Source: Gemmatimonadaceae bacterium (GTDB lineage: Bacteria; Gemmatimonadota; Gemmatimonadetes; Gemmatimonadales; Gemmatimonadaceae). From it: DNA of 64,000 nucleotides. Under the pieces are notes generated by a model that saw nothing but the letters and a program-made list of their open reading frames with translations, did no database searches and was not told where the DNA came from. The stretch covers positions 558,001 to 622,000 of the forward strand of contig JADLCY010000001.1 in the NCBI GenBank assembly GCA_020846935.1. The letters run 5' to 3'. This document shows, piece by piece, positions 1 through 64,000 of this stretch. The position numbers and the translations under genes are program-made. Numbering within the stretch: position 1 is the first letter of the stretch; every line of letters begins with the position of its first letter.

Positions 1-1
1 C

Positions 2-49
2 AGCGACATGATCAACGGCTTCTGGCGCCTCGCCCCGGCGACGCGTTAG
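2..49 (+). CDS. 3' end of an unidentified gene (partial)
   Basis: The first 48 bases read as an open frame ending in TAG and encode 15 residues (SDMINGFWRLAPATR). The gene enters from the left edge, so its identity cannot be judged. It would converge on the ZIP gene, whose stop codon overlaps this one. Because the stretch is so short, chance openness cannot be excluded. Confidence 0.3.
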   Translation, partial: SDMINGFWRLAPATR

Positions 50-864
50 GCCAGCGCGCGCTGGAACAGCAGCATGCCGACGAGGCTGAGCGTCACCGTG
101 GCGGCGATGCTGCTCATCGGCGCCCACGCGGGCTCTGACGCCTCGTTCGCTCCCTCCGCCTCCGCCTCGTACGCCTCCGGGAGCAGCTCGACGAGCACGA
201 CGTAGATCATGGCACCGGCGGCAAAGCCGAGCCCGAACGGTAACGCGCGCTGAAAGTGCTCGACGAAGAGCCACGATGGCACCGCCATGATGGGCTGCGG
301 GAGCGACGAGAATACGCTCCACCAGGCGCAGGACCACAGGCTCGCCCCGCGCGGGCGCAGCACCGCGGAGATCGCGAGCCCTTCCGGGATGTTGTGCACC
401 GCGATCGCCACCGTGATCGCCGTCGCCAGTGAGGCCCCACCACCAAACGACACCCCCACCGCGACCCCTTCGGCGAACGAGTGGACCGTCATCACCACGA
501 CGATGAGGATCATCTTCCGCGCGCCCGCACCCTGAATGTCGCCGAACGACACCTCGTGCCCGGCGAGGTAGCGCTGCGTCATGAGGATGAACGCGAGCCC
601 GGTCGCCGCGCCGGTCACCGTTTGCCAGACTCCGTGTTGCGCTCCCTCGGCCACCAGCCCGAAGCTCGCGCCGAGCATGAGGCCGGCCGCGAGCGCGTTC
701 GCCAGCCCCATCGTGCGCGACGACATGTTGCGCACGAACGCGAACGGGATCGCGCCAAACCCCGTCGCCACCGCCGTCCACAGCGCCGCCAGGAACACGG
801 TGAGTGCGCCGTGGAAGGTGTCCATCGAGTCGACGCCAAACCACTGCTGGATGATCGTCGCCAC
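46..864 (-). CDS. ZIP family metal transporter (second of a coupled pair)
   Basis: A 272-residue polytopic inner-membrane protein of the ZIP family, which carries divalent metals such as zinc, iron or manganese into the cytoplasm. Two metal-site helices are visible: HSFAEGVAVG in the fourth helix and HNIPEGLAI in the fifth, with the His and Glu ligands of the family. An acidic linker rich in Glu and Ala lies near residues 235-245. The start is GTG directly after the TGA of the upstream ZIP gene, so the two are very probably translationally coupled. The metal cannot be told from sequence. Confidence 0.9.
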   Translation of the reverse strand: MATIIQQWFGVDSMDTFHGALTVFLAALWTAVATGFGAIPFAFVRNMSSRTMGLANALAAGLMLGASFGLVAEGAQHGVWQTVTGAATGLAFILMTQRYLAGHEVSFGDIQGAGARKMILIVVVMTVHSFAEGVAVGVSFGGGASLATAITVAIAVHNIPEGLAISAVLRPRGASLWSCAWWSVFSSLPQPIMAVPSWLFVEHFQRALPFGLGFAAGAMIYVVLVELLPEAYEAEAEGANEASEPAWAPMSSIAATVTLSLVGMLLFQRALA

Positions 865-1578
865 TCAGCGTCCTCCCAGGGCGGCGACCACCGCACCGGC
901 GGCCATGACGGTCAGCGCAACGCCGACGCGGCCGATGCGCGCGTACGCCTCCATCAGCAGCTCAGCGATCACCAGGTAGACGAGCCCCGCAAACGCACTG
1001 GCAAAGAGCGGTGCCGCCGCGAGCGGGCTGGCCACGACGAGGAGCCACGAGCTGGCGGCCGCAGCGGCCTGCGGCAGCTTGTCGACGAACGCCAGGAGCA
1101 TCGCACGTCCGAGCGACATGCTGACCCCCGTGTCGCGCGTGCGCGCGGCAAACAGCGCCCCCTCTGCGACGTTGTGTGCGGCGATGGTGACCGCGACCCA
1201 CAGCCCGAGCGGGAACTGCGCGGCGAGCGCCGTGCCGAGCGCAATGCCTTCGGGAATACCGTGCAGCAGCGCCATCCGCCGCGAGACCGCGCCCAACGGG
1301 CTGCTGCGCCGCATGGCGCGGTGCGCCGCGAAGATCACGGGTACCGTGACCACAGCGGCCAATGGCGTGATCCCCGGCCATGACCGCATGCTGCTCGCCA
1401 TGATCAGGTACGCAGCGCCAAACATCACTCCCGACGCCACCGCGCCGCTCGCACCGAGCAGTTGCGTGCGGTACACGGGAACCGCGCGCATGAGCAGCGG
1501 CCCGGCCGCGGCCGCGCCGAGCGCAGCGGCCAGCGCGGTCACGAGTGGTTCGGCAGCAGTGATGTCGACCGTCAGCAC
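865..1578 (-). CDS. ZIP family metal transporter (first of a coupled pair)
   Basis: A 237-residue membrane protein with ZIP signatures HGIPEGIALG and AAHNVAEGAL, so the transport-site histidines and glutamates are kept. It is clearly a divergent paralogue of the next gene rather than a recent copy, since few residues outside the motifs agree. It starts with GTG and no strong Shine-Dalgarno is evident. Its stop abuts the GTG of the downstream ZIP gene. The pair may work as two transporters of different specificity or as a heteromer; the latter is speculation. Confidence 0.85.
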   Translation of the reverse strand: MLTVDITAAEPLVTALAAALGAAAAGPLLMRAVPVYRTQLLGASGAVASGVMFGAAYLIMASSMRSWPGITPLAAVVTVPVIFAAHRAMRRSSPLGAVSRRMALLHGIPEGIALGTALAAQFPLGLWVAVTIAAHNVAEGALFAARTRDTGVSMSLGRAMLLAFVDKLPQAAAAASSWLLVVASPLAAAPLFASAFAGLVYLVIAELLMEAYARIGRVGVALTVMAAGAVVAALGGR

Positions 1579-1807
1579 CTGGATAAGCTAGACGGTGTGG
1601 GGGAGCGGGCGAACCCGGATCGCTCCGTGAGCCTCGTCGGAGTCATCGGGGGCGGGCAGCGGCACAGAGCGGGCACGGCCCCGGAGCTCGGTGAACCGCC
1701 TGCTCGAAACCACGGATCGTGGACCGCGAACTTCAGGCTCAGACCATCGAGAGCGGCGTTTCCTATCGAGAGCCGAGGAAGAGGAACGTGGCGCATTCAC
1801 GGGGGCG

Positions 1808-1848
1808 AAAAAAGCGAGGCGGCCGGCGCGATTCTGCCGACCGCCTCG
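1808..1848 (-). terminator. Rho-independent terminator of the beta-barrel gene
   Basis: On the minus strand an eight-pair GC stem (1815-1822 with 1841-1848), one mismatch, four more pairs and a short loop are followed by six T residues (A run at 1808-1813 on the plus strand). It sits about 70 bases past the stop of the outer-membrane protein gene and would isolate it from the ZIP pair. Nothing else was recognised in the 337-base stretch 1579-1915. Confidence 0.8.
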
Positions 1849-1915
1849 AGCTCGTTCCGTGGACCCTGCCCCCCTGCTCCCTGATACCCGGGAGCCCCCC
1901 TCTCCGTCTGCGGTG

Positions 1916-2461
1916 CTACTTCCCGATGCCGAATGTCGCACCGACGTTGAGGGTCGACGCGCCGGCGCCGGCGTCGGCGTAGAGTGCGAGGCGCGGCTGC
2001 AGGAAGTACCGCACGCCCGCACGCCCAATGAAGTAGATGCCGCTGCCGTAGCTCCCGGTGTAGTCCGTGCTCACGCTGCTGTTGCCGAGACCCACGCCGA
2101 GGAACGGATCGACCTTCGGATTGCTCTTCACCTGGAAGTGGTAATTGGCCGTCACGCCGATCGAGATGTAGCGGAAGTCGTAGTCGAGCGACGCAAAACG
2201 ATCTTCGTAGCTCCAGTAATCGATGCTGGCCTCGATGCCGAGCACGCCGTCGCCCAGGTCAGGCAGCGCCTTGATCGCCCGCTCGAAGCGGCCGCCGAAC
2301 GCGAGGCCGGCGCCACCAATGCCACCGAAACCCACCGTCGGCCCGATGTCCATGTATCCGGGTTTGAAGTTGGGCCCGCCGGTCGCTTGCGCGGAGGCGG
2401 TCGTGGTGATCGCCAGCGCGAGCGCGGCGAACGCGAAGTGACGCACGGTCGGACGGAACAT
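1916..2461 (-). CDS. Small outer-membrane beta-barrel protein
   Basis: A 181-residue secreted protein. The chosen ATG at 2461 has GGAG eight bases upstream and gives a clean signal peptide ending near ASAQA. The mature part is rich in Gly and alternating aromatic/polar residues (YISIGVTANYHF, FIGRAGVRYF), typical of an eight-stranded barrel of the porin/OmpA-like fold, and it ends in a Gly-rich strand. An in-frame upstream start at 2494 exists but would bury the signal peptide. It forms its own transcription unit with the terminator at 1808-1848. Ligand or role is unknown; the position beside metal genes may be coincidence. Confidence 0.7.
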   Translation of the reverse strand: MFRPTVRHFAFAALALAITTTASAQATGGPNFKPGYMDIGPTVGFGGIGGAGLAFGGRFERAIKALPDLGDGVLGIEASIDYWSYEDRFASLDYDFRYISIGVTANYHFQVKSNPKVDPFLGVGLGNSSVSTDYTGSYGSGIYFIGRAGVRYFLQPRLALYADAGAGASTLNVGATFGIGK

Positions 2462-2697
2462 GTGGGTCTCCGATAGAAGGGGTAGTCGCGACAAGGTCGA
2501 TTGGTACAGGTGTAACGTGCAAGGGCGCCGGCTTGTCTCTCATTGCGCGAAAGACGGCCGTGGACTGTCGCGGCGGCAGAATACCGGGCATGCTTCGGTG
2601 CCGGGAGGGGTTGAAACCCTACGGCGCCTCGCTCGGCATCCCTTGTTGTAGCACAAACGCCACACGCTTAACTCGCCAGACCCACCACCTCGCCGCA

Positions 2698-5600
2698 TCA
2701 CCGCGCGACCTCACGGCCAGCCTCGCGCTCTCGAACGAGCGTCCAGATCGCAGGGATCACCAGCAGCGTCAGAATCGTGCTCGATGCCATGCCGCCGATC
2801 ATCGGCGCCGCGATGCGCTTCATGACGCCGGCGCCGGCGCCGCTCGCCCAAACTATTGGCAGCAGGCCGAGCATGGTCGACGCCACCGTCATCATCTTGG
2901 GTCGCACCCGCTCCACCGCCCCGACCATGGCCGCCTCGTGCACCTGCGCCCGATCGGGCGCTCGGCCGGCCACCACGCGCTCCCGCCACGCCTGCTCGAG
3001 GTACACCAGCATGATCACCGCCGTTTCGACCGCAACGCCGGCCAGGGCAAGAAAGCCGATCGTCACCGCCACGGACCAGTTGTAGTCGAGCGCCCACATG
3101 AGCCACACGCCTCCGACCAGCGTGAACGGCACCGACAGCATGACGATCAGCGTGTCGCTCATCCGGCCGAACGTGAAGTAGAGCAGAGCGAACACGATGG
3201 CGAGCGTGACCGGCACGATGACCTGCAGGCGGGCCCTGGCGCGTTCCATCGCCTCGAACTGCCCACTCCACGCCAGCGTATATCCCTGCGGCAGCGTCAC
3301 CGTGCCCGCGATCATCTGGCGCGCCTCGTCCACGTAGCCCCCCACGTCGCGTTCGCCGACGTCCACGTACACCCACGCCGTCGGACGCGCGTCTTCGGTG
3401 CGCACCACCATCGGGCCTGACACAGGACGAATGCGCGCCACCTGCCCCAGCGGAACCTGGGCCGTGCCCCGAACCGGGGGCGCACCGCCCATCGTGGCCG
3501 GCATGACCGGCGCCCCGCTGCTCGCTGTCGTGACATCGTGATTGACCGGAACGAGCACCGACGCCAGTCGCTCCGGCGTGTCGCGCAACTCCTGCGGATA
3601 GCGAATGCGCACGCCGTAGCGCTCTCGGCCTTCCACCGTTTGTGTGATCGTCATGCCGCCGATGGCGGTCGCGATCACCGTCTGCACGTCGCCCACGTTG
3701 AGCCCGTGCCGGGCGGCGGCCTCTCGATCGATGTCGATGTCGAGGTAGTAGCCGCTCTGGGCGCGCTCGGCGAACACACTGCGCGTGCCCGGAACCATCT
3801 TGAGGTGCCCCTCGATCTCGCGGCCGAGTCGCTCGAGGACGCCGAGGTCCGGTCCATAGATCTTTACCCCGACCGGCGTGCGAATCCCCGTGGCCAGCAT
3901 GTCGATGCGCCCCTTGATCGGCATCGTCCACGCATTGGTCACCCCCGGCAACCGCACCGCCGAGTCCATCGCGGCGATCAGCGCGTCGTACGTCATGCCC
4001 TCGCGCCACTCCGAGCGAGGCTTGAGCGTGATGGTCGTCTCGGCCATATCGAGACCCGCGGGATCCGTGGCCGTGTTCGCACGTCCCGCCTTGCCCCACA
4101 CGCTGGCCACCTCGGGAAAGCGCCTGAGAATGGCGTCCTGCTGACGGAGCAGCTCACGCGCCCGCGCGACCGAGATTCCGGGCAGCGTGGTCGGCATGAA
4201 GAGGATCGTCCCCTCCTCCAGCGGTGGCATGAACTCGCTGCCGCTGCGCTGGAACGGAATCCACGTGAGGATCAGTGCCGCCACCGCGACGCCGATCGCG
4301 GGCCACCGATGGCGCAGCACCCACGCCAGCACCGGGCGATACCATCGGATCAGCACACGACTCAGGGGGTTGCGCTCCTCGCGGTAGATGCGACCCCGGA
4401 TGAACAGGCCCATGAGCACGGGCACGAGCGTAATGCTGAGCAGACTGGCCGCGGCCATCGCCAGCGTCTTGGTCAGGGCGAGCGGCTTGAAGAGCCTGCC
4501 TTCCTGCCCTTCAAGCGCAAAGACGGGGATGAACGAGACCGTGATGATGAGCAGCGACGAGAAGAGCGACGGCCCTACTTCGCGCGCGGCGGTCAGCACG
4601 AGCGCCAGGCGCTCTTTCGTGCTGAGGGACGCGGTATCGACATGCGGCTGACCCGGAGGCGCGCGGCGTTCGAGGTGTTTGTGCACGTTCTCGACCATCA
4701 CGATCGCCGCGTCGATCATTTCTCCGATGGCAATCGCGATGCCGCCGAGTGACATGATGTCGGCCCCGATCCCGAAGGCCCTCAGACCGATGAAGGCGAT
4801 CACGACGCTGATCGGCAGCGTGATGATCGCGACGAGCGCCGATCGCACGTGCAGGAGAAAGACGATGCACACGAGCGCCACGATGATCGCCTCTTCGACC
4901 AGCGTCTCGCGCACGGTGTCGATCGACTCCAGGATGAGCTGGCTGCGATCGTAGACCGGCCGCACCACCACGCCCGGCGGCAGCCCACCCTGCACCTCGG
5001 CAAGCCGCGCCTTGACCCGTTCGATCGTGGCGAGGGCGTTTTCGCCGTACCGCATCACGACGATCCCACCCACCGCATCGCCGCGCCCATCGAGGTCGGT
5101 CACGCCGCGCCGCACCGCGGGCCCGATCGTGACACGCCCAAGCTCGCGCACCCGGATCGGCGTGCCGCTCGACGTAGCGCCGACCACCACGTTCTCGATG
5201 TCACCGATGTTCCGCAGGTATCCGAGTCCGCGCACCATGTACTCGCGCTCGGAGAGCTCCATCACCATCGCACCCACGTCGTTGTTGGCGGACTGGATGG
5301 CGCTCATCACGCGCGTGACCGGGATGCCGTAGGCGAGCAGTCGCGCCGGGTCCAGGTCCACCTGATACTGCTTCTCGAACCCGCCTACCGTGGCCACTTC
5401 GGCGACGCCCGAGACCGCCGTGAGCGCATAGCGCAGGTACCAGTCCTGCACGGCGCGCAGTTGCGACAGGTCGAGGCGGCCGGTCGTGTCTTCCAGCGCG
5501 TACTGGTAGACCCAACCGAGGCCGGTCGCGTCCGGACCAAGCGTCGGAGTGACGGTGGCTGGCAGTCGCGCTCGTATCCCGGTGAGATACTCCAGCACGC

Positions 5601-5925
5601 GCGTGCGCGCCCAGTACAGGTCGGTGCCGTCGTCAAAGATGACGTAGACGAACGAGACACCGAAGAACGAGTACCCCCGCACCGAGCGCGCACCGGGAAC
5701 CTTGAGCATCTCGGCAGCAATGGGATACGTGACCTGATCCTCCACGATCCGTGGCGCCTGCTCGTTGTAGTCGGCCTGCACGATGACCTGCACGTCACTC
5801 AGGTCGGGCAGTGCCTCGAGTGGTGTGCGGCGAATCGAAAAGATCCCCGCACCCACGAGTCCGGCCGTGAGCAGGGCGACCGCCAGGCGGTGCCCCACGG
5901 CCCATTCGATCACGCGAGCCAGCAT
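2698..5925 (-). CDS. cusA: CusA-type heavy-metal efflux RND pump
   Basis: A 1075-residue inner-membrane RND transporter that drives metal ions out through an adaptor and outer-membrane channel using proton flow. Helix 4 carries GGIAIAIGEMIDAAIVM with the Asp at residue 405, the exact CusA position. The later helices keep GVAVETAVIM and RVRPKMMTV, matching the CusA Glu and Lys of the proton relay. RIDMLATGI and other Met-bearing segments fit the methionine path for Cu(I)/Ag(I) rather than the CzcA pattern for zinc and cobalt. The start has GAGGTGA upstream. It is the last gene of a four-gene operon, five bases after the adaptor gene. Confidence 0.93.
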   Translation of the reverse strand: MLARVIEWAVGHRLAVALLTAGLVGAGIFSIRRTPLEALPDLSDVQVIVQADYNEQAPRIVEDQVTYPIAAEMLKVPGARSVRGYSFFGVSFVYVIFDDGTDLYWARTRVLEYLTGIRARLPATVTPTLGPDATGLGWVYQYALEDTTGRLDLSQLRAVQDWYLRYALTAVSGVAEVATVGGFEKQYQVDLDPARLLAYGIPVTRVMSAIQSANNDVGAMVMELSEREYMVRGLGYLRNIGDIENVVVGATSSGTPIRVRELGRVTIGPAVRRGVTDLDGRGDAVGGIVVMRYGENALATIERVKARLAEVQGGLPPGVVVRPVYDRSQLILESIDTVRETLVEEAIIVALVCIVFLLHVRSALVAIITLPISVVIAFIGLRAFGIGADIMSLGGIAIAIGEMIDAAIVMVENVHKHLERRAPPGQPHVDTASLSTKERLALVLTAAREVGPSLFSSLLIITVSFIPVFALEGQEGRLFKPLALTKTLAMAAASLLSITLVPVLMGLFIRGRIYREERNPLSRVLIRWYRPVLAWVLRHRWPAIGVAVAALILTWIPFQRSGSEFMPPLEEGTILFMPTTLPGISVARARELLRQQDAILRRFPEVASVWGKAGRANTATDPAGLDMAETTITLKPRSEWREGMTYDALIAAMDSAVRLPGVTNAWTMPIKGRIDMLATGIRTPVGVKIYGPDLGVLERLGREIEGHLKMVPGTRSVFAERAQSGYYLDIDIDREAAARHGLNVGDVQTVIATAIGGMTITQTVEGRERYGVRIRYPQELRDTPERLASVLVPVNHDVTTASSGAPVMPATMGGAPPVRGTAQVPLGQVARIRPVSGPMVVRTEDARPTAWVYVDVGERDVGGYVDEARQMIAGTVTLPQGYTLAWSGQFEAMERARARLQVIVPVTLAIVFALLYFTFGRMSDTLIVMLSVPFTLVGGVWLMWALDYNWSVAVTIGFLALAGVAVETAVIMLVYLEQAWRERVVAGRAPDRAQVHEAAMVGAVERVRPKMMTVASTMLGLLPIVWASGAGAGVMKRIAAPMIGGMASSTILTLLVIPAIWTLVREREAGREVAR

Positions 5926-5929
5926 CGTC

Positions 5930-7288
5930 TCACCTCGCCGGTTCGTGATCGTGATCGCTCTTGCCGCGCGGGGTGATCGGGGGCGTCGGCGGCGTGGGCG
6001 TTGGCTTTGGCGGCACCGTGATCTCCATGCCCGGCATGTCGCCCATCCCGCCCAGCGCGGTGCCCAGGCTCGACTCCGCGTCGACGAGGAACGTCGCGGA
6101 CGCCACGACCGTGTCGCCCGGCACCACGCCGCGCAGCACTTCGATGCGATCGTCCGTCACGCTCCCCAACTCCACCGTGCGGGGCTCGAGACGGCCATCG
6201 GCCAGCTTGACGAACACGAGGCGACGCTCCCCCGTGATGAGCACCGCGCCCCGCGGCACCGACACCACGGATGCTCCTTCACGCGCCGCGATGTGCAGCG
6301 TGGCGTACATGCCCGGCTTGAGGCGAAGGCCCGGATTGGCGAACGCCACGCGCACGCGGGCGGTTCGCGTCTCCGGTGAGAGCGTCGGGGAAAGCCACGC
6401 GATGCGTCCGCGCCACGTTTCGCCAGGCCATGCCTCGAACTCCGCGGTGGCCGCCTGTCCGGTGCGGATCGTTCGAAGATCCTGCTCGTAGACGTCGCCC
6501 TCCACCCACACCTCGGCCAGATCGGCCACGCGGAACAGGGCGTCGCCCGCCATGATGCGCTGACCGGCGAACACCGACTTCTCGAGCACCACGCCACTCG
6601 CCGTCGCGCGCATGGTCATCGCGCGCTGCACCTGCCCGCTGCGCTCGATGGCCGCGATGTCCGCCGCAGGAACGTCCCAGTACTCGAGCCGTCGACGCGC
6701 CGACGCCGCCAGGTCGGCCGCGCCGGTTGTCACGTCCTTCGAAGCGCCCGTGACGTCCGCCGACAGCTTGTGGGCAAGCAGCAACTCTTCCTGCGCCGTC
6801 ACGAGCATGGGTGAATAGAGTCGCAGCAGCGGCTCGCCACGGTGGACCGATCGCCCTGTGTAGTCGACGAAAAGCTCCTCCACGAACCCATCGATCCTGG
6901 TCGTCATCGTCTGCACGCGCGTTTCGTCGACCGTGACCTGCCCGACGGTGCGCACCTCGTGGCGCAGGACTGCCCTCGTGACCGGCGCAAACGTCACGCC
7001 GATGCGACGCGCCTCGTCGGCGGTGAGGGACACGTGGCGCGCGCTGTCGCTGGACGGAGCGGCACCGTGCCCCATGGCCGCGTGCGCGTCGGCGGACGCC
7101 GCGGTGGCCTGCGGCGCGTGATCCCGCGTGAACCACCACGCAGCGAGGCCGGCAGCGGCCGGCAGCATGAGCAGGAGTGCCGCGCGCGCGCCAAACCGGG
7201 CGCCGCTGGCGGTAGATGCCTGGTTCAGTTTGGCATCGCCGAGGTCATCAGTCGTACGCGGCGATCGTTCTTCGTGTGGGGTGTGCAT
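5930..7288 (-). CDS. cusB: CusB-type periplasmic adaptor of the RND pump
   Basis: A 452-residue membrane-fusion protein linking the RND pump to the outer-membrane channel. A single N-terminal hydrophobic segment (LLLMLPAAAGLAAWWF) anchors it. The family stretches VDETRVQTMTTRIDGFVEEL (barrel/lipoyl region) and the helical-hairpin region follow, then DVYEQDLRTI and the C-terminal membrane-proximal domain. A Met/His-bearing linker (DAHAAMGHG) after the anchor could bind metal, and the end is Pro-rich with DHDHE. The ATG at 7288 is chosen because GGAGG lies upstream and because it shares one base with the stop of the channel gene (TGATG), implying coupled translation. Confidence 0.92.
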   Translation of the reverse strand: MHTPHEERSPRTTDDLGDAKLNQASTASGARFGARAALLLMLPAAAGLAAWWFTRDHAPQATAASADAHAAMGHGAAPSSDSARHVSLTADEARRIGVTFAPVTRAVLRHEVRTVGQVTVDETRVQTMTTRIDGFVEELFVDYTGRSVHRGEPLLRLYSPMLVTAQEELLLAHKLSADVTGASKDVTTGAADLAASARRRLEYWDVPAADIAAIERSGQVQRAMTMRATASGVVLEKSVFAGQRIMAGDALFRVADLAEVWVEGDVYEQDLRTIRTGQAATAEFEAWPGETWRGRIAWLSPTLSPETRTARVRVAFANPGLRLKPGMYATLHIAAREGASVVSVPRGAVLITGERRLVFVKLADGRLEPRTVELGSVTDDRIEVLRGVVPGDTVVASATFLVDAESSLGTALGGMGDMPGMEITVPPKPTPTPPTPPITPRGKSDHDHEPAR

Positions 7289-8688
7289 CAGCGTGTGCCT
7301 CCATGCCGTGAGTCGTCGCGCCGAGGCGCGACGTCCTGACCCGTGGCGAGCAGCGACTGCCCCACGAGCATCTCCAGTTCTGCCCACGCGCGCCCTTCGG
7401 ACGCGGCGAGAGCCACCAGTTCCTGCCGATATCGATTGATGGCCATGCGACTCTCGATCACCGTCATGAAGTCGACGGTGCCGGCCCGGTATGCGGCCAG
7501 CGCTGATGTCGCGGTGGCTTCGGCCTGCGGGAGGACCGTGGTGCGATAGAGCGCTCCGAGCCGCCGCGCGCTCGTGAGCGCTGTATGCGCCTGCGTGACC
7601 TTCCCGCGCGTCTCCGTGCGCATCGCCGACAGCTCGGCGCGCGCCATGGCCTGCATCGCCTCCGTTTCGTCGCGCATCCGCAGCTGGCGCGAGCGCGCAA
7701 AGATCGGGAGCGAGGCGCCAACCATCACGCTGCCCATGCGATCGATGCCCATATCCATCCGACGCTGGCCGTACTGCACGCCGACCTCCACGTCGGGCCA
7801 GAACTCGCGGCGAGCGAGACGCGCATCGGCGTCGGCAGCACGCAGGTCGGCCTGGCCGGCGTCAAGCATGGGCTGACCGGTCAGCGCGGCCTGCACGAGG
7901 GCTTCGAGTGCGGGGAGCGAGTCCCGGAACTGCGGCAGCGACGGCATGCCCGCGACCGCGGCGATCTCGATGTCGGCGGTGGCGGCGAGCCGGGCGGTGG
8001 CGCCTTCGAGGGAGCTTGAGAGTCGCAGGAGCTCATCGTCCATGCGTGCGATCTCGACCCGGGCTCGCAACACGTCGGTCTGGCGACCGTCGCCCACCCG
8101 GTACATCGCACTCGCCGTTGCGGCCACGTCGTCGAGCAATCGCCGAGTGTCGCGTGTCACCGCGAGCGCGCCGGCCGCCTCGAACCGTTCGTAGAACGCC
8201 ATCGCCGCTTCGAGCCGCATCGTCCACCAGACGCCATCGGCGCGCGCGCGCGCCGCGTCCGAGCGTGCCGTGGCCGCCGCGGTTGCAGCCGCGAGTTTGC
8301 CACGCGTGGGCAGCATCCAGGTGAGCTGCAACTGCGTCATGCCCAGGGCCGGGTCCGGCCTGACGCTCGGCACGGCGTAGTTCATGAACCCGAGCTGTAG
8401 CTGCGGATCCGCCGGTCGCGCCGCGGTGGCCACACGGGCGGCACTCGCGCGGGCAAGAGACCGCGCCGCGAGCACTCGCTGGTTTCTCCCGGCGACGAGT
8501 GCGTAGACCGAATCGAGCGAGAGGGAATCTCGATCAACCGCAGGGAACGCCTGTCGTGGTACGTCCGGCGCGGGTGGTTGTGCGCGCAGGAGCGCGGGGG
8601 ATGACAGGCTGGCTGCGATCAGCGCAGCGATCGGCCAGGTACGTCGCGCGTGGGGCGCACGCGCGTGCGGTGAAACGTCGACAAACAC
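7288..8688 (-). CDS. cusC: TolC/CusC-type outer-membrane efflux channel
   Basis: A 466-residue outer-membrane factor. The GTG start at 8688 follows GGAGG at good spacing and opens a signal peptide ending near LLRAQ. The mature protein shows the two-fold repeated long helices typical of the family (for example the stretch ending YRVGDGRQTDVLRA and the second copy ending YRAGTVDFMTVIES). It forms the exit duct for the CusBA-like pump encoded next, with overlapping stop and start codons. The length is normal for the family. An upstream in-frame extension to 8943 is open but has no leader-like sequence and is not adopted. Confidence 0.9.
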   Translation of the reverse strand: MFVDVSPHARAPHARRTWPIAALIAASLSSPALLRAQPPAPDVPRQAFPAVDRDSLSLDSVYALVAGRNQRVLAARSLARASAARVATAARPADPQLQLGFMNYAVPSVRPDPALGMTQLQLTWMLPTRGKLAAATAAATARSDAARARADGVWWTMRLEAAMAFYERFEAAGALAVTRDTRRLLDDVAATASAMYRVGDGRQTDVLRARVEIARMDDELLRLSSSLEGATARLAATADIEIAAVAGMPSLPQFRDSLPALEALVQAALTGQPMLDAGQADLRAADADARLARREFWPDVEVGVQYGQRRMDMGIDRMGSVMVGASLPIFARSRQLRMRDETEAMQAMARAELSAMRTETRGKVTQAHTALTSARRLGALYRTTVLPQAEATATSALAAYRAGTVDFMTVIESRMAINRYRQELVALAASEGRAWAELEMLVGQSLLATGQDVAPRRDDSRHGGTR

Positions 8689-8789
8689 TCGGACCTCCGG
8701 GGAAACAGGAACGGCGCGCACGTGCGGGGCCGTCTGGATCTCGCGTCGAGGTTTCCGGTCGCGCGCAAGGCGCGGCCGAACCTCGGAGG

Positions 8790-9176
8790 TCAGGCTCTCG
8801 GAGGGTGCGGGTCCGGCGAGTGTGTGGATTCGAGCGGCCGTGTCAGCGGTCCGGCAGGTACCGGATGTCGCAGCGGCGCGACCGCGTCGGAGTGGGCGAC
8901 AACGCTGGTGGCGACCGTCGTGCAGTGTGCCATGAGCTGGCAACCGCCGCTTCCGTTGCCGCGCGAGTTGTCAGCGGGGTGCTGGCAGTGATCGGCGCCG
9001 TGCCTGCCGTTTGCGGGCTGCGGGGCGGGCGTCGCGTCCGTCCCCTGGTCGTGTGACATCCCCGGCATCGACGCCATGGCCGAACCAGGCGTGCTGCACG
9101 ACGCATGCGCCTCGCTCGCCACACCAGCAACGGTGCAGAGGGCAATCGCGATGGCGGCGAGACGACGAAGTCGCAT
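8790..9176 (-). CDS. Small secreted Cys/His/Met-bearing protein, first gene of the cus-like operon
   Basis: A 128-residue protein with a signal peptide (MRLRRLAAIAIALCTVAGVA, cleavage near AHAS). The mature chain has four cysteines, about nine histidines and a Met/His cluster (ASMPGMSHDQG), and ends in a Pro/His-rich tail. Such content, and its place about 100 bases ahead of the channel gene on the same strand, suggest a periplasmic copper or silver binder or sensor. No named family was recognised, and the binding role is inferred only from composition and context. A longer start at 9218 is possible but adds residues before the signal peptide. Confidence 0.55.
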   Translation of the reverse strand: MRLRRLAAIAIALCTVAGVASEAHASCSTPGSAMASMPGMSHDQGTDATPAPQPANGRHGADHCQHPADNSRGNGSGGCQLMAHCTTVATSVVAHSDAVAPLRHPVPAGPLTRPLESTHSPDPHPPRA

Positions 9177-9290
9177 CAGGGAAGAACTTGCGCGGCGGAT
9201 GGTTCCGAACGCTAGCAATCATGGCGGGGAGCGGGGTCGAGAGGGCCACCACACGCCCGTCCGGGATTTCCTGAAGTCCCTGATGCGAAG

Positions 9291-9310
9291 TAATGAACAA
9301 TTCGTTAATA
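9291..9310. promoter_or_regulatory. AT-rich imperfect dyad in the divergent promoter region
   Basis: The intergenic region between the metal-efflux operon (minus) and the heme-type uptake operon (plus) is GC-rich except for this 20-base island, TAATGAACAATTCGTTAATA, an imperfect inverted repeat (12 of 20 positions self-match). It lies about 30 bases ahead of the receptor start, where an iron-responsive repressor could act. It resembles a Fur-type site only loosely, so the assignment is a guess from position and base composition. Confidence 0.3.
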
Positions 9311-9341
9311 TCGCGGCGCGTTCACCCATGGAGCCCGTCCC

Positions 9342-11675
9342 GTGTACATCCGATTCGCCGCGTCCCTTGGACTCGTGGCCCTCCTCGCGACCACGCTGGC
9401 CGCGCAGGGATCCCTGCCCGGCAAGGTCTTCGACACATACACCAAGGCACCGCTCGGTACCGCCCAGATTACCACAAGTGCTGGTGCTTCAACGACTTCA
9501 GGTCGCGATGGGGCGTTCTCCCTGCCCTGCGTGCCAGACATGACCGTCGACTTCAGGCTCCTGGGCTACGACCGGTACACCACCAAGGTCGCGGGCTGTG
9601 GTAGCCAGCTCCTAGTCGGCCTCACGCCTGGTACGCAGAACCTGAACGCCGTGAGCATCACCGCCACTCGGGACGCGCCCAGCGTTCGTCAACCGATCTC
9701 GGTCACGAGCCTGTCGCGCCCGGAGCTCACCCGCGGCATGGGCCTCTTTCTCGACGACGTCCTGAACACCGTGCCCGGCGTCCGCATGGAGCGGCGGACC
9801 ATGTCTGGCGGCCAGCGCATCACGATTCGCGGCTACGGGAACCGCACGAACTTTGACGGCACGGGCTACAAGGCCTACCTCAACGGCATCCCGGTGACTG
9901 ACGCCGAGGGCGTCACGATGCTGGACGACGTGGACTTTGCGACGCTCGGAAAGGTGGATGTGATTCGCGGGCCGGCGTCGAGCCTGTACGGCGCGGGGAT
10001 CGCGGGCGTGGTGAACCTGTACACGCTGCGCCCGGAGCGTCCGGGCACGACCATCGAGCAGGAAACGATGGCCGGCGCCGATGGCCTGCTTCGGTCCGAC
10101 ACGCGACTCGGCAACGTGACCAGCACGTCGACGTACCTGATGAACTATGGCCATCAAACCTACGACAGCTACCGGATCCAGAGCCGGTCAAAGAAGGATC
10201 ACCTGACGTTCCTCGGCGACTTCCGCCCTTCGGAGCGCCGCGACGTGTCGGTGTTTCTCACCTATGCGCACTCGTATGACCAGCGCGCGGGCCAGATGGA
10301 CAGCGCGGCGTTCTTCAATCGACAGAACGTGGGTGAGGCGCCGTACCTCAACAACGACGGCCACGTGGACATGGAGTCGGTTCGCGCGGGCGTGACGCAC
10401 GCCTACCGCGTGTCGGATCGGCTGGAGCCTGTCGTCACCGCGTACTTCTCCGGCGTCAATCGCGAGGACGTGTTTGCTGTTGGCCTTAATCCTCGCTCCA
10501 ACCAGACCTTTGGAGCGCGCGCCGTACTCAACACGCGCTTCGTGAACGGGCTCCACCCCGTCGTTGGCGTGACGGGCGTCGAGTACCAGAAGACGGACCA
10601 GTTCGCGAAGGGCTATCCCTACAGCAACAAGGTGCTCGGCGGCATCACGACGGATCTCGAGACCCATTCGCAACAATACAGTCTCTTCAGCCAGTGGCAG
10701 GTGTCGCTGCCCGCCGCGTTTACCGTGACCGGCGGCGCGAGCCTCAACTTCGTCGAGTACGCGCTCAACGATCGCCTCACGAACAGCGCCAACCCCACCC
10801 ATCGTGACGTGAGCGGGCGCCAGACCTACGACCCGGTCATGATGCCGCGTCTCGCTCTGCACCGCATGTTTGGCGAAAGGCAGTCCGTGTACGTGAGCTG
10901 GAGCAAAGGCTTCACACCGTCGACCGCCAGCGATGCCGTGATCGCGTTCACCGGCGAACCGAACACGGGGCTCAAGCCCGAGCGCGCGACGCAGCTCGAG
11001 CTTGGCACCAAGGGCAGCCTGCTGGGTGACCGGCTGTCGTACCAGCTCGCGCTCTTCAGGCTGGGCATCACCGACAAGCTCACCAGCCAGTCGGTCTTCA
11101 ACGACCAGGGCACGCAGTTGTACGCGTACACGGTCAACGCCGGCGACCAGCGCAACACTGGCCTGGAGCTGGCGGCGTCCTACGCCGTGCTTTCGCGCAC
11201 GACGGGGGTGTTGCGTCAGTTCCGTCCGTGGTTCTCGTGGGCCTCTTCGGACTTCGAGTACACGCACTTCCAGAGCAACAACAACAACAATGCCGGCACG
11301 GTCTCCTATGACGGCAAGCAGGTCGTGGGTGTGCCAAAGACGGTGTGGACCCTGGGCGCCGACGCGATGCTCGCCGGCGGCGGATATCTGACCACGACGG
11401 CCGAACACCGCGGAGACATGCCTCTCACCTACGACAACGTCCACTGGACGCCGGGATACACCGTGGTCAACGCCAGGGCCGGTCTCCGCCGAGACGTTAC
11501 GCCTCGCGTCGGGATCGACGCCTACCTCGGCGTGCAGAACCTGACCGGCGAGTTGTACTACACGATGGTCTTCCTCAACGGGAACTACTCGCGCCCCGCG
11601 CCCCCGGCCATCTATCTGCCAGGTCCGTATTCGGCGAAGACGTTCATGGGACTCCGGCTGAGCGTGCGCCCATGA
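9342..11675 (+). CDS. TonB-dependent receptor of the heme/iron-type operon
   Basis: A 777-residue outer-membrane active-transport receptor. The GTG start has GGAG nine bases upstream and gives a signal peptide ending LAAQ. Residues about 23-95 form a carboxypeptidase-regulatory-like beta domain. The plug domain follows, with RITIRGYGNRTNF, YLNGIPVTDAEG and VDVIRGPASSLYGAG, then a 22-stranded barrel with the late signature NTGLKPERATQLELGTKG. It overlaps the binding-protein gene by four bases (ATGA), so it belongs to an operon of receptor, periplasmic binder, permease and ATPase. The substrate is inferred from those partners: heme or an iron chelate, with cobalamin less likely. Confidence 0.9.
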   Translation: MYIRFAASLGLVALLATTLAAQGSLPGKVFDTYTKAPLGTAQITTSAGASTTSGRDGAFSLPCVPDMTVDFRLLGYDRYTTKVAGCGSQLLVGLTPGTQNLNAVSITATRDAPSVRQPISVTSLSRPELTRGMGLFLDDVLNTVPGVRMERRTMSGGQRITIRGYGNRTNFDGTGYKAYLNGIPVTDAEGVTMLDDVDFATLGKVDVIRGPASSLYGAGIAGVVNLYTLRPERPGTTIEQETMAGADGLLRSDTRLGNVTSTSTYLMNYGHQTYDSYRIQSRSKKDHLTFLGDFRPSERRDVSVFLTYAHSYDQRAGQMDSAAFFNRQNVGEAPYLNNDGHVDMESVRAGVTHAYRVSDRLEPVVTAYFSGVNREDVFAVGLNPRSNQTFGARAVLNTRFVNGLHPVVGVTGVEYQKTDQFAKGYPYSNKVLGGITTDLETHSQQYSLFSQWQVSLPAAFTVTGGASLNFVEYALNDRLTNSANPTHRDVSGRQTYDPVMMPRLALHRMFGERQSVYVSWSKGFTPSTASDAVIAFTGEPNTGLKPERATQLELGTKGSLLGDRLSYQLALFRLGITDKLTSQSVFNDQGTQLYAYTVNAGDQRNTGLELAASYAVLSRTTGVLRQFRPWFSWASSDFEYTHFQSNNNNNAGTVSYDGKQVVGVPKTVWTLGADAMLAGGGYLTTTAEHRGDMPLTYDNVHWTPGYTVVNARAGLRRDVTPRVGIDAYLGVQNLTGELYYTMVFLNGNYSRPAPPAIYLPGPYSAKTFMGLRLSVRP

Positions 11676-12556
11676 CCCGCACCCGCCTTCTTTCGATGAT
11701 TGTGGCCGCGCTCTCCCTGAGCGCGTGCGGACGGTTCGCCAGCGACGACACCAGGGGCGATCACGCGCAACGCATCGTCTCCGTGTCCAAGCAGTACACC
11801 GAGATCCTCTATGCACTCAGTGCGACCGACGACCTCGTGGCGGTCGACGTATCGAGCACGTACCCGCCCGAGGCGAAGAAGCTGCCGACGGTTGGGTATC
11901 ACCGCGCGCTGAGCGTGGAGGGCATGCTGGCCGCCAAACCGACGCTGATTCTGTCCGGCGGGCCGTCGAACATCGGACCGGAACACGTGGTGGACCAGCT
12001 CAACGCCCTGAAGATCCCGATGAAGTACTGGGACGTGCCGGGTGATCTGGACGGTGCGAAGACACTCATTCGCGACATGGGCAAGGAGTTTCACAAGGAG
12101 GCCAGGGCCGATTCACTCGTTGCCGGTCTCGAGTCCGACATGGCGCGGGTGCTCGACCCGGCGAAGGCGCCGACCGATACGCCGAGCGTGGCGATCATCC
12201 ACTACGGCCAGGCGATGAACCTCTACTTCCTGATCTCACAGGGCACCGCCGGCCAGATGGTGCGGTGGGCCGGCGGTCGCATGGCCATCGACACGGCGGG
12301 CTTCACGCGGATGTCGTCGCCGGAGGTACTGGCAAAGGCGAACCCCGACGTCATCCTGATGACCGACTTCGGCTACGATCGCCTCTCGGGCCGCAGAGAC
12401 ATCCTGGCGCTGCCAGGCGTTGCCGCAACGAAGGCCGCGCGTGACGGCCGGATCTTCAGGATCGAGGAGCACGACATCATCTACTACGGTCCACGCACCG
12501 GAAAGAACGTTGACCTGATCCGCACGCTGCTTCACCAGCCCGGCACACCCGAGTGA
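11672..12556 (+). CDS. hmuT: HmuT-like periplasmic binding lipoprotein
   Basis: A 294-residue ABC substrate-binding protein of the class III (iron-chelate/heme/cobalamin) type. The lipobox LSAC near residue 19 predicts a lipoprotein. The order RIVSVSKQYTEILYAL, VAVDVSSTYPPEA, VGYHRALSVEG and KPTLILSG matches HmuT-type heme binders; the Tyr of VGYHR sits where HmuT has its heme-ligand tyrosine. The start overlaps the receptor stop (ATGA), and its own stop overlaps the permease start (GTGA). If not heme, the ligand could be another iron chelate. Confidence 0.82.
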   Translation: MTRTRLLSMIVAALSLSACGRFASDDTRGDHAQRIVSVSKQYTEILYALSATDDLVAVDVSSTYPPEAKKLPTVGYHRALSVEGMLAAKPTLILSGGPSNIGPEHVVDQLNALKIPMKYWDVPGDLDGAKTLIRDMGKEFHKEARADSLVAGLESDMARVLDPAKAPTDTPSVAIIHYGQAMNLYFLISQGTAGQMVRWAGGRMAIDTAGFTRMSSPEVLAKANPDVILMTDFGYDRLSGRRDILALPGVAATKAARDGRIFRIEEHDIIYYGPRTGKNVDLIRTLLHQPGTPE

Positions 12557-13587
12557 GCACACTCGGGCGCCAATATCGCGGCGTGCTTCCGGTGCTCGGC
12601 GTTCTCCTGCTGTTGGTCACGCTCGCCTCCATTCGCTGGGGCGCGGTCTCGATCTCGCTGCACGACATGGGCACCGCGCTCCGCAAGGCGCTGGGCGGCG
12701 CCGGCACACTGTCGCTGGACGAGCGGATCTTCCTGGAGATCCGCCTGCCGCGCGCGATCCTGACCGTGCTCGTGGGCGCGAGCCTCGCGGTGGGCGGGGC
12801 GCTCATGCAGGCGTTGTTCCGCAACCCGATCGTCGAGCCGGGGCTCGTGGGCACCTCGTCAGGCGCTGCGTTCGGTGCGGCGCTCTACTTTGTGCTCGGC
12901 GCCGCGCTCAAGGTTCATCTGGGCGCGTGGACGCTGCCGCTTGCGGCGTGCGCCGGCGGCATGCTGGCCACCTGGCTCGTCTTCCGGCTTTCCGGTGCGC
13001 ACGTGGTGGGCCGTACTTCGGTGGTGTCGCTCCTGCTCACCGGCATCGCGATCAACGCCTTGTTCCTGAGCGGCGTCGGCTTCCTCTCCTACATCGCGCG
13101 CGATCCACAGGCGCGTTCAATCACCTTCTGGCAGCTCGGTACGTTGTCCGGCGCCAGCTGGAACGCGGTATTCGTCGTCGGCGCCTCGACGGTGTTGTGC
13201 ATCGTGGCGTCGTTGCGCTACGCACAGCCGCTCAACGCGCTCATGCTGGGTGAGGAGGAAGCCGAATACCTGGGCGTGAACGTGCGACGCCTCAAGGCGA
13301 TCGTGCTGCTGGTGAACGTGGTCATGGTGGCCGTGGCGACCGCGTTCACCGGCGTGATCGCGTTTGTCGGGCTGGTGGTGCCGCACCTGCTGCGTCTGCT
13401 GAGAGGCGCCGACAACCGGTTCCTGGTGCTCGGCGGCTCGCTCATGGGCGGGATCCTGCTCGGACTCGCCGATCTCGCCGCGCGTCTGCTGCTGTCGCCG
13501 GCTGAACTCCCGATCGGCATCGTGACCTCGGTGGTCGGAGTGCCCGTGTTCCTCGTGCTGCTGCGCCAGCGGTGCTACTACGTGTGA
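12553..13587 (+). CDS. hmuU: FecCD/HmuU-type ABC permease
   Basis: A 344-residue inner-membrane permease of the BtuC/FecCD fold with about ten helices. Family signatures are visible: LPRAILTVLVGASLAVGGAL and NPIVEPGLVGTSSGAAFG near the N-terminus, LGVNVRRLK before the coupling region, and AFTGVIAFVGLVVPHLLRLL toward the C-terminus. The GTG start overlaps the TGA of the binding-protein gene by four bases, so the stoichiometry is probably set by coupled translation. It forms the channel for the HmuV-like ATPase encoded ten bases downstream. Confidence 0.9.
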   Translation: MSTLGRQYRGVLPVLGVLLLLVTLASIRWGAVSISLHDMGTALRKALGGAGTLSLDERIFLEIRLPRAILTVLVGASLAVGGALMQALFRNPIVEPGLVGTSSGAAFGAALYFVLGAALKVHLGAWTLPLAACAGGMLATWLVFRLSGAHVVGRTSVVSLLLTGIAINALFLSGVGFLSYIARDPQARSITFWQLGTLSGASWNAVFVVGASTVLCIVASLRYAQPLNALMLGEEEAEYLGVNVRRLKAIVLLVNVVMVAVATAFTGVIAFVGLVVPHLLRLLRGADNRFLVLGGSLMGGILLGLADLAARLLLSPAELPIGIVTSVVGVPVFLVLLRQRCYYV

Positions 13588-13597
13588 TGCGTGCATC

Positions 13598-14377
13598 GTG
13601 CTGAAGGCCACCGACCTGTCGTTCACGATCGACGGCGCGCGCCTGCTTTCCGACGTTGGCGTCACATTCGAGCCGGGGAAGCTCAGCCTCGTACTCGGCC
13701 CCAACGGCGCGGGCAAGTCGACGCTGGTGAAGGTGCTGAGCGGGCAGCTCGCGCCGCAGCGTGGCGAGGTGCGCTACGCGGACCGCCCGCTGTCGCAGTG
13801 GGCCGAGCGTGACCTGGCGCGTGTGCGTGCGGTGCTGTCGCAGAACGTTGAGCTTGCCTTTCCCCTTCGCGTGTGGGAGGTGGTGCTCATGGGGCGGTAC
13901 CCGCACTTCACCGGCGCGCCGGGCGCGGTGGATGAGCGCGCGTGCGAAGATGCGATGCGCTACTTCGATGTCCTGGACTGGGCGGACCGCAATTATCTGA
14001 CCCTGAGCGGCGGAGAGCGGCAGCGCGTGCAGTTTGCACGCGTGATGGCGCAGATCTGGTACGCCAGAGACGGCGCGCACCGCTGGCTGCTGCTCGACGA
14101 ACCGCTCACGTTTCTCGACATCCGGTACCAGTTCGACTTTCTGCGACGCGTGCGCACGCTGCTCGCGGGCGGTGACCTGGTCGTGGTGGGCGTGGTGCAC
14201 GACCTGAACCTTGCGGCCAGGTTTGCCGATCACATCGTGCTGCTGTCGCACGGTCGCGTGCTCGCAGCCGGCACCCCACGGGACGTGCTGCGCGCCGAGT
14301 TGGTGGGCGAGGCGTTCGGGATCACGCCGACCGTCCGCACGGACGAAGACGGTGGGTTGCATCTGCTGTTTCATTGA
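13598..14377 (+). CDS. hmuV: HmuV-like ABC ATPase (heme/iron chelate import)
   Basis: A 259-residue ATP-binding subunit. Walker A is GPNGAGKST (about residues 34-42), the signature is LSGGERQRV, Walker B is WLLLDEPLTFLD, and the switch His is in VVHDLNLAARF. The insert MAQIWYARDGAHRWLLLDEP between signature and Walker B is the mark of heme-type HmuV ATPases, which is the main reason to favour heme. It starts with GTG after a ten-base gap from the permease. The operon ends here and no intrinsic terminator was seen. Confidence 0.85.
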   Translation: MLKATDLSFTIDGARLLSDVGVTFEPGKLSLVLGPNGAGKSTLVKVLSGQLAPQRGEVRYADRPLSQWAERDLARVRAVLSQNVELAFPLRVWEVVLMGRYPHFTGAPGAVDERACEDAMRYFDVLDWADRNYLTLSGGERQRVQFARVMAQIWYARDGAHRWLLLDEPLTFLDIRYQFDFLRRVRTLLAGGDLVVVGVVHDLNLAARFADHIVLLSHGRVLAAGTPRDVLRAELVGEAFGITPTVRTDEDGGLHLLFH

Positions 14378-14611
14378 GGGACGTGAACCGTTCGCCTGAA
14401 CAAGGGCGGGATCAACGCGCGGTGACCATCTTGCCGATTCCGTACACCCCGTGGACGATGACGTGTGGATCGAGCGTGAGCTCGTGCGGATTGGCGAGTG
14501 GGTACACGGACCGTCGCGGGCTGCGGCTGCCGGCGTACTGGAGTCCGGGGTGTTAGCATTTTGGGGCCGCGCGCTGAATCCGCGGGAACACCCTCAGTTC
14601 CGGAGGTTGAC
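14378..14611. other. Intergenic stretch with a possible coding remnant
   Basis: No complete gene was found between hmuV and the VOC gene. On the minus strand a frame ending in TGA at 14412 reads YPLANPHELTLDPHVIVHGV and then GIGKMVTAR, which looks more protein-like than most shadow frames, but an in-frame stop lies near 14555 and no good start exists. It may be the tail of a decayed gene or chance. The last 10 bases hold the GGAGG Shine-Dalgarno of the VOC gene. Confidence 0.25.
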
Positions 14612-14992
14612 ATGAAACGCGTCACCGGCATTGGCGGCATCTTCTTCAAGTCCCCCGACCCCAAAGCGCTTGGCGCCTGGTACCGCGACCACCTCGGCCT
14701 CGACGTGACTGACTGGGGCGGCGTGATCTTCCAGTGGGGCGGTCCGGATAGCGCACCCGGCACCACCATCTGGAGCCCGTTCGCGCAGGACACGACCTAC
14801 ATGGCGCCGAGCTCGGCCAGCTTCATGCTCAACTTCCGCGTGACCGACCTGGATGCGCTGCTGAAGTTGCTGCGCGCTGAAGGCTGCAACGTCATCGACA
14901 AGACGGAGACCTCCGAGTTCGGCCGGTTTGGCTGGGTGATCGACCCCGATGGCAACAAGGTCGAACTCTGGCAGCCGCCCGAGGGACGATAG
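14612..14992 (+). CDS. VOC-superfamily protein (glyoxalase/dioxygenase fold)
   Basis: A 126-residue single VOC module. It shows the paired beta-alpha-beta-beta-beta units: GIGGIFFKSPDPKALGAWYR with DHLGLDV, then MLNFRVTDLDALLKLLRAEG and the terminal WVIDPDGNKVELWQP. The last motif supplies the usual Glu metal ligand. The ATG at 14612 has GGAGG five bases upstream. VOC proteins bind a divalent metal and act as dioxygenases, lyases or resistance proteins; nothing here separates these. It stands alone on the plus strand after the heme-type operon. Confidence 0.85.
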   Translation: MKRVTGIGGIFFKSPDPKALGAWYRDHLGLDVTDWGGVIFQWGGPDSAPGTTIWSPFAQDTTYMAPSSASFMLNFRVTDLDALLKLLRAEGCNVIDKTETSEFGRFGWVIDPDGNKVELWQPPEGR

Positions 14993-15031
14993 GGCTCGCC
15001 CCGGGAGCCGAGGTCGGCGTCGGGCAGTGCC

Positions 15032-15430
15032 CTACGACAGCAGGTCCTTCATGGGTGCCACGGCAACCACCTTGCGCGCGGCACGCGCCAGCGAAGCGTC
15101 CTTCGTCACCAGGGCGTCCGCCTGTAACCTGGTCAACGCGATGTACTCGGCGGCGAGCGTATCTGACCAACCCAGGCCGTCCGCGATATCCCAAGCCACG
15201 CGTTGCAGCACGCGGTCACCAAGCAGGCGGATGCGAAGAGCGCGCAGGTAGTCGAGCCGCCGGTCTGCTTCCTTTCGCGTCAGGCTCCCACGTCGTACCT
15301 CTCCATAGAGATGCGCGAGGACCTGTGATCTCAGGAGCGTAGGGGCCAGCAAACTGTGTCTGGCCGGTACCGCGGCGCCCTGGGCGGCAAGGGTCAACGC
15401 AACGTCCAGGCTGATCACGTACTTTGCCAT
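15032..15430 (-). CDS. PIN-domain protein (VapC-like nuclease), orphan
   Basis: A 132-residue protein. VISLDVALTLA carries the first PIN aspartate, and EYIALTRLQADALVTKDASL carries the C-terminal acidic cluster that binds Mg/Mn in PIN RNases. LLAPTLLRSQVLAHLY has Gln where many VapC toxins have the second acidic residue. The ATG at 15430 is preferred because GGGAG lies seven bases upstream; an in-frame GTG two codons earlier is an alternative. No antitoxin-like frame is visible on either side, so toxin action is not established. Confidence 0.7.
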   Translation of the reverse strand: MAKYVISLDVALTLAAQGAAVPARHSLLAPTLLRSQVLAHLYGEVRRGSLTRKEADRRLDYLRALRIRLLGDRVLQRVAWDIADGLGWSDTLAAEYIALTRLQADALVTKDASLARAARKVVAVAPMKDLLS

Positions 15431-15584
15431 GCGCACTCTCCCTCATGGTTCGCCGTTCAGAATCGGAAGCCCGGTGGACGCGTGTCATCGGTCGGCGGGC
15501 GAAGTGGTGCCTTACCCCGCAATGGTGGACAGCAATCGTCGATCGTCGCGCAACCCGCGACATCAAACCTGACTCAGGTGAATA

Positions 15585-16064
15585 ATGCGGATCAATCCCG
15601 GCGTATTCGATCTCTGGGCATTTCGACGCACCATGAGCGGCAGCGTCGAGTTCCTCGTCCTGCATACCTCCCCGCTGAAGGCTGAGCGGTATTTCAATGG
15701 AGGGCGCTTCTGGCAGATCCCGAGCGGGGTGTTCAATGCGGACGAGCCCGTCCTCTCGGCCGTGGATCGGGAACTCGCGCCGTACTCGCTGCGGGCACGC
15801 GGTGTATGGGCTGCGGAGCATACGTACACGATCTACAACCGGCGGTTCGACGAGATTCAGGTGATCAGTGTGTTCGCCGTCGACGTCGGCCCGGCGTTGG
15901 ATCCGATCACGCTCAACCCGGAGGAGCACGCGGCGTACGAGTGGCTGCCTTATGATGCGGCGCTGGCGCGGGTCCACTATCGCGGCCTCAAGGACGGGCT
16001 GCGGTCAACACAGAAGTACATCACCGGCACTGCGCATCCCGCGCCAGAGCTTCAGCTACGATGA
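15585..16064 (+). CDS. NUDIX-fold protein with a degenerate catalytic box
   Basis: A 159-residue protein resembling NUDIX hydrolases: FWQIPSGVFNADE begins the box, and later strands and EEHAAYEWLPYDAAL match the fold's C-terminal part. The Nudix consensus is G-x5-E-x7-RE-U-xEE-x-G-U. Here the first Gly, Glu and RE are spaced correctly, but the essential EE pair is PY and the Gly is Ser (RELAPYSL). Metal-dependent hydrolysis is therefore doubtful, and a binding or regulatory role is possible. AGGTGA precedes the ATG. Confidence 0.6.
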   Translation: MRINPGVFDLWAFRRTMSGSVEFLVLHTSPLKAERYFNGGRFWQIPSGVFNADEPVLSAVDRELAPYSLRARGVWAAEHTYTIYNRRFDEIQVISVFAVDVGPALDPITLNPEEHAAYEWLPYDAALARVHYRGLKDGLRSTQKYITGTAHPAPELQLR

Positions 16065-16378
16065 TCATGTGCCTCTGCTTGAACGGTGTGATCGATCGAT
16101 GACCGACGATCAGAGCAGCGCACGCGGCTGCGCTCGACAGGCGGCAGCCACCGGGTACCTGCAGAATGTCGCGACCTGAGTACGTGCCTGAACGGAGGAT
16201 GGCCCTCCCTCACGGTTGAGGGATGCTGATGTCTTCGGCAGGCGCCAAACGACGTTGTGTGCGAGCGGAGGCGCCCCACGTCTCCTCGCCCTCTCGACGC
16301 ACAGCGCCCGATTCCGAGACTACCTGACGAGGTGACCGAACCGCGGCACGGTGATAGCCGTGTGCTGCCCTTCTGAAC
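16065..16378. other. Intergenic stretch without a recognised gene
   Basis: 314 bases between the NUDIX-like gene and the 2H phosphoesterase gene. No frame with plausible protein sequence was found on either strand. A short inverted repeat, CCCTC-ACGGTT-GAGGG, lies near 16208-16224 but has no T run, so it is not called a terminator. Confidence 0.4.
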
Positions 16379-16900
16379 ATGGAGGCCGACCTGAACACAC
16401 GTACGCAATTGACCCTGTTCGTCCCGGAGCCGACAGCAAGCACCCTCGACAGGGTGCGCCGAGTGCTCGACCCGGTGCAACTCGGGCTCATTCGCGCGCA
16501 CGTGACGCTGTGCCGCGAGGACGAAATCGCCCACCTGACGCGCGACGCCATCGCGGCGCGACTTGCGGGCAGCCCCGTCCGCGCGCTCACGCTGCGCTTC
16601 GGCCAGGCCGAGCCCGTCAGCGAACATGGAATCCTCCTGCCGTGCATCGATGGCGAGCCCGGGTTTCAGGCCCTCAGGGAGCATGTCCTTGGGTCACGGG
16701 CCATTCGACGATCCTCCGCGCACATCACGCTTGCGCACCCCCGCAATCCAAAGGCGATGGGGAATGACATGGCAACTGCGCGTGCTCTCCCGCCGCAACT
16801 CGCCATCACGTTTGCGCACGCTTCCCTGGTCGAGCAAACCGGAAACTCCGCGTGGCACGTGCTGGGCACGTTTGCCCTGGGCAGCGCTGAGCGTCCCTGA
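16379..16900 (+). CDS. 2H phosphoesterase / 2'-5' RNA ligase family protein
   Basis: A 173-residue protein with the two HxT motifs of the 2H superfamily: RAHVTLCRE near residue 41 and SAHITLAHPRN near residue 118. These histidines form the active site of enzymes that open or make 2'-5' or cyclic phosphodiester bonds in RNA or nucleotides. The length is typical of LigT-like proteins. The gene stands alone; the substrate is unknown. Confidence 0.75.
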   Translation: MEADLNTRTQLTLFVPEPTASTLDRVRRVLDPVQLGLIRAHVTLCREDEIAHLTRDAIAARLAGSPVRALTLRFGQAEPVSEHGILLPCIDGEPGFQALREHVLGSRAIRRSSAHITLAHPRNPKAMGNDMATARALPPQLAITFAHASLVEQTGNSAWHVLGTFALGSAERP

Positions 16901-16970
16901 TCGTCGTCCACGGACTCGCGTCGATCTCACATTCGGCGACAGCTTACGCTGATTCCTGGACGTCCCCGCC

Positions 16971-17663
16971 ATGCCCCTCAATCACATGATCGTCAGAACA
17001 GACAGGCACTCGATCGCCCGAGCCACGGCTTCATGGCTGTTGTTGGTTGCCGGAAACGTCGGCGCACAGGCCACGCCGCAGCAGCGACCGCTCGCGTCCA
17101 ACTCCACGGTCATGGTCGTCACGGAGAACCCGGCGCTTCGCCTGCTCGACAAGGCCAACGGCAAGGCTCTGACCGACATCAACTTCTGGCGCGTGTCATG
17201 GAGCCCGGTGGGGCCGGGCTCTGTCTGCTTCATTACAGTGCGCGACACGCCGGGCATGAACATGCGCGTGGCCATTACCGACAACGAGGCGCTGACCGCG
17301 TACATCGTGAACGACCTCATGGGTCCGATCGGTGGCTATCTGAGTAACCCGCCCTACGCGGTCCACCGAGGCACGATCGTGCAGCACGCCTCTGCCGCGG
17401 AGCGCACCGAGACCTGCACATCGGCCGAGCACGCGGTGATGATCCGTTGGAAGGATCTGGCCACGCCGACTTACGTGTCCGGCTTTCGCCCGCCCGGCAC
17501 GACCGACATCGTCCAGACCTTCGTGATGGTGATCGCTCGGGGCGCCGAGGTCACGGTGAATGGAAAGGCCGCACCCGGAGCGTGGTTCCCAACGGGCGGC
17601 GGGTTCGGCCCGGGCGCCTTTCTGGCGCTGAACGAAACCTGGCACCGCGAGGTGGCACGGTAG
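16971..17663 (+). CDS. Secreted protein of unknown function
   Basis: A 230-residue protein with an N-terminal signal peptide (ATASWLLLVAGNVGAQA). Another in-frame ATG at 16986 would also give a leader, and neither start has a clear Shine-Dalgarno. The mature part is rich in beta-type sequence, with two cysteines (GSVCFITV and RTETCTSAE) that could form a disulfide and a Gly-rich stretch GAWFPTGGGFGPGAFL near the end. No family was recognised. Confidence 0.55.
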   Translation: MPLNHMIVRTDRHSIARATASWLLLVAGNVGAQATPQQRPLASNSTVMVVTENPALRLLDKANGKALTDINFWRVSWSPVGPGSVCFITVRDTPGMNMRVAITDNEALTAYIVNDLMGPIGGYLSNPPYAVHRGTIVQHASAAERTETCTSAEHAVMIRWKDLATPTYVSGFRPPGTTDIVQTFVMVIARGAEVTVNGKAAPGAWFPTGGGFGPGAFLALNETWHREVAR

Positions 17664-17742
17664 TCAGGGGGAGATGCGTGCGGGTCGCCTTGATCAACCG
17701 GAGCCGAGGCGACCATGACGTTCCGCGAGACGGAGGGCATCG

Positions 17743-17991
17743 ATGACACGCCGCCTGCAGACCTACGAAGCACAAGGCTTCGCGGTCACGTTCGACCCGA
17801 ACATCTGCACGCACTCGGGACGCTGTGTGCGCGGCCTGCCGGCGGTGTTCGACGTGAAGCGGAAGCGCTGGATCGACGTGAGCGCAGCCTCGGCGGAGGC
17901 GATCGAGGCCCAGGTGCGCCGGTGCCCGTCGGGCGCCTTGCAGTTCGTGCGCGCGGAACCGGAGCATTCGGGGCACCCGGCGGACCGCTGA
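17743..17991 (+). CDS. YjdI-type divergent 4Fe-4S mono-cluster protein
   Basis: An 82-residue cytosolic protein matching the Fer4_19/YjdI family. FDPNICTHSGRCVRGLPAVF supplies the first two cysteines, and VRRCPSGALQF supplies the later Cys-Pro typical of a single cluster site. GGAGG lies six bases before the ATG. In other bacteria such proteins often accompany an NAcT or CDGSH partner, but none is beside it here. An electron-transfer or cluster-storage role is inferred from the family only. Confidence 0.8.
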   Translation: MTRRLQTYEAQGFAVTFDPNICTHSGRCVRGLPAVFDVKRKRWIDVSAASAEAIEAQVRRCPSGALQFVRAEPEHSGHPADR

Positions 17992-18105
17992 TGCTCGGAC
18001 GCGCGACGCTGGCTTTGGTACTCCAAGGTACGGCATCGTGGCGCGCCGTCAGATCCTGCCTGGCGGCACAGATGAAGATGACGATCTCGCGGAGGGAGCC
18101 ACGTC

Positions 18106-18260
18106 GGCGCTGTGTGGCCGGTTGATCCGGAAGGCCTGGATCACGGGCGTCCCGCGCTGAGCGGAGAACGTGCGCGGTCGGCGAGGCGACCGCGTGGCCA
18201 CGCTGGGCGCTGCGTGGCCGGTTGGTGCGGAAGGCCTGGGTCACGGGCGTCGCGCGCTGA
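18106..18260. repeat. Two imperfect direct repeats with a 100-bp period
   Basis: The 55-base segments 18106-18160 and 18206-18260 agree at 50 positions and begin exactly 100 bases apart. The following 35-40 bases of each unit also align loosely with small indels, so this looks like a tandem duplication of a unit of about 100 bases. In the first unit TGATCC and GGATCA (18124-18144) form a hairpin that the second unit has partly lost. The array occupies the middle of the 464-base gap 17992-18455 ahead of the SusC-type gene. No coding frame is convincing there. Confidence 0.75.
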
Positions 18261-18455
18261 ACGAGGGCGCTTGCACGCGGCGAGAGCGGTCGCGTGGATA
18301 CGCGCGCAGGGGGCGAGTCGACCTCGCGGTATATGGCCGGTGAGCAGGGCGAACCGTCCGCCCCTCGGCGCTTGACGATGCGGCCGGTCTGGTGCTTTGT
18401 TGGCCGGGCTATCCCCTACCGGTCCGCGACCCTCCCTTCCTCACCGGAGAACGTG

Positions 18456-21317
18456 ATGTCGCCAACGCATCGTCTGCTTCTGAGCAGCTTCGCCGTCCTC
18501 GCGATGGCCGGAGCATCCCCACCACTCCAGGCCCAGGGTACCGCCACGGTCCGCGGCTCGGTCACGAGCAGCACGGCGAGCGCTCCCGTGGCCGCGGCCC
18601 AGGTCTTCATCGTCGGCACGCGGCTCGGCTCGGCGTCCGGCACCGACGGCCGCTACACGTTCTCGGGGGTTCCCGCGGGCACACACGTCGTGCGTGTCCG
18701 CGCACTGGGCTACCAGCCGACCGAGAAGAGTGTCACGGTCGCCGCGGGCGCCTCGGTCACGGTGGACTTCGTGCTCAACACGGCCCCCGTCTCGCTCGAC
18801 GAGGTGGTGGTGACCGGCACCGCCGGCTCGGCACGCAAGCGCGAGGTAGGGAATTCCATCGGTCAGGTGAAGGTGACCGACGCTCCCGAGGTTCCGAGCA
18901 GCGTCTCACAGCTCCTCACGGGCCGACTGGCCGGAGTGAGCATCTCCGGCGGCACGGGTAACTCGGGCGCAGGCTCCTCGATCAGGCTTCGCGGAACGAC
19001 GAGCGTCGCGCTGTCCAACCAGCCGCTGATCTACGTCGACGGCGTGCGGACCCGGAGCGACGAATATCCGCGCAACGGCATCTTCACCGGCACCACGCAG
19101 CGCGGCGCCAACGCCTACGGCAGCCCGATCAACGACATCAACCCGGACGATATCGAACGCATCGAGGTCGTGAAGGGGGCCGCGGCCGCCACGCTCTTCG
19201 GTACCGACGCCGCCGCCGGCGTGATCCAGATCTTCACCAAGCGCGGCACGCAGGGGGCAGCCAAGTGGCAGACGCAGTTCAACACCGGCTACAGCGAGCT
19301 GCAGAAGTTCGGCACGGACTCGGTGCCGCTGCTCTTCATGGATCCGTTCCTGCGCAAGGGCAAGCGTTTCGGCATGAACGCGCAGGTCTCGGGCGGCCCA
19401 GGCGACAACCTCCGGTATCTCGTCTCCGGCGGAGCCGACAACACCGAAGGCGTGCTGCCGCACGACCGCGACCGCAAGTACCAGATCCGCACCAACGTCG
19501 ACCTCCTGCCGTTCCGCAAGGTGTCGATGAGCTGGAACAGCTCGTACACCAACAGCCTCGTGCAGCAGACGCCGGCCGGCAACAACGCGCAGGGCGTCAC
19601 GCTCAACGCGTTCCGGCAGAACCGCAACTACTTCGGCAATGCCAACCCGGACACGATCCGTCGCGTGCTGGAGCAGGACCTCCGGAGCAACATCGATCGC
19701 CTGATTCTCGGGACGACGATGACGGCGACGCCGTTCACCAACTTCTCGAGTCGCTTCACGGTTGGATTCGACCGCGCCGCGCTCGATAACCGGAATCTGA
19801 GGCCGTTCGGTTTTCCGGGCGTTCCGCTGGGCGTGATCCAGGACCAGCGCTGGAACAACACCACGCTGAGCACCGATTGGGTGAACAGCTACGACTTCAA
19901 CCTCACGTCGAAGGTCAAGGTCACGGCGTCGGCCGGCACGCAGTACGTCAACTCGATCGTCAGTGACGCGGTCCCCTTCTCCGAGAACTTTGCCACGCCA
20001 TCGCCGCCCACCGTGGCGAGCGGCGGACTCAAGAACGCCGACGAAAACCGCCAGCGCGTCATCACCGGTGGCGCGTTCGGGCAGTCCCTCTTCGGCATCA
20101 GCGACCGCTACTTCGTGACGGTCGGCGCCCGCATCGATGGCAACAGCGCCTTCGGCAAGGACTTCGGGTTCCAGGTCTACCCCAAGGCCTCAGCGTCGTG
20201 GGTGGTGTCCGAAGAAGGGTTCTGGAAGCCCGCGTTAGGCACCCTCAAGCTCCGGGCGGCCTACGGCGCCGCGGGCCGGGCCCCGGGCGCCTTTGCCTCG
20301 GTTCGCACGTTCAACCAGGTCGGCTGGGGCGGCGCGGTCGCGGTGCGTCCCGCCAACTTCGGCAACCCCGACCTGGGCCCGGAGCGCACCACCGAACTCG
20401 AACTCGGGTTCGACGAGTCGGTGCTCGATGGCCGGCTCAACGTCGACTTCACGTACTACAAGGCCGTCACGACCGACGCGATCTTCAACGTCCGCTCGAT
20501 CCCCTCGAACGGCTTCCTGCAGAACACGCTCAAGAACGTGGGCGAAATGGAGAAGTCGGGCATCGAGGCGTCGATCAACGCCACGCTGTGGGATCGCCCG
20601 ATGCTTGGCATCAACGCGGGACTCAACATCAGCACCAACCGGTCCGAGGTCACCAGCCTCGGCGGCGCGCCGTCCTTCTCCGTCGGCAACTTTGGCTGGG
20701 TGATCGAGGGTCAGCCGGCACCGGTGGTGCGCGGAAAGGTCATCCGCAATCCAGACAAGGTGCTCGCCGCCGGTGCCGGTGTCGCCGCGACCGACACGGC
20801 GTCCAACTACGCCTTCGGGCCGAGCCAGCCGACGCGCATCATCGGCGGATCGATCAACGTGCGCACCTGGAAGAACATCAGCATCGCCGCCCGCGCGGAG
20901 TACCAGGGAGGACACTACATCAACGAAGATGCCTCCTTCCAGGCCATCTCACGCTCGGTGGAGTGGCCAACGTGCTTTGACACCTACGCCAAGCGCGCGG
21001 CGAATCAGCCGCTGACCAACAAGGAGACGCTGATGTGCATCCCGGCCAACGCCAGGTCGGACATGTTCATCTTCAAGGGTGACTTCTTCAAGGTGCGTGA
21101 CATCACCGTCACCGTCCCACTCGGTCGACTGATCCCGCGCACCAGCAGTTCCTCCCTCGTCTTCTCGGCGCAGAATATCTTCAGGCAGAACAAGGGCATG
21201 CCGATCTTCGACCCCGAGATGTCGGGCAACGACGGCTTCAATGCGACGGTGCGCTACATCTCGGAGCACATCCCCGCGCCCGCCGTGTTCCTGTCGTCCC
21301 TCCGCATCTCCTTCTGA
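18456..21317 (+). CDS. SusC/RagA-type TonB-linked outer-membrane receptor
   Basis: A 953-residue receptor for import of oligomers such as glycans or peptides. The ATG at 18456 has GGAG seven bases upstream and a signal peptide ending PPLQAQ. A carboxypeptidase-regulatory-like domain follows (about residues 25-110, ending SLDEVVVTG). The plug carries SIRLRGTTSVAL, PLIYVDGVRTR and DIERIEVVKGAAAATLFG, and then comes the large barrel. It is paired with the SusD lipoprotein 11 bases downstream. The repeats upstream may hold its regulatory region. The substrate cannot be read from sequence, and no glycoside hydrolase lies beside it. Confidence 0.93.
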   Translation: MSPTHRLLLSSFAVLAMAGASPPLQAQGTATVRGSVTSSTASAPVAAAQVFIVGTRLGSASGTDGRYTFSGVPAGTHVVRVRALGYQPTEKSVTVAAGASVTVDFVLNTAPVSLDEVVVTGTAGSARKREVGNSIGQVKVTDAPEVPSSVSQLLTGRLAGVSISGGTGNSGAGSSIRLRGTTSVALSNQPLIYVDGVRTRSDEYPRNGIFTGTTQRGANAYGSPINDINPDDIERIEVVKGAAAATLFGTDAAAGVIQIFTKRGTQGAAKWQTQFNTGYSELQKFGTDSVPLLFMDPFLRKGKRFGMNAQVSGGPGDNLRYLVSGGADNTEGVLPHDRDRKYQIRTNVDLLPFRKVSMSWNSSYTNSLVQQTPAGNNAQGVTLNAFRQNRNYFGNANPDTIRRVLEQDLRSNIDRLILGTTMTATPFTNFSSRFTVGFDRAALDNRNLRPFGFPGVPLGVIQDQRWNNTTLSTDWVNSYDFNLTSKVKVTASAGTQYVNSIVSDAVPFSENFATPSPPTVASGGLKNADENRQRVITGGAFGQSLFGISDRYFVTVGARIDGNSAFGKDFGFQVYPKASASWVVSEEGFWKPALGTLKLRAAYGAAGRAPGAFASVRTFNQVGWGGAVAVRPANFGNPDLGPERTTELELGFDESVLDGRLNVDFTYYKAVTTDAIFNVRSIPSNGFLQNTLKNVGEMEKSGIEASINATLWDRPMLGINAGLNISTNRSEVTSLGGAPSFSVGNFGWVIEGQPAPVVRGKVIRNPDKVLAAGAGVAATDTASNYAFGPSQPTRIIGGSINVRTWKNISIAARAEYQGGHYINEDASFQAISRSVEWPTCFDTYAKRAANQPLTNKETLMCIPANARSDMFIFKGDFFKVRDITVTVPLGRLIPRTSSSSLVFSAQNIFRQNKGMPIFDPEMSGNDGFNATVRYISEHIPAPAVFLSSLRISF

Positions 21318-21328
21318 GGATACCGCCC

Positions 21329-22591
21329 ATGACCACGATCATTCCCCGGTCGATCGCGCGCGTCCTCGCGTCGGGCGCTGCGCTCTCACTCGCCGTCCTC
21401 GCCGGCTGCGAGCTCGAAGTCACCAACCCCGGACCCATCCAGGCTTCGGAGCTGGGCACGCCCTCGGCCATCACGGCGCTCGTCAACGGTGCGGGACGTG
21501 ACCTGGCCGAAGCGCTGAACTGGGTCTCGTACACAACCGCGGCTGTGGCGCGCGAGATCCATCCCGCCGGATCCACCGACGCGTTCGGTATTTCGGTGCG
21601 TAAGCAGGCAGGGAAGCTCGCCGCCGACGATGGAGATACCTGGTGGAACTTCTCACAACGCGCCCGCTGGACGGCTGAAAACGCCGTTTCGGAGGCTCGG
21701 CGCATCCTTGGCACGAGCGCGGCCAACAACGTCAACGTCGCGCAGGCCCTCATCTGGACCGGCTTCAGCAACCGACTTCTCGGTGAGAACTTCTGCGACG
21801 GCGTGATCAACGGCGGCCCCAAGGAGGCAAGCACCGTGTACCTCGCCCGCGCCGAGGCCGCGTTTACCGATGCGATCGCCGTGGCCGGCGCGGCCAACAA
21901 CGCCAACCTGGTGACTGCGGCCACGGCCGGCCGCGCGTCGGTCCGACTGCTCCGCAACAACACGACGGGCGCCGCGGCCGACGCTGCGGTGGTCTCGAAC
22001 AACGCCTTCGTGTACCGCATGCCCTACTACACCACGGACCTCGACCAGTACAACCGCATCTACTGGTCAACGGCGAACCAACCGTATCGGGCGCACACGG
22101 TGTGGAACACCTGGATGGAGACGTATCGCAAGACCACGCGCGATCCTCGCGTTCCGTTCGACTCGAGCGCCACGCAGCTCGTGGGCGACGCCGCCGTGGG
22201 CAACCTGGGCCGCGTGCGGTGGTACTTCCAGACCAAGTTCCCGGCACAGACGTCCCCGATCAACCTGGTCAGCGGCTGGGAAATGCGACTGATCGAAGCC
22301 GAGGTCAAGCTCATCGCCAATGACATCACCGGTGCGATGGCGCTCATCAATGCGCGACGCACCAACGTGGGTGTACCAACCATCACGGCAACCACAGCCG
22401 AAGACGCGTGGATCGCCCTCAAGCGCGAGCGCGGAATCGAACTGTGGATGGAGGCGCGTCGCCTTGGCGACTTCAGGCGGTGGTCGGCCCTCAATCGCCC
22501 GGGCACCCTGAGCGCGATCGAGTCCATGGCCGGGCGCGATCTGTGCTACGCCACGCCGCTCTCCGAGATCGAAACGAACCCGAACTTCTAG
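21329..22591 (+). CDS. RagB/SusD-type surface nutrient-binding lipoprotein
   Basis: A 420-residue lipoprotein with lipobox LAGC near residue 27, followed by ELEVTNPGPI typical of SusD mature ends. The C-terminal family signatures GWEMRLIEAEVKL and RGIELWMEARRLGDFRRW are clear. It forms the lid over the SusC channel and captures substrate at the cell surface. It lies 11 bases after the receptor gene and is followed by a strong intrinsic terminator, so the pair is a two-gene operon. Confidence 0.92.
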   Translation: MTTIIPRSIARVLASGAALSLAVLAGCELEVTNPGPIQASELGTPSAITALVNGAGRDLAEALNWVSYTTAAVAREIHPAGSTDAFGISVRKQAGKLAADDGDTWWNFSQRARWTAENAVSEARRILGTSAANNVNVAQALIWTGFSNRLLGENFCDGVINGGPKEASTVYLARAEAAFTDAIAVAGAANNANLVTAATAGRASVRLLRNNTTGAAADAAVVSNNAFVYRMPYYTTDLDQYNRIYWSTANQPYRAHTVWNTWMETYRKTTRDPRVPFDSSATQLVGDAAVGNLGRVRWYFQTKFPAQTSPINLVSGWEMRLIEAEVKLIANDITGAMALINARRTNVGVPTITATTAEDAWIALKRERGIELWMEARRLGDFRRWSALNRPGTLSAIESMAGRDLCYATPLSEIETNPNF

Positions 22592-22601
22592 GCAGAACAC
22601 G

Positions 22602-22647
22602 GCACGACCGAACGGCCGGGACTCACGTTCCGGCCGTTCGTGCTTTT
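22602..22647 (+). terminator. Strong Rho-independent terminator of the SusCD operon
   Basis: An 11-pair perfect stem, CGAACGGCCGG (22609-22619) with CCGGCCGTTCG (22630-22640), closes a ten-base loop. Outer GCAC/GTGC pairing extends it, and a T run (CTTTTC) follows at once. It begins about ten bases after the SusD stop codon. Confidence 0.9.
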
Positions 22648-22805
22648 CAGTGGGTGATCTCTGAGCCGCGCCCATGGCGCAGTAACGGCGACGCAAGAGT
22701 GCGGCGGCCACGGCCTTGCCGGCCGTGTCTGGAAATCAACCGGTATCACGCAACAGGAGGTGACACTTTCCACCCCGTCGTGACCGCTTCTCTCAGAGCC
22801 CCAGC

Positions 22806-23366
22806 ATGATTGCTCCCCCCGACCCGCCAAGGGACCCTGGCGCGCGCCGGCGCGCCGCCCAGGGTCGCCAGCACCTAAGGGCGTTCCGTGTGCTCGTGCA
22901 GGAACTGGCCCGCCTGGTCGCGCAGCTCGAGGACGCGCGCGCCGAGTCATCCACGCAGCTCCTGACGCCGCAGGTGGCAGAGACACTGCGGCAGGTCGCC
23001 GCACGACGGCCCCTCCCGACCGACACCATCTGGCGCGGTGGAAGCGACCCGGCGGCGCTTCATCTCGCGGCGCTCGCCGACGCCGGGCTGATCGAACTGG
23101 TGTCCCGTGACGCAGAAGTTGATACGCCACAGGTTCGCCTGACGACCACGGGCGAGTTTCAGCTCATGCTGATGGACCAACCCGGGCTCGTGCGCATGGC
23201 GCGCGCAAGTTCGGACCTCACGACGGAGCAACTCCGGGTCACGCACGAGACGTTGCGGTCCCTTCGACAGGCCATCGACCGCGGCGGGCCAACACCGGCG
23301 GCACCGTGGGCATCGACGAACAGGCGCCCCCCGCAACACGTGCTGCCTGAGGCGGCAGGGGGGTAA
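22806..23366 (+). CDS. Conserved-looking cytosolic protein of unknown function
   Basis: A 186-residue protein with high GC at third codon positions, so it is probably real. It has no signal peptide or membrane segment. The first 60 residues look helical (FRVLVQELARLVAQLEDARA). The middle, HLAALADAGLIELVSRDA then VRLTTTGEFQLMLMDQ, has the outline of a winged-helix DNA-binding domain, and a second helical part follows. Function is unassigned; a transcriptional role would be an inference. It stands between the SusCD terminator and the nucleoside importer operon. Confidence 0.5.
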   Translation: MIAPPDPPRDPGARRRAAQGRQHLRAFRVLVQELARLVAQLEDARAESSTQLLTPQVAETLRQVAARRPLPTDTIWRGGSDPAALHLAALADAGLIELVSRDAEVDTPQVRLTTTGEFQLMLMDQPGLVRMARASSDLTTEQLRVTHETLRSLRQAIDRGGPTPAAPWASTNRRPPQHVLPEAAGG

Positions 23367-23534
23367 GCCCAGCCGGGGACGCGAGTCCGCCGAGGTCCGC
23401 ACACGTGATGCAATGCCCGGTGGTCGACATCAACGGCAGGCACCGCCGAATCCGGAGCGCCTGGGAGCCCCGTGGACAAGCGAGGTGTGCAGCCCTTCCC
23501 ACCCCTGTCGCCCCCCGCGAGCTTTCCCGGGTTC

Positions 23535-24575
23535 ATGCGCAAACTCCTCGTCGTGCTCGGGGCGCTGCTCGCCCTGCATGTTTCGCTGCAATTCGTCCAG
23601 CCCGCCGGTGCCACCCGCATGGCCGCGGGCACGGATGGCGTTGACGTCGGCATCGTCTTCGACGTAGGCGGCCGGGGCGACAAGTCCTTCAACGACGGCG
23701 CTTTCGCCGGCGCCGAGCGCGCGGTGCGTGATCTGGGCGCCCGAGTGCGCTTCATCGAGCCTGGTGAGGGCTCGGATCGCGAGGCAGGCCTCAGGCTCCT
23801 TGCCGCCGAGGGGATGGATCTGGTGGTCGGCGTCGGCTTCATCTTTACCGATGATCTCACGTTGCTCGCGCGCGAGTACCCGAACGTGAAGTTCGCGGGT
23901 GTCGACTACGCGGTCACCATGGATTCCACGGGCAAGCCGGTGGAGCCCCCGGAGAATCTTGCGGCGCTCAAGTTCCGCGAAGAAGAAGGGTCGTTCCTGG
24001 TTGGCGCGCTCGCGGCGCTGGTGGGCGGGAGCAAGAAGCTGGGATTCGTCGGCGGAATGGACTTCCCGCTGATCCACAAGTTCGAGATGGGCTACCGCGC
24101 CGGCGTGAAGGCCGTGTGTCCCGACTGCACGGTGATCGCGCAATACGCCGGCGTCACGCCCGATGCGTTCAAGAACCCGGGCCGCGGGCAGGAACTGGCG
24201 CTCAGTCAGTACCAGCAGGGCGTGAACGTCATCTTCCACGCCTCGGGCTCCACGGGGCTCGGCGTATTCGAGGCGGCGCGCAAGCAGGGCAAGCTCGCGA
24301 TCGGTGTCGACGCCGACCAGTACGCGGAAGCGCCGGGCTACATCCTCACCTCGATGGTGAAGGGCGTGGACGAAGCGGTGTACGGCGCCATCAGACAGGT
24401 GAAGGAAGGGACGTTTCGTGGCGGCATTTTCGAGTTGGGCCTGAAGGAGAAGGGCGTGAACTACATCGACGATGCCAACAACCGGGCGCTGATCCCCGAC
24501 TCGGCACGCGCGCGGGTCGAGGCGCTCCGGCAGGAGATCATTGCCGGTCGGATCACCGTGCCCGCCACGCGATGA
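23535..24575 (+). CDS. BMP-family (PnrA/NupN-like) ABC binding protein
   Basis: A 346-residue periplasmic binding protein of the basic-membrane-protein family, which binds purine nucleosides. The signal sequence is MRKLLVVLGALLALHVSLQF. Family signatures include VGIVFDVGGRGDKSFNDGAF near the mature start, GGMDFPLIHKFEMGYRAG and VIFHASGSTGLGVFEAARKQ. A GTG at 23472 with GGGAG upstream would add 21 residues before the leader; the ATG is preferred for the signal peptide. It overlaps the ATPase gene by four bases (ATGA) and heads an importer operon. Confidence 0.9.
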   Translation: MRKLLVVLGALLALHVSLQFVQPAGATRMAAGTDGVDVGIVFDVGGRGDKSFNDGAFAGAERAVRDLGARVRFIEPGEGSDREAGLRLLAAEGMDLVVGVGFIFTDDLTLLAREYPNVKFAGVDYAVTMDSTGKPVEPPENLAALKFREEEGSFLVGALAALVGGSKKLGFVGGMDFPLIHKFEMGYRAGVKAVCPDCTVIAQYAGVTPDAFKNPGRGQELALSQYQQGVNVIFHASGSTGLGVFEAARKQGKLAIGVDADQYAEAPGYILTSMVKGVDEAVYGAIRQVKEGTFRGGIFELGLKEKGVNYIDDANNRALIPDSARARVEALRQEIIAGRITVPATR

Positions 24576-26122
24576 CCGTCGCGCTCCGCGCCACCGGCGT
24601 CCGCAAGACCTTCGGCAGTGTCGTGGCCAACCGCCAGGCGTCGCTCGAGGTCGCGACGGGTGAGATCCACGCCGTGGTGGGCGAAAACGGCGCCGGCAAA
24701 TCGACGCTGATGCGCATGCTGGCCGGCATGTACGCCCCGGAGGCCGGGACGGTCGAGGTGAACGGCCGCAACGTCACGGGCTGGACGACGCGCGACGCGA
24801 TCGCGGCGGGCGTGGGCATGGTGCACCAGCACTTCATGCTCGTCCCGACGCTCACGGTGGCCGAGAACCTGGTGCTTGGCGAGGAGCCGCGTCGGGGATT
24901 GCAGCTCGATCGTGAGGGCGCCGAGCGCGCTGTGCGGTCGCTGTGTGAGCGGACCGGCCTGGTGGTTGACCCGACACGGCGCGTGGCGGACCTCTCGGTG
25001 GGTGAGTTGCAGCGGGTCGAGATCCTCAAGGTGCTCTTTCGCGGCGCGAAGATCCTGATCCTCGACGAACCCACGGCCGTGCTCTCGCCGCCTGAGGTGA
25101 CGGAGCTGTGGAAGGTGCTGCGCACGCTGGTCGCGGGAGGCGGCACGGTGGTGCTCATCACGCACAAGCTCGACGAGGTCGTCGAGGTTTCGCAGACGAT
25201 CACCGTGATGCGAGCGGGCGAGACCGTCGGCCGATTGCCCACCTCGCGTGCGACGCCGGCTACCATCGCGCGGCTCATGGTGGGCCGTGACGTGCGGCTG
25301 GCGCTCGAGCGTCCCGCGCAGACCGCCGAGGCCACCGAGCGACGTGCCGCGACCAGCGCGTTCGCGTCGCTCGGCGTGTCACGACTCGTCGTGGCCTCGG
25401 CGCGCCGGCCCAACGAGGTCGACGACGTGACGTTCGACGTGCGACCCGGTGAGATCTTCGGCATTGCCGGTGTAGAGGGCAACGGGCAGACCGAACTGGT
25501 GGAGGCGATTGCCGGCCTGCGAGCGGTCTCGTCAGGCCGCGTGGCACTCGGGACGAACGATGTCACGCACTGGAGCGTGCGTGCGCGAGCCGATGCCGGA
25601 CTCTCGCACATCCCGGAGGACCGACATCGTCGCGGCCTCGTGCTCGACTACCCGGTGGCCGACAACCTCATCCTCGGGCTTCAGCACCGGTTCAGCCCGG
25701 GCCTCGCCCTCGACGGCGAGGCGATCCGCGAGAACGCCACGCAACGCATCGCGCAGTTCGACGTGCGTCCGCCCGACCCGCTGCTGCCCGCACGGGCCCT
25801 GTCGGGCGGCAACCAGCAGAAGGTGGTGATCGCACGCGAGATGCGAGGCCGCGAGTTCTACATACTGCTCGCCGTGCAGCCGACGCGCGGCGTCGACGTT
25901 GGTGCGATCGAGTTCATTCACGAGCAACTGCTGGCCGCGCGCGATGCAGGGAAAGCGGTCCTGCTGGTCTCGGCGGATCTCGTGGAGGTGATGGCGCTCT
26001 CCGACCGCATCGGCGTGATGTACGGGGGTCGCCTCGTAGTGACGCTGCCGCGCGTGGCAGCGAGCGCCGAGGTGCTCGGCGCGTGGATGACAGGCGCGGC
26101 CGGGGGGACGCATGTCGCCTGA
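24572..26122 (+). CDS. Tandem-domain ABC ATPase of the nucleoside importer
   Basis: A 516-residue protein with two ATP-binding cassettes, as in NupO or sugar-type RbsA. The first half has GENGAGKST, LSVGELQRVEI and ILDEPTAVLSP. The second has the altered P-loop GVEGNGQTEL and signature LSGGNQQKVVIAREM, in which the missing Lys is normal for this subfamily. In the second Walker B region LLAVQPTRGVDVGA lacks the usual acidic residue, also common in this group. It starts inside the stop of the binding-protein gene and overlaps the next permease gene by 11 bases. Confidence 0.9.
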   Translation: MTVALRATGVRKTFGSVVANRQASLEVATGEIHAVVGENGAGKSTLMRMLAGMYAPEAGTVEVNGRNVTGWTTRDAIAAGVGMVHQHFMLVPTLTVAENLVLGEEPRRGLQLDREGAERAVRSLCERTGLVVDPTRRVADLSVGELQRVEILKVLFRGAKILILDEPTAVLSPPEVTELWKVLRTLVAGGGTVVLITHKLDEVVEVSQTITVMRAGETVGRLPTSRATPATIARLMVGRDVRLALERPAQTAEATERRAATSAFASLGVSRLVVASARRPNEVDDVTFDVRPGEIFGIAGVEGNGQTELVEAIAGLRAVSSGRVALGTNDVTHWSVRARADAGLSHIPEDRHRRGLVLDYPVADNLILGLQHRFSPGLALDGEAIRENATQRIAQFDVRPPDPLLPARALSGGNQQKVVIAREMRGREFYILLAVQPTRGVDVGAIEFIHEQLLAARDAGKAVLLVSADLVEVMALSDRIGVMYGGRLVVTLPRVAASAEVLGAWMTGAAGGTHVA

Positions 26123-27245
26123 GCCACGTCCCCTGGCGTCGACCGCCGAGTCGCGCGTGCCCGATCCCGGCGCACCGCCCACGCGCGAGACCCGCGTGCC
26201 GAGCGCGCTGCTGCCGTTTCTTCCGCCGCTCACGGCACTGCTCATCGCCGCAGTCATTGGCGACCTGCTGATCCTCGCGTTCGGCCAATCCCCGCGCGAG
26301 GTGTTCGCGCTGCTGATCGACGGGACGTGGGGGAACGCGTACGGGCTCGGCCAGGTGCTCTACAAGGCCACCACCCTGGTGTGCACCGGGCTCGCCGTTG
26401 CCCTGGGTATTCGTTCCGGCCTGTTCAACATCGGGGCCGAAGGACAGCTCGCGTTTGGCGGGTTTGCCGCCGCGATCGTTGGACTCTGGCTGCCCGGCGG
26501 TACACCGGCGCTGGTTGCCGTGCCCCTCTGCGTGTTCGCTTCCCTCGCCGGCGGTGCGGCGGCGGCGGTGGTCCCCGGCGCACTCAAGGCGAAGTTCGGC
26601 GCAAGTGAAGTCATCGTCACGATCATGGTGAACTTCATCGTCGTGGCCTTCCTCAACTGGATCGTGGCCGCGCACCTCAGTGTGGCCGAGCAGTTGCACA
26701 CGGGGGAGATCCGCGCTGGTGCGGTTCCGAGGCTGGCCGCGATGATTCCGTCGTTTCATGGGTCAGCCGCGAACTTCACGATCCTCATCGCGATCGCCGC
26801 GGCGATCGCCACGGGGTGGTACCTGTTCCGTTCGCGCGCCGGCTATGAGTTGCGCGCAGTCGGGTTGCAGCCCGAGGCGGCGGAGTACGGTGGTGTGAAG
26901 GTGGGGAGCGTGTGGTTCCGCACGCTGGTGCTGTCGGGCGCGCTGGCCGGCCTCGGGGGCGTGAACTACGTGCTGGGCTACAAGCAGTACTACGAAGAGG
27001 GTTTCGGTGCGGGATCGGGCTACCTCGGCATCGCCGTGGCGCTCGTCGGGCGGAACCATCCCGTGGGCGTCGTCCTCGCCGCGTTGCTCTTTGCCACGCT
27101 GTCGCAGGGTGGGTTGGCGGTGAACGCGCTGGTGCCCAAGCAACTGGTGGACGTGCTCACCGCGATCGTGATCATCGCCGTGGCGACGGCGGTGCCGGAA
27201 GTGCAGCGGATGCTGCACGCGGCGGCGGGGAGGAAGCCTGCATGA
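26112..27245 (+). CDS. Nucleoside ABC permease (NupP-like, first permease)
   Basis: A 377-residue inner-membrane permease of the BPD_transp_2 family with a polar N-terminal tail of about 35 residues. Typical signatures are FNIGAEGQLAFGGFAAAIVG and ASEVIVTIMVNFIV, and later AVGLQPEAAEYGGVKVGSVW and GLGGVNYVLG. It pairs with the next gene product to form the channel. The start overlaps the ATPase gene by 11 bases, and its stop overlaps the next start (ATGA). Confidence 0.9.
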   Translation: MSPEPRPLASTAESRVPDPGAPPTRETRVPSALLPFLPPLTALLIAAVIGDLLILAFGQSPREVFALLIDGTWGNAYGLGQVLYKATTLVCTGLAVALGIRSGLFNIGAEGQLAFGGFAAAIVGLWLPGGTPALVAVPLCVFASLAGGAAAAVVPGALKAKFGASEVIVTIMVNFIVVAFLNWIVAAHLSVAEQLHTGEIRAGAVPRLAAMIPSFHGSAANFTILIAIAAAIATGWYLFRSRAGYELRAVGLQPEAAEYGGVKVGSVWFRTLVLSGALAGLGGVNYVLGYKQYYEEGFGAGSGYLGIAVALVGRNHPVGVVLAALLFATLSQGGLAVNALVPKQLVDVLTAIVIIAVATAVPEVQRMLHAAAGRKPA

Positions 27246-28135
27246 GCGTGCTGGCGTTCCTCGTGCAGACCCTGCGCATCGCCACGCCGTATCTGTTTGC
27301 GGCGTCCGGCGGCGTGTTGTCTGAGCGCGCGGGCATCATCGCACTGACGCTCGAGGGGTGGATGCTTACGGGGGCCTTCTCGGCGGCGTTAGGCAGCTAT
27401 TACAGCGGCTCGCCGTGGATCGGCATCCTCGCCGGGGCGGCGGGCGGCGTGCTCGCCGCGGCGATCCACGCCCTGGCGAGTATCCGCTATCGGGCCGACC
27501 AGGTGGTCCTCGGCATTGCCATCAATCTGCTGGCGGTCGGGATCACCCGGTTCTTTCTGCGGCTTGCGTTCGACTCGAGTTCCAATTCGCCGCGCGTGCC
27601 CGGCTTCGACTGGTTCGCGGCGACCGGGGACGGCGCCGGTTCGCTGCTCGCATCGCTCGCGAGTCCGCTCGTCCTGCTTGGCCTCGCTTCCATCCCCACG
27701 GTGTGGTGGATCCTGTATCGCACGCCGTACGGTCTGCGGCTGCGCGCCGTTGGCGAGAAGCCGGAGGCCGCGGCATCGGTGGGCGTCTCGGTGGCGCGCG
27801 TCCGGTGGATCGCTGTGCTCGGGGCGGGCGCGTTGGCAGGACTCGGTGGTGCGTACCTGGCCATCGAGCAACACCAGTTCACCGACAGCATGACGGCGGG
27901 GCGCGGCTTCATTGCGCTGGCGGCGGTGATCTTCGGGGGTTGGGAGCCTGGTCGCGCGGCCGTGGCCTGCCTGGTGTTCGCGGCCGCCGAGACGCTGCAG
28001 ATCCAGCTCCAGGGCCTGCAGGTCATTCCCTCGCAGTTCGTCGCCATGATCCCCTACATCCTCACGATCATTGCCGTCGCGGGCATGATGGGCCGATCCC
28101 GCCAACCGGCGGCGCTCGGTCGGATCGGCGACTGA
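27242..28135 (+). CDS. Nucleoside ABC permease (NupQ-like, second permease)
   Basis: A 297-residue permease of the same superfamily, with SERAGIIALTLEGWMLTGAF, YRADQVVLGIAINLLAVGIT and RAVGEKPEAAASVGVSVARV. It completes a two-permease, one-ATPase, one-binding-protein importer of purine-nucleoside type. The ATG lies in the stop of the first permease gene (ATGA overlap). The MFS gene follows two bases after its stop. Confidence 0.9.
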   Translation: MSVLAFLVQTLRIATPYLFAASGGVLSERAGIIALTLEGWMLTGAFSAALGSYYSGSPWIGILAGAAGGVLAAAIHALASIRYRADQVVLGIAINLLAVGITRFFLRLAFDSSSNSPRVPGFDWFAATGDGAGSLLASLASPLVLLGLASIPTVWWILYRTPYGLRLRAVGEKPEAAASVGVSVARVRWIAVLGAGALAGLGGAYLAIEQHQFTDSMTAGRGFIALAAVIFGGWEPGRAAVACLVFAAAETLQIQLQGLQVIPSQFVAMIPYILTIIAVAGMMGRSRQPAALGRIGD

Positions 28136-28137
28136 CC

Positions 28138-29490
28138 ATGGCGCAGTTCGGCATCGCGGAGTCGCTGCAGTCTCCGGTCGTGCGCGTCCTGCTCGGTCTC
28201 ATCGGCATAGCGCTGCTGTACGTGCTGGCGCAGGAAGTCCGGAAGATCCCGGCGACGCTGTTTGCGCTGATGGCCACCGCCTTCCTCGACATGGTGGGCG
28301 TGCTGATGATCATCCCGTTGCTTCCCTTCTACGTGAAGAAGCTTGGAGGCGAGGGGGTGCAACTGCTCGGGATGCATGCCGGCATTGGACTCATCTCCGG
28401 CGTGATCGTTGCGGCATTCACCACCGCGCAATTGCTGAGCGCACCGATGTGGGGGCGCTTCAGCGATCGCTACGGTCGTCGGCCGGCGCTGCTCATTGCA
28501 CTCGCGGCGTCGGCGGTTTCGTACCTGATCTTCGGCTTTGCCAACTCCCTGGTCGTGCTGTTCCTGTCGCGGCTGGTGCAAGGCGCTGGCGGCGGCACGG
28601 TGGGCGTGATCCAGGCGTACGTCGCGGACTCGACGGCCCCCGAGGATCGGGCGCGGGCACTGGGTTGGCTCTCCGCTGCCACCAACCTCGGCGTCGCACT
28701 GGGACCGGTGATGGGGTCCTTTGCGGTGCTGCTTGGCACACGCGACCTGCTGCCCGGTGGTGGCGAACTCCGCATGGGTCAGGCGGCGCCGGGCCTCGTG
28801 GCCGCGATGCTCTGCCTGGTCACCATGGCGTTCGCGTGGAAGTACCTCAAGGAGTCGCGCGACCATGTGACGTCAAACGCCCCGCGTCGATCGCCGAGGC
28901 AGGCGGCGTGGCGCGTCATCAGCCACTCGGGCGAACCGTCGTCGCGCCTCATCTGGATCTACGCCATCGCCATCGGGTCGTTCCAGGGTGTGAACACCGT
29001 GCTCGCGCTCTTCCTGAACGTGCGATTTCAGGTGACCGAGCAGACGATCGGATTTTTCTTCATGTATATCGGCGCGATCTCGGTGTTCACCCGCGTCCTG
29101 CTGCTGGGCCGCGCGGTGGACCGGTTGGGCGAGGCGCGGCTCTCGCGGCTCGGCATCGTGTTGCTCGCGCTCGGACTGCTCGGCATGCCGCTCTCCGGAC
29201 ACATCAGCACCCTGGCGATAGCCGTCGCGCTTCTGCCGCTCGGCACGGCCTTCACGTTCCCGTGCGTGACCGCGCTGCTCTCGCGCGTGATCCCGAGCCA
29301 CGAGCGCGGCCTGTACATGGGCCTGCAGCAGACATTTGGTGGCGCTTCCCGCATCGTGGCGCCGCTGTTCTTCGGATGGGCCTTCGACTCGCTCAGCGTT
29401 TCGGCGCCCTACTACTTCTCCGCAGCCTTTGTGGCGGCCACCCTGCTGCTTGGCTTCGGCATGGATCGATACGTGAAAGCCCGCTCCTGA
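28138..29490 (+). CDS. MFS transporter
   Basis: A 450-residue major-facilitator protein with an extra hydrophobic segment at the N-terminus (VLLGLIGIALLYVLA) before the usual twelve helices. Motif A is GRFSDRYGRRPALL between helices 2 and 3, and the resemblance is to tetracycline/multidrug-type antiporters (FLSRLVQGAGGGTVGVIQAY). It starts two bases after the second nucleoside permease, so it is probably co-transcribed and may export or exchange a product of nucleoside metabolism. That link is inference from position only. Confidence 0.85.
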   Translation: MAQFGIAESLQSPVVRVLLGLIGIALLYVLAQEVRKIPATLFALMATAFLDMVGVLMIIPLLPFYVKKLGGEGVQLLGMHAGIGLISGVIVAAFTTAQLLSAPMWGRFSDRYGRRPALLIALAASAVSYLIFGFANSLVVLFLSRLVQGAGGGTVGVIQAYVADSTAPEDRARALGWLSAATNLGVALGPVMGSFAVLLGTRDLLPGGGELRMGQAAPGLVAAMLCLVTMAFAWKYLKESRDHVTSNAPRRSPRQAAWRVISHSGEPSSRLIWIYAIAIGSFQGVNTVLALFLNVRFQVTEQTIGFFFMYIGAISVFTRVLLLGRAVDRLGEARLSRLGIVLLALGLLGMPLSGHISTLAIAVALLPLGTAFTFPCVTALLSRVIPSHERGLYMGLQQTFGGASRIVAPLFFGWAFDSLSVSAPYYFSAAFVAATLLLGFGMDRYVKARS

Positions 29491-29517
29491 TCGTCGCGAC
29501 GCCTCGCCCCTCCGATC

Positions 29518-30567
29518 ATGCGCTCTCTCATTGTGACTGGCTTGTTGCTCCTCCCCTGCGCGACGGCAGCGTCACAGGAGCCGACCGGGTGGGGGCGCGA
29601 CTCGCTGGTCTTTCATACATTCTCGATCGCCGCGATCGATCGGCGGACGGGTGAGGTGGGCGTGGCCGTCACCACGCGCGTCGCGTGCGTGGGCAACGGC
29701 GTGCCGTGGGTGCGCGCCGGTGTGGGTGCGGTGGCCACGCAGGCCAATACCAGAACCGAATACGGGACGGAGTTGCTCGACGCGATCGCGCAGGGCGAGG
29801 CGCCGGAGGCGGCGCTGTCGCGGCTGCTGCAGCGTGATTCACTCGCGACCTCGCGGCAGGTGGGTGTGATCTCCGCGAGCGGTGCCGCGGCGCAGCACAC
29901 CGGATCCGCCACGCGCGCCTGGGCCGGCCACCGTACCGGGCCCTCATACGTCACGCAGGGCAACCTGCTGGTGGGCAAGGAGGTCATCGACGCGGTCGCT
30001 ACCACGTTCGAGGCGAGCGAAGGGCAGCCGCGCCACCTGGCTGACCGACTCATCGAGGCACTGGCCGCGGGCCACGCGCGCGGCGGTGACGCGCGCAAAG
30101 GGCGCGCGCAGTCCGCAGCCGTCATCGTCGCCGATGCACGGCCAGGCCGCTCCCGTCGCCCCGACGGCGTCACGGCAAACATCTCGGTCTGCGAGCATCC
30201 CGAGCCGGTCGCCGAGCTCCGCCGCGTCTATGACGCGGTGTCGCAGACGATCGGGTTCCGCACGCTGCAGGCGTTCAGCGGCAACGACGTATGGCAGCTC
30301 AAGGTGATGCTGCACGCCCTCGGTCTGTATCGGAGCGATCGGACCGAGCTGCCACGCGACACCGAGGCCTTGACCTACACGGCCGATGCCGTGGCCGCTG
30401 TGGATGCCTTCCGTCAGGCGGAGGGCCTCGCCGGGCCCGCGGCCGGTTCGCCGTCGGGTCTGGTGGACGCCGAGCTGGTCGATCGGCTCTGGCGTGCCCT
30501 GGAGCGGTCCGGCAAGGCCCGCCAGGTGCGTGAGCGGTTGCTGGACGTGACCGCGGTACGGCGGTAG
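29518..30567 (+). CDS. Secreted DUF1028 protein with C-terminal peptidoglycan-binding-like domain
   Basis: A 349-residue exported protein (signal peptide to about ASQ). Residues about 30-235 match DUF1028: FSIAAIDRRTGEVGVAVTTR, then GVGAVATQANT and VTQGNLLVG. The family has an Ntn-hydrolase-like fold and lacks an established substrate. A C-terminal part (about 245-330: FSGNDVWQLKVMLHALGLY and AVAAVDAFRQAEGL) resembles the PG_binding_2 domain often joined to DUF1028. It follows the importer operon by 27 bases on the same strand. Confidence 0.8.
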   Translation: MRSLIVTGLLLLPCATAASQEPTGWGRDSLVFHTFSIAAIDRRTGEVGVAVTTRVACVGNGVPWVRAGVGAVATQANTRTEYGTELLDAIAQGEAPEAALSRLLQRDSLATSRQVGVISASGAAAQHTGSATRAWAGHRTGPSYVTQGNLLVGKEVIDAVATTFEASEGQPRHLADRLIEALAAGHARGGDARKGRAQSAAVIVADARPGRSRRPDGVTANISVCEHPEPVAELRRVYDAVSQTIGFRTLQAFSGNDVWQLKVMLHALGLYRSDRTELPRDTEALTYTADAVAAVDAFRQAEGLAGPAAGSPSGLVDAELVDRLWRALERSGKARQVRERLLDVTAVRR

Positions 30568-30673
30568 GATGGGCGGCCGGCGCGCCGCACCCTACGGTTC
30601 CGCTGCGCTACCAGCCGTTCGCGTCCATTGCCGCGCGACGCATCACTACGCCCACATCCCGCCGAGTCCGCAC

Positions 30674-32353
30674 ATGACGTCCCGCCTCTGCACTGCCGCC
30701 ATCCTTGCCTGGCTCGTTGCGTGTTCACCCACGGCGGAGACCGATGGCGCACCGGCATCCGTGCCGCCAGTGGCGTTGTCGGCCATCGACACCGGTACCC
30801 TCATGGGCCACATCCGCGTGCTGGCGGATGACTCGCTGCTGGGGCGCGCGCCCGGGTCGGTGGGTGAAGACAGGACGGTGGCATATCTCGAGGCGCAGTT
30901 CCGCGCGATGGGTCTCGCGCCAGGCAATCCGGACGGCACGTATCTGCAGAACGTGCCACTGGTGGGTATCACGGTGCGGGGTGCGCCTGCGCTCACCTTT
31001 GCCAAAGGAACCACGAAACAGACGCTCACCTGGCGCGACGATTACGTCGCGTGGACGAAGCATGTCGCTGAACGTGCGCAGCTCAACAAATCCGAGCTCG
31101 TGTTCGTGGGCTACGGCACCGAGGCGCCGGAGTTCCAGTGGGACGACTTCAAGGGCGTCGACGTGACCGGCAAGACGCTGGTGATGCTGGTGAACGATCC
31201 GCCACTCGCCGACACTTCGCAGTTTGGCGGCAGGCGCATGACGTATTACGGGCGTTGGACGTACAAGTACGAGCAGGGCATGAAGCACAAGGCAGCAGGC
31301 GTGCTGTTGGTGCATGAGACCGAGGCCGCGGGGTACCCGTTTGCCGTCGTGCAGGGGAAGACCGCGGAACAGTTCGACCTCGTGACGCCCGACAGCAACC
31401 GCACCCGCAGCGCCGTCGAGGGTTGGATCACGCTCGACCAGGCGAAGGCGCTGTTTGCGATGGCGGGGCAGGACTTCGGCGCGCTGTCGAGCGCCGCGGC
31501 GACCCGGGACTTTCGCCCGGTACCGTTGGGCGTCACCGCCTCGGTGCGGCTCGACAACGCGCTCCGCACCGTGAACTCGCGCAACGTGGTGGCGAAGCTC
31601 GACGGCAGCGACCCCACGCGAAAGAACGAGGTGGTCGTGTACACTGCGCACTGGGACCATTTCGGCGTTGGCGAGCCGGTAAACGGCGATTCGATCTACA
31701 ACGGCGCCGAGGACAATGCGACCGGGACGTCCGGCCTGCTGGCGATGGCACGCGCGTATCGTGCGATGCCCGCTCCCCCGAAGCGCACGATCCTTTTTCT
31801 CGCCGTGACCGCCGAAGAGCAGGGACTACTCGGTTCGCAGTACTACGCCGTCACACCGCTGTATCCCCTGGTGAACACCGTAGCGGCGATCAACATGGAC
31901 GGGCTCAACACCTGGGGCCGGACGAAGGACATCAACGTGATCGGACTCGGCGCGTCCGAACTTGACGACTATGCACGCCAGGCCGCGCAGGAACAGGGCG
32001 GTCGCGTGCTGACGCCGGACGCTGAGCCCGAGAAGGGGTTCTACTACCGCTCCGACCACTTCAACTTCGCCAAGCAGGGCGTGCCGGCGTTCAACCCGGG
32101 TGCCGGCCTCGACTACATCGGGAAACCCAGCGACTTCGGGATGCGGAAGCGGGACGAATACACGGCCAACGACTACCACAAGCCTCAGGACGAGATCAAG
32201 CCCGGCTGGGACCTGAGCGGCGCCGTGGAGGACCTCCAGCTCCTGCTCACCGTCGGATTCCGCGTGGCGCAGGCGTCGACGTTCCCGGCCTGGCGGGAGG
32301 GCAACGAGTTCAAGGCCATCCGGGACGCGCAGCTCAAGCCTATCAGGCCGTAG
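30674..32353 (+). CDS. M28-family zinc aminopeptidase lipoprotein
   Basis: A 559-residue lipoprotein (lipobox LVAC at residue 16 of the chosen ATG). A PA-type insert lies around residues 130-280. The M28 catalytic domain shows its metal ligands in order: YTAHWDHFG, EDNATGTSGLL, VTAEEQGLLGS, INMDGLN and YRSDHFNFAKQGVPAF, a full two-zinc set with the Glu-Glu general base. It should release N-terminal residues from peptides outside the inner membrane. Its neighbours are the DUF1028 protein upstream and an M20-like lipoprotein gene converging from the other strand. Confidence 0.9.
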   Translation: MTSRLCTAAILAWLVACSPTAETDGAPASVPPVALSAIDTGTLMGHIRVLADDSLLGRAPGSVGEDRTVAYLEAQFRAMGLAPGNPDGTYLQNVPLVGITVRGAPALTFAKGTTKQTLTWRDDYVAWTKHVAERAQLNKSELVFVGYGTEAPEFQWDDFKGVDVTGKTLVMLVNDPPLADTSQFGGRRMTYYGRWTYKYEQGMKHKAAGVLLVHETEAAGYPFAVVQGKTAEQFDLVTPDSNRTRSAVEGWITLDQAKALFAMAGQDFGALSSAAATRDFRPVPLGVTASVRLDNALRTVNSRNVVAKLDGSDPTRKNEVVVYTAHWDHFGVGEPVNGDSIYNGAEDNATGTSGLLAMARAYRAMPAPPKRTILFLAVTAEEQGLLGSQYYAVTPLYPLVNTVAAINMDGLNTWGRTKDINVIGLGASELDDYARQAAQEQGGRVLTPDAEPEKGFYYRSDHFNFAKQGVPAFNPGAGLDYIGKPSDFGMRKRDEYTANDYHKPQDEIKPGWDLSGAVEDLQLLLTVGFRVAQASTFPAWREGNEFKAIRDAQLKPIRP

Positions 32354-32369
32354 CACGCGCAAACCCTGG

Positions 32370-32393
32370 ACGACGGAGCCGGCGGGTCGTTTT
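32370..32393 (+). terminator. Weak candidate terminator after the M28 gene
   Basis: ACGAC (32370-32374) can pair with GTCGT (32386-32390), followed by TTT. The stem is short and the loop is 11 bases, so this is only a weak candidate at the right place between two converging genes. Confidence 0.25.
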
Positions 32394-32534
32394 CGAAGGA
32401 ACACCGAATCACGCACCATGACCGGCTCCAACGCCGTCACCCGTATGCCGGCACGCCACGTGTCCCGGGCGCACGGGGCTACCCGACGGACGTGTTGCGC
32501 GTGACGTAACGTGCGCCAGCGCCGACCTCCCGCG

Positions 32535-34145
32535 TCACGAGGTCGCCAGGGCGTGCAGGAGGTCCACGTAGAACTTCTCCAGCTGCGCGAGTCCGGCAAC
32601 CTTTGACCCCGGCGCGGGCTCCATCAGCATGAACTCGTCCGGTGCGTGCTGACCGGTGCCGTAGCCGAGCCCGCCCATGACCATCGGCAGTTTGAGCACG
32701 TCGGTGAACACGTAGTACGGCGCGCTGCCGGCAAGGCGCGGCGCCACGGTGACCTTGAAGCCATACTTGTTGTAGGTCGCGATCGTGGCCTTCACCAGCG
32801 CGGCCTCCACCGACGTCTGAGCCGGCGGATATCCGCTCAGTTTGCGCAGGACGACGTCGGTGAAGCCCTGGCGATCGAGATGCCGTCGAATGAGCGCGAG
32901 GGCGCTGTCGGGGTGCTGGTCGGGGACAAGGCGCGAGTCGAGCTTGGCTGTGGCCACGTGAGGCAGAATCGTCTTCATGCCCGGACCGGTGTAGCCGGAC
33001 CAGATGCCGTCGACGTTGAGCTGCGTGTCGAACAGGTAGCGCGCGAGCGACTGCTGCCCACTGAGGCTGTCGATCCATCGCGCGACGCCAAGGGCCTGGC
33101 GCTGCCCCGCCTCTCCGGCGGTCCACGTGTCGAGCATGCCGTTCACGAGCCGCTGCTCCTCGTCGGATGGCGCGCGGATCGCATCGTAGTATCCGGGCAC
33201 GACGATCGTGTTGCCATCGGGCGTCGTCAGGCTGGCGATCGCCTGGGTCAGTCGCAGCGTGGGCGAGTCGGTGATGACCTTGTACGACCCGTGGATCTCG
33301 GCGCGTGACGGACCGCCGTGTGGCCCGCCCCTCGCCTCGAGCTCGAACGACACGATGCCCTTCACCCCGAGGTACATGCCGATGTCGCCCTGCGGATCCT
33401 GGGCGTTGAAGGGAAAGAACACCCCGTTGGCCGTGCGCAGGCGATCCGCGTACTTCGCGATGACCTCCTCCATGTGCGGCGAACCGAGTTCTTCCTCGCC
33501 CTCGGCGACGACCATGAGGTTGACCGGGAGCTTGTGGCCTGAGCGGATGATCGCCTCGAGCGCATTGAGAAAGGCACGCTCGGGACCCTTTTGATTGGTG
33601 ACGCCGCGCGCCATGAGCACCTTGCCCATCGGTCGATCGACGAGTTGGCCGGCAAAGGCGTCGACGGACCAGCCGGTGGGCTCCACCGGCTGCACGTCGT
33701 ACATCATGTAGACGACGAGTGTTCGTGCGGCCCCGGCGTCGTAGTAGCCCCAGACGCCCGGGTGCCCGCTGGTCGGTACGATCTCGGCTTCGGCAAAGCC
33801 GAGCGCTTTGAGGTCGTCCCGGACCAACCGCGCCATGTCCTGGATGCCGTCGTTCTGTGCGGAGACCGAACGTTGTCGGACCCAGCGCTGGAGGTTGGCG
33901 AGGTGCCGCGGCAGGTTCGCGTCGATCCAGGCATAGGCTTCGGGGTGCGTGCCCTGATATGCGGGAATGGTTGTCGCGCTGAAGCGTTCCGTGGTGCTGA
34001 GCGTGATCGGTCGTCGGCCCGCGGTGACCGCGTCGCTCTCGGGCGCCGCGGTGCAGCCCGCGATCACACCTAACGAAGCAAGGGCAAGGACGCGGGTGAA
34101 CCTGGTGGCCTGGCGCGGGCGAGGGGCGACCGACGTGGAGGGCAT
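32535..34145 (-). CDS. M20-family metallopeptidase-like lipoprotein with altered metal site
   Basis: A 536-residue lipoprotein (lipobox VIAGC near residue 31 from the ATG at 34145; an upstream GTG at 34184 is possible). The chain follows the M20 dipeptidase layout: a YDVQPVEPTGW block, EGEEELGS with the catalytic Glu pair, LGVKGIVSFELEARGG of the dimerisation domain, and a late GQHAPDEF with the last His ligand. However, the first His ligand (usually GHYDVQP) is Met (MMYDVQP), and the bridging Asp (usually GxxDxKG) is Asn (GVTNQKG). Either it is inactive or binds metal differently, or it belongs to a divergent M20 clade. It diverges from the GMC gene. Confidence 0.7.
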   Translation of the reverse strand: MPSTSVAPRPRQATRFTRVLALASLGVIAGCTAAPESDAVTAGRRPITLSTTERFSATTIPAYQGTHPEAYAWIDANLPRHLANLQRWVRQRSVSAQNDGIQDMARLVRDDLKALGFAEAEIVPTSGHPGVWGYYDAGAARTLVVYMMYDVQPVEPTGWSVDAFAGQLVDRPMGKVLMARGVTNQKGPERAFLNALEAIIRSGHKLPVNLMVVAEGEEELGSPHMEEVIAKYADRLRTANGVFFPFNAQDPQGDIGMYLGVKGIVSFELEARGGPHGGPSRAEIHGSYKVITDSPTLRLTQAIASLTTPDGNTIVVPGYYDAIRAPSDEEQRLVNGMLDTWTAGEAGQRQALGVARWIDSLSGQQSLARYLFDTQLNVDGIWSGYTGPGMKTILPHVATAKLDSRLVPDQHPDSALALIRRHLDRQGFTDVVLRKLSGYPPAQTSVEAALVKATIATYNKYGFKVTVAPRLAGSAPYYVFTDVLKLPMVMGGLGYGTGQHAPDEFMLMEPAPGSKVAGLAQLEKFYVDLLHALATS

Positions 34146-34220
34146 GGGCTGGCGGGCTGTGATTGCGGTGGCGCGGGAACACACGTCCGAGACGGCGGCT
34201 CGTTCATGAGCCTGGATCGG

Positions 34221-34276
34221 AACGCTGGAACGCGGGAACGCGGGAACGCGGGAACGCAGGAACGCAGGAACGCAAC
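34221..34276. repeat. 8-bp tandem repeat (AACGCGGG), seven units
   Basis: Seven consecutive 8-base units: AACGCTGG, three AACGCGGG, two AACGCAGG and AACGCAAC. They sit in the 291-base divergent region between the M20-like gene (minus) and the GMC gene (plus), about 160 bases before the GMC start. The frame of the GMC gene is open through the array, but the sequence there is low-complexity and not protein-like. Confidence 0.9.
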
Positions 34277-34436
34277 GTTACGACGTGGTGCAAGGGGCCG
34301 CGCCCCCTGGCGTGCCGGCCGTCGGCCGCGAACGCGAGCGCGTGTCGTGCGGCGGGCGGGCGCAGGGGGAGCGCGGTCGAATCGCGGCTTCGGCCAGCCG
34401 GGCGTATATTCGCCGCATCACCCAGCGGAGTGCGCG

Positions 34437-36230
34437 GTGTTCCTCAGCAGTCCCAAGTCGCAGACGTCGTACGACGCGATCGTGGTGGGGTCCGGCGCTG
34501 GCGGTGGCATGGCCGCGTATCAGCTCGCCGTGGCCGGGCTCAAGGTGCTCGTGCTCGAGGCGGGCCGGCGCTACGACCCGGTCACCGAAACGCCGATGTT
34601 CAACCTCCCGCGTCAGGCACCGTTGCGCGGCGCCGGGACGCGCGAGAAGCCGTTCGGCTTCTACGACGCCACGGTCGACGGCGGCTGGAACGTGCCGGGT
34701 GAGCCGTACACCACCGCGCCGGGCAGCGAGTTCATGTGGTGGCGTGCGCGCATGACCGGCGGGCGCACCAACCACTGGGGTCGTATCTCGCTCCGCATGG
34801 GGGCCTACGATTTCAAACCGAAGACCCGCGACGGGCTCGGCGCCGACTGGCCCATCGCGTACGAGGACCTCGCCCCGTACTACGATCGCACGGAGATGCT
34901 CATCGGCGTGTACGGCGGGGACGACGACCTCGAGAACACGCCACGATCCTCGCCAGGCGTGCTGATGCCCGCCCCCGCTCCGCGGGCGACCGAACTCCTG
35001 ACAAAGAAGGCCTGCGGGCCGTTAGGCATCCCCGTGATTCCGGCGCATCTCGCGATCATGTCGCAGCGCCAGGATCACCGGACGCTCCCGCAGAAGATCC
35101 ACCCCGGTAACCGGCTGGCCCAGCGCGTCCTGGCCGAGTCCATGCGGCAGCGCATGGCGTGCTTCTGGGCCACGCCGTGCGGCAACGGGTGTTCCATCCG
35201 CGCCAACTTCCAGAGCACGACGGTGCTTCTTCCGCCGGCCATCGCCACCGGTAACTGCGACGTCGTGTCCGACGCCATGGTACGCGAGGTCATGGTCGAT
35301 GCGGCGGGGCGCGCGACCGGGGTTCGCTACATCGACAAGCGCACGCGCACCGACCGCGAAGTGCGAGCGCGCGTGGTGGTGCTGGCCGCGAGCGCATGCG
35401 AGACGGCGCGCATCCTGCTGAACTCGCGCAGCGCGCCCTTCCCCAACGGGCTCTCGAACGGCAGCGGCCTGGTGGGCAAGTATCTCATGGACACCGTCGG
35501 CGCGGGCATCGGCGGGCAGATCCCGGCGCTGGAGCGCTGCCCACCGCACAACCAGGACGGCGCCAGCGGCATGCACATGTATATGCCGTGGTGGCTCTAC
35601 AAGGAGCAGATCGGCGGTCAGCTCGGATTTGCACGCGGCTACCACGTGGAGTTCGGCGGCGGGCGCGACATGCCGGGCCCCGGGATCTTCGGCGGACTGG
35701 AGAACTACACCAACGGCGCCTACGGCCGCCGCTTGAAGGAAGAGGCGCGGCGCTACTACGGCTCGTTCATGTACTTCGATGGCCGCGGTGAGATGATCCC
35801 CAACGAAGACTGCTACTGCGAACTCGACCCCGAGGTCACCGACCAGTGGGGCATCCCCGTCCTCCGCTTCCATTGGAAGTGGTCGGAGCACGAGACGCGT
35901 CAGGCCGCGCACATGGTGAAGACGTTCGCCGAAGTCGTCTCGGCGATGGGTGGCAAGGTGAATGGCGCCGTGGAGACGGATGGGTCCAGGGTGATTGCCC
36001 GCGGCGGCCAGATCATCCACGAAGTCGGTACCTGTCGCATGGGGACCGACCCGAAGACGTCGGTACTCAACGCGTGGTGCCAGTCGTGGGACGTGAAGAA
36101 CCTCTTCGTCACCGACGGCGCACCGTTCGTGTCCAACGCTGACAAGAACCCGACACTCTCCATCCTCGCCCTGGCGTGGCGCACCTGCGACCACATCATC
36201 GACGAGCTTTCGAAGAGGAACATCGGATGA
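34437..36230 (+). CDS. GMC-family dehydrogenase large subunit (FAD)
   Basis: A 597-residue flavoprotein of the glucose-methanol-choline family, of the type paired with a gluconate-2-dehydrogenase subunit 3. The FAD site VVGSGAGGGMAAYQLAVAG is near residue 15, MTGGRTNHWGR follows, and the C-terminal catalytic region holds IIHEVGTCRMGTDP and ADKNPTLSILALAWRTCDHI. The GTG at 34437 is preferred because GGAG lies six bases upstream and the FAD motif then sits at the usual distance. It has no signal peptide, so it is probably carried out with its Tat partner encoded next (ATGA overlap). It oxidises an alcohol or sugar; the exact substrate is unknown. Confidence 0.9.
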   Translation: MFLSSPKSQTSYDAIVVGSGAGGGMAAYQLAVAGLKVLVLEAGRRYDPVTETPMFNLPRQAPLRGAGTREKPFGFYDATVDGGWNVPGEPYTTAPGSEFMWWRARMTGGRTNHWGRISLRMGAYDFKPKTRDGLGADWPIAYEDLAPYYDRTEMLIGVYGGDDDLENTPRSSPGVLMPAPAPRATELLTKKACGPLGIPVIPAHLAIMSQRQDHRTLPQKIHPGNRLAQRVLAESMRQRMACFWATPCGNGCSIRANFQSTTVLLPPAIATGNCDVVSDAMVREVMVDAAGRATGVRYIDKRTRTDREVRARVVVLAASACETARILLNSRSAPFPNGLSNGSGLVGKYLMDTVGAGIGGQIPALERCPPHNQDGASGMHMYMPWWLYKEQIGGQLGFARGYHVEFGGGRDMPGPGIFGGLENYTNGAYGRRLKEEARRYYGSFMYFDGRGEMIPNEDCYCELDPEVTDQWGIPVLRFHWKWSEHETRQAAHMVKTFAEVVSAMGGKVNGAVETDGSRVIARGGQIIHEVGTCRMGTDPKTSVLNAWCQSWDVKNLFVTDGAPFVSNADKNPTLSILALAWRTCDHIIDELSKRNIG

Positions 36231-36943
36231 GTGACACCACGCCGACCCCGGGCACGTCGCCACTGCCTGACGAGTCGCTCGATGGGCGCGGGCGCTCGAG
36301 GCGCCGTGCGCTGCAAGTCCTCGCCGTTGCGGCGGTCACACCGGCGCTGCCGTCGCCCGGCTTCGGAGCGCCCGCCACACCCGATCCCGCGGTGGTCGAA
36401 CCTGACGAGTCGCAGGCGACCGCGGCCGGACCGCGAGGCACACCCTCCGATCCCGACCTGCTGCGGCCGCGGATCACCTGGTCGAACAAACTCACCGCGC
36501 CGGAGATGGTGACGCTCACCGCGCTGTGCGACATGATCATTCCGGCCGACAGCCGCTCACCGAGCGCGTCGGCCGTGGGTGTGCCGGGCTACATCAATCA
36601 CTGGGTGAGCGCGCCATACGACGGCAACCAGCGCGAGCTGGTGCGGCTGCGCGGTGGGCTTGCCTGGCTCAACACCGAGAGTCGTCGTCGGTTCGGCCGC
36701 ACCTTCGCGCGCGCGAGTACGACGCAGCGGGCCGCGATCTGTGACGACATCTGCTTTCTTCCCAACGCGAGGCCAGAGCACCGAGCCGCAGCGCGCTTCT
36801 TTGATCGCGTGCGCGACCTGACGGCCGAGGGGTTCTACACCACCGACGAAGGGATGAAGGACATCGGGTATGTCGGCAACGTGGCCCTGCCCCGCTTTGA
36901 TGGTCCGCCACCGGCGGTATTGAAGCACCTCGGCCTCGCCTGA
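36227..36943 (+). CDS. Gluconate 2-dehydrogenase subunit 3-like, Tat-exported small subunit
   Basis: A 238-residue protein with a twin-arginine type leader (GRSRRRALQVLAVAAVTPAL). The mature part follows the subunit 3 family: LTALCDMIIPADSRSPSA, VPGYINHWV, LRGGLAWLNTESRRRFG and GFYTTDEGMKDIGYVGN. It overlaps the GMC gene by four bases and has AGAGGAA upstream. In this family the small subunit provides Tat export and stabilises the flavoprotein, which fits the leaderless large subunit. Confidence 0.88.
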   Translation: MSDTTPTPGTSPLPDESLDGRGRSRRRALQVLAVAAVTPALPSPGFGAPATPDPAVVEPDESQATAAGPRGTPSDPDLLRPRITWSNKLTAPEMVTLTALCDMIIPADSRSPSASAVGVPGYINHWVSAPYDGNQRELVRLRGGLAWLNTESRRRFGRTFARASTTQRAAICDDICFLPNARPEHRAAARFFDRVRDLTAEGFYTTDEGMKDIGYVGNVALPRFDGPPPAVLKHLGLA

Positions 36944-36963
36944 CCGTCTCGCCCTCGCGTCTG

Positions 36964-38397
36964 CTAGACGTCAGCTCTGGCAGCGTTGGCCACACCGACG
37001 CTTCGCGCCCCGCGCGCGATCGCGGCGATGCTCAACTCCACGTCGCGCTCGGTCGTGGCCCACGACGAAACGCTGATGCGCACCGCTGGACGCCCCTGCC
37101 ACACCGTGCCGCCACACCAGCAGGTCCCGTCCTCCTGGATCGCCGCGACCACACGGTCCGTCGTTGCTGCATCGCCGAACGCCACGAGCACCTGATTGAG
37201 CACGACGTCGTTCAGGATCTCGAACCCCTCATCGCGGAGCCCCGTGGCGAAACGCTCGGCGTGGCGACAACAGCGCTCGACGAGGTCGGCGACGCCCGCG
37301 CGCCCCAGCGTTCGGAGCGCGGCCCACACGTCCACGCCGCGCGCGCGCCGCGATAGCTCCGGGGTGAAGTCCGACGGGTTCCGATGCGCCGTCTCCATCG
37401 GAAGGTATGCCGCACTGATCGACATGGCTCGCTGCAGGTCGGCGGGGTTGCGCACGAACGCGATGCCGCAGTCGTAGGGCACGTTGAGCCACTTGTGCGC
37501 ATCCGTCGCCCACGAATCGGCCAGCGCCGCCCCCTGTGTCAGGTGCGCGCGCGCCGGCGCCGCGCTTGCCCACAGGCCAAAGGCACCGTCCACGTGCAGC
37601 CACGCGCCGGTCGCGCGCGTCTGCTCGGCGATGGCCGCAACCGGGTCGCAGCTCCCCGTGTTCACGTTGCCCACCTGAACGCACACGATCGTTGGGCCAT
37701 CAACACGCGGCAGACCCGTCGCGATCATGCGCCCCTGCCCATCCACCGGCACGGTGACCACACGGGATCTGCCGAGCCCCAGGAGGCCGAGCGCTTTGAG
37801 CACGCTCGGATGCTGCTCGGCGCTCACCACCACCGTGATCGGTGGTGCGCCGAAGAGGCCATCGGCTTCGACGTCCCATCCGGCGCGCGCGAGCACCACC
37901 TGCCGGGCGGCGGCGAGCGCGGTGAAGTTCGCCACCGTCGCGCCGGTGACGAACGCACCGCCCGTGCCCGGAGGCAGTCCGAGGAGCTGCACGAGCCAGC
38001 GCAACGCGGTCTGCTCCAGCTGCGCGACGAACGGTGTCACCCGGTGAATGCCGGTATTCTGGTCCCACGCCGTCGCGAGCCAGTTCGCCGCGACCGTGAT
38101 CGGGAGCGCACCACCGATGACAAACCCGAAGAAGCGGGGACCCGCCATCGCCATGGAGGCCGGTGACCCCACGTCGTCCAGCATGGCGAGCACGGCGCGC
38201 GGATCGTCCGACGCATCGGGCAGTTCGCCGTCGAACCGCCCGAGGTGTTCGAGTGCCTCGGGCACTGGAGCCACGCGGCGGTCGGGAAGCCCTTCGAGGT
38301 AGCGAATGGCGCGGCTTGCGCCGTCTGCGAGGAGGGGACGCATCCGTGGAAGATACGGGTGCAACGTGCCACGGGCCCGACTGCGACGCCGTGACAC
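36964..38397 (-). CDS. PLP-dependent group II decarboxylase family enzyme
   Basis: A 477-residue cytosolic enzyme of the aromatic-L-amino-acid/glutamate decarboxylase fold. The PLP lysine is at about residue 302 in WATDAHKWLNVPYDCG, with LHVDGAFGLW supplying the ring-nitrogen Asp and AEQHPSVLKA the stacking His. The first 18 residues are basic and poorly conserved in style, so Met19 at 38343 could be the true start; GGGGGG upstream of 38397 supports the longer form. Substrate is unknown. It converges on the GMC operon and lies 12 bases past the cupredoxin gene stop, so those two may be co-transcribed. Confidence 0.85.
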   Translation of the reverse strand: MSRRRSRARGTLHPYLPRMRPLLADGASRAIRYLEGLPDRRVAPVPEALEHLGRFDGELPDASDDPRAVLAMLDDVGSPASMAMAGPRFFGFVIGGALPITVAANWLATAWDQNTGIHRVTPFVAQLEQTALRWLVQLLGLPPGTGGAFVTGATVANFTALAAARQVVLARAGWDVEADGLFGAPPITVVVSAEQHPSVLKALGLLGLGRSRVVTVPVDGQGRMIATGLPRVDGPTIVCVQVGNVNTGSCDPVAAIAEQTRATGAWLHVDGAFGLWASAAPARAHLTQGAALADSWATDAHKWLNVPYDCGIAFVRNPADLQRAMSISAAYLPMETAHRNPSDFTPELSRRARGVDVWAALRTLGRAGVADLVERCCRHAERFATGLRDEGFEILNDVVLNQVLVAFGDAATTDRVVAAIQEDGTCWCGGTVWQGRPAVRISVSSWATTERDVELSIAAIARGARSVGVANAARADV

Positions 38398-38409
38398 GTG
38401 CCCCCCGCC

Positions 38410-39243
38410 CTACTCGATGGTGAGTACCTGGAGCATTCCGTGGGCAAGGTGCGAACGACCGTCCGTGGCATCGGGCACGAAGCACACCAGCAGGTAGATC
38501 CCGCGCGTGAAGTCGCCCGTCAGGGTGACGGCCTTCCCCGGTGAGAGCGCACTCGTCCCACCCCAGACCTGGAATGGCGGAGGCCCCTGCCGGGTACGCG
38601 ACCACGCCATGGCGTCGTCCGCCGTTTTGCCAGGCTCGAGCTTCATGATCTCCACGTGATGCGGCTGCGCGGCCTTGTTCTCCACGGCGATCGTGTGTCG
38701 CCCGGCGGTGAGCGACGGAGCGAACGTGAAGGAGTAGTCGTCGAGCGTGAGCCGAGTGTCGGCACGAGGCGCCGGCTCGCTTCGGCGCGACGACGGCACG
38801 ACGGTGATCTCACGCGCCATGCCCTTGGCCACGTGTCGCACACCGTCGTGTGGTGAACTGATGACGCAGATGACGGCATACTTGCCGGGCTCGAGCTGCA
38901 TCGTGACGTCACCGTTGCCACCGAGCGTTGCCTCGGGACCGCCAACGAAGGTCAGCCAGGACGGGAAGGCGCCCTTGGCGCTCATGACCTGCATGACATC
39001 GCGGAGCTCACGACCACTTGGGATCCGCACGAGTTGCACGTGATGGAACTCCTTGCCGTTGCTCGCCAGCTGGACGCGGGTGAGCCCGGCCGGCACGGTG
39101 TCGGGCGCCTGAAAGGCGTAGTCCGTTGCGGTGATGACGAGGTCGCGAGGATGCGTGCCGCGTGGTGCAGCGTCGACAAAGGCCGCGCCCGCCAGCGCGA
39201 CGAGGAGCACGGGGACGAGGCGGAGAACCGTATGAGTGCGCAT
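38410..39243 (-). CDS. Periplasmic protein with two cupredoxin-like domains
   Basis: A 277-residue exported protein (leader VLRLVPVLLVALAGAAFVDA). Two similar halves each run from ATDYAFQAPDTVPAG or DDYSFTFAPSLTAG, through a His-bearing strand (KEFHHVQLV, QPHHVEIM), to a C-terminal loop with Cys, His and Met at equal spacing (C-x10-H-x4-M in both: CVISSP...RHVAKGM and CFVPDA...SHLAHGM). His, Cys, His and Met are the classic type 1 copper ligands, though the loop is longer than in plastocyanin. Electron transfer or copper binding is a fair inference. A GTG at 39255 is an alternative start. Confidence 0.65.
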   Translation of the reverse strand: MRTHTVLRLVPVLLVALAGAAFVDAAPRGTHPRDLVITATDYAFQAPDTVPAGLTRVQLASNGKEFHHVQLVRIPSGRELRDVMQVMSAKGAFPSWLTFVGGPEATLGGNGDVTMQLEPGKYAVICVISSPHDGVRHVAKGMAREITVVPSSRRSEPAPRADTRLTLDDYSFTFAPSLTAGRHTIAVENKAAQPHHVEIMKLEPGKTADDAMAWSRTRQGPPPFQVWGGTSALSPGKAVTLTGDFTRGIYLLVCFVPDATDGRSHLAHGMLQVLTIE

Positions 39244-39408
39244 GGATGTCTTCACGGGTGATTGGTCGCCGGGAGACTACCGGCGCCGACCCGCGCGATG
39301 CACCCGCCGGTTGGCTTGACGCGCGCCCTGCCGAAGCGGGGGGCCTGCACTCCCCTCGCCACCATGCCAGCCGCAGCCGTCACCTCATCACTGCCGAGCC
39401 CTCACTCG

Positions 39409-39846
39409 TCAGGCGTTCCGCGGCGACGGGTAGCGTCGCTTCACTTCGGCAATGGATCCAGCGACGAGCTGCTCCAGCACCGACAGGTCGACGTCGGCCA
39501 GTTGTCTGATGTGGAGGCAGGATCTCCCCATGGTGTGCTTGCCGAGTGACGCCAGGGCGGCGCGCTGACTGGCTGAGTCGGCGATCACGTACACCACCAG
39601 GTCGCGCCCTCGAATGGCGAAGCTCGCGAGCGGCGCCTCGCCCGTGCGACCGGTCTCATAGGTGTATCGATACGAGCCATACCCAACGATACTCGGCCCC
39701 CACATCCGTGGCGTCTTGCGAGTGACCCTCCTGAGCATCGCCATCAGAGTGCGGCAGTCCTTGCGTTGGTGTTCACTGGCTCGAGCCGCGATGTAAGCGC
39801 CGACGCTGGCGTCCGTCGGCTTGGTCTTGATTTCGCGTCTCGCCAT
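39409..39846 (-). CDS. DUF1801 (YdhG-like) protein
   Basis: A 145-residue cytosolic protein matching DUF1801: DCRTLMAMLRRVTRKTPRMW, GPSIVGYGSYRYTYETGRTG and the C-terminal CLHIRQLADVDLSVLEQLV. The family is widespread, with a SufE/YdhG-like fold and no proven enzyme activity. GGAGGAGG precedes the ATG. It is a single gene. Confidence 0.88.
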   Translation of the reverse strand: MARREIKTKPTDASVGAYIAARASEHQRKDCRTLMAMLRRVTRKTPRMWGPSIVGYGSYRYTYETGRTGEAPLASFAIRGRDLVVYVIADSASQRAALASLGKHTMGRSCLHIRQLADVDLSVLEQLVAGSIAEVKRRYPSPRNA

Positions 39847-39949
39847 GGCGTTGCCCTCCTCCAGGTCGCACGGTTTCGGCCCTCGACGGAGGCCATCATC
39901 GTCGCCACGTTACACTCCAGCCATTGACGGCACCATGAGGAGGCAGCGC

Positions 39950-40396
39950 ATGACCTCGCGGGTACTGGCTGGCGTCGGGGCTCTCGCCGCCATTGGGCTG
40001 GTGTTGATCGTCCTCCTCCCCAGATCCTATCACGACGTGACGCACGTGGATGGCGTCGTGATGGCGGGCGGATCGCCACTCGCCGGCGCTATCGTGGCCA
40101 TCAGCTTTCCTCAACCCTCGCGCGGCGGTGGCGCTCGCGTCATCAGCGACTCGCGAGGATGTTTCCACCTTTTTGCGCGTCACAGCACGCACGATCGCAC
40201 GGCGCGACTGAGCGTGCGCGCGGCGCACGGGGTCGCCTGGGAGTGGGTGGGGCAAGACGCGCGCGATCTGGTGGCCGAGGTGCGCCTATCAAACGTCGGC
40301 GGGAGGAACGGGGGCGGAGATGTCCGCCAGCCCGAGTTCCCGCGCGACTCCGCCCTGAGGCGCTGTCATGGGATGCCGGTCGACACGACACGCTAA
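39950..40396 (+). CDS. Membrane-anchored protein with carboxypeptidase-regulatory-like domain
   Basis: A 148-residue protein. The ATG at 39950 is chosen because AGGAGG lies six bases upstream. One N-terminal membrane segment (VLAGVGALAAIGLVLIVLL) is followed by VDGVVMAGGSPLAGAIVAI and RVISDSRGCFHLFA, the outline of a CarboxypepD_reg/transthyretin-like beta domain outside the membrane. The C-terminal third is low-complexity. Function is unknown. Confidence 0.55.
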   Translation: MTSRVLAGVGALAAIGLVLIVLLPRSYHDVTHVDGVVMAGGSPLAGAIVAISFPQPSRGGGARVISDSRGCFHLFARHSTHDRTARLSVRAAHGVAWEWVGQDARDLVAEVRLSNVGGRNGGGDVRQPEFPRDSALRRCHGMPVDTTR

Positions 40397-40627
40397 CCTG
40401 GGGCGTCACCGCCGCTTCAGGCACCCTGGGGGTACGCCTCCCGAGGGTGGCACGGAGCCGGGGATGAGATCTGATGGCCCATCCCCGCTACCCGTCGCAC
40501 CGCGCCGGCCGGATCAGCAACCAGCAGGCGCAGCAGGTGGTTTGCCATGAATGCCGGGGCTGATCAAGCACGGGCTCGCGATCCCCGAGCTCGCAGCGGC
40601 GTAACACGCGCGCCGCGATTCAATGCA

Positions 40628-41032
40628 TCAGCGAGGCACGCCAATGCCCGCGAGCGCCTGGAGCGCGACACCCATTCCGATCGCCAGAAGCCAGAGCGCC
40701 AGTCCCTCGAACCGCTTCTCCAGCCTCTTCGCGGATGATACGGGCTGGCTTGGCTGCTCCCCGTGACGCAGGATCTCGTGACTCTGGCGCACGCGATCGA
40801 TGAGCGAGAACTGCACGAGGAACGCCAGGAGCGCCGACAGGAACAGCATTCCAGTCGCGATCATGATCTTGATGAAGAACTTCCGATCGCCGTCCACGAA
40901 CTGGCCGAGCGCGATCAACCCGCCCGCGGTGGTCATCGCGATCGTTCCGAGCTGCTTGAGGTAGTCAAACGACAGGCCAACCGCCGTGTCCAGACTGACC
41001 TTGTCTTCGTGCGCGCGAGGCTGTTGCTCCAT
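40628..41032 (-). CDS. Small membrane protein of unknown function
   Basis: A 134-residue protein with a polar N-terminus, a hydrophobic segment TIAMTTAGGLIALGQF, a long one (IMIATGMLFLSALLAFLVQF) and a third near the C-terminus (LALWLLAIGMGVALQAL). A charged helical loop lies between the second and third. GGAG lies nine bases before the ATG. No family was recognised. Confidence 0.55.
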   Translation of the reverse strand: MEQQPRAHEDKVSLDTAVGLSFDYLKQLGTIAMTTAGGLIALGQFVDGDRKFFIKIMIATGMLFLSALLAFLVQFSLIDRVRQSHEILRHGEQPSQPVSSAKRLEKRFEGLALWLLAIGMGVALQALAGIGVPR

Positions 41033-41132
41033 TGAGCTATGCTCCGGGGATCCCGATCCGACAGCCCACCGAGCTGTACCTGGCCGGCGTCAGGACGCAG
41101 CGGTCCGCCGCGCCGCGACACATTCAACAATG

Positions 41133-41543
41133 CTACCGCTGGCGACGCGTTCGCCACAGCGTCAGCGCAATGAGAGACGTCGGCGCCGCAAGCAGCAGCC
41201 AGCCGTTCACATCGTTCGGTCGCCGAAAGGCGACCACGATCACCACGGCAGCGACAAGGCAGTAGCCAGTCGTCACGCCCGCAACGAACCAGGACTTCCG
41301 GCGCGACCAGCCAAGGCTCAGGAGAAGCACCAGCGGCACGCCAAAAAGCGGTGGCGACAGGTTGCCTCGCACGATGCCCGCAATCGCGAGCGTCAGAGCG
41401 CACCAGAGCACAGCAAGCCCCGTGTTCGGCCAGGAGCGATGACGTCGATGATCGATCACGATCATCACGGCCGCGAGTGGAACCGCCAGGCCGATGAGTA
41501 TCGCACCAGCCAGCCACCAGAAAGAGAGGAGGTTCTCAAGCAT
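41133..41543 (-). CDS. Small polytopic membrane protein of unknown function
   Basis: A 136-residue protein with about four hydrophobic segments (WWLAGAILIGLAVPLAAVMI, AVLWCALTLAIAGIV, LFGVPLVLLLSLGW, YCLVAAVVIVVAF) and basic loops. GGGAG lies seven bases before the ATG. It is followed on the same strand by another orphan membrane protein gene. No family was recognised. Confidence 0.5.
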   Translation of the reverse strand: MLENLLSFWWLAGAILIGLAVPLAAVMIVIDHRRHRSWPNTGLAVLWCALTLAIAGIVRGNLSPPLFGVPLVLLLSLGWSRRKSWFVAGVTTGYCLVAAVVIVVAFRRPNDVNGWLLLAAPTSLIALTLWRTRRQR

Positions 41544-41865
41544 GTCGAAGACTCCCTGTGCCGTCGTTGAGTGCGATCGTCATGCGCCCACCCCTGTGGG
41601 ACACGAGCTTGGAGAGGAAGTCTCACAGCGCGAGTCCGTCGCCACCCACCGGCAGCGTGCGGTACGGCTTGAACGCTGCAGCGAAGTCGGCCATGCCCGG
41701 AAGGTGCTGCGGCACTGTGCGGCCCACTTGCCGCCAAGGCCCTCGCGATAGACATGAAGCTGCGGCACTGCGATCTCTGATTATCGTCCGGATTGCGATC
41801 GGGCGCGCCACCCACATCGGGCCTGACGAGGACGACGCCTTGCCTGCCGCGCTCCGAGTGCGTGG
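41544..41865. other. Gap without a confident gene; possible decayed coding sequence
   Basis: 322 bases between an orphan membrane protein and the YeeE/YedE pair. On the minus strand one frame reads ADFAAAFKPYRTLPVGGDGL, meets TGA at 41623, and continues DFLSKLVSHRGGRMTIALND up to the next gene's start. This could be a gene disabled by a stop codon, but it equally could be chance openness in GC-rich DNA. Confidence 0.25.
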
Positions 41866-42276
41866 TCAGCGCGACTTCTGCAGGCCATGCACCCACGCGC
41901 CGAGCGCGATCCCGCCGAGCGCCCAGAGCACGGGCCAGTTGCCCGCGCCGAGCGAGGCAATCGCCGGGCCGGGACACACACCGCTCAGTCCCCAGCCGGC
42001 ACCAAAGATCGCGGCGCCCACGATGGTATCGCGATCGAGCACCGATGGATGCACCCCGAATCGCTCGGCGAGCACCGGCTTTCGCATGAGGCGTGGCAGG
42101 AGCTGGTACGCCACCAGCGCGACTCCGGCCGCGCCGCCCAGGACGAGCATGAGCCCGAAGTCCTGCCACTCCAGGAACGACAGAACGACCTCGGGCCTGA
42201 TCATCGCCGACAGTGCAAGCCCGAATCCGAAGAGCGCTCCGCAACACAGCACGGTGAGCGTCGAAGCCAGCTTCAT
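41866..42276 (-). CDS. YeeE/YedE-family transporter half (second subunit)
   Basis: A 136-residue membrane protein with the family motif GWGLSGVCPGPAIASLG, whose cysteine lines the thiosulfate path in related transporters. About four helices; it starts MKLASTLTVLCCGALFGFGL. The ATG lies in the stop of the first YeeE/YedE gene (ATGA overlap). Together the two short proteins correspond to the halves of a full-length YeeE/YedE protein and should act as a heteromer importing thiosulfate or a related sulfur compound. Confidence 0.85.
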   Translation of the reverse strand: MKLASTLTVLCCGALFGFGLALSAMIRPEVVLSFLEWQDFGLMLVLGGAAGVALVAYQLLPRLMRKPVLAERFGVHPSVLDRDTIVGAAIFGAGWGLSGVCPGPAIASLGAGNWPVLWALGGIALGAWVHGLQKSR

Positions 42277-42746
42277 CGCGCCACCACCCGCGCCACTAGC
42301 TGCGCCGTGACCATGGCCGAGGCGACGAACGTGAGCACCGCCAGGAGCGAGGGCAGCTGCAACGATGCCAGGCCGCAGATGCCATGACCCGAGGTGCAGC
42401 CATTCGAGAGACGCGCGCCGTACCCGGCGAGGAGCCCACCGATCAGCAACCGCCACCATGGCACGGTCGTGGTGAGGTCGACGTCTGGACCCAGCAGCAG
42501 GAGCCACGCGAGCGCGCCCAGCACCAGGCCCACGGCGTACACCAGGCGCCACCTGCGACTCGACACGAATCGCTCCTGCCGGAAGTACGCCGCACGTGAG
42601 ACGAACGACCAGGTGGACGTGAACACCGTGCTCATGCCGCCGATCAGGCCCGTCATCGCGAACAGGAGCGACACGCCAATTCCGATCAGCAGGCCGCCGG
42701 CGAGGAACGTTTGCCAACCGGTCGGAAACAGCGTATTTGGTGTCAT
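42273..42746 (-). CDS. YeeE/YedE-family transporter half (first subunit)
   Basis: A 157-residue membrane protein with the partner motif LSNGCTSGHGICGLASLQ, the first-half cysteine signature of YeeE/YedE transporters. Hydrophobic segments include FLAGGLLIGIGVSLLFAM and LVYAVGLVLGALAWLLLLG. The ATG at 42746 overlaps the stop of the amino-acid permease gene, and its own stop overlaps the second half, so three transporter genes are translationally chained. Confidence 0.85.
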   Translation of the reverse strand: MTPNTLFPTGWQTFLAGGLLIGIGVSLLFAMTGLIGGMSTVFTSTWSFVSRAAYFRQERFVSSRRWRLVYAVGLVLGALAWLLLLGPDVDLTTTVPWWRLLIGGLLAGYGARLSNGCTSGHGICGLASLQLPSLLAVLTFVASAMVTAQLVARVVAR

Positions 42747-44266
42747 CGGGCCGCCTTCGCCTTCCAGGCGAAGTACACCGGGACGCCCAGCAGCACGATG
42801 ACGAGCCCCGGCCACGTGGTCGCGGTGCGATACACGAAGAGGACCGCCAGCACCGCGACCACGCCGATCATGTAGAGCGCCGGCAGCCAGGGGTAGCCGA
42901 ACGCGCGGTACGGTCGCGGAAGGTCTGGCCGCGTGCGGCGCAATCGGAAGATCCCGGCGATGGTCAACAGATAGAAGATCAGCGCCGCCGACACCACGTA
43001 GTCGAGCAGGTTGCTGTAGAGGTTGCCGTACGTGCCTGTTGTCGCGTTGTAGGTGCGCGGCAGCACCAGCGCCGCGGCCCAGATGCCTTCGAGCGCGAGG
43101 CCCCAGCCAGGCACCTTTGCACGGTTGAGCGTGGCCACGCGTTCGAAGAAGAGCCTGTCACGCGCCATCGCATAGAACGCGCGTGCCCCGGCCAGGATCA
43201 GGCCGTTGTTGCAGCCGAAGGTCGACACGATGATGCCCACCGCCATGATGGTCGCGCCGAACCCGGGAAAGACCGCGTCGAGCGTCGCGGTCGCGACGCG
43301 GTCTGACGGTGCGTGCTGAATCGCGTCGAACGGGAGCGTGACCAGGTACGCGACGTTGGCCAGAAGATACAGGCCGATGACGATCGACGTGCCGAAGGCC
43401 AGCGACAGCGGGATGTTGCGGCGTGGATCCTTCACCTCGCCGGCCGTGAAGGTGATGTTGTTCCACGCTTCCGACGAAAAGAGCGACCCGGTCTGCGACA
43501 CGCACAGCGCCACGATCAGGCCAAACGTGGTGAGCGCCGACACTCCGGGCACGATGTCCGTGGCGCCGCGCACGGTCCAGAACTCGCCGAAGTTGTCGCC
43601 CACCGCGACCGCGTTCCACCCGAGCAGCAGGCCGACGGCGATCAGCGCGAGCAGCGCGCCGGCTTTGGCCGTCGTGAAGACGTTCTGGATCAGCTTTCCG
43701 TATTCGAGGCCGCGCGTGTTGGTCCAGGTCAGCAACGCGATCATGAGGATGCCGACGAGCTGCGTCGTCGACAGCGAGATCGCGTAGCCCGAGCTGACAT
43801 GGATGGGCGCGATGAGGTAGTTGGCGTCGTCGACCCATGGCACCAGCACACCGAGGTAGCGCGCGAAGCCCACGGAGACCGCGGCGATGGTCCCGGTCTG
43901 GATGACGAGGAACAGCGTCCATCCATAGAGGAAGCCCCAGAGCGGCGAGAAGGCTTCGCGCAGGTAGACGTATTGGCCGCCGGCGCGCGGCATCATCGCC
44001 GCCAGTTCGCCGTACGACAGCGCACCCAGCACGGTGAGCACGCCGGTCAGAACCCAGGCTGCCAGCAACCAGCCCGGCGCGCCGAGCACGCGGCCCATGT
44101 CGGCTGACACGATGAAGATGCCGGAACCGATCATGGACCCGACGACCACCATCGTCGAATCATAGAGTCCTAGGCCCCGATGGAACTCGGTGTCGAGCTC
44201 CTCGGCCTGGCGAGCGGTGGCGGCCGGCCTGTCTGATGTCTCCTGCATGCGGTTCTTCGGGCTCAC
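42743..44266 (-). CDS. APC-family amino-acid permease
   Basis: A 507-residue, roughly twelve-helix permease of the amino acid-polyamine-organocation superfamily, close to the LAT type. GSMIGSGIFIVSADMGRVLG is the substrate-binding first helix with the GSGIF motif, and FSSEAWNNITFTAGEVKDP lies in the helix 6 region. Start choice is uncertain between 44266 and 44248. Its stop overlaps the first YeeE/YedE gene. The coupling to putative thiosulfate uptake suggests a sulfur-amino-acid or sulfur-compound theme, by inference. Confidence 0.88.
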   Translation of the reverse strand: MSPKNRMQETSDRPAATARQAEELDTEFHRGLGLYDSTMVVVGSMIGSGIFIVSADMGRVLGAPGWLLAAWVLTGVLTVLGALSYGELAAMMPRAGGQYVYLREAFSPLWGFLYGWTLFLVIQTGTIAAVSVGFARYLGVLVPWVDDANYLIAPIHVSSGYAISLSTTQLVGILMIALLTWTNTRGLEYGKLIQNVFTTAKAGALLALIAVGLLLGWNAVAVGDNFGEFWTVRGATDIVPGVSALTTFGLIVALCVSQTGSLFSSEAWNNITFTAGEVKDPRRNIPLSLAFGTSIVIGLYLLANVAYLVTLPFDAIQHAPSDRVATATLDAVFPGFGATIMAVGIIVSTFGCNNGLILAGARAFYAMARDRLFFERVATLNRAKVPGWGLALEGIWAAALVLPRTYNATTGTYGNLYSNLLDYVVSAALIFYLLTIAGIFRLRRTRPDLPRPYRAFGYPWLPALYMIGVVAVLAVLFVYRTATTWPGLVIVLLGVPVYFAWKAKAAR

Positions 44267-44457
44267 TGCTCGGGTGGACGAGCCGGTCTGGCTCCGACGC
44301 TCTTACGCGGGTTGTTCGAACCGCGCGCGACCAGGTGTTTCCCGTTCAGCGTCGCGACCGCAATCAACGCGCGGGCCGACGCTTGTCCACTACTCCCGCT
44401 CAGTGGCTCCCCGGGCGGCGTTCTCGTCAGGCCTCGGCCCGGCCCCTGAACGCCTCC

Positions 44458-44825
44458 TCACGAACACGTCCGACCTCCAGCTGATCGATTGCCGGCACGC
44501 CGAGCCTCTGCCTCCGTCATAGAGCGGCCCTGCTTGGTGTTTCCATAGAAGCGAGTCCCGGCGCAGTGGTAGACCCGAGAACCGGTGTTCACCCAGACCC
44601 GCGTGTTCTCAGGTGCGCCTCCACATGCTCTGCCGTAGGCGGGTCGGTAGCCGCGCCCTGAGCGTCGGCCTCGAGCAGGTATCGTCCGCGCCGCGTCGTG
44701 CCGAAGTGCCGTGCCGCGCTGGCCTCAAACGTCCACGAGCCGTCGGCAGTGAACGCCCACGTATCAGTCGCCGTCGCGACGCCCCACTGGCGCGCGTTGC
44801 AATTGGCGATCGGAAGCGCTGTCAC
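44458..44825 (-). pseudogene. Frameshifted gene encoding two copies of a GxRxYG...EAEA...GYRPAYGxAC motif
   Basis: From the GTG at 44825 the frame reads to ARHFGTTRRGRYLLEADAQG and then soon stops at 44589. Shifting one base near 44649-44657 continues the same motif as GYRPAYGRACG and runs into a second copy: VWVNTGSRVYHCAGTRFYGN, then GRSMTEAEARRAGNRSAGG and RTCS before a stop at 44458. Copies one and two align residue by residue, so one G has probably been lost from a short G run. The result is a pseudogene, a sequencing error or programmed frameshifting. The start overlaps the stop of the DHFR-like gene (GTGA). The motif resembles a small domain in secreted or nuclease-linked bacterial proteins; its function is not known to me. 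Confidence 0.75.
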
Positions 44826-45352
44826 GCCGGCACGTAGGTCAGCCTGACGACACTCTCGTCCACCCGATCATGGGTCACGAGTCGGAGTGGCGGCCGAGGT
44901 CCGGCGAAGTAAGGCTTGCCGTGACCAAGCACGACGGAGTGCAGGTAGATCCGATACTCGTCGATCAGGCCAAGCTCGGCGACGCTCTGTGCCAGGTCCG
45001 GGCCCGCCACTTCGATCTCCCCGTCACGCTCGGCCTTGAGCCTGCGGATCGCGCTTGCAAGGTCGTGCCCGACGAGCGTGGCGTTTGGGCCGACCGACGT
45101 CAGCGAGCGCGAGACGACCCATTTCGGTTGACTCCGCCACGCCGCGGCGAAGGCGTGCTCGTCTGCACCCCATTCGGGGTGGTCGTCGTCCCAATAGCGC
45201 ATGACCTCATACATCTGCCGCCCGTAGAGGCTCCCCGCCTGTCTCCGCACCTCCTCGATGAAGTGGCGAAAGAGCGCGGGGCTGGGCGCAAACGCCGTGT
45301 GGTCAACGTAGCCGTCCAGCGATTGATTCATTCCGAACACGAGCGTTGCCAT
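44822..45352 (-). CDS. DHFR/RibD C-terminal-like reductase
   Basis: A 176-residue cytosolic protein of the dihydrofolate reductase/RibD_C superfamily: VFGMNQSLDGYVDH at the N-terminus, GRQMYEVMRYWDDD, then EIEVAGPDLAQSVAELGLID and YLHSVVLGHGKPYF. These stand-alone proteins are presumed NAD(P)H-dependent reductases of unknown substrate. AGGAG lies six bases before the ATG. It is translationally coupled to the frameshifted motif gene downstream. Confidence 0.85.
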   Translation of the reverse strand: MATLVFGMNQSLDGYVDHTAFAPSPALFRHFIEEVRRQAGSLYGRQMYEVMRYWDDDHPEWGADEHAFAAAWRSQPKWVVSRSLTSVGPNATLVGHDLASAIRRLKAERDGEIEVAGPDLAQSVAELGLIDEYRIYLHSVVLGHGKPYFAGPRPPLRLVTHDRVDESVVRLTYVPA

Positions 45353-45440
45353 GTCAGCTCCTCTCTCTCAGCCCGTCAACGCGGTGTTCGAGCATCGTCG
45401 ATGGCAGCGAAGGCTTTGACGCCACAGGCCGCGCGCCGAA

Positions 45441-45854
45441 TCAGGTCAGCCCAAGCTGCTGCAGCATGAGCAGCTGATCAAACTGCTCCCAGCGCTCCTT
45501 CACCTTGCCATCCACGATGTGGTCGACGATCAGCCCGTCGATCGCGATTCGCTTGCCGGTTGCAGGAGCCGGGCCGAGCGGTCCGGTGTGGGTTCCGGTG
45601 GCTCGCCAACGGAATGCCACGACGCTGCCCTGGACCACCTGATCTTCGATCGTGAAGTGCAGATCGGGAAAGGCACGCAGGAATTCCGTGACGAACTCCT
45701 TCCACGAGCCGACCCCACGCAACGGTTCGGGAGCCCCGGTGATATGAACGATGCAATCCTCCTCGAAGGCTGCATCCGCGACCGATGCATCGCCGCGATT
45801 GATACCCTCGCACCATATGCGTTCGTACGCGATGACTGCGTCCAGAGGGATCAT
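45441..45854 (-). CDS. SnoaL-like polyketide cyclase/ester cyclase family protein
   Basis: A 137-residue protein with the NTF2-like cone fold: VIAYERIWCEGINRGDASVA, the FLRAFPDLHFTIEDQVVQG centre, WRATGTHTGPLGPAPATGK and VDGKVKERWEQFDQL. AGGAG lies six bases before the ATG at 45854. SnoaL homologues cyclise polyketides or hydrate small molecules, but most genomic members like this one have no known substrate. It stands alone; the 272 bases upstream hold no recognised gene. Confidence 0.85.
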   Translation of the reverse strand: MIPLDAVIAYERIWCEGINRGDASVADAAFEEDCIVHITGAPEPLRGVGSWKEFVTEFLRAFPDLHFTIEDQVVQGSVVAFRWRATGTHTGPLGPAPATGKRIAIDGLIVDHIVDGKVKERWEQFDQLLMLQQLGLT

Positions 45855-46126
45855 GGTAGGCTCCTGGAAGCGCTCGGGCTGATGGCGATGCGATTGTCCC
45901 CGGCGGATGGCGCCAGCGTTGGGTCGCGGCGTGACGAGGATGGTCCTTCTGCGCCGTCCGCGAGCACACTGGCTGCACGGGCGCCGCGCCGCCAACCATA
46001 TCGCCAGCCGACGCCGGCTGCAACTATTGGTTAGCCAGCCACCGCCTCCGCGCGATCCATCGCGCGGCAGCTCAGCGGGAAGGCACCCCCTCGTTGCCGG
46101 ACTGCCCGCGTGGACTCCGCCCGCCT

Positions 46127-47062
46127 TCAACGCAACGCGTAAATGCCGTCCCAGAAGCCAGTGTCGCCAGAGCCGCCCGTCTTCCCTCCGAAGACCCACA
46201 CGGCATTGCGATGGGACACGACAAAATTCGCTGCACGCGGAGGACCGGGAAGCTCGGCGTTCGAGCGGCTCCACTGAACTCCGTCCGACGAGGACCACAC
46301 GTCGCGTAGTCCAACGCCCGCGATCACCCACATGCGGCCTCTCGCAACGCCGACGCCCGGATAGGTCCGCGCTGACCACGGCGCTGCCGCCTGTACCCGT
46401 CGCCAATGGGCACCATCCGGCGAGGTCCACACGTCATTCGTCGCGTGCTCCCAACGACCATGCCCAAGGATCCACAGGGCATTCTGGAAGACGATCACCC
46501 GCGACGGGGGCGCAGGGGGCAAGCCGGTCGCGCGATGCGGAACCCAGGTCACGCCATCGCGGGTGCTCCACACGGTGCCGTCGCCTCGTTCTCCACCTAT
46601 CAGCCAGAGGGAGTCACGAAAGGGGATCAAGTGTGCGCCAGCCGTGGGTGGCCAAGGCGCCTCGGCGATTACCCTGTGCCAGCTCACGGCGTCCGTCGAG
46701 CTCCACACGTCGTTGAAATAGGTCCGCTGCTGACCACGGGACTCGAATCCTCCCGTACGCCACAAGACACCGCCAAATGACGCGTCGGCGGACTGGTAGC
46801 GGCTTCCCCACGCCGCGTTGGTGCGCATCGTCCGCCATTGCGCTCCGTCGGTGGATTCATGGATCCGCAGAGGGTCTGCGCCGTCGCCGATCATGACGAA
46901 GCGATCCCCGTGGACGACCACCGGCGTCGCCATCGGCCACTGCCCCTCTCGGCACGTCGGCGGCAAGCATCCGCCACCCGGGGCTCTAACCACGTGCCAG
47001 GCCTCCGCGCTCGACAGGAGCACCACCGCTGCGCTGGCAATGACCAGGCCCCTGAGACTCAT
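46127..47062 (-). CDS. Exported kelch-like beta-propeller protein
   Basis: A 311-residue protein with a short signal peptide. Repeats of about 45-50 residues follow the pattern DVWSSxDGxxWxR...APWxxR...LWVIGG (for example FNDVWSSTDAVSWHRV, TNDVWTSPDGAHWRRV, LRDVWSSSDGVQWSRS), giving five to six propeller blades. Two cysteines in GGCLPPTCREG may join. GGAGGAG precedes the ATG. Such propellers bind ligands or proteins outside the cell; the target is unknown. Confidence 0.75.
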   Translation of the reverse strand: MSLRGLVIASAAVVLLSSAEAWHVVRAPGGGCLPPTCREGQWPMATPVVVHGDRFVMIGDGADPLRIHESTDGAQWRTMRTNAAWGSRYQSADASFGGVLWRTGGFESRGQQRTYFNDVWSSTDAVSWHRVIAEAPWPPTAGAHLIPFRDSLWLIGGERGDGTVWSTRDGVTWVPHRATGLPPAPPSRVIVFQNALWILGHGRWEHATNDVWTSPDGAHWRRVQAAAPWSARTYPGVGVARGRMWVIAGVGLRDVWSSSDGVQWSRSNAELPGPPRAANFVVSHRNAVWVFGGKTGGSGDTGFWDGIYALR

Positions 47063-47216
47063 GCTGTCGCTCCTCCACCGCGTGCCACCCTGGATTGGCT
47101 GCCCGATGTTCGCCTAACGCGGCCGAAACGCTCCGGCACCGGATCGTGGGAGACCACCGGCTCATGTTCCGAGCCAGCACGTGACTTTCGTCCTCGGGCA
47201 CCGGCCGGTCGCCCGC

Positions 47217-47693
47217 TCACCATGTGTAGCCGCCTTCCGGGGGTGGCCACAGGCCCATCAACTGCCGCAGGAGCACGACCTGGCCAAGGTGATGGGCATT
47301 GTGCAGGGCAACGTGCTCGCACACATGGCGATAGGTGTAGGCCGCCATCATTGGTGTTTCAATGACGGGGTCGACGGGCAGGCTGAGGTCGTGACGCGAC
47401 GCCGCCCTCACCAGTTCGTCCGAGCCGGCAAGAAATTGGGTCCGCGTGGCCAGCCAGTCGTCCTCGCCAACCGCAGGCCAACCGATCCTCGCCGACCGGG
47501 CTATCGGTTCTGCCCGCCCATCGATGCGAGCGGTGAACCACGTCTGCCAGTACGCCATGTGGGCTACGATCTCCGCGATGGAATGCGGTGCGTGCGCCGG
47601 GCGACGACAGGCGTGTTCCGGTGTCAGGTTTGCAAGCACGGCGGCGGGCGCCAGGTGCGAGTGCGTGTCGATCAACAGCTCACGCGTGTTCAT
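47217..47693 (-). CDS. DinB-family four-helix protein
   Basis: A 158-residue protein of the DinB/YfiT superfamily with its metal-binding histidines: HSIAEIVAHMAYWQTWF in helix 2 and VCEHVALHNAHHLGQVVLL in helix 4. Members use the site for thiol transfer or remain uncharacterised. GGGAG lies about ten bases before the ATG. Single gene. Confidence 0.85.
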   Translation of the reverse strand: MNTRELLIDTHSHLAPAAVLANLTPEHACRRPAHAPHSIAEIVAHMAYWQTWFTARIDGRAEPIARSARIGWPAVGEDDWLATRTQFLAGSDELVRAASRHDLSLPVDPVIETPMMAAYTYRHVCEHVALHNAHHLGQVVLLRQLMGLWPPPEGGYTW

Positions 47694-47801
47694 CCCGGTG
47701 AGTCTCCCTCAGTCGGCAGCGTACGTTCCTGGTGGGGGCATCCGGAAATCAGTTGATACTCAGGTGAGTGCCTCGTGATGCCGCTCAAGCCCTGCCCGAC
47801 C

Positions 47802-48299
47802 TTAGCCGGGCAGGAACAGCCTGACGGGGACCGCGCGCAATCTCAACGAAACCGACTGACCGGTTGCCGACACGGGCGCGAGCGCGTCCGCCACCTCGCC
47901 ACTCAGGTGATACTCGCCCGCCGGGAGCCGAGCCCCGGAATTGTCCCGAAAATCCCACGGCGTCAGGAACGAACGGCGGCCGTATCCTGGAATGGCAATA
48001 GCGTTGGCAGGTTCGGTTCGAACCTGGAGGAGCTGACTGTCCCAGACCTGCCTCCCGGAGGCATCGCTCACGAAGGCTCGAAACGCAACGTTGTCCGTCT
48101 GCGTCACGAAGCGCACAGTGTCGGGGGACTCGTTGATGACGATGAGCCGCAGGATCACCGCGGCGTCACCCACGGCAATCTGCGGCACTTCGATGCCAAT
48201 CGAGAGAGGCAAAGGTACGGGCTCCACTGCGCCGGAGGTGCAGGATGCTGCCAACGTTGTGCTCCCGACGAGCACACTGCACATCAGCTTCGCTCTCAT
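47802..48299 (-). CDS. Lipoprotein with BsuPI (proteinase inhibitor-like) domain
   Basis: A 165-residue lipoprotein (lipobox LAASC at residue 20). Residues about 45-150 match the BsuPI fold: LRLIVINESPDTVRFVT, ASGRQVWDSQLL, TPWDFRDNSGARLPAGEY and a last strand VSLRLRAVPV. The founding member inhibits an intracellular protease of Bacillus, but exported copies like this one more often act as surface adaptors of unknown role. It is downstream of the coupled hydrolase/orphan pair on the same strand. Confidence 0.72.
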   Translation of the reverse strand: MRAKLMCSVLVGSTTLAASCTSGAVEPVPLPLSIGIEVPQIAVGDAAVILRLIVINESPDTVRFVTQTDNVAFRAFVSDASGRQVWDSQLLQVRTEPANAIAIPGYGRRSFLTPWDFRDNSGARLPAGEYHLSGEVADALAPVSATGQSVSLRLRAVPVRLFLPG

Positions 48300-48454
48300 T
48301 GTGCGGCTGCTCACCTTTCCCCCGACTCGCGCGGCACCTGCGACGTTTCCTTCCGCCCATGAATTCTTCATCCGCCACTCCCGCCTTCCCCTCGCCCTCC
48401 AACCTCCACGCGCCCCCCCGCCAGCGACTTCAACGACCACATCGAAGCGCGACG

Positions 48455-49435
48455 TCAGAACACCCAGGGTATCGCCTGGAACTGGCGCGTCACCAGTACG
48501 CGTGAATCTCTGCCCCCGATGAACGCCACCTTGGCCTGCCCCCAACCAAAGAACGCACCCACGCGCGACTTGCCCTGCAACGGCGACGTGAACACGCCAT
48601 CCCGCTCCCCGGCCACGGCAACGCCAAATGACACATACCCGGGACGCAGCACACCGCCCTCCGCTCCGCCCCACCCCGTCCGCCAGATGTAGCTGCGCAC
48701 CCCGATCTCGGCGATGGTCACGGCGCGCGCCCTGGACTCGGCCGCAGTGAAATAGGCGGGCACGTACGCGCTCACGATCTCCAGGCGCGAGGGCCACCCC
48801 TCGCCGGTGGGCGAAAACATCGGCACCCACTGGGCCAGGTAGTTGAGCCCGACCTCGACGGCGTTGAGCTGCGGCGACGCGGGCCCGTACTTGCGCTCGA
48901 ACCGATTGAGCTTCTCGAGACTGTGCCCGATCGATACCACGCGCTGTGCAAAATGCATGGCATCGAGCGGCACGAGGATGCGGTCCAGGGAGTCCTCCAG
49001 CGCGCCGGGCCGCGCGGATTCGACCAACCGGCGAATGTCAGGCATGAAACCGGTCAGCGAATCCAGCGCACCGGCATCGCCGGCGCCGAGCCCAGGCGCC
49101 TGAGCCCGACGACGAAACCGTGCAATCCGGCCAAAGCTCGCCTGCGGCGGCGCGCCAGGCGCGGCGAACGTTTCGGCGACCACGCGGAGCGGCAATCGCG
49201 AGACCGCGGGTCGATCGAGCCGCATCAGCAGAGTGTCGACGACGGCCGCCAGCGCGGGGTTGGGCGACACCTGACGATACAGCGCCACCTCGGCCCGCGC
49301 GGCCGCGAGCAAGGCATCGACCGTGAGGGTGCGCACCACGGCGGTGTCGAAGCGCACGCCCCGAGTCGTGGGCTGCGCGTGCGCGGCCGCGGCCCACGCG
49401 CACGCCATCACGGCGACCAGGCGATCGGGCTTCAT
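48455..49435 (-). CDS. Exported protein of unknown function, coupled to an alpha/beta hydrolase
   Basis: A 326-residue protein with leader LVAVMACAWAAAAHAQ. The mature chain is mostly helical with Pro/Ala-rich links in the first two-thirds. The last third looks beta-rich (YIWRTGWGGAEGGVLRPGYV, VGAFFGWGQAKVAFIGGRDS). Its ATG sits in the stop of the hydrolase gene (ATGA overlap), so the two are probably made together. No family was recognised. Confidence 0.6.
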   Translation of the reverse strand: MKPDRLVAVMACAWAAAAHAQPTTRGVRFDTAVVRTLTVDALLAAARAEVALYRQVSPNPALAAVVDTLLMRLDRPAVSRLPLRVVAETFAAPGAPPQASFGRIARFRRRAQAPGLGAGDAGALDSLTGFMPDIRRLVESARPGALEDSLDRILVPLDAMHFAQRVVSIGHSLEKLNRFERKYGPASPQLNAVEVGLNYLAQWVPMFSPTGEGWPSRLEIVSAYVPAYFTAAESRARAVTIAEIGVRSYIWRTGWGGAEGGVLRPGYVSFGVAVAGERDGVFTSPLQGKSRVGAFFGWGQAKVAFIGGRDSRVLVTRQFQAIPWVF

Positions 49436-50394
49436 GTCGTGCACCAGTCCCGCAACTCGGGCGCGTTGCGAATGACGTATTGCTCCCAGCTGTGCGGATT
49501 GGATGGGCCGATCTGCGGGCGCTCGCGCTCCCGCAGCGAAGCCATGAGCCGCTGCGACAACTCCGCTTTGCTGCCGATGTTCAGGGCCTGCTGGTCGTCG
49601 ATGCGTGAGACCTGACCCGCAACATCCATGTAGGCCCACGGTGCGCGATTGCGAAAGAAGAACCCGCCCACGGGGTCGAGGTTGCCGGTGATGGACACCC
49701 AGCGCTTCACCGAAGGCACCACCATGCCGGACACGGTGGTTTCCGAAGGAATTGTGAGACTGTCGCCCTGGACGCAGTAGAGCCAGCGCTTGTTGGGCAC
49801 GAGACTCCCCATGGCGTCGGCCACGGTGCGGATCATCTGCACCGGTGAGGCCATGAAGACGACGTTGGCGAACTGCACCTCGTGGCGGCCGGGCTGCAGG
49901 CCGTGCGAGGGAAACTTCGCGATGTGGTGCAGCACCTCGTACGTATGGAAACACCCCAGCGAGTGGCAGATGATCGTCAGGTGCTGGCGCCGCGCCGGCA
50001 CGCCGCTCGCCACGCCGTCCTGTACGATCTGCTTGAGCTGGGCGATGCACGCTTCCCGCGCCGCGGTGCGTGCATCGGCCACGAGCACCGGCCACAGGAT
50101 GTCCCCGATGGACTCGCTGACTGCAGGCCCCAGCTGGGGATCGGCCAGTCGCTCGGAGATCGCACCCATGGCGCGCGACAGCAGGTCGCCGAGCTGGGTC
50201 TTGCCCTGGAACCAGTCGTTGACCTGGTCGTACCAGAGCTGATAGATGGCGGTGGTGTCCGCGGCAGCGCCGAGCATCGTGCGGATCTCGGCGAGCAGCT
50301 CGACGTAGTCACCCCGCGTTGCGTTTCCGATGCCGTGAATCAGCAGGATCGCCCGCCGCTCCGGCCACGCCTGCGATTGCAACTCGAACGCCAC
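49432..50394 (-). CDS. Alpha/beta hydrolase (lipase/esterase-like)
   Basis: A 320-residue cytosolic protein. ILLIHGIGNATRGDY gives the oxyanion-hole HG, and LTIICHSLGCFHTYEVLHHI holds the nucleophile serine in an S-x-G elbow (CHSLG rather than GHSLG). A candidate His/Asp lies in the SITGNLDPVGGFFFRN region. The GTG start has AGGAGG upstream. Coupling to an exported orphan suggests joint work on a lipid, ester or polymer, but this is inference. Confidence 0.7.
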   Translation of the reverse strand: MAFELQSQAWPERRAILLIHGIGNATRGDYVELLAEIRTMLGAAADTTAIYQLWYDQVNDWFQGKTQLGDLLSRAMGAISERLADPQLGPAVSESIGDILWPVLVADARTAAREACIAQLKQIVQDGVASGVPARRQHLTIICHSLGCFHTYEVLHHIAKFPSHGLQPGRHEVQFANVVFMASPVQMIRTVADAMGSLVPNKRWLYCVQGDSLTIPSETTVSGMVVPSVKRWVSITGNLDPVGGFFFRNRAPWAYMDVAGQVSRIDDQQALNIGSKAELSQRLMASLRERERPQIGPSNPHSWEQYVIRNAPELRDWCTT

Positions 50395-50560
50395 GCCAAC
50401 CCTCCTGTCCTCGCGACCCCCACGTTATCGCGCAGGGTCCGGCGGTACAACTGGGACTTGCCCGAGGTCTCGCGTGTGGTCCGCGCCGCGCGGCGGGCGT
50501 ATCTTCTGCCTCAGATCACCGCTTGCCCGGCGACTCGCTGCGGTCGCTCAAGGAGGATTC

Positions 50561-50713
50561 ATGAAAAAGAGCACGATCCCGGACTTCTCGCGAAAGCACC
50601 CCGCGCCGGGCGCCAAGGCGAACCCCGCCGGAGGCAAGGCGCCGGTGCCGCATCCAAACCAGCCGCAGAAGCCGCCAACGAAGTCCAAGACCAGCGGGCG
50701 GCGTGGCGGGTGA
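50561..50713 (+). CDS. Small basic Pro/Lys-rich protein (50 residues)
   Basis: AGGAGG lies four bases before the ATG, a strong start for so short a gene. The product begins MKKSTIPDFSRKHPAPGAKA and ends PPTKSKTSGRRGG; it is cationic, probably disordered, and has no leader. Short proteins with a PDFS start and a GRRG end recur in unrelated bacteria as far as I recall, so this is probably real. Its function is unknown. Confidence 0.6.
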   Translation: MKKSTIPDFSRKHPAPGAKANPAGGKAPVPHPNQPQKPPTKSKTSGRRGG

Positions 50714-50730
50714 CGGGCTGAGCCGTCCGG

Positions 50731-51339
50731 CTATCCGATGGCCGTGCGGTTGCCGCGCTGCAACCGCAGCTCCAGGTGCCGCTTCACGTCTGGCCATTCC
50801 GCGGCCAGAATGCTGAACATCACCGAGTCCCTCACTGTGCCGTCGCGTCGCGCCTGATGGTGACGGAGCACGCCATCGCGCTGCGCCCCAAGCCGCGCGA
50901 TGGCCTGCTGCGACGCAAAGTTGAAGTTGTCGGTGCGCAGACCCACGACGGCGCACCCGAGGCGTTCAAAGGCGTGGCCCAGCAGGAGGAGCTTGCATGT
51001 GGTGTTCACGTGGCTCCGCTGCCAGCTGTGCCCGTACCACGTCCAGCCGATCTCGACGCGGTCGATCGCCGGGACGATGTCATGGTATCGCGTGCTTCCG
51101 ATGACGCGCCCGCTTGCGGTGTCGACGACTGCCCATGGCAACATGTGTCCCGCCGCCTGGCCCGCGAGCGCTGTCTCTATGTAGGCCTCGACCTCCTCCG
51201 GCCGGGGGACCGAGGTATACCACAGCTCCCAGAGCGCGCCGTCCTGCGCCGCGAGGGCGAGACCTTCGCGGTGGCTCGTGGCGAGCGGTTCGAGCCGAAC
51301 GCCGTTGGATTCGAGGGTGATGGGTGCCGTGGTGATCAT
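50731..51339 (-). CDS. GNAT acetyltransferase (RimJ/RimL type)
   Basis: A 202-residue N-acetyltransferase: VRLEPLATSHREGLALAA at the N-terminus, VIGSTRYHDIVPAIDRVEIG in the core strands, WQRSHVNTTCKLLLLGHAFE for the acetyl-CoA loop helix and LRTDNFNFASQQAIARLG. The pattern is that of Acetyltransf_3 proteins acting on protein N-termini or small amines. It ends just before glgA on the same strand but is separated from it by 64 bases. Confidence 0.85.
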   Translation of the reverse strand: MITTAPITLESNGVRLEPLATSHREGLALAAQDGALWELWYTSVPRPEEVEAYIETALAGQAAGHMLPWAVVDTASGRVIGSTRYHDIVPAIDRVEIGWTWYGHSWQRSHVNTTCKLLLLGHAFERLGCAVVGLRTDNFNFASQQAIARLGAQRDGVLRHHQARRDGTVRDSVMFSILAAEWPDVKRHLELRLQRGNRTAIG

Positions 51340-51403
51340 CGGTGGCGGCAGGGAGGGCTGGTGCGTTCAGCTGTTGATCGACGTGCGCGCAAGCGATCAT
51401 GGG

Positions 51404-52846
51404 TTACCCGCGCCGACTCCGGATCGCCCGTTCGTAGAGCGTTGCGTATTGGCCCGCGGCCGATCCCCAGGAATGGTCCTCGCGCATTCCTCGGTCACGC
51501 AGGATGGCCCAGCTCTTCGGGTCGCGCCACACCGCCAGCGCGCGATCGATCGCTTCGGCCAGGTGCTGGGCGTTGGGCGGGTGAAAGCGAAAGCCGTTGC
51601 CGTCCCATCCTTCGCGTACCGTGTCGCTCAACCCACCGGTGGCGCGCACGATCGGGATCGTGCCGTAGCGCATCGCGATCATCTGGCCCAGGCCGCAAGG
51701 CTCGAAACGTGAGGGCATGAGGAACGCATCCGCACCGGCGTAAATGCGCTGCGCCAGCGCGGCGTCAAAGCCGATGCGGGCCGCGACGCGCGCCGGGTAC
51801 GCCTTCGCGTGCTGTCGAAAGGTCGCCTCCAGGTGCGCCTGCCCCGAGCCAAGCACCACCAGCTGCGCATTGGTCCGACCCACCAGCCACGGGACCACCC
51901 GATCCAGCAGGTCGAGCCCTTTCTGTTCGACGAGTCGGGACACGATGCCGAGGAGCGGACGGCCGGCGTCCTCGGCCCATCCGCACTCGCGTTGCAGCGC
52001 CGCCTTGCACGCTGCCTTGCCCGAGGGGTCGTCCGCGCTGTAGTGCGCGGCGATGTGTCGATCGGTCGACGGGTCGTTGACCGTGGTGTCGATGCCGTTC
52101 AGGATGCCGACGAGTCGATCGGCGCGACGCCGGAGCAGACCATCGAGCCGTTCGCCGTATTCGCCCGTCCGGATCTCGGTGGCGTACGTGGGACTCACGG
52201 TGCTCACCACGTCACTGAACCCGATACCCCGCGCCATGAAGTTGAACGTGCCGGCGACGCCCGGACCCACACTGTCTTCCACCATACCGCCCTCGGCGAG
52301 CCCGGCCAGACCCACCGTGGCCGGCGTCACCTGACCCTGGTACGCAAGGTTGTGGATCGTGAAGACGGTGGCGATGTGGCCAAACGTGTACGCGAGCACC
52401 GTTCGGATGTAGTTAGGCACGAGGGCGGAGTGCCAGTCGTGACAGTGCACCACGTCCGGCTGCCATCCCTCGACCTCACGCAGGTGTTGCATGAGCGTGA
52501 CGACGCCGCGTGCGAACAGGATGAACCGACGCGCATCATCAGGCTCGCCGTAGATCGCGGCACGTTCGAACGCGGCCGGCACGTCGAGGAACCACGTAGG
52601 CACCGCGGTGCTGGTCGCCCGCCAGACACGCAGTTCCTCCGTCTTCTCTCCGAGCGGGAGAAATGCCGCGGCGATCGGCCCTTCGGCGGGCACGCCTTGT
52701 TCGCGGATCGTGCGGTAGCGCGGCATGACCACACGCACGTCGAGGCCGCGCTCGCGCAGGGCCGCCGGCAGGGCACCGGCGACGTCGGCAAGACCACCGG
52801 TTTTCACGAACGGTGCCACTTCCGCGGCAACGAAGAGGACTCTCAT
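51404..52846 (-). CDS. glgA: Glycogen synthase (ADP-glucose)
   Basis: A 480-residue GT5 glycosyltransferase that adds glucose from ADP-glucose to glycogen. [13 protein letters not shown] near residue 15 is the ADP-glucose site. The C-terminal domain has [13 protein letters not shown] and [19 protein letters not shown] with the catalytic Glu. The ATG at 52846 gives the canonical [13 protein letters not shown] start; longer in-frame starts lack sense. It diverges from glgC across about 150 bases, so both can share one control region. Confidence 0.95.
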
Positions 52847-52994
52847 GGCGGCGGGGACAAGGCGAATGCCTGACGGTCCGGCCAATCTACCGCACCCGGG
52901 GCTCTTACGCGCCGCGTGGCACCGGCACAGGTTGGGCCGACGGACCGCCCCACCTGCCCGGAGGCTGCATGTCACGCTCGCCGGCGATTCACGC

Positions 52995-54260
52995 ATGATG
53001 TCCACGCGACGCTCCACCAACATCGCGCGGAGCGCGATGGCCTATGTCCTGGCCGGGGGCCGCGGGGCCCGCCTGCACGAGCTGACCGATCGCCGCGCCA
53101 AGCCGGCGGTGTTCTTTGGCGGCAAGTCGCGCATCATCGACTTCGCGCTCTCCAACGCGCTCAACTCCGGCATCCGTCGCATCGGCGTGGCCACGCAGTA
53201 CAAGGCGCACAGCCTGATCCGGCACCTGCAGCGCGGCTGGAACTTCCTGCGCCCCGAACGCAACGAGAGCTTCGACATCCTGCCGGCCAGCCAACGCGTC
53301 TCCGAGACGCAGTGGTACGACGGCACGGCCGACGCCGTCTACCAGAACATCGACATCATCGAGCCCTACGCACCGGAGTTCATGGTCGTCCTCGCCGGCG
53401 ACCACATCTACAAGATGGACTACGAGCTGATGCTCGAGCAGCACGTCGAGCAGGACGCCGACGTGACCGTCGGCTGCCTCGTGGTCCCGCGGCTCGAGGC
53501 CACCGGGTTCGGCGTCATGCACGTGGACGAATCCGACCGGATCGTGACGTTCGTCGAGAAACCTGCCGATCCACCGGGCATCCCCGGCAACCCGGACTTC
53601 GCGCTGGCGAGCATGGGGATCTACGTCTTCAAGACGCCCTTTCTGTTCGACCTGCTCCGCCGCGACGCCGGCAACCCGGACTCGAGCCACGATTTCGGGA
53701 AGGACATCATCCCGTACGTCGTCACGCACGGCAAAGCCGTCGCCCACCGCTTCGACCAGTCCTGCGTCAAGGCGGCGACCGAGCAGGAGGCCTACTGGCG
53801 TGATGCCGGAACGATCGACGCCTACTGGGAGGCGAACATCGACCTCACCACGGTCACCCCGTCCCTCGACCTCTACGACCAGACGTGGCCGATCTGGAGC
53901 TACGCCGAGATCGTGCCACCGGCCAAGTTCGTGCATAACGAGGACGGCCGCCGGGGCACCGCACTCAACTCCCTGGTGTCCGGCGGGTGCATCGTCTCGG
54001 GGTCGCACGTGCACCGCAGCCTGCTCTTCACGGGCGTGAAGGTGCACTCCTACGTGAAGCTCGAGGCGGCGGTGGTGCAGCCCTACGCCGACATCGGGCG
54101 CGGCGCGCGGCTCCGAAACGTGGTGATCGACCGCGACGTGCGGATTCCGCCCGGCCTCGTCGTGGGCGAAGATCCGGCGTTCGATGCGCAACGCTTCCGC
54201 CGGACGGATCGCGGCGTGGTGCTGATCACCCAGCCGATGCTGGATCGGCTGGATCGTTAG
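52995..54260 (+). CDS. glgC: Glucose-1-phosphate adenylyltransferase
   Basis: A 421-residue ADP-glucose pyrophosphorylase, the first committed step of glycogen synthesis. [20 protein letters not shown] and [20 protein letters not shown] form the nucleotide site. [18 protein letters not shown] is the metal/catalytic region, and ATGFGVM with FVEKP contacts glucose-1-P. The C-terminal beta-helix includes [16 protein letters not shown]. The start may be either of two adjacent ATGs (52995 or 52998). The length matches the bacterial enzyme. Its stop lies in a CGTTAGGC octamer. Confidence 0.95.
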
Positions 54261-54299
54261 GCGCCCGCCGGGCCACGCGCGCCCGCCGGTGAAACGTGC

Positions 54300-54761
54300 T
54301 CAGGCCGCGCCAGCGCCCGCCGAGTGCCGCGCCAGCGCCACCGCGTTCATGCAGTATCGCAGCCCGCTGGGCGCCGGCCCGTCGGGAAACACGTGCCCGA
54401 GGTGCGCGTCGCACACGTTGCACAGCGTCTCGACCCGCAGCATGCCGTACGAGGTGTCGGCGCGATAGGCAATCACGTCGGTCGCCACCGGCTGCGTGAA
54501 CGACGGCCATCCCGTGCCGGACTCGAACTTCTCCGCTGAGTCGAACAGGACCGTGCCGCAGCACACGCAGGCGTAGCGTCCCGGTTCGAAGAGGCTGCAC
54601 ATGTCCGAGGAGAACGCGCGCTCCGTGCCGTGCTGGCGCGTCACGCGGAACGCTTCCGGAGACAGCTGCGAGCGCCACTGGGCTTCGGTACGCTCCACGC
54701 GGCGCGGTGGAGCAGCGTTGGTGCCGCGGGTGATCGCCAGGATGTCGTGCCAGTTCTGCAT
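54300..54761 (-). CDS. msrB: Peptide-methionine (R)-S-oxide reductase
   Basis: A 153-residue MsrB that repairs methionine-R-sulfoxide in proteins. Two CxxC zinc pairs (Cys65/68 and Cys114/117), FESGTGWPSFTQP, LGHVFPDGP and the catalytic Cys137 in GLRYCMNA are all present. GGAGGAGG precedes the ATG at 54761. There is no leader, so it is cytosolic. Confidence 0.95.
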   Translation of the reverse strand: MQNWHDILAITRGTNAAPPRRVERTEAQWRSQLSPEAFRVTRQHGTERAFSSDMCSLFEPGRYACVCCGTVLFDSAEKFESGTGWPSFTQPVATDVIAYRADTSYGMLRVETLCNVCDAHLGHVFPDGPAPSGLRYCMNAVALARHSAGAGAA

Positions 54762-54926
54762 ACCCCTCCTCCGGGTGGTGTGGCCTGCCCCGAGAAGTCC
54801 CGGGACCGGCGGGAGGTTCCTCGTGACGGCCTCCGGCTGGCGTCGACCTGACCTGAGGCTACCTTCCCCGCGCCGCCGAGCGCGACGCGCCGTCCGCGCC
54901 GGGGCAGCAACCTCACCCGTCCCGAC

Positions 54927-57329
54927 ATGCGAATTCATCTTGCCCTGGCTGCCGTGCTGGTCGCAGCCACGACGCCCAGCCGACCAGCCCTGGCCCAGGG
55001 CGCCGAAACGCCGTTCCTGGGCGTTCGCGTCGACCAGGACCGCAACAAGGTGCTCCTCGAGATCGCGCCCGACCGACTCAACCGGGATTTCCTGCACCAG
55101 AGCGTGCTGGCCACCGGGGCCGGCGTACCATCCCTCGGTCTCGACCGTGGACAGACCGGCGGCAGCGCCGTCGTCCGCCTGGAGAAGCGCGGCAAACGAG
55201 TCGTGCTCGTGCGGGACAACTGGAGCGTTCGAGCGATCGGCGCCGACGCCGCGGCTCAACGTGGTGCGTCCGAGGCCTTTGCCACGTCGGTGGTCGCGTC
55301 GTTCCCGATCGAATCCGAGACGAACGGAACGATCGTGGCTGACGCGACGACGCTGTTCCTTTCCGATACGTATGGCATCGCCGAAAGCATCCGGCGCGGC
55401 CAGCAGGGTTCCGGGCGCGTGGACGCCAATCGCAGCTGGATCGATCCGGCGCGCACGAAGGCGTTCCCGCGCAACACCGAAATCCACGCGGTGCTGACCT
55501 TCGCGGTCGACAACCCCGGCTTCGCGCTTCGGCGCGCGGCGCCAGACGCCTCCGCTCCGACGTTCGAGGTACACCATTCACTCGTGGCGCTCCCCGACTC
55601 CGCCGGCTTCAGACCGCGGGTGGCCGATTCGCGGACTGGGCTCTTTGGTGGATCGTTCAGCGACTTCGGACAGGGCTTTGACGGGACGTATCGTGGCGGC
55701 AACACCGCGCGCTGGCGCCTCGTGCCGAAGGATCCCGCCGCCTACCAGCGCGGGCAGCTCACCGAGCCGGTGACGCCGATCGTGTATTACCTCGACCCGG
55801 CGATCCCTGAGCCATACCGCTCCGCCTTCCGCGAGGGCGGCGGCTGGTGGAACAAGGTGTTCGAGGGTGCGGGATGGCGGAATGCGTTCCAGGTTCGCGA
55901 CCTGCCGGCCGGCGCCGATCCGATGGACGCGCGCTACAACATGATCTATTGGGTGCACCGCAGCGGCCCGGGCCCCTCGGTCGGCCCGTCGCTCTCCGAC
56001 CCGCGCACCGGCGAGATCCTGCGCACGGTCGTGCGCATGGACTCGTGGCGCTCGCTCATCGACTACAACATCTATGCAGGCCTCCTCCCGGCCGCCGGTG
56101 CGGCCGGACTGGGCGTGAGCGCTGAGCAGTTCGCGATGAGCCGGCGGCGCCAGCATGTCGCCCACGAGATCGGGCACACCCTCGGCATGTCGCACAACTA
56201 CATCGCGCACGCGCAGGGTCGCACGAGCGTGATGGACTATCCGTTCCCGCTCATCACGGTCGATGCGCAGGGAAAGCTTGACCTCACGAAGGCCTACGCC
56301 CCGTTTGCCGGCGCATGGGATTCGCTGGCGATCCGGTACGGGCACACGTGGTATCCCGACGCGGCGAGCGAAAAGGCCGGGCTCGCGAAGATCGTGAAGG
56401 AGATCCTCGATCGTGACGTGCGCTTTGTCGCCGACCAGCACGCCGATGCCGCGGGCTCGATCCCCGAAGTCACGCGCTGGGTCGAGGGCAAGACGATGTT
56501 CGATGCCGTCGAGCGGACCTCGGCGGTGCGGCGCGTGGCGATCGACAGGTTCAACGAGCAGGCGATCAAGCCAGGCGAGCCGATGTACCTGCTCAACATG
56601 CGTTTCGCGCACGTGTACCTGCACCACCGCTACTCGCTCGAAGGCCTGGTGAAGTACGTGGGCGGGATGGACTTCCGCTACGCGATGCGCGGCGACGGGC
56701 AGGTACCGACGACGATCCTGCCGGCCGCGTCGCAGCGGCGCGCGTTAGGCATGGCGCTCGACGCCCTCGAGCCCGCGCAGCTGGCCGTGCCGGAGCGCGT
56801 CATGGCCCTGATCCCGCCGGTGCCATACGGCGGCGACGACGCCATCGAATGGATCGGGTCGGCGGGCGGCACGTCGTTCGACCAGATCTCGCTCGCCGGT
56901 GGGCTCGCCACCGAGGTGATCGAGGGACTCCTGCACCGTGAGCGGGCCGCGCGGGTCGTGCAGTTCAGCGCGCGCGACGCGTCGCTCCCCACACTCGACG
57001 AGGTGCTCTCGACCATCGTCGACCGCACCTGGGGCGCCGCGCCCGCCACTGACGGGAATGCGCAGGCGCTGCGACGCACGGTGCAGCGCGTGGTGCTCAA
57101 CACCCTGCTCGACCGGGCCGGGGATCGCCAGGCGCTGGCCGAGGTCCGACAGGGCGCGGAATGGCAACTGCAGAAGCTGGATCAGCGACTCGAGGCCATG
57201 ACGGGCGGCTCGGCGGCCGACCAGGCCCTGCGTGCTGCCGCGCGACGGGAAATCGAGGCGTACTTCGACGGCGACGACGATCCGGCCAGGCGCTCACGGT
57301 TCACGGTGATCCCGCTGCCCTGGCCCTGA
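54927..57329 (+). CDS. Exported zinc metalloprotease (DUF5117/DUF4953 type)
   Basis: An 800-residue secreted protease (leader LALAAVLVAATTPSRPALAQ). The metzincin site HEIGHTLGMSH lies at residues 413-423, giving three His ligands and the catalytic Glu, followed by SVMDYP, the Met-turn. Upstream, the DUF5117/5118-like region holds APDRLNRDFLHQSVLATGAG, and downstream comes the long DUF4953 helical part. Such proteases are common in Bacteroidota and Gemmatimonadota. It is a single gene, followed by a large hairpin at 57457-57515. Confidence 0.9.
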   Translation: MRIHLALAAVLVAATTPSRPALAQGAETPFLGVRVDQDRNKVLLEIAPDRLNRDFLHQSVLATGAGVPSLGLDRGQTGGSAVVRLEKRGKRVVLVRDNWSVRAIGADAAAQRGASEAFATSVVASFPIESETNGTIVADATTLFLSDTYGIAESIRRGQQGSGRVDANRSWIDPARTKAFPRNTEIHAVLTFAVDNPGFALRRAAPDASAPTFEVHHSLVALPDSAGFRPRVADSRTGLFGGSFSDFGQGFDGTYRGGNTARWRLVPKDPAAYQRGQLTEPVTPIVYYLDPAIPEPYRSAFREGGGWWNKVFEGAGWRNAFQVRDLPAGADPMDARYNMIYWVHRSGPGPSVGPSLSDPRTGEILRTVVRMDSWRSLIDYNIYAGLLPAAGAAGLGVSAEQFAMSRRRQHVAHEIGHTLGMSHNYIAHAQGRTSVMDYPFPLITVDAQGKLDLTKAYAPFAGAWDSLAIRYGHTWYPDAASEKAGLAKIVKEILDRDVRFVADQHADAAGSIPEVTRWVEGKTMFDAVERTSAVRRVAIDRFNEQAIKPGEPMYLLNMRFAHVYLHHRYSLEGLVKYVGGMDFRYAMRGDGQVPTTILPAASQRRALGMALDALEPAQLAVPERVMALIPPVPYGGDDAIEWIGSAGGTSFDQISLAGGLATEVIEGLLHRERAARVVQFSARDASLPTLDEVLSTIVDRTWGAAPATDGNAQALRRTVQRVVLNTLLDRAGDRQALAEVRQGAEWQLQKLDQRLEAMTGGSAADQALRAAARREIEAYFDGDDDPARRSRFTVIPLPWP

Positions 57330-57456
57330 GCCTGAACACACGGTCGCGTCCGGCGCTACGCCGGCCACGAGGAGGGTGCCGACGAGCGTATTGTTGTGGT
57401 TGGCCGCGAGGATCGCGGGCCGGGCGACGGGGAGGCGGTCCATGGCCCGGCCGCGA

Positions 57457-57515
57457 GATGCAGGACCAAGACGGGGGTGGCCGACGACGCATGTCGGCCG
57501 CCCCCGTTCTGCATC
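57457..57515. other. Long stem-loop between the metalloprotease and VOC-fusion genes
   Basis: The arms 57471-57485 and 57493-57507 pair over 15 bases (one G-T wobble) around a seven-base loop. Outside a small internal loop, GATGCAG (57457-57463) pairs with CTGCATC (57509-57515). No T run follows. It sits in a 280-base gap (57330-57609) with no gene. It may stop transcription in a factor-dependent way or protect an mRNA end. Confidence 0.7.
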
Positions 57516-57609
57516 GAGGCGGTGCCGTCGAATCACGCTGCGTCTGGACAGGCTTCCCTCACGTCTGCCGTTTACAGGGCGGCACCCTCCCTCACAACGA
57601 CGGTACACG

Positions 57610-58839
57610 ATGCACGGGCAATTCACCTGGTACGAACTCACGACACCTGACGTGGGCGCGGCGACGCGATTCTACCCGACCTTGAGCGGCTGGGGCACTC
57701 AGACGTTCGATGGGGACTACATGCTGTTCACAAACCGAGACGTGCCGGTAGCCGGGATCTTTCGGCTGAGCGACGAGATGGCGGGCCACGGCGTGCCACC
57801 CAACTGGATGCCATACGTCGAAAGCAGCAACGTCGACGACACCGTGGCACGCGCGGTGTCACTCGGCGCCAGGACCCTTCATGGGCCCGCCGAGATTCCC
57901 GGCACGGGACGGTTTGCCGTGGTGCAGGATCCCCAGGGCGCGGTCTTCGGCGTGTACAGGTCCGCTCATGCATCGGGCGCGTGGGACGGCACCGCGGCCG
58001 TCGGTCGGTTCTCGTGGCACGAACTCATGACGACTGACCGCCGGGCGGCGTTCGAGTTCTATCGTGACCTCTTTGGATGGGACGCGATCACCGAGAGTGA
58101 CATGGGGGATGGCTTGATGTACGCCATGTTCGGCAAGGGCTCGGCGATGTACGGCGGCATGTATGACAAGCTTCCGGGCATGGAGCAGTTGCCGTCGTGC
58201 TGGCTGGTGTACCTGTGCGTGAAGGACGTTGGCGAAGGTGTTGAGCGAGCGACCGGGGCTGGTGCGACCGTGGTGCGACCGCAGATGGACATCCCCGATG
58301 GATCGATCGCGGTCCTCAACGATCCTCAGGGCGCGGCGTTCGCGCTGCACCACCTGAACCCGATTCGCTCCTCCGCGACGCCGCCCGCGCGGGCCGCGAA
58401 GAAGGCCACCGGATTGAAGGCGGCCAGCAAGGGGGCAAAGGCGACCCCAAAGGGCAAGGCGCGCGCCGCGACTGGGTCGGGCGCCACGAAGGCGAAGAAG
58501 GCAGCGAAGAAGGTCACGGCATCATCGCGTCCAGCGGGTCGCAAGGCCGCGAAGTCGGCGGCAAGGAACCGGCCGAGGAAGGCCGCGAAGCCGTCAGCCC
58601 GCAGGGCCGCGAAGCCGACCGCTCGCAAGGGCGCGAAGCCGACCGCTCGCAAGGCCGCGAAGCTGACGGCCCGCAAGGGCACGAAGCTTACGGCCCGCAA
58701 GGCCACGAAGCCGGCGTTGCACAGGACGACGAAGCGCCCCGCCCGCCCGACGACCAGGGCCGCCACCCGGAAGTCCGCGCAGCGCGTCGCAGGGCACTCG
58801 ACGCGGTCGCTGCGACGAGGGCGCGCCCGCAAGCGCTAG
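57610..58839 (+). CDS. Two VOC domains fused to a histone H1-like basic tail
   Basis: A 409-residue protein. Residues 1-118 and 131-248 are two VOC modules (FTWYELTTPDVGAATRFY with VVQDPQGAVFGVY; FSWHELMTTDRRAAFEFYRD with VLNDPQGAAFALH), the arrangement of glyoxalase-like two-domain proteins. From about residue 252 to the end the chain is almost only Ala, Lys, Arg, Thr, Pro, Gly and Ser, with repeats such as PTARKGAK and LTARKATK, resembling bacterial histone H1-like (AlgP/HupB-tail) sequence. The tail probably binds DNA or another polyanion. The frame is continuous, with no stop or shift at the junction. The ATG at 57610 directly begins the first VOC strand. Confidence 0.85.
   Translation: MHGQFTWYELTTPDVGAATRFYPTLSGWGTQTFDGDYMLFTNRDVPVAGIFRLSDEMAGHGVPPNWMPYVESSNVDDTVARAVSLGARTLHGPAEIPGTGRFAVVQDPQGAVFGVYRSAHASGAWDGTAAVGRFSWHELMTTDRRAAFEFYRDLFGWDAITESDMGDGLMYAMFGKGSAMYGGMYDKLPGMEQLPSCWLVYLCVKDVGEGVERATGAGATVVRPQMDIPDGSIAVLNDPQGAAFALHHLNPIRSSATPPARAAKKATGLKAASKGAKATPKGKARAATGSGATKAKKAAKKVTASSRPAGRKAAKSAARNRPRKAAKPSARRAAKPTARKGAKPTARKAAKLTARKGTKLTARKATKPALHRTTKRPARPTTRAATRKSAQRVAGHSTRSLRRGRARKR
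58591..58710 (+). repeat. Five 24-bp coding repeats in the histone-like tail
   Basis: Five consecutive units of 24 bases encode eight residues each (PSARRAAK, PTARKGAK, PTARKAAK, LTARKGTK, LTARKATK). The second and third differ at one base; the outer ones differ more. Unit number could change by slippage without disturbing the reading frame. Confidence 0.9.
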
Positions 58840-58929
58840 GCGGTCGGGATCGTCACCAGGAGCGCGCGGCCGCCCGGAGGCGTCGGCCGCGCAACCATCA
58901 CCCGGGCGCCGCGGCCCCCGCGACGCCCG

Positions 58930-59364
58930 TCACGTGCGGTTGGCGTCGAGCTTTGCGACGAGCGAGGGATGGCGGGCGCGGATGAGCGCGACATCGGCCA
59001 CGTCTTTCGGCTGGCCGCGTGCCGACTTGCAGGCGACGAGGGTCAGCAGGTCGACCACCGGCAGCCCGTGGAGCGTGTCGGCATGCGTGCGCAGCCACTC
59101 GCTGGTGCGTTCGAACTCGCCACAGCTCAGGTCGAGACACGCCTCGACGTGGCCGCGACCGAGCGCAGGCTTTCCGTCGGGACGCGCGCCCGGGGCCCAG
59201 CCTTCGCGCTCGAGAGACTGGAACAGCTCGCGACTCACGACGAGATCGATGTCGTCGGTTTCCCGCAAGTCGCGCAGGGTCATCGCCGCGCCACCCACGA
59301 CGACGAAGTGCATGCGCGGGAGCACGAGCTGACGGAGTTCGGTAACGATGTCGGCCCGATTCAT
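58930..59364 (-). CDS. Nucleotidyltransferase-fold protein
   Basis: A 144-residue protein from the ATG at 59364. FVVVGGAAMTLRDLRETDDI with DLVVS gives the GG and DxD signature of the nucleotidyltransferase fold, close to AbiEii/minimal-NTase proteins. Later, LLTLVACKSARGQPKDVADV matches the family's second conserved segment with its Lys and Asp. An upstream in-frame extension to 59499 lacks protein character. No AbiEi-type antitoxin is adjacent, so toxin function is not implied. It diverges from the SGNH hydrolase gene. Confidence 0.72.
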   Translation of the reverse strand: MNRADIVTELRQLVLPRMHFVVVGGAAMTLRDLRETDDIDLVVSRELFQSLEREGWAPGARPDGKPALGRGHVEACLDLSCGEFERTSEWLRTHADTLHGLPVVDLLTLVACKSARGQPKDVADVALIRARHPSLVAKLDANRT

Positions 59365-59504
59365 CTCGATGGGGGTCGGTGCCACGGTGAACGTGCGTGC
59401 GCCGGCCCTGGACGGACGTTGTATCGGTGCGCAGCCGATGTCCATGTGCGCGGTGGTCCCTGGCGCGCTATGATGGTGCACCTTACCTCGGCCAGTCATC
59501 GTCG

Positions 59505-60341
59505 ATGAAACCGCTCGTCACGCTCCGCCACGTCGCCCGCATCGCGCTCCTGGCAGTCGGGCTCGGCGCGCTGCCGCGCTACACCGGCGCACAAGCCACG
59601 GCCCGTGACACCACGGCACTTCACGTGCTTTTCGTCGGCAACAGCTACACGTACTACAACGACCTGCCCTCCGTCGTCGCCGATCTGTCGCGAGCGTCGC
59701 GGGAAGCGCAACGCGTCGCTCCTGAGCAGGTACTGTTCGGCGGCCACACGCTCGAAATGCACCTCGCCCGTGGAGATGCGCTCGCCGCGATCCGGCGTGG
59801 CGGGTGGAACGTGGTCGTCCTGCAGGAGCAAAGCACGCGCCCGATCGACGCGCCCTCGGCGACCCTGCGTGACGTGCCAAGGTTGGCAGCCGAGACCAGG
59901 GCGGTCGGGGCGAGGCTGGCATTGTACCTCACGTGGGCGCGCGAGGCACGGCCACTGTCGCAGGACACGCTCACCATGACCTACACGTCCGCAGCGACCG
60001 CGACCGGCGCACTGATCGTTCCGGTGGGCGAGGCCTGGCGCCGGGCGCGGGCTGACCCGGCGGTAGGCGTGGCGTTGCGCGAGGCACAGCTGTCGCTGTT
60101 CGACGCCGACGGCTCGCACCCGAGCCCGGCGGGCACCTACCTCGCCGCGGTCGTGTTCTTCTCGACACTGTTCCGGACCTCGCCGATTGGACTCCCCCCG
60201 ACCACACGGCGCACCCTGGACGAGCCCAGGCCGGGGCCACCGGCCGGGGCACCCCGCCTTGCCCTGCCCGTGTCACTCGCCCGCGAGCTGCAGCGTGTGG
60301 CATGGGAGGTGGTGCAGCCGCGCCTTGCCGCGATCCCCTGA
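59505..60341 (+). CDS. Exported SGNH-fold hydrolase
   Basis: A 278-residue protein with a signal peptide ending near YTGAQ. VLFVGNSYTYYNDLP holds the nucleophile Ser of block I, VVVLQEQSTRPID fits block III, and DADGSHPSPAGTYLAAVVFF supplies the Asp and His of block V. The family cleaves esters on sugars or lipids; the pattern is nearest to DUF4886-like members. It converges on the ABM gene. Confidence 0.8.
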   Translation: MKPLVTLRHVARIALLAVGLGALPRYTGAQATARDTTALHVLFVGNSYTYYNDLPSVVADLSRASREAQRVAPEQVLFGGHTLEMHLARGDALAAIRRGGWNVVVLQEQSTRPIDAPSATLRDVPRLAAETRAVGARLALYLTWAREARPLSQDTLTMTYTSAATATGALIVPVGEAWRRARADPAVGVALREAQLSLFDADGSHPSPAGTYLAAVVFFSTLFRTSPIGLPPTTRRTLDEPRPGPPAGAPRLALPVSLARELQRVAWEVVQPRLAAIP

Positions 60342-60358
60342 CCGGGGGCCGCCAGCGC

Positions 60359-60682
60359 CTAACGTGTAAAGCCGGCCAGGCGATCGAGACTCGTCACGGC
60401 CACGTCGGCCGGGATGCCCTCGAAGCATTCGGACCACACCGCCACCAGAGCCTGCCAGGACGGCGAGGCGAGGTGCGCCTGCAGCGCCGCCTGATCGGCG
60501 TAACACTCGTGGAACGCCAGGCGACTCGTGGGTTGGCCGGCGCCGTTGAGCACCCGGTGCGCATAGTACAGCAGCGTGCCGGGCTGGTTGGCCTGCGCGT
60601 CGGCGGCCACGGCGTTCACAAGAGCCAGCGCCCGGTCGGCCTGACCCGGCTTGACGCTGAACTCGGCGAGGAGAGTGATCAC
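60359..60682 (-). CDS. Antibiotic biosynthesis monooxygenase (ABM) domain protein
   Basis: A 107-residue dimeric alpha-beta barrel protein: ITLLAEFSVKPGQADRALAL, GTLLYYAHRVLN, FHECYADQAALQAHLASPSW and a helical end. It starts with GTG at 60682. The ABM fold includes cofactor-free monooxygenases and stress proteins such as YgiN. The stop TAG lies in a CGTTAGGC octamer. The class C hydrolase gene upstream on the same strand ends 37 bases before it. Confidence 0.82.
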   Translation of the reverse strand: MITLLAEFSVKPGQADRALALVNAVAADAQANQPGTLLYYAHRVLNGAGQPTSRLAFHECYADQAALQAHLASPSWQALVAVWSECFEGIPADVAVTSLDRLAGFTR

Positions 60683-60719
60683 GGTCGGTGACTCTGAGTG
60701 GTGATGGTGAGCAGAGGAC

Positions 60720-62102
60720 CTAGCGGCGGACAGCTTCCAACCTGCGGGCGCCGCCGCCGAGTACGAAGCCGGTGACGCGGGCCCCGGCAACATCGAAGGC
60801 CACACGACCGACGCCGGGCGCGATGAACACATCGCCACCCTGGCTCATCAGGCGCACGGCGCGCTCCCCGTCGGACTGGATCATGAGCTGCCCATTCTCT
60901 TCGAAGATGCGCACGGGATTCCGGGTGCCATCGGGTCGCGTGAGGTCGTACGAGCCCGCGAACTTCGCTCGGTCGGCGGCCGCGATCGCCAGGTCCTTCG
61001 GCGGGCCTGGCGGCGTGGCCGGGGGCAGGCCGAGCGTCGCGCGCGCGAGGGCCATGGCCACCTGATCCGCGGGCGCCGGACTGGTGTTGGCGAGCACCGC
61101 GATGATGAGCGAGTCCTGCGGCAGGTGCACGAGCGATGAGATGAATCCGTTGATGCCGCCGCCGTGCGAAACGACGCGGTGCGCGCCAAGCGTATCGACG
61201 GTAAGGCCGAACCCGTAGGTCATGGGGCGACCGCTCGTGAGCGGAACCGGCGAGGTCATCGCGCCATACGACGCCGACGACACCACACGGCCCGAGGCGA
61301 GGTGGTCAGTCCATCGCACCAGGTCCACGACCGTGGAGCACAGCGAACCCGCGGCGTACGGCAGGTCCATGCTGATGAACGATGTGTTCACAAGCCCCTG
61401 CGCTCCGCGATCATGGCCGTGCGCTCGCCGGGGAATGAGTTTGCGCGTGTCGCAGTAGGTGGTCCCGGGCAGGCCGAGGGGCGCAAACATCTGCGCGGCC
61501 AGCCAGTCGCTGTAGGACTTGCCGGTCACTTGTTCGATCAGCATGCCGAGCATGTAGTACCCGGTGTTGTTGTAGTAGAAATGTGACACGGGTTCGAACA
61601 TCAGCGCGTTCGGCGCGATGAGCGCGACGAGGGAATCGTGTGAGAGGTCGGAGCGAATCACGGCGCCGAAGGTGGCGCCGACATCGGTGTAGCTCGGGAT
61701 GCCCGACGTGTGATTGAGGAGGTGACGCACCGTGATGCGCTTGCCGCGCGTCGGGTACCTGGGGAGAAACTTCGCCATGTCGTCATCAAGGCTTACCTTG
61801 CCCTGCTCGACGAGCTGCATCACGGCGGCGGCGGTGAACTGCTTGGTGACTGAACCGATGCGGAAGACCGACTGTGGGGTGGCGGGAACCTGGTTCTCGA
61901 GGTCGGCGAGGCCGTACCCCTTCAACAGGAGCGTGTCGCGACCGCGCACCACAGCGACGGCCATGCCGGCCACGCTGCCCGCCGCGACAGGTGCGCCCGC
62001 AATGGAATCCAGCCGCTGGACCAGCGCCGCACGGGACGGAGCTTGCGCGGCCAGGGAAGACGCGCCCAGCAGCGTGGCGATCGTGAGCGACCGCAGGACC
62101 AT
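60720..62102 (-). CDS. Exported class C beta-lactamase-like serine hydrolase
   Basis: A 460-residue protein with leader LTIATLLGASSLAAQ. The SxxK motif is SVTK in FRIGSVTKQFTAAAVMQLVE, the YxN motif is in FYYNNTGYYMLGMLIEQVTG, and the third motif is HGGGINGF. A C-terminal beta domain follows (FAGSYDLTRPDGTRNPVRIF). Family members are D-aminopeptidases, esterases or beta-lactamases; the C-terminal domain favours a peptidase/esterase. It diverges from the thermonuclease gene. Confidence 0.9.
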   Translation of the reverse strand: MVLRSLTIATLLGASSLAAQAPSRAALVQRLDSIAGAPVAAGSVAGMAVAVVRGRDTLLLKGYGLADLENQVPATPQSVFRIGSVTKQFTAAAVMQLVEQGKVSLDDDMAKFLPRYPTRGKRITVRHLLNHTSGIPSYTDVGATFGAVIRSDLSHDSLVALIAPNALMFEPVSHFYYNNTGYYMLGMLIEQVTGKSYSDWLAAQMFAPLGLPGTTYCDTRKLIPRRAHGHDRGAQGLVNTSFISMDLPYAAGSLCSTVVDLVRWTDHLASGRVVSSASYGAMTSPVPLTSGRPMTYGFGLTVDTLGAHRVVSHGGGINGFISSLVHLPQDSLIIAVLANTSPAPADQVAMALARATLGLPPATPPGPPKDLAIAAADRAKFAGSYDLTRPDGTRNPVRIFEENGQLMIQSDGERAVRLMSQGGDVFIAPGVGRVAFDVAGARVTGFVLGGGARRLEAVRR

Positions 62103-62177
62103 GGTTGTCTCCGGTTCAGGTCCACGAATGTTCGCGGTTGACGGCAGCTGGCGGGAGGGCGTAGGCTCCGACTTCTC

Positions 62178-62729
62178 ATGCGGCGACTTCGCGCGTTCGC
62201 TTCCCCACTCCTGCTCGCCGCCTCGCTCTCCCTGCCATGGGCGTGCGGCGCAGCCGCGCAGCGCCAGGTGCCCGGACTCGAGTGTCGCGTGTCTCGGGTG
62301 GTGGACGGCGATTCGTTCGAGTGTACGCGCGAAGGTGCGGCCCACCGCGTGCGCCTGCTCGGTGTGGACGCCCCGGAGCTGGCGCAACGACCCTACGGCG
62401 AGCGCTCGCGCGAGTTCGTGGAGCGCACGATGCCGGTCGGGGCGCTGGTGGGTCTGGAACTCGATGTGCGGGAGCGTGATCGGTATGGTCGTCTGCTCGC
62501 CTGGGTGTGGCGCGACGACACGACCATGGTAAACGTTGCCGTGATCCGGGCCGGGCTGGCTGCGGTGTACGTTCTCCCGCCTAACGTGAAGTACGCCGCC
62601 GTGCTGCGCGGCGCGGCGGACGATGCGCGGCGTGCTTCCGCCGGCCTCTGGGCGACTCCGTACTTTACCTGCACGGCGACGGACTTCCGCCGTGGTCGCT
62701 GCGGTCGACCCGACGCCGGGTCGCGGTGA
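62178..62729 (+). CDS. Secreted thermonuclease (SNase-like)
   Basis: A 183-residue nuclease with a signal peptide ending near GAAAQ. VVDGDSFEC, VRLLGVDAPELAQRPYGE and ERDRYGRLLAWVW are the calcium- and phosphate-binding motifs with the catalytic Arg/Glu set. Four or more cysteines (ECRV, FECT, FTCTA, GRCGR) may form disulfides outside the cell. The length fits a single TNase domain. Confidence 0.9.
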   Translation: MRRLRAFASPLLLAASLSLPWACGAAAQRQVPGLECRVSRVVDGDSFECTREGAAHRVRLLGVDAPELAQRPYGERSREFVERTMPVGALVGLELDVRERDRYGRLLAWVWRDDTTMVNVAVIRAGLAAVYVLPPNVKYAAVLRGAADDARRASAGLWATPYFTCTATDFRRGRCGRPDAGSR

Positions 62730-62757
62730 CGAGTGGCGCGCGCGCTCGTCTCGCGAT

Positions 62758-64000
62758 ATGGTCGCACGACGTGACTCCTACCTCCCCCTCGTGACAGCAT
62801 CGGCCCCTTTGCCGGCGACGGCGCGGCTCTCGAACCTGCTCTGGGCGTGCGCGGCCATTGCCTTGACCTCGGGTTTCGCCGAAGCGACGGTGGCTGTGTA
62901 TCGCAACCGGGTGCGTCACCTGCCCATCGGGCAATACGTGGCCGGCGAGGTGTTCTGGATGACGCCACTCGCCGCGCTCGTTGCCCTGGGGTTGGTCGTG
63001 GCGCTGTGGCTCGGCGTGAGCGCGCTCGTGCCCACGCAATGGGGCCTGCGTCGCTGGGCGGTGGCCCTGGCCGCCGGAGTGGCCACGTACGGACTGGTGA
63101 CCGCGATGTCTCTCGGACTGGGGACCTGGTCCAAGGTGATCTTCGGGGCCGGTGTCGCGGTCGCGGCGCAGCGGCTCTTTGATGGATGGCCCGCCGTCAT
63201 CGGTCGCATCGCGCGCGCCACGAGTCTCGGGCTTGCCGCGACGGCGCTGCTGACGGCGATCGTCGTGCCGTGGCGCCGACACGCACGCGAGGCGGCAGCG
63301 CTGCCAACCGCCCCGGCCCCTGCGGGGTCGCCGAACATCGTCGTGCTCATCTGGGACACGGCGCGCGCGCAGAATATGTCGCTCTACGGCTACGCGCGGC
63401 GCACGACGCCGGTGCTCGACAGCCTTGGGGCGCGCGGCCTGGTCTTCGAGCATGCCTTCGCCACGTCGCCGTGGTCGCTCCCTTCGCACGCCAGCATCTT
63501 TACCGGCCTCTATCCCGATCGCCTGAGCGTCGGGTCGGGGATCCCGCTGGACACCGTGCCGCCGACGATCGCCGAGTTCTTTTCGGCGCGCGGGTATGCC
63601 ACGGCGAGCATGACGGCCAACCTGTTCTACGGTTCGCCGGATTATGGCATCGATCGCGGCTTCGCCACGTACGACGCGCGCCCACCGATCCATGCCCCGG
63701 TCATCGCGCACACGTGGGAGCTGCTTGGCCGCAACGTGTTCAACGTCGGCGTGATGCTGGGCCGGCACCATACGTTGCTCCGCCGGCGCGCCACCCATGT
63801 GAACGCCTCGTTCCTGTCGTGGCTCGACCGGCGCGGCGACCGACCGTTCTTTGCGGTGCTCAACTACTTCGATGCGCACGAGCCGTATGCGGCGCCGGCA
63901 CCGTTCGACACCGCGTTTGCGCCACGGGGCACGCGCTACTGGGCCGACGAGACCCTGCGTTCGGCCCCGTCCGCGGTGCTGAACCAGCTGCGCGACATGT
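62758..64000 (+). CDS. Membrane-anchored sulfatase-superfamily protein (cut by the window end)
   Basis: The first 414 codons are present. About 170 residues of N-terminal membrane helices (TPLAALVALGLVVALWLGV and others) lead into an alkaline-phosphatase/sulfatase domain: NIVVLIWDTARAQNMSLYGY, ATSPWSLPSHASIFTGLYPD and NYFDAHEPYAAP. The nucleophile position of the usual C-x-P-x-R motif is Ser (SLPSH), so formylglycine maturation by the Cys-type route is not expected. The start is uncertain: ATG 62758 or GTG 62791, neither with a clear Shine-Dalgarno. The rest lies beyond the right edge. Confidence 0.85.
   Translation, partial: MVARRDSYLPLVTASAPLPATARLSNLLWACAAIALTSGFAEATVAVYRNRVRHLPIGQYVAGEVFWMTPLAALVALGLVVALWLGVSALVPTQWGLRRWAVALAAGVATYGLVTAMSLGLGTWSKVIFGAGVAVAAQRLFDGWPAVIGRIARATSLGLAATALLTAIVVPWRRHAREAAALPTAPAPAGSPNIVVLIWDTARAQNMSLYGYARRTTPVLDSLGARGLVFEHAFATSPWSLPSHASIFTGLYPDRLSVGSGIPLDTVPPTIAEFFSARGYATASMTANLFYGSPDYGIDRGFATYDARPPIHAPVIAHTWELLGRNVFNVGVMLGRHHTLLRRRATHVNASFLSWLDRRGDRPFFAVLNYFDAHEPYAAPAPFDTAFAPRGTRYWADETLRSAPSAVLNQLRDM

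Follow-up and report, generated by a model that had tools for sequence, protein, structure and literature searches.

The window, by which we mean the whole 64,000-nucleotide stretch of Gemmatimonadaceae DNA analyzed here, carries a short octanucleotide array between the divergent genes of a lipoprotein-like M20 peptidase and a GMC oxidoreductase (Table 1). Upstream of M20, 73 bp separate the likely ATG at 34145 from the array, and the longest open reading frame in that frame starts at 34184. We placed the GMC start at the GTG at 34437 because similarity to orthologs begins there. Translation from this conserved start gave an N terminus with no signal peptide by eye, and the gluconate 2-dehydrogenase subunit 3 gene downstream of GMC encodes a twin-arginine-like N terminus, also by eye. 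Pairs of GMC proteins and gluconate 2-dehydrogenase subunit 3 are co-exported. Of the two divergent exported-enzyme genes described in the original prediction, the divergent arrangement and an M20 product with a lipoprotein-like N terminus were borne out, but a GMC product with an export signal of its own was not. We also considered the array as coding DNA, since the longest plus-strand open reading frame, 34206-36230, crosses it, and rejected this because ortholog similarity starts at 34437, making the 77-residue extension unlikely.

Table 1. Features at the array locus (window coordinates).
Feature	Coordinates	Strand	Basis
M20 peptidase (PF01546), lipoprotein-like	32535..34145	-	Domain match; start and lipobox by eye
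Octanucleotide array	34219..34274	+	Seven units GGAACGC[T,G,G,G,A,A,A]; read from sequence, TRF, 24-mer self-matches
TATATT, presumed -10 of GMC gene	34405..34410	+	Within stretch common to G003; presumed promoter role
GMC oxidoreductase	34437..36230	+	Domain match, ortholog similarity
Gluconate 2-dehydrogenase subunit 3-like partner (PF13618)	36227..36943	+	Domain match

The array consists of seven 8-bp units of the form GGAACGCN, with one GGAACGCT followed by three GGAACGCG and then three GGAACGCA, and the last bases of the units read T, GGG, AAA in blocks from 5' to 3'. The seven-unit repeat predicted at 34221-34276 is this same array with the register moved by 2, and its three unit variants are indeed ordered in blocks. 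TRF reported 34219-34273 with 6.9 copies, 95% matches, and a score of 89, and 24-mers within the array recur 8 apart. Searching the window with a two-unit pattern and up to 2 mismatches gave 8 matches, of which the array accounts for 6; 100 shuffles averaged 1.95 matches and never exceeded 5, which rules out chance for the array. By both the TRF score and the shuffles, the locus thus holds head-to-tail copies above chance, as a short tandem repeat should. We observed no unusual folding of the array on either strand (z of 0.03 and -1.01 as DNA and of -0.38 and -1.02 as RNA) or of the M20 leader RNA (z of -0.27). An Rfam scan of the array region returned zero matches, and a promoter and terminator pattern scan found none at the array. 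Worked out by hand, GGAACGCN arrays are free of stop codons in every frame, and GGAACGNN arrays are stop-free in all frames unless NN is TA, which would permit GGAACGNN arrays to persist within genes.

We consider the array a probable product of replication slippage, which would have both created and lengthened a short octanucleotide tandem repeat in weakly constrained intergenic DNA between M20 and GMC. Point changes in units, followed by successive duplications, would have produced the three last-base blocks. The slippage history proposed in the original prediction is therefore plausible given the identical units in blocks, and we infer that slippage was the mechanism of array growth.

Comparison with relatives, in a sample of one genome per species, showed that the array and its surroundings are not conserved. 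The array is absent upstream of the four closest GMC orthologs (G003, G002, G012, and G007; 83-92% identity), and the upstream neighbors of these orthologs differ from those in the window. A gene end precedes GMC in both G003 and G002; in the former it is transporter-like by eye, and in the latter it comes from a gene 72% identical to the product of window positions 29518-30567, which we label DUF1028. G012 and G007 have yet other neighbors. The 1.5-kb flanks of the four orthologs showed no M20 gene, and the closest M20 relative (G003) lies on a separate contig from GMC in a 760-contig assembly. The divergent M20/GMC pair is thus not seen in these four relatives. The DNA common to genus-mates comprises 34400-34498 in G003 (81%) and 34436-34500 in G002 (80%), and two other genus-mates gave zero DNA matches in the comparison. 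No second copy of the array occurs in five genomes of the genus, the window's own included. Just upstream of the GMC ortholog in G003 (L007, reverse strand, about 1260-1420), we observed a different degenerate tandem repeat with CCGGGATGATGAGTGAGAGAGCTTCG-like units.

The original prediction held that changes in unit number would alter promoter spacing and so switch expression on and off. For GMC, the position of the array argues against this. TATATT lies 26 bp before the GMC GTG and 130 bp downstream of the array end, also precedes the GMC start in G003, and has a weaker form, TAGATT, in G002; we infer that it is the -10 element of GMC. Since the array lies 130 bp upstream of this presumed -10, and DNA shared within the genus begins only at 34400, unit changes should not alter GMC promoter spacing. 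The array is neither between nor beside the GMC promoter elements as placed by this presumed -10, and it probably has no effect on GMC.

Unit number might affect M20, for which the array would lie in or just upstream of the leader. That unit changes switch M20 rather than GMC, through promoter spacing or leader length, is nevertheless improbable in our judgment. The short distance to the likely M20 ATG fits such a switch, and changes in promoter tandem repeats are reported to be phase variable elsewhere (PMC12817950). However, a sigma-70-like site scan, whose consensus may be unsuited to the host organism, gave 0 candidates for an M20 promoter, and a unit of 8 bp does not make up a full helical turn. 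Furthermore, the arrangement is missing at the four GMC orthologs, and the upstream DNA of two M20 relatives (L058 and L059) differs in sequence and has no such arrays. The window array advises caution against taking each repeat in a promoter region for a switch.

A role as tandem operator or sigma-factor sites is very unlikely. Every unit opens with GGAAC, which many ECF sigma factors use as their -35 word, but ECF promoters space GGAAC and CGTT by 16-17 nt, and here the units closest to the nearest CGTT (34276-34279) are 20 or 12 nt away from it. The arrays of relatives described below also argue against such sites, as they are found after stop codons (36/117) and inside genes (27/117) more often than upstream of starts (15/117).

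Within its own genome, the window array is isolated as an exact array. Among 60 genomes, three exact GGAACGCN units occurred in 1, the window's own, and there at this place only. When 464 kb of this genome was scanned at lag 8, 3 arrays exceeded the threshold, compared with 1 in a Markov control. The two others are a CT-rich tract and a short GGCCACCA repeat, leaving the window array as the only one of the three with more than 3 clean octamers. When we searched the genome for three GGAACGNN units with up to 3 mismatches, we obtained 19 matches, 5 of which were the array and 14 further, against 5 for the reversed pattern. The best further match (L098) is a three-unit near-copy with a single mismatch, apparently in a reading frame.

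In contrast to this isolation, three exact GGAACGNN units with the core GGAACG occurred in 27/395 genomes of a phylum sample, compared with 1/395 for the reversed pattern; control counts in these 395-genome searches were read off result rows by hand. The 27 genomes belong to families f2 (18) and f3 (3), which are in the same order, to the window's own family f1 (5), and to f4 (1). Units of the GGAACGCN type were also observed in G233, G251, G348, G220, and G387, and the unit GGAACGCG is identical in the same-family genomes G233 and G251. Beyond this sample, five-unit arrays occurred in at least 113 stretches of named genomes, including Gemmatimonadales, Streptomyces, Verrucomicrobia, and Phycisphaerae, and 7 stretches of viral contigs carry a four-unit GGAACGNN array. 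We rejected GGAACG as a uniquely favored core, as the permuted core GACGGA at period 8 was at least as frequent (35/395 versus 27/395), although GACGGA is not an independent control, since GACGGAAN arrays turn out to be GGAANGAC arrays with the register shifted. With the reversed GGAACG in 1/395 genomes and the reversed GACGGA in 15/395, other octamer arrays are therefore not rare in the phylum. Among the matches listed, the main unit tends to differ by genome, such as GGAACGGC in G116, GGAACGGG in G113, GGAACGAT in G161 and G104, and GGAAGGAC in G281 and G242. A same-family genome (G007) has a long degenerate octamer array (L038) that drifts to AGAACAGC and AAGACAGC units. In G046, a 7-mer is dominant: 400 kb contained 18 lag-7 arrays, of which 16 are GGGAAAA-like, and a Markov control gave 0. 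At four loci of this genome (L232, L237, L244, and L250), 7-bp GGGAAAA arrays form inverted pairs in the same purine-first order.

The GGAANGNN octamer arrays of relatives are dispersed and often form inverted pairs in the order purine arm, loop, and complementary arm. Of 61 distinct GGAACG arrays, the window's included, 17 (about 15 places) were accompanied within 250 bp by a complementary arm of two units on the purine-first side and 0 on the opposite side; any such arm was found at 8/572 random places. The remaining 44/61 were partnerless. When both cores and the arm GGAANGNNGGAANG were considered, we counted 41 pairs with the purine arm first and 0 in the opposite order, along with 33 unpaired plus-strand purine arrays; because 20 loci were chosen for pairs, the pair fraction is inflated but the orientation apparently is not, and lone minus-strand arrays were excluded. 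Loops of the pairs are 2-153 bp and differ among the copies inspected. The one-sided orientation of the arms calls for a mechanism.

These observations bear on the reading, rather unlikely in our view, that the window array represents a lone arm or a remnant of the dispersed octamer-hairpin repeats of its relatives, which have GGAANGNN units. Its period of 8 bp, GGAANGNN unit, and GGAACG core match those of relatives, down to the GGAACGCG unit identical in two same-family genomes, and partnerless arrays are common there, as noted above. The slight excess of degenerate matches in its own genome, including L098, points the same way. However, the array lacks the paired arms with the purine arm first, and we found no tandem complementary partner arm within 33900-34600 (700 bp). 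The sole complementary stretch nearby, 33970-33991, is a single unit of 77% in M20 coding DNA and in the opposite arrangement. Furthermore, a two-unit arm pattern gave 2 matches in the 464 kb of its own genome, the array and L098, compared with 1-2 for each of four control patterns. Position 7 of the window units is C, and the units counted in relatives and the window had a purine here in 169/230 and C in 53/230. Since there is neither a partner arm nor a clear family in the genome, we call the window array isolated and keep its membership as a rival to slippage.

Plain independent slippage has counterpoints of its own: the prevalence of GGAACG arrays over the reversed pattern in the phylum sample, the 14 versus 5 degenerate matches in the window's own genome, and a position just upstream of a probable exported protein, siting that arrays of relatives also occupy (15/117; background, 5.5%). 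The placement of 117 arrays relative to genes, with both arms counted and the chosen pairs included, was determined with a crude codon-usage gene caller against a background of 3251 random places. Arrays were found after a stop codon in 36/117 cases (background, 6.9%), with the purine arm in sense with the gene in 27 of these 36, and in the first 130 bp of a gene in 27/117 (6.4%). Inside genes we observed 27/117 (63.7%), in the last 130 bp of a gene 6/117 (7.7%), and further into intergenic DNA 5/117 (9.0%); no gene was called for 1/117 (0.9%). Individual arrays sit between tRNA-like genes (L036), at a MutL-like gene (L053), and at a UvrA-like gene (L040 and L055), as judged by eye, and some lie in apparent protein linkers.

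Signal-peptide-like N termini accompanied 10/41 pairs, a count made with neither a background rate nor a signal-peptide predictor behind it. We scored an open reading frame of at least 100 codons that begins at the first arm or shortly before it, crosses both arms, and has a strongly hydrophobic 12-residue N-terminal stretch. Among these 10, L281 and L288 look like one gene in two genomes, and L069 is doubtful; examples include L071, L066, L067, L068, L337, and L340. Complementary octamer arms with differing units are found in three genera (L336, L341, and L070) at seemingly the same site of one gene (by eye), preceded in L336 and L341 by a first arm some 150 bp further upstream; this suggests, from sequence, that octamer units may change in place. 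We think it doubtful that the window array is a stray member of a dispersed octamer-hairpin class of this order, one with a single orientation and genome-specific units, built into signal peptides, and with solo arrays as precursors or remnants. In such a class, the first arm would code for the charged n-region and the second for the end of the hydrophobic region and the cleavage region. If relatives do build signal peptides from inverted octamer arrays, repeat expansion would generate protein export signals.

Among the papers listed in searches of open-license literature, we found no description of these single or paired octamer arrays, and several known systems share some of their features. 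Xanthomonas and Nostoc carry heptamer arrays of GGGNATC that occur genome-wide and are underrepresented between divergent genes (PMC4692102). Like these, the window array has a short G-rich unit repeated head to tail in intergenic DNA, but it is single, lies between divergent genes, and has a unit of 8. Also unlike the GGGNATC heptamers, it has three GGG runs, one fewer than the four needed for a quadruplex. The TAACTGA direct repeats of Beggiatoaceae and cyanobacteria are abundant in one genome and mostly a few bases from start codons (PMC4679880); they resemble the arrays here as short direct repeats near gene starts with a unit common to distant taxa, but the TAACTGA unit contains stop codons and GGAACGCN arrays do not. 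The paired arrays of relatives resemble REP/REPIN palindromic repeats as dispersed inverted repeats, but their arms are tandem octamers and their loops vary from copy to copy, and the window array is unpaired. Borg tandem repeats are likewise present in intergenic DNA and reading frames, but their in-frame repeats have unit lengths divisible by three (PMC9879509), unlike these octamers. A tandem-repeat survey across life, whose main text omits this phylum, reports no enrichment in bacteria (PMC12699852).

The sole array in the window to outscore the octanucleotide array is 58579-58746, a 24-bp repeat that lies in frame near the C terminus of the open reading frame 57376-58839 and encodes lysine/alanine-rich AAKPTARK-like units. 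The repeats encoded there presumably resemble a histone H1 tail.

What the first reader, a model, noticed from the sequence alone, without database searches (positions are those of the whole stretch)
57610..58839. Two-domain VOC enzyme fused to a histone H1-like Lys/Ala/Arg tail
Residues 1-248 are two ordinary VOC modules. Residues 252-409 are a lysine/arginine-rich, alanine-rich tail with five 8-residue repeats, like the DNA-binding tails of bacterial H1-like proteins. The frame is unbroken across the join. A metabolic or resistance-type fold tethered to nucleic acid or polyphosphate would be an unusual arrangement. I know such tails on HU and AlgP-type proteins but not on VOC proteins.
Basis: partly seen in the sequence, partly recalled or inferred. 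Interest (0 to 1): 0.65.

Follow-up and report, generated by a model that had tools for sequence, protein, structure and literature searches.

The report
VOC protein with H1-like basic tail
A small-molecule-handling (VOC/glyoxalase-type) protein in Gemmatimonadota soil bacteria carries a long, disordered, positively charged tail like that of histone H1; the pairing is real and kept in 25 proteins from three families of one bacterial order, which suggests that the enzyme is parked on DNA or another negatively charged polymer in the cell.

Summary
Window 57610-58839 (+) is one unbroken frame of 409 aa. Residues 1-251 are two VOC modules, closest in solved structures to M. tuberculosis Rv0577 and Streptomyces AbxF. 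Residues 252-409 are a K/R/A-rich, acid-free tail (net charge about +54) with a 24-nt (8-aa) tandem repeat. The tail is not a chance frame: all ten distinct close orthologs in the family (the window's included) end in such a tail (61-161 aa), as do 15 more distant homologs in two other families of the order. Every homolog examined outside the order ends just after the VOC part. Tails drift fast and change length but keep their charge and evolve below the neutral rate (dN/dS about 0.3-0.5). Some genomes hold a tailed and an untailed paralog. The tailed proteins can be one clade (AU test does not reject). AlphaFold gives a confident double VOC fold and a disordered tail. Most likely the tail is a non-specific polyanion anchor (nucleoid DNA first, polyphosphate second) of the PhaF/AlgP kind, here fused to a VOC domain. 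Binding and ligand are untested. It is a new variant of a known kind.

The parts
57610..58839 (+). Whole gene: 409-aa two-module VOC protein with C-terminal basic tail; start ATG 57610 (the frame is open upstream to GTG 57376, but all close orthologs begin at MHGQF)
57622..57963 (+). VOC module 1 (residues 5-118)
   Evidence: Pfam; AlphaFold secondary structure
58009..58356 (+). VOC module 2 (residues 134-249), with conserved H137 and H247 at the places usual for VOC metal ligands
   Evidence: Pfam; model; column counts
58363..58836 (+). H1-like tail, residues 252-409: K/R 34%, A 27%, no D/E, predicted disordered (pLDDT mostly under 50)
58579..58713 (+). In-frame tandem repeat, 24-nt unit x 5.6 (consensus about KAAKPTAR)

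Best explanation
A soluble two-module VOC protein of the Rv0577/KbpA/AbxF type that binds or converts a small molecule (ligand unknown; an aldehyde, aromatic or antibiotic-like compound is plausible for this superfamily). Its disordered lysine/arginine/alanine tail works as a non-specific polyanion anchor that concentrates it on the nucleoid. SHOWN: the domain order, its conservation, selection on the tail, disorder prediction, the VOC fold. INFERRED: DNA is the main partner, and the benefit is placing detoxification or drug sequestration next to DNA. The tail is thought to set location rather than chemistry, since tailed and untailed paralogs coexist in some genomes and share the same core residues.
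For: Tail in all 10 distinct close orthologs, 57-67% identical to the window in the VOC part, and in 15 homologs from families f2 and f3 of the same order. Net charge +17 to +54, D/E 0-3%. Tail dN/dS 0.29-0.50 against 0.14-0.22 for the VOC part: constrained for make-up, loose in sequence. Tailed rows can be one clade: AU p 0.605. AlphaFold: VOC part pLDDT mostly 80-97, tail under 50. Tailed and untailed paralogs together in G028, G095 and G208. Other K/A-rich arms found in this genome include one on a SWIB-domain protein. Precedent: AlgP (net charge +55, 154-aa KPAA region) and PhaF, whose similar tails bind DNA and place granules (PMC9239181).
Against: No binding data. Polyanion tails bind DNA, RNA, ribosomes and polyphosphate alike, so the partner cannot be read from sequence. 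No gene neighbourhood is conserved that would name a ligand or process. Most genomes searched in the family lack a tailed copy (10 tailed in 118), so it is accessory. The VOC part's activity is unknown; the canonical four-ligand metal site is not evident.
Confidence: 0.5

Rival explanations
1. Same architecture, but the tail docks on polyphosphate (granules) rather than DNA, as for AlgP, so the VOC domain is a granule-associated protein or is controlled by polyphosphate under stress.
For: AlgP associates with polyphosphate granules and needs its C-terminal tail for granule spacing (PMC9239181). The window's genome has two matches to the polyphosphate kinase family PF02503 over the cut-off. Gemmatimonas aurantiaca appears in papers on polyphosphate-accumulating bacteria (titles and abstracts only).
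Against: Polyphosphate kinases are widespread, so their presence is weak evidence; no link between this gene and polyphosphate genes was found in its neighbourhood.
Confidence: 0.2
2. The tail binds RNA or the ribosome, or acts as a general solubility/disorder element or phase-separation scaffold with no fixed partner.
For: Basic disordered tails are common on ribosomal and RNA-binding proteins (general knowledge). The tail sequence is not conserved beyond make-up.
Against: A pure solubility element would not need near-total absence of acidic residues and such high charge in 25 sequences.
Confidence: 0.2
3. The tail is a by-product of tandem-repeat expansion in a GC-rich genome, translated but of no use.
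For: A 24-nt tandem repeat is present and tail length varies 32-161 aa.
Against: Tails without the same repeat keep the same charge; dN/dS below 1; found across three families; high-charge shadow frames of this genome are Arg-rich, not Lys-rich.
Confidence: 0.07
4. Sequencing or frame error: the VOC gene ends near residue 250 and the tail is another frame.
For: None found.
Against: Same unbroken frame in ten distinct close orthologs, counting the window's own, in different assemblies.
Confidence: 0.01

Closest known systems
Rv0577 (M. tuberculosis; PDB 3oxh, titled kinase inhibitor homolog), the KbpA-like two-module VOC group
   Same: Two VOC modules in one chain; VIA-align Z 30.1, rmsd 1.9 over 234 residues, 32% identity; the NCBIfam KbpA model matches over nearly its whole length
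   Different: KbpA model score 91.8 is far below its cut-off of 250; the Rv0577 chain ends with the VOC part (282 residues) and has no basic tail
AbxF (Streptomyces; anthrabenzoxocinone spiroketal formation; PDB 8stb, 9jt3)
   Same: Two-module VOC fold, Z 24.1 over 212 residues, about 30% identity
   Different: Part of an antibiotic pathway; no tail; no conserved pathway genes seen beside this gene
AlgP and PhaF of Pseudomonas (H1-like KPAA tails on a helical or phasin N-terminus)
   Same: Disordered, K/A/P-rich C-terminal tail of similar length and charge (AlgP 154-aa region, protein net charge +55; PMC9239181)
   Different: Their N-terminal part is helical/phasin, not VOC; this tail is about equal in K and R and has its own repeat (KAAKPTAR type)
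SWIB-domain protein with N-terminal K/A arm in the same genome
   Same: K/A-rich arm of H1 type
   Different: Arm at the N-terminus, SWIB fold

Membership tests
VOC superfamily (glyoxalase/bleomycin resistance/dioxygenase fold) | Pfam VOC model above its curated cut-off and paired beta-alpha-beta-beta-beta modules | tested here: met
   PF18029 53.8 bits against 23.6, PF00903 49.7 against 20.6; fold match
VOC superfamily (glyoxalase/bleomycin resistance/dioxygenase fold) | Complete metal-ligand set | tested here: inconclusive
   H137 and H247 conserved in tailed and most untailed homologs; position 8 is Tyr in the window's clade and His in most f2/f3 tailed proteins; other ligands not clear; distances in the model not measured
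AfsK-binding protein KbpA (NCBIfam NF053614 equivalog) | Score above the curated cut-off of 250 bits | tested here: not met
   91.8 bits
Bacterial H1-like (AlgP/PhaF-type) tailed proteins | C-terminal disordered tail rich in K and A, with almost no acidic residues | tested here: met
Bacterial H1-like (AlgP/PhaF-type) tailed proteins | Phasin or AlgP-type helical N-terminal part | tested here: not met
   N-terminal part is VOC
Bacterial H1-like (AlgP/PhaF-type) tailed proteins | DNA binding by the tail | not testable with these tools
   needs a binding assay

The most novel reading that the evidence does not exclude
A lineage-specific class of nucleoid-anchored VOC proteins in Gemmatimonadales: detoxifying or drug-sequestering domains held on chromosomal DNA by an H1-like tail, a local chemical shield for DNA.
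Probability: 0.25. Interest if true: 0.7.

Novelty: new variant of a known kind. Interest (0 to 1): 0.45.

Why it matters
H1-like tails in bacteria are described mainly on nucleoid or storage-granule proteins. Finding one kept by selection on a small-molecule VOC domain, beside untailed paralogs in some of the same genomes, suggests that bacteria can localise metabolic or resistance chemistry to the nucleoid or to polyphosphate by adding a cheap charged tail. That is directly testable with a single protein and its tail-less version.

Tried and rejected
Frame error or chance frame: rejected. Conserved operon giving a function: only a serine beta-lactamase-like cluster recurs near 6 of 20 loci, with no fixed arrangement, so no clue. 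Pfam on part of the tail alone: no family. PHROGs: none. Promoter/terminator scan: nothing. Plasmid collection: 91 homologous records, none covering 80% of the query, and the three annotated non-Gemmatimonadota hits that I opened are untailed genes of 253-266 aa. Tail on other VOC proteins of the same genome: the PF18029 hits that could be read (L204, L206, L209, L210) show none. Rejection of a single origin of the tail: AU test does not reject one clade, although the free tree needs 4 changes. A sample of Actinomycetota genomes could not be run.

Full report
CHECK OF THE OBSERVATION. Window 57610-58839 (+) translates without a stop into 409 aa. The frame stays open upstream to a GTG at 57376, but the close orthologs share the start MHGQF, so ATG 57610 is the likely start. 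Pfam finds two VOC stretches (Glyoxalase_6 53.8 bits, Glyoxalase 49.7 bits). From about residue 252 the chain is 34% K+R and 27% A with no D or E. The 8-residue repeats are real: a 24-nt unit, 5.6 copies, at 58579-58713. In 864 kb of the same genome, of 2691 stop-free stretches of at least 150 codons, this one has the highest lysine content; the other top-charged frames are arginine-rich, as expected of shadow frames in GC-rich DNA, with at most 5 lysines in their richest window.

CONSERVATION. The VOC part found 35 of 118 genomes of the window's family at E at or below 1e-20. There is a sharp gap in score: ten genomes, the window's own among them, at about 317 bits or more, the next at 225. 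All ten proteins above the gap have the basic tail; below the gap, within the family, none of those read has one. The same gap appears with the profile (456-490 bits against 300). One of the ten (G057, same sequence as L002) is named in GenBank as a Gemmatimonadaceae MAG. With the profile, 15 further tailed homologs were found in two other families of the order (13 in f2, 2 in f3), among untailed ones. In the rest of the class, every homolog read was untailed (and 39 more). Homologs from Actinomycetota, Chloroflexota and a Dependentiae MAG are also untailed, as are three plasmid-borne ones in Methylovirgula, Granulicella and Sinorhizobium, judged by annotated gene length. 'Limited to the order' therefore rests on this sampling and is not proven.

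EVOLUTION OF THE TAIL. Tails range from 32 to 161 aa, net charge +17 to +54, D/E 0-3%, little hydrophobic residue. In five pairs the tail is less conserved than the VOC part, yet dN/dS is 0.29-0.50 (VOC part 0.14-0.22). For the more distant pairs dS is near saturation, so the closest pairs carry most weight (0.31 for L002/L016, 0.46 for L051/L055). This looks like selection on charge and make-up. On the maximum-likelihood tree of 84 VOC parts the label needs four changes, but a tree with all tailed rows together is not rejected and had a slightly better likelihood (AU p 0.605); a single origin with losses, or a few origins, both remain possible. G028, G095 and G208 each hold one tailed and one untailed copy.

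STRUCTURE. AlphaFold on an eight-sequence alignment gives the VOC part mostly pLDDT 80-97 and the tail mostly under 50 with no secondary structure. The closest solved structure is Rv0577 (3oxh; Z 30.1, rmsd 1.9, 234 residues), then AbxF (Z 24.1) (Foldseek agrees). H137 and H247 of module 2 are conserved in both tailed and most untailed homologs; residue 8 is Tyr in the window's clade and His in most f2/f3 tailed proteins. A metal site is possible but not shown.

CONTEXT. The gene stands alone: the frame before it ends at 57329 and no clear gene follows on the same strand until about 59397. Across 20 loci around tailed members no neighbour is conserved in a fixed arrangement. In 864 kb of the own genome plus a whole-genome DNA pattern scan, other K/A-rich arms sit on a SWIB-domain protein, on a protein with a phasin-like look but no Pfam hit, on a larger protein without a Pfam hit in the part tested, and on a small protein without a hit. 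The genome has one HU-family match and two polyphosphate kinase family matches.

MECHANISM. The best reading is a VOC domain anchored by a non-specific polyanion-binding tail, DNA first and polyphosphate second. The precedent is the AlgP/PhaF tails, which bind DNA and position granules (PMC9239181). A link between VOC-type proteins and DNA-damage stress has been proposed in M. tuberculosis, where the SigG regulon includes two glyoxalase-like proteins, Rv0887c and Rv0911 (PMC3776920); this is only a lead. Binding, location and ligand are all untested.

NOVELTY. The VOC fold and the H1-like tail are both known. Their fusion, conserved as a lineage trait, was not found in the papers searched (open-access only). 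I class it as a new variant of a known kind.

Noticed in passing
L119, + strand frame from about 1391 (own genome C1, about 481.4-482.2 kb): Protein with a helical, phasin-like middle and a K/A/P-rich C-terminal tail (PhaF-like by eye); no Pfam hit.
   Followed up: partly
L137-L141 (own genome C2:250147-250229, - strand): SWIB/MDM2-domain protein with an N-terminal (K/A)n arm, a histone H1-like arrangement.
   Followed up: partly
L099, - strand frame starting near 18252: 658-codon frame ending in a K/A/P-rich tail after low-complexity stretches; by eye possibly an RNA-binding NYN/OST-HTH-type protein, but its C-terminal 330 aa have no Pfam hit.
   Followed up: partly
L142 (own genome C8:80492-80511, - strand): Small protein of 89 aa with an N-terminal K/A arm and an unknown domain; no Pfam hit.
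   Followed up: no
window 60720-62729 and L002 4379-6824: A serine beta-lactamase-like gene and a thermonuclease-like gene lie a few kb downstream of the VOC gene in both the window and L002; the beta-lactamase-like cluster recurs at 6 of 20 loci, possibly only because it is abundant.
   Followed up: partly
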